DNA of 46,723 nucleotides from Candidatus Woesearchaeota archaeon (GTDB lineage: Archaea; Nanobdellota; Nanobdellia; SCGC-AAA011-G17; JAGVZF01), in the NCBI GenBank assembly GCA_018302805.1, contig JAGVZD010000002.1, forward strand, positions 1-46,723. Direction: 5' to 3'. Below the pieces are notes generated by a model, which was not told the DNA's origin, did not search any database, and saw only the letters and a list, made by a program, of their open reading frames with translations. Of this stretch, positions 1-46,723 are shown one piece after another (the stretch's first letter is position 1; every line of letters begins with the position of its first letter). A program made the translations under genes and the position numbers.

Positions 1-2
1 CA

Positions 3-257
3 GGTAAGAACCTTGTTGGGTGTACACTATATTCCACTTGTGAACCATGTCCTATGTGCTTTTATATGGCTTGGGTAACCGAAATATCTCGCTTAGTATA
101 TGGAGCAACAATTAGTGATTCTATTGCCGTCGGACTACCAGAAATTAAAATTAGTGTAAAAGAACTTAATAAAAGAGGAGCTAACAAAATGGAAATTGAG
201 GGAAATTTTCTAAGGGATGAATGCATAAATTTACTTAAAGAATTTCACAAAAAATGA
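3..257 (+). CDS. Cytidine/deoxycytidylate deaminase-family protein (5'-truncated by window edge)
   Basis: Frame open from nt 3: GKNLVGCTLYSTCEPCPMCFYMAW..., matching the zinc-binding PCxxC deaminase motif; upstream part outside window. Confidence 0.85.
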   Translation, partial: GKNLVGCTLYSTCEPCPMCFYMAWVTEISRLVYGATISDSIAVGLPEIKISVKELNKRGANKMEIEGNFLRDECINLLKEFHKK

Positions 258-360
258 TTTATGCCTTTTGGGCTGTTTCTGTGTATAAATTAGCCCTATT
301 TTATCACTATTTACACAAAGCCTTCAGAATAGAAAGCTTTTTAACTAGAAAAGAGAAAAA

Positions 361-1203
361 TTGCAGGCCATGAACAATATTCAGAAATCAATCGGCCTTG
401 CTGCTGCAAAAATTGCAGAGGATATTGATGCAGATTGTATTGTTTCTGTTGAAAGAGTAATAAGTGAAAAATATAATATTGATGATCCTGAGATAGAAGT
501 AAAGGTTTCTTTTTTTAGAAAATTTAAGAAAGCTGTTTTTAGAAAAACTGAATATACAAAAAAATTAAGGGATTTGGATCAAGAGACTGTAGCTTTGCTC
601 AAAGAATTCTTAATGGAAGGAGTAAATAAAGATTATATTAAAAAAGGCGATAGAGTTGTTTGTGTTCTAGATGAAGCTATTGGGAGTATTTTAAATGGGC
701 TTCTTATAATTGATGTTGATAAATTATTCTTTGACATGAGTACACATAAAATAACTCAAAATGTAACTCCTGGTGTTATAGAATCTGTTTTAAGTATTTC
801 AAAAGAGTTATGTCAAGAAGGTAGAGAAGGAAAAAAAATTGGCACTACTTTTATTATTGGTAGAAGAGATGATGTTGTCAAACATACAAGACAATTAATA
901 ATTAATCCTTTTACTGGATATGCAGATGATGAAAGAAGTATTATGGACCCTGGTTTAAGAGAGACTATTAAAGAATTCTCACAACTGGATGGAGCTTTTG
1001 TTATTGATAATGATGGTACTATTATCACAGCTGGAGCTTATATTACAGCTAATACTGATAATATTGAAATTCCTAATGGTTTTGGAACAAGGCATAGGAG
1101 TGCTGCAGCAATTACAAAAGAGACTGATGCTATTGCAGTTGTAATCTCTGAAAGTAATAGTATTAGAGTTTTGAAAGACGGAAAGATTATAATGAGGATT
1201 TAA
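361..1203 (+). CDS. dacZ: DisA_N-domain diadenylate cyclase (archaeal DacZ-like); TTG start at 361 or ATG at 370
   Basis: C-terminal DGAFVIDNDG...GFGTRHRSAAAITKETDAIAVVISE contains the DGA and RHR catalytic motifs of DisA_N domains. Confidence 0.88.
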   Translation: MQAMNNIQKSIGLAAAKIAEDIDADCIVSVERVISEKYNIDDPEIEVKVSFFRKFKKAVFRKTEYTKKLRDLDQETVALLKEFLMEGVNKDYIKKGDRVVCVLDEAIGSILNGLLIIDVDKLFFDMSTHKITQNVTPGVIESVLSISKELCQEGREGKKIGTTFIIGRRDDVVKHTRQLIINPFTGYADDERSIMDPGLRETIKEFSQLDGAFVIDNDGTIITAGAYITANTDNIEIPNGFGTRHRSAAAITKETDAIAVVISESNSIRVLKDGKIIMRI

Positions 1204-1242
1204 TAAATTTAGATTTAAAGTAAGGCAAAGCGGTCTGCTTAT

Positions 1243-1602
1243 TTAATCGTTAAGAGTTAGAATCACTACCGGTTCTACCCAGATAATCTGTTCATTTTTT
1301 ATCAGGGATTCGGCAAAATCTCTCTCTTCACCAATGGGTACAATAACTCTGGCACCTTTTAATTTATCATCATAAAATTCAATTGTTAAGCCATAATTTT
1401 GAATAATGGTATTTGCCTGGTTTTCCGTTATATATTGGGCAAAGGATACAAATATTAGTCCTTCTTGATATGATAATGGACTGTCAAAAGCTTCTAACAT
1501 TCTATCTAAATCCCTTTGATCGGTCTGGGTACATCCATTAACTAGAATTATGGCTACAATAATTATTGAAAATTCTAAGAAATTTCCTTTCATTTTATTC
1601 AT
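1243..1602 (-). CDS. Hypothetical lipoprotein-like secreted protein
   Basis: N-terminal hydrophobic stretch followed by a lipobox-like VNGC. Confidence 0.6.
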   Translation of the reverse strand: MNKMKGNFLEFSIIIVAIILVNGCTQTDQRDLDRMLEAFDSPLSYQEGLIFVSFAQYITENQANTIIQNYGLTIEFYDDKLKGARVIVPIGEERDFAESLIKNEQIIWVEPVVILTLND

Positions 1603-1717
1603 TGTTTCAAGAATTCTATAAACTTTATATTATTATCGTTTTTGTATGAACAATATTGATTTTCTTTATAAGATAAAATCTAAACTTTTTTAAGTATAAC
1701 TATCAAGCTAATTCTAT

Positions 1718-1804
1718 GAGCCTGTAGCGCAGCTTGGATAGCGCGGCAGCCTCCTAATTTTGGAAGACAGCTGTAGGTCGTGGGTTCGAATCCCACCAGG
1801 CTCG
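1718..1804 (+). tRNA. tRNA-Arg(CCT) with a 12-nt intron at 37/38
   Basis: Acceptor GAGCCTG/CAGGCTC, D-stem GCGC/GCGC, T-arm GTGGG-TTCGAAT-CCCAC, anticodon stem GCAGC/GCTGT. Removing ATTTTGGAAGAC gives loop CTCCTAA. Confidence 0.88.
1757..1768 (+). other. tRNA-Arg intron (12 nt)
   Basis: Central helix CTCC/GAAG (one mismatch), bulges TAA and ACA; excision gives a 7-nt loop. Confidence 0.75.
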
Positions 1805-1876
1805 CTATTGTAAAAATGAGTTGCAACAAATAATAATAAAATCTCCTTATAAATATTTATAGTAAAATTTAGTAGT

Positions 1877-2431
1877 CTAAATAATAAATCTCAAAATTGC
1901 TGCATTCTCTAATTTTTGGATCGCCATCAAATCTTCTAATTTCTTATTGTCAATTATTGCTCGAAAAATTCTTGATGGACCAGCATGAGTCATAACTAAA
2001 ATAGTTTCATAATTATTTAAATCCTTTAAATAAGTATAAAATTTGTTTATCCTATCCCAAACATCCCTTAGGCTTTCTCCTTGACATGGTCTACCTTCAT
2101 ATAAACCCCCTGGTAATTTATATAATTCTTCTGAAGTTAAAACCTTCCCTTCATATTCTCCGTAGGATCTTTCTCGTAATAAGGATGTAGTTACCATGGG
2201 AATACTGTGATATTTTAGGACTTCATTGGCTGTATGCAAACATCTAGAAAGATCACTTGAATAAATTATGTCTAATTTAAGGCCTTTTAGTGATTCTGAT
2301 AATTTCTTAGCTTGCAATTTCCCTTGTTCGGACAACCTACCTTGGCGCCAGCCCGTTGTAATATTTTGTATATTTTCTTCAGTTTCTCCATGTCTTGTGA
2401 CTATTAATTCCATATTATTGAATTGCACCAC
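1877..2431 (-). CDS. Histidine phosphatase (phosphoglycerate mutase-like) family protein
   Basis: LIVTRHGETEEN...YSSDLSRCLHTA...VMTHAG motifs. Confidence 0.9.
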   Translation of the reverse strand: MVQFNNMELIVTRHGETEENIQNITTGWRQGRLSEQGKLQAKKLSESLKGLKLDIIYSSDLSRCLHTANEVLKYHSIPMVTTSLLRERSYGEYEGKVLTSEELYKLPGGLYEGRPCQGESLRDVWDRINKFYTYLKDLNNYETILVMTHAGPSRIFRAIIDNKKLEDLMAIQKLENAAILRFII

Positions 2432-2474
2432 AAATTTTATATAATATAGTTTTTAATTATTAAGAAGAGGAAGC

Positions 2475-2873
2475 ATGGATGATTGTATCTTCTGTAAAAT
2501 AATAAGAAAGGAAATTCCAAGTAGAATTGTTTATGAGGACAAACTTAGTTTTGCTTTCTTGGATATTAAACCTTATAATTTAGGGCATACTTTGGTAATT
2601 CCAAAAAAGCATTATCGATGGGTTTGGGATATAAAAGAGATTGATGAATTTTATAAATCTGTACGGAATATTGCTAATGCAATAAAAAAGGGATTAGGTA
2701 CTGACTATGTTGTATCATTAGTTTTTGGTGAAGCAGTCCCTCATGCTCATGTACATCTAATCCCTAGATTTAATAATGATGGTCATGGCAACGCAATTAA
2801 ATTAGGTAATTTCAAGAATATTTCTGAAGATGAACAATTAGATTCACTTAAAAAAATCCAAAGCTTTTTATAA
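2475..2873 (+). CDS. HIT family protein
   Basis: CIFCKIIRKEIPS and HAHVHLIPR (HxHxH). Confidence 0.93.
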   Translation: MDDCIFCKIIRKEIPSRIVYEDKLSFAFLDIKPYNLGHTLVIPKKHYRWVWDIKEIDEFYKSVRNIANAIKKGLGTDYVVSLVFGEAVPHAHVHLIPRFNNDGHGNAIKLGNFKNISEDEQLDSLKKIQSFL

Positions 2874-2901
2874 CTTATTTTGAAGCTATTTCTTATATTT
2901 T

Positions 2902-2990
2902 GGCGCTGTAGCTCAGCCTGGTAGACCTTTTGGCCAGTTAGCAATGGTCTCATGAGCCATGGGCCGGGAGTTCAAATCTCCTCAGCGCCA
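2902..2990 (+). tRNA. tRNA-Met(CAT), elongator-like, with a 15-16 nt D-arm intron
   Basis: Acceptor GGCGCTG/CAGCGCC, anticodon arm ATGGT-CTCATGA-GCCAT, T-arm GGGAG-TTCAAAT-CTCCT. Extra sequence lies between AGCCTGGTA and AGC of the D-arm. Confidence 0.88.
2924..2939 (+). other. tRNA-Met D-arm intron (15-16 nt)
   Basis: BHB: central helix CTGG/CCAG, bulges TAG and TTA, inner CC-TTTT-GG. Excising 2925-2939 restores GCTC...GAGC. Confidence 0.75.
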
Positions 2991-3758
2991 TATATTATAA
3001 TATTCTAAATTCAGTTTATCTCTAATCCTTCTCTTATTATTTGGATAAGGGTATTTTAATTTTTCATCATAAACTTTTGAGTATTCATAAAAAGTATTTA
3101 ATTTGCAGAAATGTTTGGAGTTAATAAAACCTATTTTTCGGCAAAATAAATCCAAGTTACGCGGACCATTAAATTGAAACCTATATTGATCTTGAAGGTG
3201 TCTAAATCCACCATCTAGTTTTAGCCTTTTTGCCTTGTAAATGTGTCCTTGTAAACCCGAATCTGATAAAAATTTAAAAATTCCAAGAATTAGGGGTTTG
3301 GATATTCCATTTGCTTCAATTCTGGGATAAAATTTGTTGGGATTTTTTGTCAATACTAAACTTCCATCTGTTGCAATGAATCCCCTTGTAACGTTTATCA
3401 TCAGGTTATATTTATTAAAAAAATCGGGAATTGATATCATAGGACCCTTATGGCCCACAATAAACCCAAGGTCTTTTAACTTATTAAACAAAATTATATC
3501 TTCAAATCTAAGATCTAAGCTCCCAAGATTGGGCCTTTCGTGATATTTAACATCTCTGTTATTTAAGTCTTTAACTAGTGGTATAATTAAAGAATCAAAG
3601 AATTCTTTATCACCATAAATGCTTCCTGTTATACAAATCGTATGCTTAGTATGTCTTTTGTAAACTCCGTTAGATAGGCACCCATCACCTAGCATTATTC
3701 CATAAAATAATGCTAACTTTTCTTCATAATTTAAAAATTCAATTCCTTTAAAAGCCAT
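2982..3758 (-). CDS. Free-standing LAGLIDADG-family endonuclease-like protein
   Basis: Two dodecapeptide-like motifs: LALFYGIMLGDGCLS and INVTRGFIATDGSLVL. Final codons TGG CGC TGA lie within the 3' end of tRNA-Met. Confidence 0.82.
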   Translation of the reverse strand: MAFKGIEFLNYEEKLALFYGIMLGDGCLSNGVYKRHTKHTICITGSIYGDKEFFDSLIIPLVKDLNNRDVKYHERPNLGSLDLRFEDIILFNKLKDLGFIVGHKGPMISIPDFFNKYNLMINVTRGFIATDGSLVLTKNPNKFYPRIEANGISKPLILGIFKFLSDSGLQGHIYKAKRLKLDGGFRHLQDQYRFQFNGPRNLDLFCRKIGFINSKHFCKLNTFYEYSKVYDEKLKYPYPNNKRRIRDKLNLEYYNIWR

Positions 3759-3900
3759 GTATAAATTAAGTAATTTAATAATTAAAATATATGTGAGAAA
3801 TAATATTAATATTGCATTTGCTAAATAAATTTAAGCAGCGTCATTAAAATAAACCTCTTATCTAGAAAACTTTAAATAATCACAGACTTGATAAATTATA

Positions 3901-4164
3901 ATGAATGCAAGAATAAAATATGGTATTTTATTCGGAATTCTCGGTCTTATTTTAGGTATTATGGCAGCCCTATTCTTAGGTGTTATGTTATATGGTATTT
4001 TTTGGCTTTTTATTTTTGGTGATGATAAATGGCCATCTTATGCATACTCATTAATTTATGTTATAATAACTATTGTTTTTTTAGTGATTGCATGTGTGTT
4101 TGTATATCTAGGAGTTAAACGTGGTTCAAAAAAAGACTCTAATAAGAAATATAGAAAAAATTAA
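3901..4164 (+). CDS. Small membrane protein (two predicted TM helices)
   Basis: Two hydrophobic segments and a basic tail. Confidence 0.6.
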   Translation: MNARIKYGILFGILGLILGIMAALFLGVMLYGIFWLFIFGDDKWPSYAYSLIYVIITIVFLVIACVFVYLGVKRGSKKDSNKKYRKN

Positions 4165-4211
4165 AAGTATTTTTAAGTTTCTAAAATAAATTTAAACTAA
4201 AAATAGTAACT

Positions 4212-5129
4212 TTAATTATAGGTTAATCTTAAGAAATCTTTTATTTTCATATTATTTACGTACTTCTTGTCTTTCAATTCTAAATAATATTTACTTTTTA
4301 CTACTTTATTCTCTTCTATTCTGCAATTTCCCCATCCGGGGTTCTTCCAATCAATTCCCCAATTATAATTGATATAGCAAAACGCCTTAACATTATTATG
4401 GTTTTTAATCCATTTAAAATATGGATCAAACCACTCATTCCAGCAATCTTCTCCTTTTAATATACCTACCCTTGCTGCAGACGATTCACAAATAATTAAA
4501 GGTTTTTTATGTTTTTTCGATTCTTTATAGAAATCTTCAGTTACTTTGTCTTTGTTATCTTTAAAATGTCTAACTCCAAATAAATCATTACCGAACCAGT
4601 CAATATAGTTGTCGCCAGGATAGAATTTCAAAATGTCCTTAATGTTTTTGTTAAAAGCAGTACAGGCACACCAAATAAAAGCTACATTTTTGATATTATT
4701 TTTTCAAAAAGAATTAACAATATATCTAAAAGCCCTAATGTAGTCTTTAGCATTATAATTGTGAGAAGGATTATTAAATTCGTAGCCGATTCTTAAAAAA
4801 GTCGGATTCCTTAAATTTTTTATTTTTTTGCAAAGAGATGTCAATTCTTTGTCGTATTTTCTTTCAAAAATTTCCCTACATTGAGAACCTTTTTCTCTAG
4901 TCTTTAGATTTAACCCAATTTGAGGAATTAACTCTTTTGATATATTTTGCATTTCTTTTAGTTTTTTAGAAAAATTAAGACTAATTTCATTAATCCTAAT
5001 ATACATCATATAAAGAATTGGTTTAGATTTATATAGGGCACTAGAGTAGTTTTTAAAAGTAGTTGGACTTTGTCCTGCACCATGGATTACTTTATTTCCT
5101 ATAGGCTCAAATTTTTGATTATAATCCAT
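4212..5129 (-). pseudogene. GH26-like (beta-mannanase-like) protein interrupted by an in-frame TGA
   Basis: ORFs 5129..4704 and 4631..4212 share a frame. The joining sequence reads YIVNSF-TGA-KNNIKNVAFIWCACTAFNKNIKDILKFYPGDNYIDWFG; PTFLRIGYEFNNP resembles a GH26 acid/base region. Confidence 0.65.
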
Positions 5130-5177
5130 AAAATAAATAGTTTTTACTTACTTAAAAAATTTTGGAAAATAGAAATG

Positions 5178-6893
5178 CTATATCAATCCAGCTTTAATTT
5201 CTTTTAAGATATTTTTATAATAATACTTACCCCATTTCCTAATCTGGGTTTTATTTAAATGATCTAAATAATCTGCTATTTTTTGACCTGTTATAAATTC
5301 TGGAAGAACTACAAAATCTGCGCCATTCTCATACAAAACTTTAAGTTCAATTAAATCTTTTGTAGTTACAAAAATTAATCCATTTTTGTTAACTTTTCTA
5401 AATTCCCTAATGATTTCTAAATTATTTTCTAGATTATGGATTGTAGAAATTACATAATGTGGTTTTACTTTAAATAATTCCTCTATAAAATCTTGATCAG
5501 AAACATCACCAAATATGCAATCAATACCCTGTTTTTTCAAATTGGAAATCACATCAGGATTAAAGTCAACTGTCAGAAATTTCTTATTTGATTTATTCAA
5601 TGATTTAATAACATTATAACCTGTTCTGTGCCCACCTAATAAAATAATATCATATTTTTTATTCTCTAAAGAAACAATTTCTTCTTTTAATTTTTTTCTC
5701 TCAAAAATAGTTAGATATCTTGAGAATAATACATATAATTTGTCATTATATAATATCAAATATGTTGAAATTGTAATGGTAATTAAACCTACTAATGTTA
5801 TTAGTGTTGTTATTCTCTCGTTTAAATGATTAACCTTAAGACCAAGATTTACTAAAATGAGTGAGAACTCGCTAATTTGAACAATAGCTAAACTAATTAA
5901 GAAATTTGTTCTTTTTTTATAACCTATAAAGGCACCAATAACTAATAGTATTAACAATTTCCCAATTATGACAAATATTGATAAGATTAAAGCTGGAATT
6001 ATAACTGACTTTATTGAATTTACAGCCATACCTAGACCAAGATTTACGAAAAATATTACTATGAAAAAATCTCTTAATGGTTTTATTTTATTTAGTATAG
6101 TATAATTATAAGGGATTACAGTTAAGCTAACGCCTGCTAAGAATGCACCTATTTCGACACTTAAGCCTGCAATATAAGCTAGGGAAGCCAAAAGAAAACA
6201 CCAGGCAATACTTGCAATGAATAGTAATTCTGGAGAAGAATACATCAAGTTAAATATTCTTTTTAGGAAATATTTACTTGAGATTACAACAAAAATTATT
6301 AATGAAAGACCTTTGATGATGATGATTGTAGCTGATAATAAATTAAATGAACCATTTCCTAAACTTGTGACTAAAATTAAAGCTAATATTGCTACAAAAT
6401 CCTGAACTAATAATACACCTACTAAAATTTTCCCATATAATGTGTCTATGCTATTTTTATCAGACAATAGTTTTACTATGATAACAGTGCTGCTAAAAGT
6501 TATTGCTAAGCCAATATACAGTGATTCAACATTACTAAATCCAAGGGCTTTAGATATAAAATAACCAAAAAAGAATGTTATTATAATTTGGAGTAAACCT
6601 ATTATTAAAGATGATTTACCAGTTTTCTTCAATGTAGAGAAATTGAGACTTAAACCTATTAAGAAAAGAAGGAAAGCTATCCCTATTTCAGCAAATAAAT
6701 GTATAGTTTCAGAAGGTGTTGCTATTTTCAAAAATAATGGTCCGAGAATTATTCCAGTGAATATATATGCTAATATTGGGGGTTGTTTTAATACCTTGGC
6801 AATAATAGAAAGAATTGTTGCAATTAATAGTATTATACTTATATTTAAGAGAAGACTAGAACTAAATACTGATGTCATCTCTTCTATAACCAT
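5178..6893 (-). CDS. CPA2-family cation/proton antiporter (KefB-like) with C-terminal TrkA-N/RCK domain
   Basis: Multi-TM N-terminus (KQPPILAYIFTGIILGP) and Rossmann-like IILLGGHRTGYNVIKSL...DFNPDVISNLKKQGIDCIFGDVSD. Confidence 0.92.
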   Translation of the reverse strand: MVIEEMTSVFSSSLLLNISIILLIATILSIIAKVLKQPPILAYIFTGIILGPLFLKIATPSETIHLFAEIGIAFLLFLIGLSLNFSTLKKTGKSSLIIGLLQIIITFFFGYFISKALGFSNVESLYIGLAITFSSTVIIVKLLSDKNSIDTLYGKILVGVLLVQDFVAILALILVTSLGNGSFNLLSATIIIIKGLSLIIFVVISSKYFLKRIFNLMYSSPELLFIASIAWCFLLASLAYIAGLSVEIGAFLAGVSLTVIPYNYTILNKIKPLRDFFIVIFFVNLGLGMAVNSIKSVIIPALILSIFVIIGKLLILLVIGAFIGYKKRTNFLISLAIVQISEFSLILVNLGLKVNHLNERITTLITLVGLITITISTYLILYNDKLYVLFSRYLTIFERKKLKEEIVSLENKKYDIILLGGHRTGYNVIKSLNKSNKKFLTVDFNPDVISNLKKQGIDCIFGDVSDQDFIEELFKVKPHYVISTIHNLENNLEIIREFRKVNKNGLIFVTTKDLIELKVLYENGADFVVLPEFITGQKIADYLDHLNKTQIRKWGKYYYKNILKEIKAGLI

Positions 6894-6965
6894 TTTGAAA
6901 AAAGTGTTTTAGTTGTTTATAAATTTAATTCTTTTTATAGCAATAGTATTAAGAAGAATAAAAAT

Positions 6966-7271
6966 TTATTTCTTTGCTAAAGTTATTTCTATTGTGCTAA
7001 CCCTGATTAATTTTTGTTCCTTGTTTTCGAATTCTTCGCTGTCAATTTTTATATCTTTTATTGTGACCGTATTTTCAAGGAATCTCTTAGTAGACACTTC
7101 TGCTATGTCCACCGCCCTGGAGATGAATTTTCCTCTTGCTTTAATAACTACTTCTGCTGCACCTTGTGTTGTGAATTGCATTACAACACCTGTAACATAG
7201 TTCATAAATGGTTTTCCTCCAACAAAAACAATGTGATCATCTGCATTTTCTGCCATATTAGTTACCTCCAT
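6966..7271 (-). CDS. albA: Alba family DNA/RNA-binding protein
   Basis: VFVGGKPFMNYVTGVVMQF...EVVIKARGKFISRAVDIAEV. Confidence 0.92.
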   Translation of the reverse strand: MEVTNMAENADDHIVFVGGKPFMNYVTGVVMQFTTQGAAEVVIKARGKFISRAVDIAEVSTKRFLENTVTIKDIKIDSEEFENKEQKLIRVSTIEITLAKK

Positions 7272-7277
7272 CTGTCT

Positions 7278-7481
7278 TTACTTTTTTTCCTTCAGCTCTT
7301 TTTGTTTTTTTAATCGTGTTAAGTACCCTGCAATTGAATTTTTTAGTTTCTTCGAAGGTATGTCCGCATAAAAAGTTGCTATCTTTTTATTAGAATCAAA
7401 ATCTGATTTGACTTCGTCAGGATGCTGCTTAAATATTTCTATTGCTGTTCTCTTCACAAGTATTGTTTTAATTCTTCCCAT
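7278..7481 (-). CDS. rps17e: Ribosomal protein S17e
   Basis: MGRIKTILVKRTAIEIFKQHPDE...DIPSKKLKNSIAGYLTRL. Confidence 0.9.
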   Translation of the reverse strand: MGRIKTILVKRTAIEIFKQHPDEVKSDFDSNKKIATFYADIPSKKLKNSIAGYLTRLKKQKELKEKK

Positions 7482-7513
7482 ATTGTCACTTTATCAGAAT
7501 AACTTTATAAATG

Positions 7514-8809
7514 TTATGTTTTCTTTCTAGTCCTCTTATTTAATCCAGCTTGGAAGCTCATCCTTGATGCATAATTTAGTGGATTTTTGAATTTGTCACA
7601 GTAACTACACTTTATATTTAAGCTAGAATAGTACGCTTCATTATCGCAATTGGGCGGCATAATATCTTGGGTTTGCCTTTTATGCCAACTTAATTGAGTT
7701 TTTATATAATTATCGGGTAAGGGTTCACTATTTTTCTTATTCCAAGAATAAATTAGGGGTTCTATGTCTGTAAAAGAATAATTAGATTTCTTTAGAAAAG
7801 TAATCAATATAAAAAGAGCTCTTTTCTTTCCATCTGCTTTCATCCCACTCAGAATTTTTTTAATGCAGTCTGGAAAGTAAATATCACTGATTTTTACAGA
7901 ATCTGTATATTTTTGAGTACCGCCTACTCTTGGGATTTCTGGAGCTTTCTGTTTGGTTTGCCAGTCCAAAGCTTGAATAAATAATTGTTTTGCTTCATTT
8001 TCAACAAAATCGTCTGTATTTAGGAAATTTACTGTAGCTTCTACGTTTTCTAGCTTAGCACTGGATAAATCAAAATTCTTTAATGAGTTTTTAGTAATGG
8101 GAATACTAGCTAATCCTGATTTTTCATTAATTGAATATGGGGCTCTAAACATATGCCTACTTGAAATTAAAATAGAATCAATATCAAGTAACGAATAGGG
8201 ATTAAGCTTACCTTCAATTACTAGGGATTTATAATCAATCTTATATTTATTTTCGAGCTCCTTAAGTGTATATTTCTGCTGTATTTCCTTAGCCAGTGGT
8301 TCTTTTATCATACCTTTGATGAAATTTGCAATTATTCTTGAAAATTCTGGAAACATTAGATTAACATCGAGATTATTAGCCTTTTTTGGTATTGCTTTAT
8401 AAGGGAGAGCTATATGAAAACCCTTATTGCCTGAGAATTTTATACTGGGGTTTTGAATATCATAATAGTTTAATGCTTCTAAGATTAATTCTGCTGTTAT
8501 TCTTGACATTTCTATATCAAGACCGTCTATATCAAGAACTAGATCCCAACCTATTCTCAAATTGTCTAATTCTTTCCTAGACATTCCAGTTTTTAAGATT
8601 AAAGGATTGGACCAAAGCTCTTCAGAGACATGAAATGAAGTCACTCCTTGTCTAGCTAACTCCACTATATCTTCATCGAATTGTAATATATCTGGTCTTT
8701 TCCCAAAACCTTTATCTCCAAATTTAAAACTTACTTCCCTATTTGAAGATATATTTAAAATAGACCTCTTAATATCATTTCTTGAATAATAATTAATTAT
8801 TGGGTGCAT
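7514..8809 (-). CDS. priS: Single-chain DNA primase: PriS catalytic domain fused to a PriL C-terminal Fe-S-like domain
   Basis: PriS: DLVLDIDGLDIE, KFSGNKGFHIALP. C-terminal: FPDCIKKIL...RALFILITFL...MPPNCDN...CSYC, a four-cysteine PriL-CTD-like pattern. Confidence 0.82.
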   Translation of the reverse strand: MHPIINYYSRNDIKRSILNISSNREVSFKFGDKGFGKRPDILQFDEDIVELARQGVTSFHVSEELWSNPLILKTGMSRKELDNLRIGWDLVLDIDGLDIEMSRITAELILEALNYYDIQNPSIKFSGNKGFHIALPYKAIPKKANNLDVNLMFPEFSRIIANFIKGMIKEPLAKEIQQKYTLKELENKYKIDYKSLVIEGKLNPYSLLDIDSILISSRHMFRAPYSINEKSGLASIPITKNSLKNFDLSSAKLENVEATVNFLNTDDFVENEAKQLFIQALDWQTKQKAPEIPRVGGTQKYTDSVKISDIYFPDCIKKILSGMKADGKKRALFILITFLKKSNYSFTDIEPLIYSWNKKNSEPLPDNYIKTQLSWHKRQTQDIMPPNCDNEAYYSSLNIKCSYCDKFKNPLNYASRMSFQAGLNKRTRKKT

Positions 8810-8812
8810 CTT

Positions 8813-9211
8813 TTACTCTAGAAGACTTTGGATATTTTCTATATGATTATATATCTTTATTAATTCTTGCTTTAAGGCATCTTCTGCTTCTTTAAGTTCA
8901 TCTATTTTTTGTTTTATTAATTGCTCTGTTTCATAAGGACTTTTTTGGACCAAAACATTTGCACCTACATTCACCAAGAGTTTTTCTGTATCTTCTAGTT
9001 CTGCCTTAATAAAAATTCCTGGAAGAACTTGAGTAAAAATTTTAGGTTTATTCTTTATTTCCTTAAATTCATTTAAATGTTGTATTTGATTAGATAACTC
9101 AGTAATCTGGTTAGAAACTAGTGTCAATTGATCTTGAATTTGCTGAAATTGATTGGTAAGTATTTGTAATTCTAAATAATTTTTTTGTAATTCTTCTTTT
9201 TCGTTTGGCAT
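8813..9211 (-). CDS. pfdA: Prefoldin alpha subunit
   Basis: Coiled coil with FTQVLPGIFIKAELEDTEKLLVNVGANVLVQKS core. Confidence 0.88.
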   Translation of the reverse strand: MPNEKEELQKNYLELQILTNQFQQIQDQLTLVSNQITELSNQIQHLNEFKEIKNKPKIFTQVLPGIFIKAELEDTEKLLVNVGANVLVQKSPYETEQLIKQKIDELKEAEDALKQELIKIYNHIENIQSLLE

Positions 9212-9552
9212 TATTTTTTGGATTTTTTCTTTGGTAAAGGTTTAGAAGGCTTAATAGGTTTTTCCTCTACTGATTTATTTTCCTTGGTTTTGCGGTTTTT
9301 TATAAAATTTTGTTGTTTTTTAGGATGAATTTTAGCAGCTTCTAATGCCTTTCTAACTTCAACTGTGCTTGCTTTTTTATCAATTTTTAGAATTTGATCT
9401 AATGGTTCTAGATGTTTAATATTACATCTCTTACGTCGGACATAACCATCTATAACAACAAAATTATTATCCAAAGTATCTATGATCACTGCTATATTTC
9501 CAGCATCCCTTCCTGCGGTTTTAAGACATAGTCTACCTATTGACATTAACAT
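9211..9552 (-). CDS. rpl14e: Ribosomal protein L14e (KOW) with basic C-terminal tail
   Basis: MSIGRLCLKTAGRDAGNIAVIIDTLDNNFVVIDGYVRRKRCNIKHLEP. Confidence 0.9.
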   Translation of the reverse strand: MLMSIGRLCLKTAGRDAGNIAVIIDTLDNNFVVIDGYVRRKRCNIKHLEPLDQILKIDKKASTVEVRKALEAAKIHPKKQQNFIKNRKTKENKSVEEKPIKPSKPLPKKKSKK

Positions 9553-9817
9553 TTTTCAAAGTAATCTCCTTTATTTTTTCTCTTGAACATGAGGAACACA
9601 AATTACCCCCAAAGGGCCTGCTTATAACTTTTTTAGATTTTGGCAGGTTCCTAAATTTTGAAGGTAATTTTCTGGGAATACCATGAAGTTCTTTCTTGCA
9701 GATTGCGCACTTAGGAGTTTGTGGATTTCTTCTATCAAATTGAATAACTACCCTTCCACCAGGAGTTTTAACTCGTTTTCTTCTGAATGTCCTTGATTTT
9801 GATTTTGATGGTAACAT
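9533..9817 (-). CDS. rpl34e: Ribosomal protein L34e
   Basis: RTFRRKRVKTPGGRVVIQFDRRNP...CAICKKELHGIPR. Confidence 0.9.
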   Translation of the reverse strand: MLPSKSKSRTFRRKRVKTPGGRVVIQFDRRNPQTPKCAICKKELHGIPRKLPSKFRNLPKSKKVISRPFGGNLCSSCSREKIKEITLKNVNVNR

Positions 9818-9818
9818 T

Positions 9819-10283
9819 TTAGTAATAAACCTTCAATATTTTTTTAAATAGCTGGTTAAAAACAAGGCTGGATAATATATAAATCCCTATCCATCCAAAA
9901 CCACTATTTAGACCTACCTTAGGTATATTAAATGGTAAGGTTAATATAACTTGCGAATCAGGAATTGATTTCCTTAGCCATGTGAAGATAAAGAATAGAG
10001 GTATAAAATTTATTAACATTGGTTTAAACGTATGCTTCATCTGCTCAAGAGACATCTCAAACATTCTCTTCTGCATTTCCATGATCTTACCAGGATCATT
10101 TTTATTTATTTTTGATTCTTCTTTTATCTTCTTTTTTAATTCTTCAGTTTCTAATCTTAATTTTTTTAATGATTCCTGATTTGTAAAATACTTATAGGAT
10201 AGGTTTACGATAAAAGAAGCTATTGCTGAAATTATTACTACAAATAATAAAGGATTATCTGTTATAAAAGACATTTTATTCAC
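9819..10283 (-). CDS. EMC3/TMCO1 (DUF106) family membrane insertase-like protein
   Basis: TM-coiled coil-TM layout, QKRMFEMSLEQMKHTFKPMLINFIP; immediately downstream of secY as in many archaea. Confidence 0.82.
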   Translation of the reverse strand: MNKMSFITDNPLLFVVIISAIASFIVNLSYKYFTNQESLKKLRLETEELKKKIKEESKINKNDPGKIMEMQKRMFEMSLEQMKHTFKPMLINFIPLFFIFTWLRKSIPDSQVILTLPFNIPKVGLNSGFGWIGIYILSSLVFNQLFKKILKVYY

Positions 10284-11682
10284 CCATCATTTTTCTTAAA
10301 GCAGGATGCATATCTACCATATGCTGCTGTGCTATATCTTCATATAATCTATATATAATCATTACGGATAATAATATACTTGTACCATTTGTTAATGCAC
10401 CTATAACATCAGCTGTTGCAGCCAAAAAACCAATTGCAATAGCACCCATAATAGTTAGAGGTTTAATATACCTGTTAAGTAATCTTTCTAAAACTCTCTC
10501 ATCCCTTCTAAACCCAGGGATTTGAAGACCTGAAGCCATCATCTGCTTAGCTTGACTCTTTGCATCCATACCTGCAGTATTCACCCAAAATATTGAGAAA
10601 ACAACTGAACCTGCTATAAGGAATAAAGAATAAACAAATGCATGGGCCAAATCAATGGAAACAAATGATCCTCTGATAAAACTTCCAACTAAATCAGGAG
10701 GGAATAACCATGCTATTATACCAGTAGAGGGAGTATTTCCTGAAAATGTTCCAAGGAGGGGTTTACCTGCATTTTCTAATAATCTTGCCCATAATTGAAT
10801 ATTTGCTAATAATGCTGCAATTAGAATAACTGGAATATTGCTTGTATAAATAAACTTTAAAGGCCATCTAATACCATGACCCCTAATGCTTCTGATGCCT
10901 CCAAAACTCAAAGGAATTTCCACTTTCATAGCTTGGGAATAAACTGCAAATATAAAAATGATCACTGTCGCAGCAATTCCAGCAAAAGCTAGCAAGGCAC
11001 CTCTTGGATCTTGGTTTATTAGAGAAGTAACCATTACTAATAATGCACCTACTGGTGGTTGACCAGATCCAAAAGCCCAAACACCACTTTGAGATAGCGG
11101 AGAAAATATTCTAATCATAAGTTGTGAGGCAACACCGGCGACGATAAAAAGGCTAATTCCTGATCCAAAACCCCATTTATTTATAACTCCATCCATATAA
11201 ATTACAAGAAGACCGCCAAGTATTAATTGAAATATCAAAATTAATGGAGACAATCCTTCTTGTGGGCTTAAACCACCCATAATTACATATATAGTTGCTT
11301 CAAATAATACAAAAACAATAGATAATAAATTCTGAAGACCTTGGAATTTTGCCTTACCTTCATGAGAAGCCATATCATATTTCAAAATTCCTGATCCAAC
11401 AAGAAGCTGGAGTACAATTGATGCTGTTACTATTGGACCAATACCTAAAGACATAATTGATCCAAAAGATGCACCTAAAATTGTAGATAATTGCTGGAAT
11501 CTAATTAACGCATTTTCACCCAAGCCATATAATGGAATAGCAGACAATATATAGAATGCCAATAAGATGATAAAAGTCCATTTTAATTTCTCTTTAAAAG
11601 GTAACTTTTTTTGTTGAGGCCCTTTAACTTCTGGAAGAATTTTTATAATAGAATCTAAGAAACTAGGCATTGCTTGGCTCAC
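10276..11682 (-). CDS. secY: Preprotein translocase subunit SecY
   Basis: Ten-TM protein; GLGENALIRFQQLSTILGASFGSIMSLGIGPIVTASIVLQLLVGSGIL. Confidence 0.97.
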   Translation of the reverse strand: MSQAMPSFLDSIIKILPEVKGPQQKKLPFKEKLKWTFIILLAFYILSAIPLYGLGENALIRFQQLSTILGASFGSIMSLGIGPIVTASIVLQLLVGSGILKYDMASHEGKAKFQGLQNLLSIVFVLFEATIYVIMGGLSPQEGLSPLILIFQLILGGLLVIYMDGVINKWGFGSGISLFIVAGVASQLMIRIFSPLSQSGVWAFGSGQPPVGALLVMVTSLINQDPRGALLAFAGIAATVIIFIFAVYSQAMKVEIPLSFGGIRSIRGHGIRWPLKFIYTSNIPVILIAALLANIQLWARLLENAGKPLLGTFSGNTPSTGIIAWLFPPDLVGSFIRGSFVSIDLAHAFVYSLFLIAGSVVFSIFWVNTAGMDAKSQAKQMMASGLQIPGFRRDERVLERLLNRYIKPLTIMGAIAIGFLAATADVIGALTNGTSILLSVMIIYRLYEDIAQQHMVDMHPALRKMMGE

Positions 11683-12133
11683 CCGAAGTTTTTTTGTTTT
11701 TTACAATTACTTCTCCACCTAGTGCAGAAACCTTAGCAATTGCATTTTTTGATGCTGCATCACAGATAATCTTAAGTTTCTTTGTAACAATTCCAGAACC
11801 AAGTAGTTTATGATATCCTAGCTTTGTTATATCTACTATGTAAATATTATTTTCTTTATTTTTGGTTAATTGCTCTGCATGAGTATCTATATAGAACAGA
11901 TTTATTGCTTTTTGTTTAAGATGTATAGAAGTAAATCCTTTCTTACCATAATAAGAATGACCATACTTCTTCAAGATACTTGGCTTTTTTTGGTCTGCCC
12001 TTTTCCCAGTACCTGCCATACCTACACCACCTCGGTTACCTGATCCTCGGTGTTTCTTTTTAGCACCCCAACCGTGAGTGGTTTGAGCCCTCATTTTCTT
12101 TGACTTTTTCCGTTTATTTTTTAATGCTAACAT
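11663..12133 (-). CDS. rpl15: Ribosomal protein L15
   Basis: HGWGAKKKHRGSGNRGGVGMAGTGKRADQKKPS. Confidence 0.94.
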   Translation of the reverse strand: MLALKNKRKKSKKMRAQTTHGWGAKKKHRGSGNRGGVGMAGTGKRADQKKPSILKKYGHSYYGKKGFTSIHLKQKAINLFYIDTHAEQLTKNKENNIYIVDITKLGYHKLLGSGIVTKKLKIICDAASKNAIAKVSALGGEVIVKNKKTSGEPSNA

Positions 12134-12134
12134 T

Positions 12135-12623
12135 TTAAATCATGTTCATAATTAAATCATTAATTTTATCTTTCCTATATCCTAGAGCACCACCTTTTGA
12201 AAAAGGTTGTTTAATGCCTTTGTTTTCAAATCCTTTAATTGGGGGTTTCAATCTGAAGAAAAGTCTTAATCCAGGAATGTCTTTCAATTCTTTTTCAAGA
12301 TCTATAAAATTTTTAGAAAATTCATCTAATGACATTCCTAATTTCATTGAAATATATTCCTCACTAATTTGTTTATTTCCAGGAAGCTTTCCTCTGCTTT
12401 TTAGCAATGCATCAAAGGTGGCTTCATTTATTTCACCCCAAGTCACATAGTCTTTTATTAAATTAATCATACCTAAAACTTGAGGGGTATTTTTTAGAAT
12501 AACACAAGTATTTCTCTTATATAATCTCAAAATTTTAAATGTGTCTTTAACTTGTTTAACTGCTCCAATTTCTCCCCTAATACGAATTATTGCAATCCTA
12601 TTCATTTTATATATTTCCCTCAA
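12135..12623 (-). CDS. rpl30: Ribosomal protein L30
   Basis: MNRIAIIRIRGEIGAVKQVKDTFKILRLYKRNTCVIL. Confidence 0.94.
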   Translation of the reverse strand: MREIYKMNRIAIIRIRGEIGAVKQVKDTFKILRLYKRNTCVILKNTPQVLGMINLIKDYVTWGEINEATFDALLKSRGKLPGNKQISEEYISMKLGMSLDEFSKNFIDLEKELKDIPGLRLFFRLKPPIKGFENKGIKQPFSKGGALGYRKDKINDLIMNMI

Positions 12624-13395
12624 CCAAACCCGAAATTTTATTATAATTGGATTTTACTTTTGTTTTGGTCAAATTCTTTAGTGCATCAAAATAAGCATAC
12701 ATTAAATTGATTTTAGTTCTAGTTTGACCATACGTTTTTGAGTGAATATCTTTTATACCTGCCAGATTCAACAATTTTCTGGTTTCTTTTTCCGAAGCTA
12801 AACCTGTGCCTTTGGGGGCAGGAATTAATTCAACTTTTACACTACCACATCTTCCATATACCTTAAAGGGTATTGAGTGAGGACTTCTACATGAGCATGC
12901 CCAACTACCACACCCTCGCCTTATTGTAATTAAACTTGTTTTTGCTGCTCGTAAAGCTTTCTCTCTTGCAGGTACTGTTTCTTTTGCTTTCCCTATGCCA
13001 ATACCCACATGTCCATTTCTATCACCAACAATAACTAATGTTGAGAATTTTGGTTTATTCCCTTCCTTGGTTTTACGTTGTGTTTGTCTCCAAATACTTC
13101 GTTTACCACCACCAAATTTTCCCTTAGACTGACCTATAAATGCAAAATCTGATTCTAAATTTGGTATAAGCATTTCAACTATTTGAGGTTCAAGAATTCT
13201 TAAACCTGAGCTGAGAATCTCATCGACATTAGTAATTTCCTTATTCAAGACTCTTAATCCTAATTTTGTTTTTGGCTTCCATGAGTCTGTAGCCTCCTTT
13301 TTTGCAACACCAATGGGTGCTTCTTCCAAAGGAATATCTACTGGTGGCTCGGGTACTACTACTTCTTCTATTTTAGTGTCTTCTTCTTTTGTCAT
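12607..13395 (-). CDS. rps5: Ribosomal protein S5
   Basis: FSTLVIVGDRNGHVGIGIGKAKETVPAREKALRAAK; cluster position. Confidence 0.95.
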   Translation of the reverse strand: MTKEEDTKIEEVVVPEPPVDIPLEEAPIGVAKKEATDSWKPKTKLGLRVLNKEITNVDEILSSGLRILEPQIVEMLIPNLESDFAFIGQSKGKFGGGKRSIWRQTQRKTKEGNKPKFSTLVIVGDRNGHVGIGIGKAKETVPAREKALRAAKTSLITIRRGCGSWACSCRSPHSIPFKVYGRCGSVKVELIPAPKGTGLASEKETRKLLNLAGIKDIHSKTYGQTRTKINLMYAYFDALKNLTKTKVKSNYNKISGLVEGNI

Positions 13396-13973
13396 TATTT
13401 CTCCTTGTCAATAATACTTTTTATTTGGTCAACAACAACGCCAATCTTGTTCATGTCAAGATTTTTTTGCTGATAAGTTGAAAATTGAATTTTATTAATT
13501 GCATTAATTTTAGTAAAATAATCTCTGATATGATCTCCATGAATCTTTGATTTATCTGGAAAAATTTTTTCATTAGACTGATTTGTTTCTACACCTGCAT
13601 CAATTAATCCTTTTATTGCGGCATATGGTCTTGATTTTTTATTAGGAGAAAAAATACCAAGATCAATTACTACCTTATTGATTTTTTTATTAATAATTTT
13701 CTTACCGAATAAATAACCTGAAAGATATGCAGAAGGTATATTTCCTCTGTGATAAGGCCAGCCGAATTTTTTAAGTTGAGAAGAATGAGTGGTTATAATG
13801 ACTTGATCATGATCATTATTAAATAGAATTAATTGAAGTATAATATTATTAGTGTGATTTCTAATAACAACTCTTGGAATTCTGGAACTTAGATACTTTA
13901 CTCTCTTTCGATAATTAGTTTTCCTTTCCATTTTCCTTCTATACATTACAGTATATTTTTTACCTGATGACAT
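13395..13973 (-). CDS. rpl18: Ribosomal protein L18
   Basis: RRKMERKTNYRKRVKYLSSRIPRVVIR; cluster position. Confidence 0.94.
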   Translation of the reverse strand: MSSGKKYTVMYRRKMERKTNYRKRVKYLSSRIPRVVIRNHTNNIILQLILFNNDHDQVIITTHSSQLKKFGWPYHRGNIPSAYLSGYLFGKKIINKKINKVVIDLGIFSPNKKSRPYAAIKGLIDAGVETNQSNEKIFPDKSKIHGDHIRDYFTKINAINKIQFSTYQQKNLDMNKIGVVVDQIKSIIDKEK

Positions 13974-14427
13974 TTTTTTTATTTTGAATAAGGTTATTTT
14001 CTTTCAAATAAATATTGATATGTCTTTTACTTCTAAAAAAACCTCCAGATACCCTTTTATATAGATTTCTATATGTTTCTTTAGCAATAAGATCTTTATC
14101 TCTTAATATCAATAACAATCCCCTCTGTGCCCTAACTTTAGATATCCAATTTCTTTTGGATGGATCCCTTGCGGTTTTTTTTCCTTTTCTAGAACCTATG
14201 CCTCTTCGTCTTCCTAACTTTTGTTGATGTGCTACATATTTGGCATGTCCTCTGGATATCCCTTTTTTCTTTCTAGCAATTATTACTCCATTTTTAATTA
14301 AAGATTTAATATCTGCTTTGGTGATAGATTCTTTAATCAGGTCAATCTTATCTTTATTAAATATTACTCTATCAAAACCACATTTCAAAATTTGTGCAGC
14401 TAACCTTCTTTGAACTTTTAAATTCAT
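13960..14427 (-). CDS. rpl19e: Ribosomal protein L19e
   Basis: RRLAAQILKCGFDRV...SRGHAKYVAHQQKLGRRRGIGSRKGKKTAR. Confidence 0.95.
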   Translation of the reverse strand: MNLKVQRRLAAQILKCGFDRVIFNKDKIDLIKESITKADIKSLIKNGVIIARKKKGISRGHAKYVAHQQKLGRRRGIGSRKGKKTARDPSKRNWISKVRAQRGLLLILRDKDLIAKETYRNLYKRVSGGFFRSKRHINIYLKENNLIQNKKNVIR

Positions 14428-15083
14428 TGTTTTTCTCCAGGTGTTATTTTGGTTCTTGTCACGTTCATCCTTGGAGATTTATCTTGAACATCATGTATTT
14501 GTTTTGGTTGAATTTGTTTTTCATGAAGCAATATATCTTGTTTCTCCTTATCTAGGTCTTCCTTTGTCTGTTTTGTTTCTGGTTTTATTTCCTTTGTTTT
14601 TGATTTTTTCTCCTGTTTAAGTTTTACAGATTCTGATCTTTTTCTCTTTCTAGCTTCAAAAATTTGTTTCATACGTTCTGATGCAGAATTTACATCTTTG
14701 AAGTTTAATATTCTAAAGTCTAATTGAGCTACTTTTTCCAGTAATTTAATTTTATTTTTTATTCCTACAGTAGAACTAATAATTAAGGAATTTTTATTTG
14801 GATCTAATTTGTTAACATCATGAATGTTAGAAATTAAAATTGGAATTAAACCATTTTTATCCATATACCTTATTGAAGCTGGCGATCGATAGCCAATAGA
14901 TGGATTTTTAATATGACCTTTTCTCTTCAATCTTAATTTGTTGTGTAAACCCCTCGGTTTTCTCCATGTATCCCTAAGCTTTAATTTTCTATAGTTTCTT
15001 CTAACAAAATGAGGTTTTACTTTCTTCTTATTTTTTCTTAATTCAAGTAAGCTTTGCTTATCCATTTTGAATACTTTTCTCAA
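14424..15083 (-). CDS. rpl32e: Ribosomal protein L32e with long charged C-terminal extension
   Basis: PHFVRRNYRKLKLRDTWRKPRGLHNKLRLKRKGH...GYRSP core, then a Lys/Glu/Gln-rich tail. Confidence 0.92.
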   Translation of the reverse strand: MRKVFKMDKQSLLELRKNKKKVKPHFVRRNYRKLKLRDTWRKPRGLHNKLRLKRKGHIKNPSIGYRSPASIRYMDKNGLIPILISNIHDVNKLDPNKNSLIISSTVGIKNKIKLLEKVAQLDFRILNFKDVNSASERMKQIFEARKRKRSESVKLKQEKKSKTKEIKPETKQTKEDLDKEKQDILLHEKQIQPKQIHDVQDKSPRMNVTRTKITPGEKQ

Positions 15084-15609
15084 TCATCCAGATACCATCC
15101 ATAAATTTTCTCCTATCTTTATTTGTAATTCTTGTTGATTGTTCTATACTTGAGCTCATCATTCCGGCCAGTTCTTTGTCAACACTCGATACACTTATAA
15201 TATCTCCAGTAACACTTACCTGAACATTTTTAGTTAATTTTACTTTTCTTGGTATTTTTTCTCCCAAGAAATTTTTAATGATAAGTGTTTCCTTATCAAT
15301 TGAAACATTCATTGGAAAATGACCAGAGCATATTTTTAATTTATATAAATAGGGAATGGTTACTCCATCTACCATATTTTTTAAATGTGCTGTAAATGTG
15401 TTTAATACTTTCTTTTCTCTTTTCGAGACTGAACCATATGTATTAAGCATAATTTTATTTTCACTTATCACAATCAAAATCTTTGGATGTGCAAACTTCC
15501 TCATTGTTGACCCTTTCGGTCCATTAACTGTAATTAAAAATGAATTAAGAGTTACATTAACACCTTGGGGTATTTCAATTTCCGAGGAATATTGCTTATT
15601 CTCTGTCAT
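15058..15609 (-). CDS. rpl6: Ribosomal protein L6
   Basis: IPQGVNVTLNSFLITVNGPKGSTMRKF; position. Confidence 0.94.
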   Translation of the reverse strand: MTENKQYSSEIEIPQGVNVTLNSFLITVNGPKGSTMRKFAHPKILIVISENKIMLNTYGSVSKREKKVLNTFTAHLKNMVDGVTIPYLYKLKICSGHFPMNVSIDKETLIIKNFLGEKIPRKVKLTKNVQVSVTGDIISVSSVDKELAGMMSSSIEQSTRITNKDRRKFMDGIWMIEKSIQNG

Positions 15610-15610
15610 T

Positions 15611-16003
15611 TTAATAACAATATGCTAACAATTTACCTCCAAAACCTTTCTCCATTGCTTCATTATGAGTCATAATACCTTTTTGAGTTGATACAATCAG
15701 GATTCCGAAATTTTTAGCAGGTAAAAATCTTTTTTCGTACTTTTCATAATTATCTTTCTTTACAGAAAACCTAGGTTTTATTGAACCGCAGTTATTGATC
15801 TTACCTAATAAGTGAACATTAATAAATTTACCATTAGTGTTTTCTATATCAGCAAACTCACCCAGGTATTCATTTTCCTTAAGTAAAGTAAGGACATGTC
15901 TAATCAATTTAGAGGATTGACTAATTACACATTCTGCTTTTCCAACCTTCTCATTGTTTAAGATGTGTGATAAAGCGTTTGATAATGTATCATTAAGTGA
16001 CAT
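15611..16003 (-). CDS. rps8: Ribosomal protein S8
   Basis: DTLSNALSHILNNEKVGKAEC...GILIVSTQKGIMTHNEAMEKGFGGKLLAYCY. Confidence 0.95.
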   Translation of the reverse strand: MSLNDTLSNALSHILNNEKVGKAECVISQSSKLIRHVLTLLKENEYLGEFADIENTNGKFINVHLLGKINNCGSIKPRFSVKKDNYEKYEKRFLPAKNFGILIVSTQKGIMTHNEAMEKGFGGKLLAYCY

Positions 16004-16011
16004 TTTTCCTC

Positions 16012-16242
16012 CTAGTAATATTTTTTAAATCCAATTTTTTTCGCAATATCTCTGAAGCATTGCCTGCATAATTTTATACCATATTTCTGTATATGGGCTC
16101 CAAATCTTTCGCATCTACTACATCTTCTTGAACCTGAACCTATAGTTCGCTTTTTTGGAGCATTATGCTTTTCATATTTGGCTAATTTAACTGGTTTATT
16201 TTCAAGTTGTTTAAAGACTTTTTGATAGTTCTTAATGGTCAT
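16012..16242 (-). CDS. rps14: Ribosomal protein S14
   Basis: CSRCERFGAHIQKYGIKLCRQCFRDIAKKIGFKKYY. Confidence 0.94.
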   Translation of the reverse strand: MTIKNYQKVFKQLENKPVKLAKYEKHNAPKKRTIGSGSRRCSRCERFGAHIQKYGIKLCRQCFRDIAKKIGFKKYY

Positions 16243-16762
16243 CTTCTTTTAACCTCACTTGAAATTTATTTTTAAGGAAATTTATTGAATCTTCCTGAGT
16301 GATTTGGTGACTTATGGGTATACGGATTTTTTTGTATCTTCTTTTACTGATTCTATATCCCTTTCTTTGGAACGTTATTGCTGCTTCTAATCCAATTATA
16401 CCAATTTGTGGATTATATTGAGTGTTAGGAATATCAATATATTCTGGAATTCCAAATGATAAATTACCTTTATTGTCAAAATTTCTAAATGCAAGTGAAT
16501 GGTCTATTGCATCCAATAATCTACTTAACAATAGCTCTGCCTTTTTTCCTCTAATAGTGACTTTACATCCAATTTCCAATCTTGGACGAAGACCCCATGT
16601 AGGGATTCTTTTCATAGTTTTTGTTTTAATTGGTTTTTGCTGAGCTATTGTTTGCAAGAGAATCACAGCCTTGTCCAACTTATCTCCTGGTTGTCCAGTA
16701 CCTATATTCAATGTTATCTTTTCAATTCTTATGTCCCGCATTTTATTTTCCTTATTTTTCAT
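16232..16762 (-). CDS. rpl5: Ribosomal protein L5
   Basis: MRDIRIEKITLNIGTGQPGDKLDKAVILLQTI; position. Confidence 0.95.
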   Translation of the reverse strand: MKNKENKMRDIRIEKITLNIGTGQPGDKLDKAVILLQTIAQQKPIKTKTMKRIPTWGLRPRLEIGCKVTIRGKKAELLLSRLLDAIDHSLAFRNFDNKGNLSFGIPEYIDIPNTQYNPQIGIIGLEAAITFQRKGYRISKRRYKKIRIPISHQITQEDSINFLKNKFQVRLKEDDH

Positions 16763-17462
16763 TTTGGAGAGTTATAATTGGTTTATCAACACCAATCACA
16801 TATGCAAATTTTTTTAATGTTTCGTGAGTTTCTTTGTCTATAGAGAATGTAATCTTTGCAGGTTGCATTCCTATACCTTTGTTGACTGATATTATTTTAC
16901 CAATACTCCCTAGTTTGGTACCACCCATTAAGTAAATAGTGGCACCTTCCTTAAGAGGTAAATGGTTAATTATTTTGTTATTGTTGAGGTCTAGTACTAG
17001 GGTATCTGATACACTATATGTATCTTTATTGACAATAATATTTCTACCATCAGATAAATTTAATTGGATTCTATTCTTCGGTAAAATGGTTTTATTTATA
17101 ACTTTGACAGGTTTTATGTAAGATTCCTCCTTGGCTATTTCAGTTAACAAAAATTTACCTTTCTTATTTAATACTAATCTATAAAATTTATTTAATTTTT
17201 CTATTGATATAGTATCCATTAAACCAATAGCGAAATGTTGATCTTGCCTAATTTTATTATCTATTTTTATTTCCTTATTATTTAATATTTTTTTGATGTC
17301 TCGTTTAGTTAACCCATACTTCAAAATATATCTTAGCAATATGTCAATATTAATGCTGGAATCTAAGCTATATGGGCCTGGCTTTGTTCTTGTGATCCAT
17401 TTTCTATTTTTTCTCGGAATTTGCCAAATCTTTGGTGCCGCAATTCGTGATAAGTGTGCCAT
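16752..17462 (-). CDS. rps4e: Ribosomal protein S4e
   Basis: HLSRIAAPKIWQIPRKNRKWITRTKPGPYSLDSSI. Confidence 0.95.
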   Translation of the reverse strand: MAHLSRIAAPKIWQIPRKNRKWITRTKPGPYSLDSSINIDILLRYILKYGLTKRDIKKILNNKEIKIDNKIRQDQHFAIGLMDTISIEKLNKFYRLVLNKKGKFLLTEIAKEESYIKPVKVINKTILPKNRIQLNLSDGRNIIVNKDTYSVSDTLVLDLNNNKIINHLPLKEGATIYLMGGTKLGSIGKIISVNKGIGMQPAKITFSIDKETHETLKKFAYVIGVDKPIITLQNEK

Positions 17463-17463
17463 T

Positions 17464-17844
17464 TTATTTCTTTTCTATTCTCTTTAATCTCCTTTTATCT
17501 TCTAATATTAACTCACTTATTGAAACATTTGATGGGTGTATAGGATAAAACACCTTTGAGCCATCTTTCTTTGTTATTGTCGCATTATCTATAAGAACTT
17601 TATTTAATCTAAGTAGTACCTTAGTGATTTTTCCTGTAGTTTTTTTGAATTGTCCCCTCATTATTTTTACTGTGTCACCTTTCCTAAGAGGAAGACTATT
17701 TTTATGATATTTTGTTTTTAAGGTATCTGATAATTGTGCAGACATTAATTTTAATCTAATATGTTTTGGGGCATTGTACAAAAACTTTCTTTGTTTACGT
17801 GGTTGTTTACTGGACCTCCAAGACATAGAAAATTTAGATTTCAT
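17464..17844 (-). CDS. rpl24: Ribosomal protein L24
   Basis: SLPLRKGDTVKIMRGQFKKTTGKI...YPIHPSNVSI. Confidence 0.95.
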   Translation of the reverse strand: MKSKFSMSWRSSKQPRKQRKFLYNAPKHIRLKLMSAQLSDTLKTKYHKNSLPLRKGDTVKIMRGQFKKTTGKITKVLLRLNKVLIDNATITKKDGSKVFYPIHPSNVSISELILEDKRRLKRIEKK

Positions 17845-18242
17845 ACTACAATCCTCGCTAGTTTAGCAATTGAAGGCCATCGATAGGAAACTTCTTTAGC
17901 TACTGGACCTTTGATCAAAGTACCTTTTGGATTACCCTTTTCATCTTTTAGAACTACTAATGCATTGTCTTCAAATTTAATTCGTGTACCATCTGGCCTT
18001 CTGTATTCTTTTCTTTGCCGGACTATTACGCAAGGCACTACTTGTTTCCTCATTTCTTGTGTACCCTTTACAACTGATGCCAGAACTAAATCTCCCACAC
18101 CTGCGGAGGGATTTCTTCCATGAACTGTCTTTGATCCTTTTACTGATACAATTATAAGCTTCTTGGCCCCCGAATTATCACAAGAGTCAACTTCAGCTCT
18201 CCTTCCAATTCCTTTTATAATTCTTGATCTTAATGATTTCAT
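17841..18242 (-). CDS. rpl14: Ribosomal protein L14
   Basis: DNSGAKKLIIVSVKG...GVGDLVLASVVKGTQEMRKQVVPCVIVRQ. Confidence 0.96.
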   Translation of the reverse strand: MKSLRSRIIKGIGRRAEVDSCDNSGAKKLIIVSVKGSKTVHGRNPSAGVGDLVLASVVKGTQEMRKQVVPCVIVRQRKEYRRPDGTRIKFEDNALVVLKDEKGNPKGTLIKGPVAKEVSYRWPSIAKLARIVV

Positions 18243-18243
18243 T

Positions 18244-18570
18244 TTACAGTATCGATATTATTACAAATTTTTTGGTTTTACTTATTGGTCTACATTCAAC
18301 AACCTTGACGTTATCATTGATTTTTGCATCTATGCAAGGAGGATTATGGACCTTTAATCTGGTTTTCCGCTTTTCGTACCTTTCATACTTCCTTAAATAA
18401 GATGGCCTAATCCATTCAATAATAGCTGTTTTATTTAGATCTTTTGAGACGATAATTCCGGAAAATATCCTACCTCTGACACCCATATTACTATGGAAAG
18501 GACAGTGATTATCAACACATTGTGATTTTGGTTGAGGTACATCTAATCCAATATTCACTTTTGTATTCAT
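18244..18570 (-). CDS. rps17: Ribosomal protein S17
   Basis: NIGLDVPQPKSQCVDNHCPFHSNMGVRGRIFSGIIVS. Confidence 0.95.
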   Translation of the reverse strand: MNTKVNIGLDVPQPKSQCVDNHCPFHSNMGVRGRIFSGIIVSKDLNKTAIIEWIRPSYLRKYERYEKRKTRLKVHNPPCIDAKINDNVKVVECRPISKTKKFVIISIL

Positions 18571-18803
18571 TTTAATAATCTATCTTCATGCCTCCCAATA
18601 GTTGATTTTCCGTTAATAATTTTAATTTTATTATTTTCAAATATCTCTAATTTGGTTAAGTGATTTTTTAGTACAATTTTATTTTTAAATTTTGTTTGAA
18701 TCATAATCGAATATTTAGTTTCATCTAAAACTACTCCGTTTAACCCTATCAATGTAGGATTTTTCGAGTCTACTATGTTTATGTATGTGCCAATCATTTC
18801 CAT
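18567..18803 (-). CDS. rnp1: RNase P protein component 1 (Rpp29/Pop4)
   Basis: MIGTYINIVDSKNPTLIGLNGVVLDETKYSIMI; position between S17 and SUI1. Confidence 0.88.
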   Translation of the reverse strand: MEMIGTYINIVDSKNPTLIGLNGVVLDETKYSIMIQTKFKNKIVLKNHLTKLEIFENNKIKIINGKSTIGRHEDRLLK

Positions 18804-18815
18804 TTTTGGTTATTA

Positions 18816-19124
18816 TTAATCCGTACTTATTGCACCAGGATTGAAGCCCAGATGAACAAGTTCATCTTTGACCTTTTGTACGTGATCTCCTTGCAATTCA
18901 ATTATGTTATTCTTAACTGTGCCACCACACGCAAGTTTTGACTTCAGTTGCTTTGCAACATTCTTAATGTCAATATCGCTTTTGCTTATCCCTTCAACAA
19001 TAGTTGCTATTTTACCAAAGCGACGTTTAACTTTTCGTATGCTTATCCTCTGTTCTTCTTTTGCAATTACTTCACATACACAAAGCTCTTTATTTAGTCC
19101 ACATTTTGGACAAACATCAGGCAT
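18816..19124 (-). CDS. SUI1/eIF1 family translation initiation factor
   Basis: CPKCGLNKELCVCE and RFGKIATIVEGI...LKSKLACGGTVKNNIIELQGDH. Confidence 0.94.
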   Translation of the reverse strand: MPDVCPKCGLNKELCVCEVIAKEEQRISIRKVKRRFGKIATIVEGISKSDIDIKNVAKQLKSKLACGGTVKNNIIELQGDHVQKVKDELVHLGFNPGAISTD

Positions 19125-19338
19125 TGCTTTTCTTTACCTCCTCTTGTTGGTTATTCATACTTGTTTTAATTTTAGCGATAGTCTTTTTTATAAGTTTGAT
19201 TCTTCCCGGGTTTTCAGGAAGAGTCCCCATTGCAATTTGAGATCTGTATTTAATGAGTTCTCTATTTAAATCTGCCATTTTAGTGATCAATTGATCTTTA
19301 TTCATACTCCTAATTTCCTTATTTCTCAGTATTGCCAT
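19117..19338 (-). CDS. rpl29: Ribosomal protein L29
   Basis: LNRELIKYRSQIAMGTLPENPGRIKLIKKTIAKIKT. Confidence 0.93.
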   Translation of the reverse strand: MAILRNKEIRSMNKDQLITKMADLNRELIKYRSQIAMGTLPENPGRIKLIKKTIAKIKTSMNNQQEEVKKSNA

Positions 19339-20077
19339 TCTTCTTCTTTGATTTAGGTTTTATTGATTTAACAGGTTTCTTTTTTTGGTGTTTTTCAGTT
19401 TCTGTATTTTCTAAGACAACTTCTTCTTTTATTTCCATCTTATTTTCAATAGGTTCTACAATGAGGGGTACTTTTTCGATTTCCCTTAAAGTAATTTTAT
19501 CAGGTAATTTAATATCGGGAGTTAGTATTATTACTTTTACTCCGACTGATCCAGACTTCAAGTGTGCAACTGCGTATCCAACATTAACAAAATTCTCTGC
19601 TATATCTCCTGATTTTTTTAAGTATCCTGCTGAAAATCTCCAAGATTTAGCCCTGCTACTTGGAATACCTCTACCAGAAATGATTATTTCTGCGCCCAGA
19701 GCACCTGAATTTATTATATCCTGTAACCTCTGATATCCTAAAGATTTAAACCTTTTTGGACCGAATCTCTCGAAAGTGTGAACAATAGATTTAGCGATTG
19801 TTTTTGCACTAAGATTAGGATTAATTACTTCAGCAACCTCAACTTGCGGATTTTCCATTTTAAATTTTGTTTTTAATATCTCTGTTAAATCTTTTATCTT
19901 AGAACCTCGTCTTCCGACAATTAATCCTGGTTTTGAAGTATGGATTATTATTCTCTCCCCTAATGGAGTTCTTTGAATTTCAGTATGAGAGTAACCATCT
20001 TTATCTAAGGTATTAGAGATAAATTCCTCTATCTTAAATTCCTTAATTTTCCTTGCAATAAATTGTCTTTCAATCAT
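19319..20077 (-). CDS. rps3: Ribosomal protein S3
   Basis: KH domain KPGLIVGRRGSKIKDLT; GAEIIISGRG. Confidence 0.96.
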   Translation of the reverse strand: MIERQFIARKIKEFKIEEFISNTLDKDGYSHTEIQRTPLGERIIIHTSKPGLIVGRRGSKIKDLTEILKTKFKMENPQVEVAEVINPNLSAKTIAKSIVHTFERFGPKRFKSLGYQRLQDIINSGALGAEIIISGRGIPSSRAKSWRFSAGYLKKSGDIAENFVNVGYAVAHLKSGSVGVKVIILTPDIKLPDKITLREIEKVPLIVEPIENKMEIKEEVVLENTETEKHQKKKPVKSIKPKSKKKNGNTEK

Positions 20078-20078
20078 T

Positions 20079-20549
20079 TTATGTAGAGGTTATTTGTTTT
20101 TCCTCCAATTGTACTTCAATATGTGTCCTTTTCATTTTAATTCCTCGATGTCTTCCTGGATGATGCATTCTGTTTCCCTTATTAGCAATCATCTTAGATA
20201 TTATCAAGTTACTAGCATCAAGACCTTTATTTTCTGCATTGGCCTCAGCAGAATTCAGAAGCTTAAGGATCTCCTTTGATGCCTTGTTCGGATATCTACC
20301 CGCGGCAATTCCAGGCTTGTGACCAGTGTCCATATTAAATCTTAGATATGGTATTGCAGTCTTCTTTACTATTACATTACTAAGTATTTTTTTTGCTTTC
20401 TGAAGGTCCTTATATCTGAGGAAATTACATATTTCTATAGATTGTTTTGTAGATATGGGTAAATTATCAGCTTTAGCTAAAGCTGTATGATCTGCATTTG
20501 TACTTGCAGATGATTCCTTAATTTTTTTTATTTTTGTTGATGTTACCAT
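20079..20549 (-). CDS. rpl22: Ribosomal protein L22
   Basis: SIEICNFLRYKDLQKAKKILSNV...MHHPGRHRGIKMKRTHIEVQLEE. Confidence 0.94.
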   Translation of the reverse strand: MVTSTKIKKIKESSASTNADHTALAKADNLPISTKQSIEICNFLRYKDLQKAKKILSNVIVKKTAIPYLRFNMDTGHKPGIAAGRYPNKASKEILKLLNSAEANAENKGLDASNLIISKMIANKGNRMHHPGRHRGIKMKRTHIEVQLEEKQITST

Positions 20550-20551
20550 GT

Positions 20552-20980
20552 TTATTTAACTGATACTGATGCACTTGATTTAGTTGCTCCAATTCCTGGC
20601 GCAGAGTGTTTAACTTTTACTCTGGTTTGTGTGAATTCTCCAAGATAATGGCCAAGCATTTCTTCTATAATAGTCACTGGACTAAACTCCTTACCTTGAT
20701 GAACTAAAATTGTTAGACCAAGCATTTCAGGTAAGATTACCATGTCACGGCAATGTGTTTTTATTTGCTTCTTAGACATTCCTGAATTATGTTTTCTTAT
20801 TTTTTCCAGTAAACTTTTCTGAGCAGGCGTAAAGCCCCTCTTTAAGCTTCTTCTTTGTCTTGAATTAATTAATTCCATAAAAGATTCAATTGATAATTTC
20901 TTGAGTTCTTCAATATTTTTTCCATAAAATAATATTTCTTTGGCCATTTTACTTCTTCTTACCTGTTCTTCTTGCTGCAA
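20552..20980 (-). CDS. rps19: Ribosomal protein S19
   Basis: KTHCRDMVILPEMLGLTILVHQGKEFSPVTIIEEMLGHYLGEF. Confidence 0.96.
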   Translation of the reverse strand: MQQEEQVRRSKMAKEILFYGKNIEELKKLSIESFMELINSRQRRSLKRGFTPAQKSLLEKIRKHNSGMSKKQIKTHCRDMVILPEMLGLTILVHQGKEFSPVTIIEEMLGHYLGEFTQTRVKVKHSAPGIGATKSSASVSVK

Positions 20981-21674
20981 TTAAACCAACCTTTCTTCCA
21001 GGAGGCGCATTTCTGCTAACAGTTTTTGGTTTACCAATATGCTTACCCCTCCCTGAACCAAATGGATGATCTACTGCATTCATTGATACACCTGATGTAA
21101 TTGGATATAATCTATTTCTTGCTTTCATGGCATAGAACTTTTTGCCTGCTTTACCAAATGGTTTTTCTAATCTACCTGCACCACTTACTACCCCAATAGT
21201 TGCTCTACACGAAGCATTAAATTCTTTTGTTTTCTTGCTTGGAAATTGCACAATTACTTTGTACTCGGTTTTTGATACAATTTGTGCGGATGATCCTCCT
21301 GTCCTAATAAATTTCCCGCCATCGCCAGGATTACCTTCAATATTGAATATACTAGTTCCAATTGGGATACTTTTTAATGGTAAAATATTTCCAATAGATA
21401 TGGGGGAGCTATTTCCAGAATATATTACCTGTTTAGTCACAGTACCATGTGGCGCTGCAAGCAAAATTTCTTCCCCAGTTTCAAATTTCACTTTTGCAAG
21501 TGGAGCTGAATGTCCAGAGCAATGTAATAAATCTATAATAATTCCCGAAACTGAACTATTTTGCTCTTTATCATCGTAATTTCTATAGGATAGCTTTCCA
21601 ACAAAATTATGACTTGGAGCCCTATAAGTAGATGTTCCTCGTCCTCTATGCCTGGCAATTATTCTCTTACCCAT
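20949..21674 (-). CDS. rpl2: Ribosomal protein L2
   Basis: RGRGTSTYRAPSHNFVGKLSYR...MNAVDHPFGSGRGKHIGKPKTVSRNAPPGRKVG. Confidence 0.97.
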   Translation of the reverse strand: MGKRIIARHRGRGTSTYRAPSHNFVGKLSYRNYDDKEQNSSVSGIIIDLLHCSGHSAPLAKVKFETGEEILLAAPHGTVTKQVIYSGNSSPISIGNILPLKSIPIGTSIFNIEGNPGDGGKFIRTGGSSAQIVSKTEYKVIVQFPSKKTKEFNASCRATIGVVSGAGRLEKPFGKAGKKFYAMKARNRLYPITSGVSMNAVDHPFGSGRGKHIGKPKTVSRNAPPGRKVGLIAARRTGKKK

Positions 21675-21675
21675 T

Positions 21676-21936
21676 TTATATCAAACCTAGTTGTGTCGCG
21701 ATGTCTATCGCTGGTGTATCTGGAGATAATTTAACATATGCTTTTTTTAAGCCCTCTCCGGTTATTAAAGTGTTAACGTGAAGTACTTTAACATTAAATG
21801 CTTTTTCTACAGCATCCTTTATTTGTGTTTTGTTTGATTTTCTTTCAACTATAAGTATCAACTTATTCTCCATTTCCATTACTCTGACTGATTTTTCAGT
21901 TGCCAGAGGATATTTAATGATTCTGTATGGATCCAT
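21676..21936 (-). CDS. rpl23: Ribosomal protein L23
   Basis: IIKYPLATEKSVRVMEMENKLILIVERKSNKTQIKDAVE. Confidence 0.95.
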   Translation of the reverse strand: MDPYRIIKYPLATEKSVRVMEMENKLILIVERKSNKTQIKDAVEKAFNVKVLHVNTLITGEGLKKAYVKLSPDTPAIDIATQLGLI

Positions 21937-21937
21937 T

Positions 21938-22777
21938 TTATTCTTTTATTTTAATTTTCCTCGACTGATTTAAAAATAATTTTTCTCTTGAAAGTTTTTC
22001 TATTGATTTATTTGACCATATAATTAAACGACCTGGATTTGCACCTGGAGCTAACAATTCTGCATTGAGATTATTGACGACGCAGACATCAAATCCAGGT
22101 ATATTTTCTGCTGCTTTTATTACAGAGCATTTAGAAGATACTACTATGAGAGGTCCTTTCTTAATTCTATATTTCCTTCCTCTCAATCTTGCAGCGCCTG
22201 CTTTTATTTTTCTCTTTAATGTATTTGCTAGTTCTTTTTCAAGACCTAATTTGTTTAATATCTGAGTTAATTCTTTAGTTTTACTTATTTTTTCAAATTC
22301 TTCTATTAAAATAATTGGTGCTTTTGAAGTATAATTTTTTTCTTCTAATAAATCTTTGTTTATTGATGCAGCTATAGCAGATCTGATTGCTTTTCTTCTC
22401 TCACCAATGTTAAGTTTTTGAGTATAATCTTTACCTGCTTTTGGCGGATGTGCTCTTCTTCCCCCAACTGTGTTTGGAGCAAATGCACCTACCCAACCAA
22501 ATTGTGATCCTCTATGCCATATCACTTTTCTTGGGCTTCTTGAAATACCAAGACCATAACTCCTTTTATAATCTCGTCTTCTTTTCGAGATTCTAACACT
22601 TGGTCTCTTGCCAGCTTCTGGAAACGCACCATATGGTTGTCTAGAATTATTCTGGACTGCAAGAGAAGCTTTCTTAATTAAATCTAATCTTATTGGTTCA
22701 TCAAAATGAATTGGTAAATCTACTGAACCTACTTTCTGTCCGTTTAAATCTAAGATATCAGCTTTCATTTTTAACAC
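21938..22777 (-). CDS. rpl4: Ribosomal protein L4
   Basis: RQPYGAFPEAGKRPSVRISKRRRDYKRSYG...GRRAHPPKAGK; ATG at 22768 is an alternative start. Confidence 0.95.
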   Translation of the reverse strand: MLKMKADILDLNGQKVGSVDLPIHFDEPIRLDLIKKASLAVQNNSRQPYGAFPEAGKRPSVRISKRRRDYKRSYGLGISRSPRKVIWHRGSQFGWVGAFAPNTVGGRRAHPPKAGKDYTQKLNIGERRKAIRSAIAASINKDLLEEKNYTSKAPIILIEEFEKISKTKELTQILNKLGLEKELANTLKRKIKAGAARLRGRKYRIKKGPLIVVSSKCSVIKAAENIPGFDVCVVNNLNAELLAPGANPGRLIIWSNKSIEKLSREKLFLNQSRKIKIKE

Positions 22778-23735
22778 TTATATAACTTATATTAATTGGA
22801 TGGGCTTTTTTAAATGGTCTAATTGCTTCAGAGAACCTTATTAATCTTTTATATGGCCCTGGTACAGATCCTCTAAGTAATAAATACTCATTTTTGATAT
22901 TGCCATAATGCTTGAACATTGATTTTGGTGTTATTTTTGAACTGTCTTTTTGAATGTCCAAAATAATATTATTAAAAATAGTTCTTGTGTGAAATCCCAT
23001 TTGTCCTTTCTGAGGAACTCTAAAAGATACTTTTGAAGGGGTCCATGGACCTAAGTTTGCTGGGGCTCTTCTTTTCTTTTCTGATTTGTGAGATTTAAGA
23101 TTTATTCCAAATCTTTTAACAGGACCTTGAAGGCCTTTTCCTTTGGTTATTGCATGAATATCAACAAATTGGCCTTGTTTGAAATAGTCGCTAACTTTTA
23201 ACTCTTTATCTAGCAAGGATTTTGCAAAATTTAATTTTTCCTGAACTTCGGATCCCCCAATATCAACTTCGAAGACCTCTGGCTTTTTCTTTTCTAAAGT
23301 TGTTAATTTGGGTTGAGTATAAATTAGAATTTTTATATCTTTGATATTACCTAGATTAATATCATCTATATTTTTATTATATTTTTTAGGTATTTTTAAT
23401 TTCCTAGATAATTCTTTGTCTAATTTCGAATTTAAGAAATCTGTGTGTACTTTTAATTGATTATCTTCATGCTTATAAAACCTAATTGCATAAACTTTAA
23501 TAGGAGGACATTCAATAATAGTAGCAGGAGTATAGATATTTTCTTCTTTAGTTGCTGAATGAGGATTTGAATCTTTTAAAAGTAAATGGGTCATGCCTAC
23601 TTTGTAACCACAAAATCCCATTAATTTAAGTTCATTAGTCTTTTTCCAAGCTCTAATTCGTGGATATATTCTACTAGCTCTCTTCCTCGGCCAGTATTGC
23701 AAACTTCCTGCTCTTGGTTTATGTGCTCTTGGCAT
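22758..23735 (-). CDS. rpl3: Ribosomal protein L3
   Basis: KPRAGSLQYWPRKRASRIYPRIRAW...TKGKGLQGPVKRFGINLKSHKSEKKRR. Confidence 0.96.
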   Translation of the reverse strand: MPRAHKPRAGSLQYWPRKRASRIYPRIRAWKKTNELKLMGFCGYKVGMTHLLLKDSNPHSATKEENIYTPATIIECPPIKVYAIRFYKHEDNQLKVHTDFLNSKLDKELSRKLKIPKKYNKNIDDINLGNIKDIKILIYTQPKLTTLEKKKPEVFEVDIGGSEVQEKLNFAKSLLDKELKVSDYFKQGQFVDIHAITKGKGLQGPVKRFGINLKSHKSEKKRRAPANLGPWTPSKVSFRVPQKGQMGFHTRTIFNNIILDIQKDSSKITPKSMFKHYGNIKNEYLLLRGSVPGPYKRLIRFSEAIRPFKKAHPINISYISVKNES

Positions 23736-23885
23736 TTTTTAATATTATTTTTTAATAGTCTAATAACTTGCAGAATAAGCGGCTTCTTATGTACAGTAGG
23801 GAATTTTAAAGAATTTGCTAGTATTTATAAAGGTTGTGGTAGAGATTTGAATAAATTGGGAATTGAGGCGATGACAATTTAAATT

Positions 23886-24374
23886 TTATCCGCCAGAATC
23901 ATCAGAAGAACTTCGCTCATATTGAGAACCTTCTGAAACTAATTGAATCTCTATATTTACATCAAAAGGTTTAGAAAGATCTTTCATAAGGATTATTAAT
24001 TCTTCAATATTTTCTCTGCCATTGGCTTCTAAAACCCATTTACTGTTAGAAACTGTATTTCTTGCTTGATTACTTATCCATAATGTTCCTAGATCAAAGG
24101 CATATTGCTTTTGTTTCCATTTAATTCCAAGAAAATTTTTTTGAATTGGATCCCTAGGTTTTAAGATAGTAATAGCATCAGGATCTGGTTCTTCTACTCT
24201 CCATCCACATGAATTCCCGATTATATAATTTTTACTCTTAAGATATTCTGCAATTTTATAGGCTGGAGTTTCATAATAAGATACCTTATTTTCTTTAATT
24301 TTTTGAGTTATTTGAGAATTATCTGAATATTGTCCTGAAGATTCAATCTTTCCTAAATAATCATCTATTGGCAT
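23886..24374 (-). CDS. Hypothetical protein; N-terminus resembles that of the adjacent ORF
   Basis: MPIDDYLGKIE; adjacent ORF starts MPIDQYFDKLE. Confidence 0.6.
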   Translation of the reverse strand: MPIDDYLGKIESSGQYSDNSQITQKIKENKVSYYETPAYKIAEYLKSKNYIIGNSCGWRVEEPDPDAITILKPRDPIQKNFLGIKWKQKQYAFDLGTLWISNQARNTVSNSKWVLEANGRENIEELIILMKDLSKPFDVNIEIQLVSEGSQYERSSSDDSGG

Positions 24375-24377
24375 TTT

Positions 24378-25094
24378 TTATGTTTTAATTTTTACACGTC
24401 GTACCCCGAGTCCAGGAGACCGGTACGTAGCACCCCTATTGCAGTCCAGACCAGCCCTACCTGAATTAGCGAAGAACACAGCGACAGAATTATTTATTGG
24501 AGCAAAATACCATAAATTTCCACTTTTGATATTACTTGGGGGCAATCCATGCCTTGTTAAAGTATCAATCCATTGTTCTAAATCTATTCCAGGATTTTTA
24601 TTGTCCGACAAGTAATCTTCTAATAGTATGAAATGTGCAGGTTGTAATTTGTTATTGAAAGTTCTATGATCATAATTTATTATTAATGATTTATCAGTTG
24701 GATTAACTTTAAAATCTGCATCTAACCATTCTCCTTGCCAAGGATCTTTTATTTCTAAAATATCATAAGCCATTTTGAGTAATATTGATTCGTCAATTCT
24801 TTGCCCATTTCCATCAAAACCTCTGCCAATTTTTAATAAGGATAAAAAATCTACATATTGTCTTATATTTAGCATAAATGAATTTTCACGATGCAATGCA
24901 TGATGAGCATTAAACCAGTTTAATCCAAAATGTGATTTTTCACAGGAGATTAATAAATCCCGATAAGAATATGATCCATGTGATTTACCTTCAAGAAAGA
25001 TATATCCTTTGTCATTTGCACTTTTGGAGGTGAATCTAATTTTATCAGAAGTTCGTACACCTTCTAGTTTATCGAAATATTGGTCAATTGGCAT
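24378..25094 (-). CDS. Hypothetical protein ending in an NSGRAGLDCNR...LGVRRVKI motif
   Basis: Long ORF; C-terminus FFANSGRAGLDCNRGATYRSPGLGVRRVKIKT. Confidence 0.65.
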   Translation of the reverse strand: MPIDQYFDKLEGVRTSDKIRFTSKSANDKGYIFLEGKSHGSYSYRDLLISCEKSHFGLNWFNAHHALHRENSFMLNIRQYVDFLSLLKIGRGFDGNGQRIDESILLKMAYDILEIKDPWQGEWLDADFKVNPTDKSLIINYDHRTFNNKLQPAHFILLEDYLSDNKNPGIDLEQWIDTLTRHGLPPSNIKSGNLWYFAPINNSVAVFFANSGRAGLDCNRGATYRSPGLGVRRVKIKT

Positions 25095-25223
25095 AATTCT
25101 ACTATGGAAAAAGCCCTTTATAAATATTTCTAATTTTACTTTCTTTGTAGTAGTAAAAATTTATTAGAATTTAAAATTGCCCTTAAACTGATAGAATTTG
25201 ATTTGATTTTTTGTTAAAGAATT

Positions 25224-25883
25224 TTAAATATCCTGTGATTTTGTCTCCTGTTGTCTCTCTTTTAATTTTTTTTCTCTTTCTGGAGAATCATGCCACTTCC
25301 TGTATCTATCCCAAATTTCAGACCAAATATTATCAAAATATCTAGGAGAAACAATCGCTGCATCATTCCTCAATTTCTTAAGACTAACAACATGGGGATA
25401 TTTATTGTCAAACGAAAATAAATAACTATATGTTTTTTCTAAATCTAATTTACTTAAGAAATCAGTATAGCTCAATTCATCTTCTTTAAATCCACAATCC
25501 TCTATTCCAGTTATCTTTTCATAGATTTTATTATCGAGGGAACCTGATTCAATGAATTTCGATTGAATATTAGAAGGATTTTTACTCTTTTTTAAGTCAA
25601 TTTTATAATCAGATAAAGATTCAAGAAGTGTATTATAATCAGATGTGGGAATTAATCTTAAATTTGGGTAATCGTGGTTATCCTTAGCTCCTTTGGAGTA
25701 TAAATATGATTGAAACTTTTGAATTTCTGGTTCTGGAACATAAACTGTAAAAATGTCAATATTCTCTGTTGGTTTATTTAGGATTAAATCAAGACCAAAT
25801 CTACCTGTAGCAAACCAATGGTACTTAGAACTCTTTAATGTGTCTACAATATCTCCTTTCAAATAAAATTCTCTAATATCCAT
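25224..25883 (-). CDS. Hypothetical protein, possible divergent nucleotidyltransferase fold
   Basis: HWFATGRFGLDLILNKPTENIDIFTVYV weakly resembles a GxxG...DxD NTase core. Confidence 0.5.
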   Translation of the reverse strand: MDIREFYLKGDIVDTLKSSKYHWFATGRFGLDLILNKPTENIDIFTVYVPEPEIQKFQSYLYSKGAKDNHDYPNLRLIPTSDYNTLLESLSDYKIDLKKSKNPSNIQSKFIESGSLDNKIYEKITGIEDCGFKEDELSYTDFLSKLDLEKTYSYLFSFDNKYPHVVSLKKLRNDAAIVSPRYFDNIWSEIWDRYRKWHDSPEREKKLKERQQETKSQDI

Positions 25884-25913
25884 AAATAATCAAAGGTAAA
25901 TAGTTTTATTAAG

Positions 25914-26732
25914 CTATGCTCGAGCTAATTTGCAATACCCAGCCATATATTCTTGGCTAGGTCTAACTAGAACTTCTTCATTAGGCTTACCAATTGTATT
26001 ATAAAGACTAATGACTTTAGCAAGTTTAAGTTTCTGTTTACTACCTAGTTCAGCATAAATATCATTTACCATATACTTTTCAATTTCAGCTAATCCAAGT
26101 AAATTATAAATATCTGCAATATCTCTATCTCTTGGTAATCCAGTTTTTGTTTCTACATTTAGTTTTAACTTTATCAAGTCGATAATGCTCATTGCTCTGA
26201 TATTGTGTCCTAATATATCAATATCTCTTGATCTACTCCATATCTTTTCATCAATTTCCTCTCTACATAATACAATATCTCCTGCAGATTTGGGAACATA
26301 AAGATCTATTTTAAAAGGAGGTTTACTGGGATTTCCTTCCAATTCCCTAAGTAATTCAAGTTCATCTTTGATATAAGCAACATCCTTATCTGGAAAATGG
26401 GATGTATTTACTTCAACTTCTTCAAAAGCACCTTCTAGAACAGATTCAATGCTATAATCTCTTGAAACAAGATCAAGGTCGTGTGAACCCCTCCATCTAC
26501 TAAGTATTTTATCTCCTCTTGCACTATATAGATGAGCCAAAACCGCATAGCCTCCAATAAGCATATATTTCTCTTGTAATCCTGTAGAATTTAACTTTTC
26601 ACAAACAGCAATTAAATAATTAAACGCTCTTGAGAAGTCCTCTGATTTATTATTTAAATCTCTTAAAATAGACTCCATTCTATTAGAGTCTACCTTATCT
26701 ACAAATGCAAAGGCAATATCTTCTAATCCCAT
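25914..26732 (-). CDS. Nucleotidyltransferase-fold protein (AbiEii/DUF6036-like)
   Basis: YMLIGGYAVLAHL...GSHDLDLVSRD...FKIDLYVP with alpha-helical C-terminus. Confidence 0.7.
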   Translation of the reverse strand: MGLEDIAFAFVDKVDSNRMESILRDLNNKSEDFSRAFNYLIAVCEKLNSTGLQEKYMLIGGYAVLAHLYSARGDKILSRWRGSHDLDLVSRDYSIESVLEGAFEEVEVNTSHFPDKDVAYIKDELELLRELEGNPSKPPFKIDLYVPKSAGDIVLCREEIDEKIWSRSRDIDILGHNIRAMSIIDLIKLKLNVETKTGLPRDRDIADIYNLLGLAEIEKYMVNDIYAELGSKQKLKLAKVISLYNTIGKPNEEVLVRPSQEYMAGYCKLARA

Positions 26733-26842
26733 AAATCAAATGAAAATTTTACTCTTTATAAACCTTTCTATTTTTGCTACTTATAGATAGTAAAAAAGGT
26801 AAATCTTATAAGATAGGGCATATATGTAATTAAGTGATTTAA

Positions 26843-27799
26843 ATGTATGAAACAATTGATTTAATTGTACTTCCTAGACAGACCTTGAACCAAGAAGACT
26901 TTCTAGCCAAACCGCAATGTTCTATAGCTTTGGATGGTGTTGTCCGAGGGGGGCCTTTTAGAGATGAAGAAACTAGACATGTTAACTTTGATCATCATGA
27001 TGGAGTTGATAGAGAAATCACTATGAGCACATGTAAACAAGTATTTATGGCAATAAAGGGTGGCTTATTTAAATCTTATAGGCAAAATGGAAAGCCATTT
27101 GCTTATGTTTATGTTAATGATTCTGATCAAGATACATCATTATCTGTATTTGAATTGGAAAATAATAAAATGTTAGAAGGATCTCAAAGTAATCCTTTAT
27201 TTAATAGATTACTTGAATTAACAGATAAATTAGACATAACTGGAGGAGCCTTTCCGCTTAATCTTAGCGATAAATTGATGAGGCAACATTCATGGATATT
27301 CCAGCCTTATTCAGAATTGAGGAAATCAGGAGCACTGGCGACAGCAAATCATCAAGTTATACAAGATAATATTGAATCAATAATGCTTAGGATTAAAGAA
27401 TATCTTATGAATAGAGGTGGGGAAGCTGAGTTAGATATTAGACACAAGATTTTATATGACTCTCCATATGGATATCGTATAATTCATGAAATTGGTGGTA
27501 ATGATGCAAGATACTATTTATTTGGTAATGGTATGGATGCCTTTGTAAGCTTAGTTGCGGAAAGACCTGATGGAAAAAAAGTATGGAGCATTGGAAGGAG
27601 AAGCGGTTATATCCCATTTCCAGTGCAAGAATTATATGATGAATATAATAAAGCAGAAGGTCTTACTAGGGAAAATGGTTGGAATGGTTCTACATTAGTT
27701 GGAGGATCCTCAAGATTTTTCGGGAGTATACTTAATGATAAAGATCTGAGATATTTAACTGACGAATTTCTTGAAAAAAAATATGGAAAAAAAGTTTAA
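26843..27799 (+). CDS. Conserved hypothetical protein with DHH-phosphoesterase-like motif
   Basis: VNFDHHDGVDREITMSTCKQVF. Confidence 0.6.
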   Translation: MYETIDLIVLPRQTLNQEDFLAKPQCSIALDGVVRGGPFRDEETRHVNFDHHDGVDREITMSTCKQVFMAIKGGLFKSYRQNGKPFAYVYVNDSDQDTSLSVFELENNKMLEGSQSNPLFNRLLELTDKLDITGGAFPLNLSDKLMRQHSWIFQPYSELRKSGALATANHQVIQDNIESIMLRIKEYLMNRGGEAELDIRHKILYDSPYGYRIIHEIGGNDARYYLFGNGMDAFVSLVAERPDGKKVWSIGRRSGYIPFPVQELYDEYNKAEGLTRENGWNGSTLVGGSSRFFGSILNDKDLRYLTDEFLEKKYGKKV

Positions 27800-27856
27800 G
27801 ACTGAATCTATAAAATTAAGATTAAGTTTTTATAATTATTTATTTTATTTATTTGT

Positions 27857-28207
27857 GTGGTAAAAATGAATAAAAAATCTATTGAAAGTATTGAAAAAGA
27901 TGCTAAACCTTTGGATTTAATTATATTGGCACTTCCAGCTAGTGTAATGACATGTAGCACTTCAATGGGCGGAACAGATTATGCTGTGGGATTTTTTGAA
28001 GGTGTTAAAGATGGCTGTGTTTATCTAACTCAAATTCAAAAATCTGCTTATCTGGAGTCAAAGGCTTGTAAGTTTCCAAAAGAAGATATTGATGCATATC
28101 AAATATTAAGAAGATATAAACCTAATCCGAGTGAAGATGGAATTGATGAGGTACTATGTGAAATATTGGGCATACATATCCCTGATTATGATCCAGAAGG
28201 TGATTAA
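27857..28207 (+). CDS. Hypothetical protein
   Basis: Open frame with coding-like composition; no recognised domain. Confidence 0.55.
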   Translation: MVKMNKKSIESIEKDAKPLDLIILALPASVMTCSTSMGGTDYAVGFFEGVKDGCVYLTQIQKSAYLESKACKFPKEDIDAYQILRRYKPNPSEDGIDEVLCEILGIHIPDYDPEGD

Positions 28208-28219
28208 TCATTAGGAAAA

Positions 28220-28924
28220 TTAAGCTTCAAATTTAATTTCTTTTTCAAATGTTATTCCATCAACTTCAATGAATCTTTTAATTTTTCCTTTTCTTTTTGC
28301 ATTGACTCTAGCTTTTGCAGGATCATTCGCAAATTCTTTTGGAATAACTAACTCTTCGATTATAAAAGTATGTTTAATTTTAACTTTTGAAAAATCTTTA
28401 TCATAGTCAAATAAAAATTCTTTCGCAAAACTAATATCTTCTGTCTTAAATGTACAAAAATCTGCTTTTGCTGCTTTGTCAGCCCCAGGTTTTGCGGATT
28501 TAGGCAATTTTTGTTTGGTTGTTAAGTTACCATAATCTGTGTTGAATGTAAGCAAAAACAAAGCATTTGGGAACTGTTTTAATGCATTTAATAAATCATC
28601 TTGCGAAATATCTGCAGCTATTTGAAATTTTTTTATACCTGCAAATTGGGAAACATCTGCAATAGGAAATTTAACTTTATCCTTAAATTCCTTATTGTTA
28701 GTTATAACTACACCGCTAATATGTGCAGTATCTTTAATCTTAAGAGCTAATAAGGAAACAAATTCTTTTGCAAATTCGTAGCTAGTTTTTATTTTAAGAT
28801 TTTTTTTAGTTTTATCAATTTCTATAAGAGCTTTATCTTCAAAAATCCCTTTACTATATCTTTCAAACTGAAGATGTACACTTCCATCTATTTTATTTTC
28901 GAATAATTTTTTTATGAAATTCAT
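28220..28924 (-). CDS. Hypothetical protein
   Basis: 234-aa ORF, overlaps the start of cutA; no recognised domain. Confidence 0.65.
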   Translation of the reverse strand: MNFIKKLFENKIDGSVHLQFERYSKGIFEDKALIEIDKTKKNLKIKTSYEFAKEFVSLLALKIKDTAHISGVVITNNKEFKDKVKFPIADVSQFAGIKKFQIAADISQDDLLNALKQFPNALFLLTFNTDYGNLTTKQKLPKSAKPGADKAAKADFCTFKTEDISFAKEFLFDYDKDFSKVKIKHTFIIEELVIPKEFANDPAKARVNAKRKGKIKRFIEVDGITFEKEIKFEA

Positions 28925-29226
28925 TTTTGAATGTCGTTAATCCATTTTAAGAAAACTTGATTTACATCATTAACACTTAAAGAAACTATCATTGGCCTCT
29001 CATATGAATGATGTTCCTTGACATATTTCTCTATTTCCTTGAAGTTATTCTTTGCTGATTGGATTACTAATGCAAATTCCCTGTCATGGATAACTTCATC
29101 TTTCCACCAATAAAAAGAACTAATTGGGAGGTAATTAACACATGCTGCAATTTTCTTTTTAACAATTCCCTGTGCTATGTTTCTTGCTTCTTCCCGAGTA
29201 TCGCATGTAACATAGACTAAAAGCAT
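28921..29226 (-). CDS. cutA: CutA1 family divalent-ion tolerance protein (start moved to ATG 29226)
   Basis: LLVYVTCDTREEARNIAQGIVKKKIAACVNYLPISSFYWWKDEV; upstream ORF extension runs into tRNA-Gln. Confidence 0.92.
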   Translation of the reverse strand: MLLVYVTCDTREEARNIAQGIVKKKIAACVNYLPISSFYWWKDEVIHDREFALVIQSAKNNFKEIEKYVKEHHSYERPMIVSLSVNDVNQVFLKWINDIQK

Positions 29227-29291
29227 AAAATTCAAATCAAGATTGCATTTATAAAAGTTTTTAAATTTAAAAAATATCCAAGTATTGATAT

Positions 29292-29380
29292 AGTCCCGTA
29301 GTCTAGCGGTCAAGAGGCTTGGCCTGATAAGATAGCGGACTCTGGATCCGTTGACCCAGGTTCGAATCCTGGCGGGACTA
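29292..29380 (+). tRNA. tRNA-Gln(CTG) with a 16-nt D-arm intron
   Basis: Acceptor AGTCCCG/CGGGACT, anticodon arm GCGGA-CTCTGGA-TCCGT, T-arm CCAGG-TTCGAAT-CCTGG. Confidence 0.92.
29315..29330 (+). other. tRNA-Gln D-arm intron (16 nt, AGGCTTGGCCTGATAA)
   Basis: BHB: GTCA/TGAT central helix, bulges AGA and AAG, inner GGC-TTG-GCC. Excision yields GTCTAGCGGTCAAGGAT, matching the D-arm of tRNA-Glu in this window. Confidence 0.82.
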
Positions 29381-29383
29381 TTT

Positions 29384-30121
29384 TTAGATTAGAATAAAAT
29401 CTCCTTTTGAATAAGGTGGCGACGAAAGGCACAATATCTCAAGGGGTTGCTTTAAAGTATTTTTAAGAGAATGATGGATATTTTGAGGGATGTAAATCAA
29501 TGAACCTTTACCTATATTTTCATCTTTATCATCCAATTTAATTGTCCCTTCCCCTCGGATTACGAAATAAACTTCTTCACTCTTTATATGGTAGTGTTGT
29601 TTTGCTTTTTTTAATCCTTTAAGATAGCCTACTGCAATTCCAATATTAGAATTTGTTCTTTCTTTAAGAGAATTTAATTCATAAACTGTTGCACCATCAT
29701 GAGAGATATGAGATTCAGTTAATAAGTTAAGTTCCTTGACTTGTGGTTCTTCAAATTCTCTTAATATTAATTTAATATCTCTAGGATCAAAAGAAGGTGT
29801 TGATATAACTAAGTGCTCTAGATCTTCACTTTCTGATATATTTTTGAGTTTATGTGGAACTCTTACATCTATTGATACATATGCTCCTTTCTTAACGTTA
29901 TAGGCTTGATTATTAAGATATAAAATTCCTCTTCCGCTTAAGATAAAATATTTTTCATTTGTAAAATAGTGGTTATGGAGAAGTGAAACATTTTTTGGAT
30001 ACATAAGGACATGAGCTAAACTGACTGATTCAAGTTTTATAACCTCACGAAGAATTTGATTACAAATATTTTCTACTGTCGGTATATCATATATGTTCAA
30101 GATATAAGGTTGCTTAACCAT
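29384..30121 (-). CDS. Bicupin (two cupin domains)
   Basis: HNHYFTNEKYFILSGRGILYLNNQAYNVKKGAYVSIDVRVPH and KQHYHIKSEEVYFVIRGEGTIKL. Confidence 0.85.
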   Translation of the reverse strand: MVKQPYILNIYDIPTVENICNQILREVIKLESVSLAHVLMYPKNVSLLHNHYFTNEKYFILSGRGILYLNNQAYNVKKGAYVSIDVRVPHKLKNISESEDLEHLVISTPSFDPRDIKLILREFEEPQVKELNLLTESHISHDGATVYELNSLKERTNSNIGIAVGYLKGLKKAKQHYHIKSEEVYFVIRGEGTIKLDDKDENIGKGSLIYIPQNIHHSLKNTLKQPLEILCLSSPPYSKGDFILI

Positions 30122-30148
30122 AATACATCAAAGATTGTATGTATTTAC

Positions 30149-30769
30149 TCATTTATTATTTTTATGCCTTTTAAAGGCTTTTGATACGTGCATAAAATAC
30201 CAAGCTATAATTACTGCAATTAAGATTATAATTATAGAATCTGCTATAAAACTATATTTATGGATTAACGTCCAATTTTCAGCTAATATAAAACCTAAGA
30301 ATAAAAGAAAGGTATTCCAAATTGTACCTCCAATTAATGTGTAAATAACAAATTTAGTAAGATTCATTTTTCCCATGCCTGCAGGAATTGAAATTATATG
30401 TCTTACAACTGGAATGAATCTCCCAATGAAGATCGTTTTCTCTCCATTTTTTTTAAAGAAATCTTCTGTCCATTGCAGGTGTGCTTCTTCTAATAATAAA
30501 TATTTGCCAAATTTTCTTATAAACTTATCTCCATAAAATTTCCCAATGTAATACGAGATTAACGAACCGATTAATGTGCCTAATGAGCTAAATATTATTG
30601 CCAGGGTCAAAGATAGTTTGCTTGTTGCAACAAGAAATCCAACAAATGGCATTACTAATTCTGAAGGGATAGGAGCGATCATACTTTCGAGAGCCATCAA
30701 TATTAATATCCCAAGATAATTTATTGCCAAAATTATCCCTGTAATAGTTTCAATTAAAGCTGAAAACAT
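30149..30769 (-). CDS. DedA family (VTT domain) membrane protein
   Basis: ESMIAPIPSELVMPFVGF...GRFIPVVRHIISIPAGMGKM. Confidence 0.9.
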   Translation of the reverse strand: MFSALIETITGIILAINYLGILILMALESMIAPIPSELVMPFVGFLVATSKLSLTLAIIFSSLGTLIGSLISYYIGKFYGDKFIRKFGKYLLLEEAHLQWTEDFFKKNGEKTIFIGRFIPVVRHIISIPAGMGKMNLTKFVIYTLIGGTIWNTFLLFLGFILAENWTLIHKYSFIADSIIIILIAVIIAWYFMHVSKAFKRHKNNK

Positions 30770-30883
30770 AAATTTTGAGAAAAATTTTAAGTTAAGAAGG
30801 TTCCGGTTCCAAAAATCATTTTGATACTCTTTTATAGTAATAAACTTAGAAAGATTTATAATTTTTCTTATATTTAAATATGA

Positions 30884-31966
30884 ATGGCAAGCAAAAAATC
30901 AGATTCTAGTGTGAATGAGAACCAAGAAAAGAAGAAAGCAAATTGGCCTTTGTACGTAATTAAAGTTTCAATTTATGCATCAATTGGATTAGGGATTTGG
31001 AATATATCTGAAAAATATCTAGCTCCACAGATTAACAAATATTTCGATTCACGGATTAACAAACTTAATGATCAAAGACGTACTGAAATTTTAGCTAAAT
31101 TAGAACATAGTATAAGAGAGTATTACTTAAATTCTACATATATTAATGCTTCTAAAATCAACTATGCTAAGGAAAGTGAATTACTGTCAAAGTTACAATT
31201 ACAGAACTTTTCAGATAGTAAGCCTGATCGAGATAAGTCGATAGAAAATTTAGTAGAGAATACTGTAAATATTGGGCATATTTTTGTACCTTCTTTAGAT
31301 ATAGATAATTTAGTTGAAGATGTTTTAGGTTATGATGGGAGATCAAATATAATCTTCTGGAATTCTGGACCATCTTCGAATGCATTTATTATAAGCAATG
31401 AAGGACATCTTGTTACTGCACTTCATGTTGTAGAAAATTATTTTAATGATTACAATAAAGTAGTTGTAATGGATGATAAGAAAAAAATTCATAATGTCAC
31501 AGCCATTTTAGCATTTTCTAAACTTTATGATCTTGCACTTTTGAAAACAGATATAAAAGGAAATATATCAGTACCGATACTTGTTAATGAGGATACTCTA
31601 CCTAAAAATGCAACCTTATACAGTATTGGTAAAAATGTTATAGGTCGTCCTGATTTTGAATTTACAGCGGAGAAAGTGTATATTAAAAATAAAGACACTA
31701 TAAGTATAGAGAGGATTGTTTCTGCAGGTATCCTAAAGAGAGTGAGCGATGATATTATAATAAGTAGAGAGGGTACTTTATTGGGAAAGAATGTATTAGC
31801 TAATAATTTTAGTCGAGGTGGTTACAGCGGAATGTTTGTATCTGATGAATATGGAAGGATTGTCGGTGTACATTCATTAGGTGGATCTGAGGGAAGCAGA
31901 TTATCACCTGCATCAAAAATTAAAGAACTCGTTGATTTCTATCTAGCCTCATTAAAAGGCAAATAG
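30884..31966 (+). CDS. Membrane-anchored trypsin-like serine protease
   Basis: N-terminal TM; triad regions VTALHVVE, LYDLALLKTD, SRGGYSGMFV. Confidence 0.82.
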   Translation: MASKKSDSSVNENQEKKKANWPLYVIKVSIYASIGLGIWNISEKYLAPQINKYFDSRINKLNDQRRTEILAKLEHSIREYYLNSTYINASKINYAKESELLSKLQLQNFSDSKPDRDKSIENLVENTVNIGHIFVPSLDIDNLVEDVLGYDGRSNIIFWNSGPSSNAFIISNEGHLVTALHVVENYFNDYNKVVVMDDKKKIHNVTAILAFSKLYDLALLKTDIKGNISVPILVNEDTLPKNATLYSIGKNVIGRPDFEFTAEKVYIKNKDTISIERIVSAGILKRVSDDIIISREGTLLGKNVLANNFSRGGYSGMFVSDEYGRIVGVHSLGGSEGSRLSPASKIKELVDFYLASLKGK

Positions 31967-32006
31967 TTAAAAAGAGAGAATTTTCATATTATAAATATTT
32001 TATAAA

Positions 32007-33038
32007 TTGAGAGAAATGGGAATCATTAAAATAAAAGAGGTTAGTAAAAGTTTTAGGGATAAATCTCAAGAAATCCTAGATAGAAAAAATGATAAGGCTA
32101 AATTTAAATTTTTAAAATATATCACTTACAGAAAGTTAGTAAAGGCTCTTAATTGTGTAACTTTTTCTGTTAATAAAGGCGAAATTTTTGGTTTGCTTGG
32201 ACCTAATGGTGCTGGAAAAACAACATTGAGTAAAATGATAGTGGGACTGCTTAAACCTGATAAAGGGAGAGTATTAGTTTTTGATAAACAAGGTGATGAT
32301 ATTAATAAAGAAAGTAGGAGATTTAATGTTGTTTTTGCCAGAGCAAACCTATTTTATGAATTAAGCGGTAGAGAAAATCTAGAATTTTATTCTAAGTTAT
32401 ATGGAATTAAAAATTATAAAAAAAAGATTCAAAGGTGGATAGAAATTTTTGAGGTTGATAAGAAAGCAGAGAGCAAGACATATACTTATTCTACAGGAGA
32501 GGCAATGAGATTTAAAATAATTAAAGCACTTTTAAATCAGCCAGAACTATTGGTTTTAGATGAACCTACTATTGGGTTAGATGTCAATATGGCGATCAAA
32601 ATAAGAGAGTTATTAAAGCAATTAAATAAGAAATACAATGTTACAATTTTTCTAACTACACATTATATGGAAGAAGCAGATTATTTATGTGATAGAGTAG
32701 CAATTTTAAATAAAGGAAAAATTTTAAAGATAGGTACTGCAAAGGAAATAAAGGGATTATTGAGGAAGAATAAAATTGTAGAAGTTCAAATTAAAAATTT
32801 TAATAGCCTAGTTTTAAAGAAAATTAAAGATTCTGGATATGTCAAAGATTTAGAATTTATTGGAGTTGAAGAAAAAATCAGAGTAATCCTGAAACTGACT
32901 GCGAAGGTTGAAGATTTTATTACTTTCTTGCATAAAAATAATCTGAAGGTAAGTTCAATAAATGTGGAAGAACCAAGTTTAGCAGATGCATATCTCTATT
33001 TAACTGGTCAAGAGTTGGTGAGCGATGAGCTTCTTTAG
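32007..33038 (+). CDS. ABC transporter ATP-binding protein
   Basis: LLGPNGAGKTTLSKM Walker A, STGEAMRFKI signature, LLVLDEPTIGLD Walker B. Confidence 0.95.
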   Translation: MREMGIIKIKEVSKSFRDKSQEILDRKNDKAKFKFLKYITYRKLVKALNCVTFSVNKGEIFGLLGPNGAGKTTLSKMIVGLLKPDKGRVLVFDKQGDDINKESRRFNVVFARANLFYELSGRENLEFYSKLYGIKNYKKKIQRWIEIFEVDKKAESKTYTYSTGEAMRFKIIKALLNQPELLVLDEPTIGLDVNMAIKIRELLKQLNKKYNVTIFLTTHYMEEADYLCDRVAILNKGKILKIGTAKEIKGLLRKNKIVEVQIKNFNSLVLKKIKDSGYVKDLEFIGVEEKIRVILKLTAKVEDFITFLHKNNLKVSSINVEEPSLADAYLYLTGQELVSDELL

Positions 33039-33828
33039 GGATTTATGGATACTAACGATATTAGACTTCAAGAGATATTATACTTGGTCAGAAAGAATTG
33101 TATTTGATGTACTATTAAGCATAATTGGTTTCTTGAGTTTTGTATTAGTTTGGCAGGCTGTCTTTAAAGGAGGTTTTGAAGGTATAGGACCTTTGACAAA
33201 AGATAATTTCATTGTATTTATATTGTCTGGAAGTATTGTTTGGGAATTTATTAGCGTAAATTTAACAGGCGATGGTATATGGGCTTTTATAAGGGAGAAA
33301 TATCAGGGAACATTGCCTTACCTATTAGTTAGTCCTGCAAATAAATTAGCTTTTGTGTATAGCAAAGTCATGATTAATTTGTTTAAAATATTAATCAATG
33401 TTATATTGTCTTTGTTTGTTGCTTTTGTTTTCTTTGATATTAATTTTAATGGAAGTATTTTGTTAGCTATCTTTTCATTACTTCTTATTTTTGTTACATT
33501 TTCTGGGATTGGAATTGTAATTGCAAGTTTAGGTGCGTGGAGAGAAGGCATTGCAAATGTCTCTTTTGTTCTTGGTTCTATATTATACTTAGTATCTGGG
33601 GTATATTATCCAATAGAAATTTTTCCGGAAACAATGCAAAAAATATTTTTTGTACTACCAACAACCCAGTCAATCAACTTACTAAGAGAAATAGTAATTA
33701 ATAATGCATCTTTTCTTAATGTGTTTCCAATTTTAAGTTACCTGTTAATCTGGGGAATTGCTTTAATAATTTTAGGTCTTATAATTTTTAAGAAATTAGA
33801 AAAGAAAATTAGTTTATTAGGTATTTAA
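33025..33828 (+). CDS. ABC-2 type transporter permease
   Basis: Six-TM protein overlapping the ATPase gene by 14 nt. Confidence 0.9.
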   Translation: MSFFRDLWILTILDFKRYYTWSERIVFDVLLSIIGFLSFVLVWQAVFKGGFEGIGPLTKDNFIVFILSGSIVWEFISVNLTGDGIWAFIREKYQGTLPYLLVSPANKLAFVYSKVMINLFKILINVILSLFVAFVFFDINFNGSILLAIFSLLLIFVTFSGIGIVIASLGAWREGIANVSFVLGSILYLVSGVYYPIEIFPETMQKIFFVLPTTQSINLLREIVINNASFLNVFPILSYLLIWGIALIILGLIIFKKLEKKISLLGI

Positions 33829-33914
33829 TTAATTCGATAGACTTATAAATTTCTTTAAAATATTTTGAAACTATGCTCCGTTAGTCTAGCCCGGTCAAGG
33901 ATTCGGCCCTCTCG

Positions 33915-33951
33915 AGCAAACTTTTCTTAAAAGTTTAATCAAAATGGAGAA
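33915..33951 (+). other. tRNA-Glu intron (37 nt)
   Basis: BHB: CTCT/GGAG central helix, bulges CGA and AAA, outer helix CGGCC/GGCCG. Confidence 0.88.
33918..33943 (+). repeat. Intron repeat element copy 1: AAACTTTT-CTT-AAAAGTTT-AATCAAA
   Basis: Identical to copies 2 and 3 except for the 3-nt loop. Confidence 0.95.
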
Positions 33952-33985
33952 AGGCCGAGACCCGAGTTCAAATCTCGGACGGAGC

Positions 33986-34011
33986 ATTTAATGCTTGAGA
34001 GCATTTAAATA
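33986..34011. terminator. Hairpin with T-tract downstream of tRNA-Glu
   Basis: ATTTAATGCT-TGAG-AGCATTTAAAT followed by AATTTTT. Confidence 0.4.
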
Positions 34012-34056
34012 ATTTTTCACAATCTCTTTCCCGGAGGGGTGGTAGGAGGCAAATAA

Positions 34057-34518
34057 ATGAAAGGGATATTAAAAGGATCCTTAGCAGCAATTGTATTTGC
34101 TATCGGAGTTGAGGCAATTTCATGCAGTGAGGCAACAAGGCCTTTTGAACAAGGATTGGGCTGCACGCTGCAGGATACTACTTTGGTATCTGTAAATGAT
34201 CAAAGGTCACTTCGATTTGAAGCTGAAAGTAGCACCTATTATGTAAGGATTTTGCATGTAAGGCCAGAACCAGAGGATGTGCCCAACCCAAGTGCACATA
34301 TCGTTTCTATGTTGGTCAATAACTCAAGATACGTAAGTGGACTGTTGAGTAATGGTCAAGACATTGATAGGCTCTATTTAAGAGGAGAAACTACATCCAC
34401 CGAACCAACAGGTGGTGACGAAGCAATTCTAGACATTACGTACGCTAGGGGGCGCATTCCACCAAGTGAAGGTGCTGAAAGAGGAACTGTTGGTCTGAGA
34501 TTCATACGGTGTAGATAA
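34057..34518 (+). CDS. Secreted/lipoprotein-like hypothetical protein preceded by a strong SD
   Basis: Signal-like MKGILKGSLAAIVFAIGVEAISC; upstream GGTAGGAGGC; composition noticeably richer in G/C than neighbours. Confidence 0.65.
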   Translation: MKGILKGSLAAIVFAIGVEAISCSEATRPFEQGLGCTLQDTTLVSVNDQRSLRFEAESSTYYVRILHVRPEPEDVPNPSAHIVSMLVNNSRYVSGLLSNGQDIDRLYLRGETTSTEPTGGDEAILDITYARGRIPPSEGAERGTVGLRFIRCR

Positions 34519-34534
34519 ACTTACTTTTCTTTTT

Positions 34535-34660
34535 TTATTTAATCAAAAGAGGTAATGCCCAAATTAAAGATAATGCTAAGATCGAATAACTTACATGCCT
34601 CATAAATTTGTTAGTGTACCGATTAGGATTTCTACAGAGTCTGAAGAAAGTGCATATATT
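34535..34660 (-). pseudogene. C-terminal remnant of a UbiA-like prenyltransferase
   Basis: Minus strand reads FFRLCRNPNRYTNKFMRHVSYSILALSLIWALPLLIK*, matching FYLKVIKNPNLYTNSYIRHVSYVLLIISLLVALPLL of the intact gene at 36300..37181. Confidence 0.8.
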
Positions 34661-34687
34661 TATAAAAGTGGAGAAATTTAATTTTAA

Positions 34688-36277
34688 ATGCCAAATGCTT
34701 TATTAGTTTATCCAAAGAATCCTGTTACATTTTGGAGTTTTGATGAAGCTTTAAAGATTGCTGGGAAAAAATGTTCTTTTCAACCTGCAGGATTACTTAC
34801 AGTTGCAGGAATGTTACCAGAAAGATATGCGCCTAGAGTCATAGATGAAAATGTTGAACCTTTAAGAGATACAGATTTAGAATGGGCAGATGTTGTTTTA
34901 ACTTCATCTATGATAATACATTTGGATTCACTTGAAGAAATTATTAAACGAGCTAAAGAACATAGAAAACCTGTATTGTCGGGAGGTCCATTAGCAACAC
35001 AATATTTTAATGATATTAAAGGTGATGCAACTTTCTTCTTAGGCGAAGCTGAAGCAGGATTTGTTGACACATTAGATGAAATTGTAAGGCAAAGATTTAT
35101 ACCTGGAAAGCGAGTAGTTGATAAGCGAAAAAAGTTTGAATCCTTAAATAATACTCCTTTACAAAGATTTGATTTAATCAAGGATAATCTGCAAAAATAT
35201 GCTTCGATGGCTATACAAATTACCAGAGGTTGCCCGGAATCCTGCACTTTTTGTAACATACCCTCATTGTATGGAAAGAAAACAAGATTAAAATCTGCAA
35301 GCGATGTAATTCAAGAACTGCAATTACTCTATGATCTTAAATGGAGAGGATCGGTAATGATTGTAGATGATAATATTGTTGGTAATCAGACAGCAATTAT
35401 CCCGATTCTGAAAGAAACTGCTCATTGGCAAGAGAGGCATAACTATCCTTTTAGCCTCCATACTCAAGGAAGTTTAAGAATGTATGAAGATCCTAAGTTA
35501 ATGGACGCTATGTACCAAGCTGGATTTAATCTGGTTTTTTGGGGGTTAGAATCTCCAGCTGCTGAAAGTTTAAAGGCTATGGGTGCTCAAAAAAATCTGC
35601 AAGCAACTAATGAACGTGGAAGGAGATCAATGCTTGAAAAAGTTCGTGAAATTCAAAAATATTATTTTAGGGGTCAAGCTGGTTTCATTATTGGTTTTGA
35701 TGCAGACCCCCCTGATATTGCTAAGAGGATGAAGGCATTTATTGATGAATCAAGGATTAGTGTTGCAATGGTTGGTCCCTTAGGAGTCTTGCCAGATACT
35801 CCGGATTGGATAAGATACTCTAGAGATAATAGACTTGTAGAAAGTGTGAGGTATAATGGAGATTCTGGATTGTTTGCCAAAGAATTAAGTTATATTCCAA
35901 GATACCAAGATGGAAGTGAAATGGATCCAGAAATTGTTTTAGGAAGGCATCGTGAAGTTGTACAACATATAAACAGTCCTGAGAATTATTTTGCAAGGAC
36001 ATTAGATTATATTAATCATAGAGAAAGAAAACCAATTAGGCAAACTAGGATTGATTTTGCTAATTTTAAAGCTGCATTTAGATCTTTTTATTATCAAGGA
36101 ATTAAGAGTGATTACAAAAAAACTTACTGGGATTATTTATGGAAAGTTGCATCTCATGATTTAAGAGATATTCCAGATGCGATTACTTATGCTGTAGAAG
36201 GCCATCATTTAATTACGCTAACTAAAAAAGGGTTGGAAGAATTTAAGGGTAAAATTGGATTAGAGAAGAGTGTTTAA
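34688..36277 (+). CDS. B12-binding-domain radical SAM protein (DUF4070-like C-terminus)
   Basis: ITRGCPESCTFCNIPSLYG (CxxxCxxC) plus N-terminal Rossmann-like domain. Confidence 0.92.
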   Translation: MPNALLVYPKNPVTFWSFDEALKIAGKKCSFQPAGLLTVAGMLPERYAPRVIDENVEPLRDTDLEWADVVLTSSMIIHLDSLEEIIKRAKEHRKPVLSGGPLATQYFNDIKGDATFFLGEAEAGFVDTLDEIVRQRFIPGKRVVDKRKKFESLNNTPLQRFDLIKDNLQKYASMAIQITRGCPESCTFCNIPSLYGKKTRLKSASDVIQELQLLYDLKWRGSVMIVDDNIVGNQTAIIPILKETAHWQERHNYPFSLHTQGSLRMYEDPKLMDAMYQAGFNLVFWGLESPAAESLKAMGAQKNLQATNERGRRSMLEKVREIQKYYFRGQAGFIIGFDADPPDIAKRMKAFIDESRISVAMVGPLGVLPDTPDWIRYSRDNRLVESVRYNGDSGLFAKELSYIPRYQDGSEMDPEIVLGRHREVVQHINSPENYFARTLDYINHRERKPIRQTRIDFANFKAAFRSFYYQGIKSDYKKTYWDYLWKVASHDLRDIPDAITYAVEGHHLITLTKKGLEEFKGKIGLEKSV

Positions 36278-36299
36278 GACTATATATTTTAATATAGCT

Positions 36300-37181
36300 T
36301 TATAATAATGGTAAGGCAACTAGTAAGGATATAATTAGTAATACATAACTTACATGTCTAATATAACTGTTTGTATATAAATTTGGGTTTTTTATTACTT
36401 TTAAATAAAAGGGGGCAATTAGTAAAACTATAGGGGTTAAATAAATTAAATTATATGGTAGTGAACCGATGTTCTCAATATTAAAGAATTTATCATTAAA
36501 TAACATTAAGAAAAATGAAGCTATCGCTATAAACATTAAAGCGAAGGCAGAAATTTTAATTCTATCTTTATTATAAGTTGTTACTGAACTTTTATACTTT
36601 AATTTTTTTTCTAAATCATAATGATGAAGTCTATAAAATAAAAATCCAGATGTTTTTGTCAATGTTACAAAAATTAAGCCTAAAATGGGGATGTTAAAAG
36701 ATGTTGTAAATAAAAACCATCCCGCTAAAAATCTCAGAATTTGGCCCAGCATACCGCAAGAGATAAAGTCCCAATTAGCAGATTCTTTAAATCTAAATGG
36801 TTTCAAAGTATAAGTTAATTGGTTGAATAAGGTAAATATTATTATTAAAAGAAAATAAAAACTAATGAGTGAAGATAAAATAATAGACAAAGAAATTAAA
36901 ATTGAGGCAGATATTGTGGCAGTTTTTTTACTTAATTGGCCTGATATTATAGGCCTTTCTTTCTTTTCTTTATGAAATTTGTCCACATAAATATCACTTA
37001 AGTCATTTAATATATAAAGACCAGACCACATTAATACCCCTAAGACTAAAAAACCAAAAAAGAACTCTTTTATAGGAGGTAATTTATTTAATGCTAAATA
37101 AGATGCCAGTAGCATCACCCATAAAGTTTTTAGCCATAATAGAGGCCTACATGATTTAATAATATTTAATAGAGTTTTCAA
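36300..37181 (-). CDS. UbiA family prenyltransferase
   Basis: NDLSDIYVDKFHKEKKERPIISGQLS, multi-TM. Confidence 0.9.
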   Translation of the reverse strand: MKTLLNIIKSCRPLLWLKTLWVMLLASYLALNKLPPIKEFFFGFLVLGVLMWSGLYILNDLSDIYVDKFHKEKKERPIISGQLSKKTATISASILISLSIILSSLISFYFLLIIIFTLFNQLTYTLKPFRFKESANWDFISCGMLGQILRFLAGWFLFTTSFNIPILGLIFVTLTKTSGFLFYRLHHYDLEKKLKYKSSVTTYNKDRIKISAFALMFIAIASFFLMLFNDKFFNIENIGSLPYNLIYLTPIVLLIAPFYLKVIKNPNLYTNSYIRHVSYVLLIISLLVALPLL

Positions 37182-37222
37182 ATCACTATTTCATAATTTT
37201 ATGATGTTATAAAGTTTATGAT

Positions 37223-38419
37223 TTAATTACGTCTGTGTAAATTATTATGTCTTCTTGGTTTATTGAATCCGGATCTATAATCAAAATCTCTTCTTCCAAC
37301 ATCAAAGTAAACTCTTTTAAATTCTTCTCTAGGAAGCTTTAAAATTTTAATGGGATACTTTTGCAGGACAGCGGAAAAGAAAGAATGGTCATTAGAGGAA
37401 AGTAATGTTATTGCTTTTCCTGATTTGCCTGCGCGGGCAGTTCTACCAATTTGATGCACATATTCTTCTGGATTTTTTGGAACACTATAATTAAAGATAT
37501 GTGTAACATTTTTTATATCTAGACCCCGAGCAGCTATAGCAGTTGCTACAAGAACATGAGGTTTTCCCTTGTGAAAGCCATTTATAACATTTAATCTTTT
37601 GTTTTGTGACATACCTCCATGGATAACTTGCGCATCTATGTCATTCTTAATTAAATTCCTTGCAGTAAGATCTGCGTTTCGTCTAGTCGAACAAAAGACT
37701 ATGGCTAATTTAGGATTTTCTTTTTTGATTAAGTGCACTAGCATTGAGAATTTCTCTTTTATGTCAACATCATAATAAAATTGATTAAGGTAACTTTCTT
37801 CCACATGTGGTTGAGATCTAATAACTACTGGTGATTTCATGTAGTGATTTTTCAGTTTAGCAATATCATCAGATATAGTGGCCCCAAATAATAATGTCTG
37901 TCTATTTTTTGGAGTCGCCTTCAATATAATTTCTATGTCTTCGATAAATCCCATAGTAGACATTTTATCCGCTTCATCTAAAACAATGACTTTAATTTTT
38001 GATAGGTCTAAAGATCTTCTCGATAAATGATCTACTAATCTTCCAGGAGTGCCAACTACAATATCTGCTTTCCTAATGTGAAATTCTTGAGGTTGCAATG
38101 AAACCCCACCATAAACTACTGTTGTGTATAACTTAAAATATTTTGTAAGTTTTCTGATTTCCCTAGCTACCTGTTCAGCAAGTTCCCTTACAGGAACAAC
38201 AATTAGAATTTGCACTCCTTGCCCAGTTTTTATATTATCAAGAATAGATGAGCCAAATGCTATGGTTTTTCCCGAACCTGTTTTAGACATGGCAATTATA
38301 TCATGACCTGATTTTATTTGAGGTATAACCTTTATTTGGATATCTGTAGGTTCAATTATGTCTTCTTCAGATAATGCTTTAACTATTTCTTGTTTTATCC
38401 CTAATTCAGTAAAATCCAT
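37223..38419 (-). CDS. DEAD-box ATP-dependent RNA helicase
   Basis: AMSKTGSGKT, VLDEADKM, HQIGRTARAG. Confidence 0.96.
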   Translation of the reverse strand: MDFTELGIKQEIVKALSEEDIIEPTDIQIKVIPQIKSGHDIIAMSKTGSGKTIAFGSSILDNIKTGQGVQILIVVPVRELAEQVAREIRKLTKYFKLYTTVVYGGVSLQPQEFHIRKADIVVGTPGRLVDHLSRRSLDLSKIKVIVLDEADKMSTMGFIEDIEIILKATPKNRQTLLFGATISDDIAKLKNHYMKSPVVIRSQPHVEESYLNQFYYDVDIKEKFSMLVHLIKKENPKLAIVFCSTRRNADLTARNLIKNDIDAQVIHGGMSQNKRLNVINGFHKGKPHVLVATAIAARGLDIKNVTHIFNYSVPKNPEEYVHQIGRTARAGKSGKAITLLSSNDHSFFSAVLQKYPIKILKLPREEFKRVYFDVGRRDFDYRSGFNKPRRHNNLHRRN

Positions 38420-38579
38420 TTTTAATATAGAAAACCTTATAATTTCTAAAAGCTAAATATTCCATTAATCAGTGAGGTTTTAATCGAGTTTATAAACATA
38501 ACTATTTTAGACTTTTTAGATGAATTTGTTATACTTGACTTCATAAAATTTAAATATTAGTTTTGTATTTATCTAGATT

Positions 38580-39386
38580 ATGGTTAAAAAAATTAAAAAA
38601 TCAGGATTATTTGGTAAAGTTGTATTAGTATTAAGTATTCTACTTATGGTCTATTTAATAACAATAAATGCCTATTTATTTGACTTAAATAAAGATTTAA
38701 AGCAAGAATTAGCAAATTCAAAAGCTAATCTGGAGATTAAGAAAGAAAGTTTCAAATTTAGTGCTGAGAATGAGCAGGGGACTTTAGTAAGCATTTTATT
38801 ACCGGCAGTTAATAGGGATGGTAAAGGAGTCAGTACAGTATTGAAAATTCGTGCAGAAAAGGGGACTGGCAAAACCCTTGCAGATATAGACAATTTATTA
38901 TTCTGGGTAGATACACAAAATAGTATAAGGATGGCAAAAGAAGTTGCGTCTGATATAACCAATACGGATTTAAGCAATGTAGACTTAACATATAGTGTTG
39001 ATGCTGGTGATGCCCAAGTTATATCAGGACCTAGTGCGGGAGCTGCTTTGGCAATTGCAACTATTGCAGGAATTGAGGGCAAATCCCTTAATAAAAAAGT
39101 TATGATTACTGGTAGTATCAATCATGACGGAACTATTGGTCCTGTTGGGGAAATAGCTCAGAAAGCAAAGGCTGCCAAAGAAGCAGGTGCAGAAGTATTC
39201 CTTGTACCTTTACTACAAGGCCAAGAGGTTGTTTATGAAAGACAGGAACATTGTCAGAAATTCGGTAGAAGTCAATTCTGTACAATTGAGCAAATTCCAA
39301 AAAAGGTTAATGTTGAAGATGAAGCAGGCATTAAAATAGTTGAAGTGAGAACTATAAAGGAAGCTTTAGAATACTTCTATAATTAA
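38580..39386 (+). CDS. Membrane-anchored Lon-like S16 protease without AAA+ domain
   Basis: N-terminal TM; ISGPSAGAALAIATIAGI (catalytic Ser) and GTIGPVGEIAQKAKAAKEAGAE (catalytic Lys). Confidence 0.88.
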   Translation: MVKKIKKSGLFGKVVLVLSILLMVYLITINAYLFDLNKDLKQELANSKANLEIKKESFKFSAENEQGTLVSILLPAVNRDGKGVSTVLKIRAEKGTGKTLADIDNLLFWVDTQNSIRMAKEVASDITNTDLSNVDLTYSVDAGDAQVISGPSAGAALAIATIAGIEGKSLNKKVMITGSINHDGTIGPVGEIAQKAKAAKEAGAEVFLVPLLQGQEVVYERQEHCQKFGRSQFCTIEQIPKKVNVEDEAGIKIVEVRTIKEALEYFYN

Positions 39387-39387
39387 A

Positions 39388-40020
39388 ATGGATTTAGAAA
39401 AACTCAAAAAAGAACAAATTGAGTTATCCAGTAAAGTTTCAATTATTGGTACTCATAAAGAAATTAAAACTATTGGTGGTTGTGACCAATTAGTTATTGG
39501 AGATGAGATATATTCTTGTGTTGTTTTGTGTGATGCTGATAATTTTTCTGTTCTAGAAAAAACTTTTGCTATCAGAAAAGTTGATTTTCCTTATGTTCCT
39601 GGGTTTCTAGCATACAGAGAAGCACCGGTCATTATTGATGCTTTCTCAAAATTAAAAAATAAGCCTGATTTAATGATGATAGATGGAAATGGGATCTTAC
39701 ATCCGAGAAGATTTGGTATTGCATCACATCTTGGGGTTACATTAAATATAGCTACAATTGGAGTTGCTAAAAAATTATTGATAGGCAGAGTTGAGAAAGA
39801 CAAGGTATTTGTTGGGGAAGAGTTAAGAGCTATGAGATTAGAAACAAAAAAAGGAGCAAATCCAATATACATTAGCCCAGGACACATGGTAAGTGTTCTT
39901 AGAAGTTATGAAATTGCAAAAAATTCCATAAAGCCACCACATAAACTGCCAGAACCACTTCATTTAGCACATAAGTATGTTAGTAGAATCAAGGAAAAAG
40001 TAAGCCCGGTAGAAGAATAA
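39388..40020 (+). CDS. nfi: Endonuclease V
   Basis: IGGCDQLV, VPGFLAYREAP, LMMIDGNGILHPRRFGIASHLGV. Confidence 0.93.
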   Translation: MDLEKLKKEQIELSSKVSIIGTHKEIKTIGGCDQLVIGDEIYSCVVLCDADNFSVLEKTFAIRKVDFPYVPGFLAYREAPVIIDAFSKLKNKPDLMMIDGNGILHPRRFGIASHLGVTLNIATIGVAKKLLIGRVEKDKVFVGEELRAMRLETKKGANPIYISPGHMVSVLRSYEIAKNSIKPPHKLPEPLHLAHKYVSRIKEKVSPVEE

Positions 40021-40084
40021 GCTGAAAGATTTATTAAGTTAATCTTTTACAATGTTTTTATGGGCTTGTGGTCTAGTGGCTATG

Positions 40085-40127
40085 TCAGAAACTTTTGAGA
40101 AAAGTTTAATCAAAATTTAAGTAGCAA
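40085..40127 (+). other. tRNA-Val D-arm intron (43 nt)
   Basis: BHB: GTG + GCTA/TAGC + CAC helices, bulges TGT and AAA. Confidence 0.87.
40087..40114 (+). repeat. Intron repeat element copy 2 (28 nt identical to copy 3)
   Basis: AGAAACTTTTGAGAAAAGTTTAATCAAA. Confidence 0.97.
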
Positions 40128-40163
40128 ACACAACTCTCACTCAGTTGAGGTCCCAGGTTCGAA

Positions 40164-40191
40164 AGAAACTTTTGAGAAAAGTTTAATCAAA
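40164..40191 (+). repeat. Intron repeat element copy 3
   Basis: AGAAACTTTTGAGAAAAGTTTAATCAAA. Confidence 0.97.
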
Positions 40192-40202
40192 GTGCACGAA
40201 AG
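40164..40202 (+). other. tRNA-Val T-loop intron (39 nt, 59/60)
   Basis: BHB: TTCG/CGAA central helix inside CCAGG/CCTGG, bulges AAA and AGT; excision restores TTCGAAT. Confidence 0.9.
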
Positions 40203-40224
40203 TCCTGGCAGGCCCACTTGTAAT

Positions 40225-40935
40225 ATGAATTATGACCAGCATTTTATAAAGGATGATCTTGTTGCAGCCAGGATAGTAAAGTACGCTCGGGTCTCATCAA
40301 AATATAAGGTAATTGAAATTGGTTCGGGTAATGGGGTTATAACAAAGCAATTAGTTAAAAAGAGCCCTGTCACTACTATTGAAATTGATCCTAAATTATG
40401 TGAAGAATTAGAAAAATTAAAACTACCAAACTTGAAAGTAATAAATAAAAATATTTTATCTTACAATATTGATTTTGATATTGCTGTTTCTAATCTACCA
40501 TTCAATATTTGTGAGCCATATTTTAATATTTTAATTAAAAAAGAATTTAAAAGGTGTGTATTTTGTGTTCCAATCTCTTTTTCAAATAGACTAACCAATG
40601 AACAAGGACTTCTTTCTTTGATAATCCCGTTGTTTTTCAAAATAAAAGTTTTAGAGACTATTCCAAGAGAAGCCATTTTACCTATACCAAAGACTGATTG
40701 TGCTATAATTTCTGTTGTCCCACAGAGAATTTGCAGTAAAAAAAATTCTGTTATAAAGGAGATTTATTTACAGATGGATAAGAAGTTAAAGGTGGCAATA
40801 AGAGAATCTTATTGTAAGGTGTTAAAATTAACAAAAAAACAAGCTAATGAAAGATTACCTAAACTTGATTATCTGGAAAAAAGAGTTTATATGTTAAATT
40901 ATATAGAGTGGAAACAACTCATTTTACAAATTTAA
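40225..40935 (+). CDS. ksgA: rRNA adenine dimethyltransferase KsgA/Dim1 (start moved to ATG 40225)
   Basis: NYDQHFIKDD...KVIEIGSGNGVITKQL...DIAVSNLPFNICEP; provided ORF start lies inside tRNA-Val. Confidence 0.9.
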   Translation: MNYDQHFIKDDLVAARIVKYARVSSKYKVIEIGSGNGVITKQLVKKSPVTTIEIDPKLCEELEKLKLPNLKVINKNILSYNIDFDIAVSNLPFNICEPYFNILIKKEFKRCVFCVPISFSNRLTNEQGLLSLIIPLFFKIKVLETIPREAILPIPKTDCAIISVVPQRICSKKNSVIKEIYLQMDKKLKVAIRESYCKVLKLTKKQANERLPKLDYLEKRVYMLNYIEWKQLILQI

Positions 40936-40990
40936 GTTATTAAGATAATTTAAAAATTTTTCTAGATAATTATGCGAATATTAATTTTAA

Positions 40991-41500
40991 CTATAATTTT
41001 GTTTGATTTTTAAAAATTCCTTTATATTTCGCGTTCCCATAAACTCTTTGAAAAATAAATTGACAAATTTTAGTACCTGCTTTAATCTTAATAGGAATAT
41101 GGCTCATATTACTTATTTCTAAAACTTGTTTATTGTTAATTCCTGGCTGCATAAACGGTGCTGAGATATGAACCATTAAACCAATACGGGCAAATCTGCT
41201 CCTGCCTTCTAACCAGCCACAAATATCTGAAGGTAACCTTATTTTCTCTTTAGTTATGCCCAATATTGTATCTTGGGGATTTAAAATTATATCTTTTGAA
41301 GTAATTAGTTTTGTTATTTTTTTATAATCTGCTTTATCTGAGGCAACAAAGATTTTTTTTGAATTAGAGAATATCCTAAATTTATTATCCAAAGTCAAAT
41401 CTATTGAAGCAGGTCCAATATTCTTAATATTAAAAGGAGTTATTTTTATCCTTTTTTTCTTAATCTCCTGGATTAATTCTGGTTTTGTTAATATAGACAT
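40991..41500 (-). CDS. dcd: dCTP deaminase (start at MSILTKPEL preferred)
   Basis: IGPASIDLTLDNKFRIF...EGRSRFARIGLMVHISAPFMQPG. Confidence 0.9.
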   Translation of the reverse strand: MSILTKPELIQEIKKKRIKITPFNIKNIGPASIDLTLDNKFRIFSNSKKIFVASDKADYKKITKLITSKDIILNPQDTILGITKEKIRLPSDICGWLEGRSRFARIGLMVHISAPFMQPGINNKQVLEISNMSHIPIKIKAGTKICQFIFQRVYGNAKYKGIFKNQTKL

Positions 41501-41623
41501 TCTTTTCAAAAAAGTTAGATTCAAATATATTTATAAGTGTTGTCAAAGAACTAAATGCTGAATAAGTTAGATAAACAATAATTATGTTAAATATCAATTT
41601 TAAATCGGGACTAGGTTAAAATT

Positions 41624-41707
41624 GCGGCTTTAGTTCACCGGTAGAATCCGAGCTTCCCAATTCTTAGGAATTAGCTTGAGAAGTGGGTTCGATTCCCACA
41701 AGCCGCA
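41624..41707 (+). tRNA. tRNA-Gly(CCC) with a 13-nt intron at 37/38
   Basis: Acceptor GCGGCTT/AAGCCGC, anticodon stem CGAGC/GCTTG, loop TTCCCA|A, T-arm GTGGG-TTCGATT-CCCAC. Confidence 0.93.
41660..41672 (+). other. tRNA-Gly intron (13 nt, ATTCTTAGGAATT)
   Basis: BHB: TTCC/GGAA central helix, bulges CAA and TTA. Confidence 0.85.
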
Positions 41708-41769
41708 TTCTACTGCATACATTTACAGTAAAAATCAAATTTAAATACTTTATCTACTTTATAATTTAA

Positions 41770-42231
41770 ATGGAAAAATATTTAATAAGTGATGAGGAAT
41801 TTGAACATATCGGGATTGAGTTTAATTTAGCCAGAAATCTAGTAAGGTATCTTCAGTTAGTAGATAAAAGAACTAGAAAGATAATACTAGAGGAATTATA
41901 TAATAGAGAATCTAAACCTGATATTCCCTACAATCTTGGAAAAGTATCTTTTAAATATTTTAAAGTTGATGATTGTAAGCCCAATAAGGAAAAGCTTGTC
42001 AGTGATTTTGGTTTAGAGGCTGTATTGGCAATTTCAACCATAAGCCAAAAATCTATTTCTGAATTATTACGAGAACAAAGGTTAATTCCAGATCCTACCC
42101 TATATTTAATCAAAGTGGGAGAACATGATATATTAAGTACGCCAAAAATATTACCTATTGTTAAGAAAGATGAAGTAGAAGAAATAATTTCTGCCTTAGT
42201 TAGTAAGGCACTGGCAAATAAAAAAACTTAA
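41770..42231 (+). CDS. Hypothetical protein
   Basis: 153-aa ORF; no recognised domain. Confidence 0.6.
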   Translation: MEKYLISDEEFEHIGIEFNLARNLVRYLQLVDKRTRKIILEELYNRESKPDIPYNLGKVSFKYFKVDDCKPNKEKLVSDFGLEAVLAISTISQKSISELLREQRLIPDPTLYLIKVGEHDILSTPKILPIVKKDEVEEIISALVSKALANKKT

Positions 42232-42256
42232 ATAATATTACAAATGAGTTCTTTTC

Positions 42257-43894
42257 ATGAAGAAAGAAAAAAGGTTGATAACTGCTGCATTACCATATAC
42301 TAATAACGTACCACATATTGGAAATATTGTAGGAAGTCATTTGCCCGCAGATATTTTTGCAAGGTATTCTAGATTAAATGGTTTTGATTGTGTTTTTATT
42401 GGAGGTACAGATGAAAATGGAACAACTTCAGAGATTGCTGCACAAAAATATGGGATAGGCTACCAGGAATTATGTGATTTCTTTTTTAAAATTCATAAGG
42501 AAATATATGATTGGTTTGAAATTAGTTATGATAATTTTTCTAGAACAAGTAAGCCTATTCATCATGAAACTGTAAAAGAATTTTTTCTTGTAATGCATAA
42601 AAAAGGGTTTCTAATTGAGAATAAAGTAAGAATACCCTACTGTAATTTTTGTAAAAGGTCCTTAGCAGACAGATATATTTCAGGAATCTGCCCTTACTGT
42701 AGCTATGGCTCTGCTAGAGGAGACCAATGTGAAAAATGTGGAAAGCTTTTGGAACCGGAAAACTTAATTAAACCTAAGTGTTCTGGTTGTGGAAAAAGTG
42801 AAATTGAATTTATAGATAAAAAACATCTTTTCCTAGATTTGACTGAGCTATCTAAGAAACTTGAAACCTGGATTAAGAAAAATAAACATTGGAGAAAACA
42901 AGTATCTAGCATAGCTTTGGCCTGGATAAATGAAGGTCTGAAACCTAGAGACGTTACTAGAGAATTAAATTGGGGAGTTACAGTACCTATTAAAGGCTAT
43001 GAAGATATGAAGATCTATGTTTGGGCAGAAGCAGCAATTGGTTATATTAGCTCCACAAAAGAATGGAATAATGTTAAATGGGAACAATATTGGAAAGACA
43101 AAGATTCAAGGATTTATCATTTCATTGGCAAAGACAATATTCCTTTTCACACAATTTTGTTTCCTGGAGAATTAATGGCACATGGTGGATTTAACTTACC
43201 TTACAATGTTGTGGGATTACAATATCTTAATTATGAAAATAGTAAATTTTCTAAGAGTAAAGGACATGGAATTTTCTGCGAAAATCTTCCAGATGCAGGA
43301 TTAGATGCAGATTATTGGAGATTTTATTTGTCTTATCTGATTCCAGAGACAGGGGATACAGAATTTTTATGGAAAGATTTTCAAGATAGAATAAATAATG
43401 ATTTGATTGGAAATTTTTCAAATTTCATAAATAGAACCTTAAGTTTTACATGGAATAATTTTGATGGGGAGGTAAATGGACATTTAGATAAGGAATTTTA
43501 TAAAGAAATTAGTAAGCAAATAGACTTAATACTTAAATTATATGAAAAAGTAGAACTTAAAGATGCTTTAAGTGAAATATTAAAATTATCTGACTATGGA
43601 AACAAATATTTCCAGGAAAATGAACCATGGAAGACTAAAGATAGAAACATTCTATTTAACTGTGTTAACTTGTGTAAAATTCTTGGATTATTAATACAAC
43701 CTTACCTGCCATCAACATCAAATAAAATACTTGGATTTCTTAATTGCAGAGAAACAGATTGGAAGAATCTAAACGAATTCAATGTTAAAAAGATTAATGA
43801 ACCTAGAATATTGTTTGAAAAATTAGAATCAAAAAAGATTGAAGATTTGAAGAATAAAACTGCAAAAGTAACTGAATATAAGATTAAAAAATAA
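42257..43894 (+). CDS. metG: Methionyl-tRNA synthetase catalytic subunit
   Basis: ALPYTNNVPHIGNIVGSHLPADIFARY, zinc-finger cysteines, FSKSKG. Confidence 0.96.
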   Translation: MKKEKRLITAALPYTNNVPHIGNIVGSHLPADIFARYSRLNGFDCVFIGGTDENGTTSEIAAQKYGIGYQELCDFFFKIHKEIYDWFEISYDNFSRTSKPIHHETVKEFFLVMHKKGFLIENKVRIPYCNFCKRSLADRYISGICPYCSYGSARGDQCEKCGKLLEPENLIKPKCSGCGKSEIEFIDKKHLFLDLTELSKKLETWIKKNKHWRKQVSSIALAWINEGLKPRDVTRELNWGVTVPIKGYEDMKIYVWAEAAIGYISSTKEWNNVKWEQYWKDKDSRIYHFIGKDNIPFHTILFPGELMAHGGFNLPYNVVGLQYLNYENSKFSKSKGHGIFCENLPDAGLDADYWRFYLSYLIPETGDTEFLWKDFQDRINNDLIGNFSNFINRTLSFTWNNFDGEVNGHLDKEFYKEISKQIDLILKLYEKVELKDALSEILKLSDYGNKYFQENEPWKTKDRNILFNCVNLCKILGLLIQPYLPSTSNKILGFLNCRETDWKNLNEFNVKKINEPRILFEKLESKKIEDLKNKTAKVTEYKIKK

Positions 43895-43916
43895 GAGGTT
43901 CACCAAAAAAAATATT

Positions 43917-44375
43917 ATGATTAGGAAAGCGACAAAAAAAGATATACAAGATATTGCTTTTATCGAATTAAATAGTGGGTATAAATTTAGGGGTCAAATA
44001 AGTACTAATGAAGAAATTGATAGAATAAAAGATGATTTTCTAAATGGTTGTGATTTTTTTATAGAAAAAGAAAAAAGAGCCTATGTTTCAGTACTATTCA
44101 AAAATAGTGTTTGCCATGTAGACTATCTTTCTGTAATTAAACGAGAACATGGGGAGGGATTAGGGGGTTTATTCATGCAATTTATTGAAAAGAAAGCCAT
44201 AAATAAAAAATGTAAGAAGATAAGCTTGGAAGTTAATAGTAAAAATAGCGCTGCTATTAATTTGTATAAGAAATTAGGATATTCTGTAGTCAAGGTAAAA
44301 GAAAAGGTAAATTATGGTAAAAAAGCAACAAAATTTGTGATGGAAAAGGATTTAAATTTAAGTGATAATAATTAG
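43917..44375 (+). CDS. GNAT family N-acetyltransferase
   Basis: REHGEGLGGLFMQFIEKKA...LEVNSKNSAAINLYKKLGYSVV. Confidence 0.85.
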   Translation: MIRKATKKDIQDIAFIELNSGYKFRGQISTNEEIDRIKDDFLNGCDFFIEKEKRAYVSVLFKNSVCHVDYLSVIKREHGEGLGGLFMQFIEKKAINKKCKKISLEVNSKNSAAINLYKKLGYSVVKVKEKVNYGKKATKFVMEKDLNLSDNN

Positions 44376-44379
44376 AAAC

Positions 44380-44706
44380 ATGGGAGAAATAAAATTTGAT
44401 GATTGGCAAAAATTTGATTTTAGAATAGGGGAAATCCTTGAAGTTTATGATCATCCAAATGCTGAAAAGCTTTTTGTCATTAAGGTTGATATTGGAGAAA
44501 AGTTAATTAATTTAGTTGCAGGGTTGAAAAATTATTACGAGAAAGAAGATTTAATTGGGAAGAAAGTTGTTGTTTTTACAAATTTGGAGCAAAAGACATT
44601 AAGAGGGATTAAGAGTGAAGGGATGGTGTTAGCAGCTGAAAAAAATAATAATGTTGTTTTGTTAACAGTTGATAAAAATATTGAAAATGGTGCTAATATA
44701 AGATAG
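44380..44706 (+). CDS. Stand-alone tRNA-binding (EMAP/CsaA/MetRS-beta-like) domain protein
   Basis: DFRIGEILEVYDHPNAEKLFVIKVDIG...KTLRGIKSEGMVLAA. Confidence 0.9.
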   Translation: MGEIKFDDWQKFDFRIGEILEVYDHPNAEKLFVIKVDIGEKLINLVAGLKNYYEKEDLIGKKVVVFTNLEQKTLRGIKSEGMVLAAEKNNNVVLLTVDKNIENGANIR

Positions 44707-44707
44707 T

Positions 44708-46492
44708 TTATCTGTTCTTTTCTTTTCTAACTTGAAGATCATATAACCTCTTATAGATTGAACAACTCTTTAAAAGATTCTTATGTCTGCCTTCTGCTAT
44801 TATTTTTCCTTGGTCCATTACAATTATTTTATCTGCATTTAGTATTGTTGATAATCTATGGGCAATTATTACTAATGTTTTATCACCATGAATACTTTTA
44901 ATTGCTTCTTGAATTGCTTGTTCTGATTCAGAATCTAAGTGGCTTGTTGATTCATCCATAATTATTACACTTGCTCCCGTGAATATAGCTCTGGCAATAC
45001 CAATTCTTTGCCTTTGCCCACCAGATAATCTAATTCCTCTCTCACCTATTACAGATTTATACCCTTTAGGCATTTTAGAGATAAATTCATGTGCAGCAGC
45101 TAATTTTGCAGCAAATATAACTTCCTTTTCCTTAAATTTTAATCGGCCATATGTAATATTATCTTTTATGCTTCTATTAAACAGGTTAATATCTTGTGGG
45201 ATGTACGCAATCCTTTTCCTTAAGGAAGCCCTTCTGGCATTCCTTAAGTCAATACCATCCCATAGAACTTTACCTTTGTCAGGATCATAAAATCTGAGAA
45301 GTAAATTTGAAAATGTAGATTTTCCTGCTCCGCTTCTCCCAACTATTGCAACAACCTCTCCTTTCTTAAAATCTACTGTAATATCTTTTAATGCTTGATA
45401 ATTTTTTGAATATGAGAAATTAACTTTATCAAATACAATTTTATTTCTAAGCTCCTTAAGATCAATTGCATTTCTTGAATCCTTTAATGAATCATCTTCT
45501 GAGAGAATTTCAAATAGATGTTTTGATCTGCCAACAACTCTTCTAATTCTAGTAAATATAGAATTTAATTCTCTTAATGGTGCGAATGTTAATTGCTGAT
45601 AGCTAATTAATAATACAATTAGGCCTATTGTATATTCATTTTTGTAAAATTTCCATATACTAAATGTTAGTAAAATAATTCTCATTAGAGTTTCTATTCC
45701 GGTTTGCATTAGGCTTTGAACCAGCCAAAGCTCTTCTTCCTTATACTCTAGGTGATGAATTTTTGCCCATACTTTTTTGTAATTTTTAGATTCTCTTGAT
45801 TCTGTACCAAATGCCTTTACAGATCTTACATTGCCTGCAGCATCATATAGTAATCTTGATGCAAAATGATGTATTTTATTAACAAAATTTTGTCTCTTAG
45901 CGATTTTTTGAGATACAATAAATGTAACAATTACATAAATTGGAATTGGAATTATTAAAATTAATGCAGCCCCTGGAAAACTTATAAATGCAATTATTAA
46001 AACAATTATTAATGTTATTAAATAAACTAAGAAATTATTTCCAAATAATTCGTGAATTATAGTCCAAATTGAACTTGCACCTCTATCAATTTTTCCCGCA
46101 AATTCCCCGGAGTCATGTTTATCATGCCATATTGTGGGAAGGTTAAAGAAATGATTTAGAACTCTATATCTCCAGTAATCTTCAACTTGTGTAGCAATGA
46201 AGAAGCTTAATCTGTTGACCCAAAAACGAAATAGTGTCATTGCTATACCAACCCCAAATAGACTTGTTAACAATATTATATATAATCTAATTTCAAGATT
46301 TGTTGGATTTGCTAATTTTTCTAAATTATCAATGATAAGCTGAACAATTTTTGGAGCTACTGTTTCTAGAATTGCTACAAAAAGAGCACATACAAACATA
46401 ACTATTACTTTCCATTTGAATTTTATCCAGGCTGTTTTAAAAATAACTCTTAATATTCCCAAGAATGTAAGATCTCTTTTTTTTATTTGCAT
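44708..46492 (-). CDS. ABC transporter with fused permease and ATPase domains
   Basis: N-terminal TM domain; GRSGAGKSTFSNL, LSGGQRQRIGIARAI, VIIMDESTSHLD. Confidence 0.95.
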   Translation of the reverse strand: MQIKKRDLTFLGILRVIFKTAWIKFKWKVIVMFVCALFVAILETVAPKIVQLIIDNLEKLANPTNLEIRLYIILLTSLFGVGIAMTLFRFWVNRLSFFIATQVEDYWRYRVLNHFFNLPTIWHDKHDSGEFAGKIDRGASSIWTIIHELFGNNFLVYLITLIIVLIIAFISFPGAALILIIPIPIYVIVTFIVSQKIAKRQNFVNKIHHFASRLLYDAAGNVRSVKAFGTESRESKNYKKVWAKIHHLEYKEEELWLVQSLMQTGIETLMRIILLTFSIWKFYKNEYTIGLIVLLISYQQLTFAPLRELNSIFTRIRRVVGRSKHLFEILSEDDSLKDSRNAIDLKELRNKIVFDKVNFSYSKNYQALKDITVDFKKGEVVAIVGRSGAGKSTFSNLLLRFYDPDKGKVLWDGIDLRNARRASLRKRIAYIPQDINLFNRSIKDNITYGRLKFKEKEVIFAAKLAAAHEFISKMPKGYKSVIGERGIRLSGGQRQRIGIARAIFTGASVIIMDESTSHLDSESEQAIQEAIKSIHGDKTLVIIAHRLSTILNADKIIVMDQGKIIAEGRHKNLLKSCSIYKRLYDLQVRKEKNR

Positions 46493-46544
46493 ATGCCCCT
46501 CATTGAAAAATTAATGGGCCCAACCGGATTTGAACCGGCGACCT

Positions 46545-46558
46545 ATATCGATTTAATA
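46545..46558 (-). other. tRNA-Ile V-region intron (14-15 nt)
   Basis: ATCGA/TCGAT central helix with AAT and ATA bulges. Confidence 0.65.
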
Positions 46559-46565
46559 TTTCGAT

Positions 46566-46581
46566 GGCTGTCCAATCTGGC
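46566..46581 (-). other. tRNA-Ile 37/38 intron (16 nt)
   Basis: CTGA/ACAG (one mismatch), inner CCA-GAT-TGG, bulges TAG and CCA; excision gives CTGATAA. Confidence 0.68.
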
Positions 46582-46587
46582 TATCAG

Positions 46588-46604
46588 TATCACCCTCAAA
46601 TGAG
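46588..46604 (-). other. tRNA-Ile intron near 31/32 (about 17 nt, boundary uncertain)
   Basis: Required to join TTCGA to CTGATA; wobble-rich CATTC/GGGTG helix with GAC and ATA bulges. Confidence 0.55.
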
Positions 46605-46723
46605 TCGAATGCTCCAGCCAGGCTAAGCTATGGGCCCATAATCTTAGTTGCAGCAACCTTAACAATAGAACATTCGTATTATTTATAAAAGTTGCTACAG
46701 AAGGTTTTTAAGTGTAGTCTTGA

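Follow-up and report, generated by a model that had tools for sequence, protein, structure and literature searches.

The enzymes closest to the one described here, I-Tsp061I, I-DmoI and PI-PfuI, share with it a common fold, two LAGLIDADG motifs, catalytic acidic residues and a monomeric two-domain layout. However, they sit in an rRNA intron or an intein, whereas the homing endonuclease gene (HEG) studied here is free-standing, beside a tRNA gene and convergent with it. In the Allomyces mitochondrial atp6 element an endonuclease ORF brings along a substitute for part of the gene that it disrupts, and the original part is displaced downstream; that case concerns the C-terminus of a protein gene in a fungal mitochondrion, in contrast to a complete tRNA gene on archaeal chromosomes. 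SegB of phages T4 and T6, a GIY-YIG enzyme, is likewise encoded by a free-standing HEG in a tRNA gene region. It is reported to cleave in tRNA-containing sequence and to drive the inheritance of that region (cited in PMC13096335). Unlike the elements discussed here, it acts in a phage tRNA cluster, without exchange of one cellular essential tRNA gene. Archaeal integrative elements (SSV1 and pNOB8 type, and the Caldiarchaeum tRNA-Thr case) enter a tRNA gene, restore its function and leave a displaced piece (PMC3293823). Insertion into a tRNA gene, a restored tRNA and a displaced piece are also what we propose below, but SSV1- and pNOB8-type elements have an integrase, att repeats and large cargo, whereas here the HEG stands by itself and, in the clearest examples, the resident tRNA has given way to an entirely different one. 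The general view is that free-standing homing genes are confined to intergenic sites, since entry would disrupt a gene (PMC13405050).

Here we analyze a 46,723-nucleotide stretch of DNA from a Candidatus Woesearchaeota archaeon (contig JAGVZD010000002.1; the whole stretch is called the window). From sequence comparisons, we consider it probable that the locus is a small free-standing homing element composed of a LAGLIDADG endonuclease gene and a complete elongator tRNA-Met that replaces its target. In the literature accessible without subscription, no description was found of HEGs linked to tRNA genes in these archaea.

The Window ORF Is a Predicted LAGLIDADG Homing Endonuclease

The initial annotation had recognized two LAGLIDADG-like motifs in the ORF, and these are present as LALFYGIMLGDG at residues 15-26 and VTRGFIATDG at residues 123-132. 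In 18 close relatives, G20, G24, D25, G26, G126, T130, D131 and G132 never vary. Across 36 aligned relatives D131 is invariant and D25 nearly so, i.e., the catalytic acidic residue at the end of both motifs is conserved. The window protein alone scored 15.9 bits against LAGLIDADG_3 of Pfam, under the 22.5 cut-off; of the aligned relatives, 33 of 36 match a LAGLIDADG family profile at E<=0.01. Searching the PDB with the 36-row profile returned I-Tsp061I (E = 3e-11), PI-PfuI (3e-10) and I-DmoI (1e-6). Structure prediction, which had been suggested as a check, gave a LAGLIDADG homing enzyme fold: the AlphaFold model of the window protein is confident (pLDDT 94.4, pTM 0.91) and has two domains, with the alpha-beta-beta-alpha fold present in two copies in one monomer. 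Foldseek with this model placed the same enzymes at the top again (2dch, 1dq3 and I-DmoI entries, E about 1e-9).

WhiA-type LAGLIDADG proteins show a distant domain likeness to this family (4 of the 36 aligned relatives match PF14527 weakly), but their helix-turn-helix domain was absent from the Pfam scan, and a WhiA regulator was ruled out, the top matches being homing enzymes. An intron- or intein-encoded HEG was also ruled out, as the ORF lies outside a complete tRNA, on the opposite strand, with an overlap of 9 nt. Fold and catalytic residues thus predict a free-standing LAGLIDADG homing-type endonuclease, as the initial annotation had it, and the profile search, the Pfam scan and Foldseek alike speak against the WhiA-like family that it had named as a refuting outcome.

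The HEG Overlaps the 3' End of an Elongator tRNA-Met

The tRNA gene at the end of the ORF scores 52 bits against Rfam RF00005, and its mature D stem (GCTC/GAGC) appears only once a 15-nt intron is removed, in agreement with the annotated intron-containing tRNA-Met (Table 1). It is the elongator and not the Ile2-type tRNA, because the Ile2-type CAT tRNA (GGGCCCA...TGGGCCC) is a separate gene elsewhere in the window. The last HEG codons, TGG CGC TGA, are indeed the complement of the tRNA acceptor 3' strand, as had been noticed from the letters. No further HEG copy was found in the window's own genome.

Table 1. Features of the window (positions count from its first letter)
Feature	Position	Strand	Remarks
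LAGLIDADG homing endonuclease gene (HEG), 258 aa	2982..3758	-	sequence, profile, model
Codon of catalytic residue Asp25	3684-3686	-	
Codon of catalytic residue Asp131	3366-3368	-	
HEG stop codon TGA	2982-2984	-	inside tRNA acceptor
Elongator tRNA-Met(CAT)	2902..2990	+	discriminator A at 2990 included; cloverleaf by hand
D-arm intron of tRNA-Met, 15 nt, ACCTTTTGGCCAGTT	2925..2939	+	exons 2902-2924, 2940-2990; boundaries inferred from D stem of joined exons and relaxed bulge-helix-bulge, +/-1 nt possible
Anticodon CAT of tRNA-Met	2951..2953	+	putative break region, from relatives' displaced pieces
HIT-family protein gene (from HxHxH motif)	2475..2873	+	upstream neighbor of tRNA-Met; synteny anchor, outside element
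Possible decayed acceptor remnant of displaced tRNA-Met, CAGCGTCATTAAAATAAA vs CAGCGCCATTTTCATAAA in G002	3836..3853	+	weak
Further intron-bearing tRNA Arg(CCT)	1718-1805	+	
Further intron-bearing tRNA Glu(CTC)	33875-33986	+	
Further intron-bearing tRNA Gly(CCC)	41624-41707	+	
Further intron-bearing tRNA Ile2-type(CAT)	46515-46637	-	

HEGs of the Near Clade Are Patchily Distributed and All Lie beside tRNA-Met

We surveyed Nanobdellota-type genomes at the level of the phylum, the order, the class and two families. Relatives with a profile E under 1e-78, together with one decayed copy, were taken as the near clade (27 distinct loci); those with E above 1e-37 form a broader family. The near clade is patchy, being present in 16 of 378 class genomes. 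The suspected tie to tRNA-Met holds in related genomes: all 27 near-clade loci lie <=110 nt from an elongator-type tRNA-Met(CAT). At 28 tRNA matches in 1.03 Mb, positions that close to a tRNA make up about 0.9% of the genome, and the adjacency is far beyond chance, on an estimate that takes the loci as independent, which is true only in part. The HEG is convergent with the tRNA-Met 3' end in 23 loci, and for 19 of them the stop codon of the HEG falls in or past the tRNA gene; the other four are tandem (L013, L018, L019) or at the tRNA 5' side (L078). Upstream of the HEG-bearing tRNA-Met lie different genes (HIT, S17e-like or small membrane protein genes), and tRNA-Met is therefore the constant element. 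Scans of viral contigs gave no virus-borne relative of the HEG.

In genome G338 (L022:1501-1890) the HEG is decayed, shortened and interrupted by two stops, beside an intact intronless tRNA-Met. This copy would represent the end of the element's life cycle.

Members of the broader family also adjoin tRNA genes (Ala, Asn, Phe, Ser, Asp, Glu and Thr, with some isotypes uncertain), either in convergent orientation or immediately 5' of the tRNA (L025-L029, L033, L034, L044-L058, L063). Their ORF tails read through the tRNA, giving GPVAQPG in sense and GFEPPTF in antisense. Displaced halves were sought against the neighboring tRNA in this broader family, and none was convincing. At L034:1108-1303 (archaeal genome G084), an Rfam match to a group I intron (84.8 bits) lies just upstream of a broader-family LAGLIDADG ORF.

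The HEG tree is at odds with host taxonomy, with host genera intermixed. Monophyly is rejected for the HEGs of genus g172 (p-AU 5e-9) and for those of family f56 (p-AU 1e-4), and weakly so for the four HEGs from the window's order (0.03); the window protein clusters with two f56 proteins (support 95/88). These topologies indicate horizontal spread of the HEG clade. Patchy presence, empty sites (see below) and the conflict between tree and taxonomy together constitute a mobility signature for the clade at the sequence level.

Resident tRNA-Met Genes Appear Broken and Replaced in Relatives

The order HIT gene - tRNA-Met is kept across the window's order, and HEG-less genomes have the tRNA without the HEG. 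Similarly, in genus g172 the arrangement small membrane protein - tRNA-Met - AMMECR1-like occurs both with and without the HEG.

Displaced tRNA pieces were sought in two ways: each intact tRNA was aligned locally with the locus around it, and a profile built from the 3' halves of tRNA-Met genes in HEG-less genomes was combined with reading of the junctions. Beyond the HEG, 3' pieces of a second tRNA-Met in the same orientation as the intact one were found at 9 of 27 loci (L073, L079, L008, L080, L019, L082, L081, L009 and L006; 34 down to 5 bits), compared to about 1 of 65 controls, a count obtained by reading the hit list (Fisher P = 4e-5). Five of the nine reach only 5-11 bits in the profile search and were accepted because of their position, orientation and, for two, match to native genes. 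In eight, the piece either stops short of the acceptor or has one unlike the acceptor of the intact tRNA; L019 has the same acceptor. The extra pieces at L019 and L006 match the acceptor or the 5' end of the intact tRNA at their locus, and local duplication is a possible source of both. At L006:2219-2272 an exact 20-nt copy of the intact tRNA-Met 5' end lies just upstream of that tRNA; it may be a repair scar or a local duplication.

The most informative loci can be compared with HEG-less genomes. In HEG-less G455 (genus g168), the tRNA-Met (GTCTCTG...CAGAGACA) is flanked by an S17e-like gene and a HIT gene. The congeners G187 and G515 are homologous to it on the left as far as the tRNA start, and right-flank homology resumes at a piece ending in CAGAGACA; between the shared flanks they have a different complete tRNA-Met and the HEG, followed by this ...CAGAGACA 3' piece. 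G559 carries GTCTCTGTAGCTCAGAGTTA to the left of the intact tRNA, 20/20 identical to G455, and GCTCTCATGAGGCAG...CAGAGACA to the right of the HEG, complementing the left piece, so that a single tRNA gene is split, its halves lying on either side of tRNA-Met and HEG. In G151 the displaced piece TCAAATCCCCGAGGCGCCA is identical to the 3' end of the native tRNA-Met of HEG-less G033, from the same family. Right-hand junctions of the displaced pieces fall around the anticodon stem-loop, which suggests a break of the resident gene there. An empty site compared inside a single genus, a split gene found independently of it and a match at the level of the family thus all show that resident tRNA-Met genes in relatives were broken and replaced by a different complete tRNA-Met together with the endonuclease gene.

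A simpler view would be that of an intergenic HEG, which targets the tRNA-Met 3' end and inserts downstream without breaking the tRNA, the displaced pieces being unrelated duplications. It would account for the ORF ends that touch or enter the tRNA 3' end, for the 18 loci without a displaced piece, and for genus g172, where the tRNA-Met genes of HEG-bearing L012 and HEG-less L117 are nearly identical and the HEG is the main difference. However, even L012 has anticodon-loop sequence (CTCTCATAA) just upstream of its HEG, and the displaced pieces of G187, G515, G559 and G151 equal the native allele of a HEG-less relative, unlike the adjacent intact tRNA; therefore the whole tRNA was exchanged. 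We regard the intergenic view as unlikely, albeit the strongest of the competing explanations.

Introns, Host Function and Integrases

The initial annotation had proposed a trans-acting mobilization factor for tRNA introns, i.e., an enzyme that cuts intronless tRNA-Met and thereby lets an intron be copied in. In the window's order, introns occur at 3 of 4 HEG-bearing versus 8 of 55 HEG-less tRNA-Met loci (Fisher P = 0.018, on four HEG-bearing genomes and with kinship ignored), and all nine HEG loci of the f26/f19/f46-type subclade have an intron-bearing tRNA-Met. Yet HEG-bearing tRNA-Met genes in f56 are mostly intronless, HEG-less genomes of other, comparable families have identical-type long introns at position 37/38, and the HEG-less congener G002 has a tRNA-Met with a D-arm insert at about the position of that in the window plus a 37/38 intron. 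Moreover, introns are found in most detected tRNAs of the window's own genome, which has a single copy of this HEG. For these reasons the HEG does not track tRNA introns, which follow lineage instead, and the co-occurrence anticipated for relatives is not general. Surveys of HEG-less genomes in the order and the class, anchored on the HIT gene, led us to reject intron co-mobilization as a general explanation, and a role of the HEG as intron mobilizer is very improbable. Any intron in the tRNA of the cassette would be carried along as a passenger.

In many families, whether or not the HEG is there, the long 37/38 introns of elongator tRNA-Met have the blocks GAGCGATGA ... (C)GATGA ... CTGR in common (L010, L015-L018, L020, L164-L166, L190, L194, L204, L217, L221, L222 and L229), which call to mind a C/D-box guide RNA within the intron. 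Several tRNA-Met genes (L021, L019, L181, L196, L215 and L163) have up to three inserts, one of them in the T loop, and were missed or miscalled by ARAGORN.

LAGLIDADG proteins can serve as maturases, and the HEG could be a domesticated protein that serves the host at tRNA-Met, for instance in splicing or processing. Pairs of HEG relatives are under purifying selection (dN/dS 0.15-0.29), which counts for such a role and equally for the homing element, but the patchy distribution, the presence at intronless tRNAs, the decayed copy in G338 and the conflict between HEG tree and taxonomy all argue against it, and we give domestication marginally less credence than intron mobilization. Hardly credible, and the weakest of all, is a remnant of an SSV- or pNOB8-type integrase element with the HEG as passenger: such elements likewise rebuild tRNA genes and leave displaced pieces (PMC3293823), but the HEG is the only ORF between intact tRNA and displaced piece, no integrase gene is present, and the intact and displaced acceptors differ in the best cases, so that a whole tRNA came in and not an att half.

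The Window Copy

A search of the window for a displaced tRNA-Met half gave no clear one; the weak candidate in Table 1 has a shuffle P of about 0.02 with one of two references tried. The window tRNA-Met has its acceptor, left flank and D-arm insert position in common with HEG-less G002 and, given these features, may be native. The closest mature sequences to it come from other families. The window and G002 are too diverged for a nucleotide-level empty-site comparison. Homology to its relatives makes the window copy a candidate cassette, and on such a reading its scar would have decayed or never existed.

Discussion

A homing element that carries the replacement of its own target is well supported as a description of how the near clade would work. 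The enzyme would cut the resident, element-free tRNA-Met gene in or near the anticodon stem-loop, and repair from the donor would install the tRNA-Met + HEG cassette. The resident gene would stay broken, its 3' piece and at times also a 5' fragment lying outside the cassette, and the incoming tRNA-Met would take over. The cassette's own tRNA would presumably escape cutting. On this point, comparison with HEG-less tRNAs revealed no consistent anticodon or T-arm difference that would mark a resistant variant in HEG-bearing f56 genomes, and intronless cassette tRNAs show no obvious one either; the matter of self-protection counts against a cassette. Loss of the cassette's tRNA would probably be lethal even after decay of the HEG.

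More broadly, the balance tips slightly toward a two-gene selfish element that has spread in DPANN archaea, destroying the single elongator tRNA-Met and installing its own, on which the hosts then depend; other branches of the family, beside tRNA-Ala, Phe, Asn, Ser and others, may treat their tRNAs likewise.

Such a replacement copy would let a HEG outside introns and inteins land in an essential, conserved gene, and may explain how an essential target can be hit without death of the host. Target replacement would lift the intergenic limit on free-standing homing genes, so that essential conserved genes become landing sites. It would also provide a concrete way for distant archaea to exchange essential tRNA genes, and a source of the tRNA halves scattered in genomes, which are usually discussed only for integrases (PMC3293823). 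If true, hosts would be dependent on a tRNA of selfish origin.
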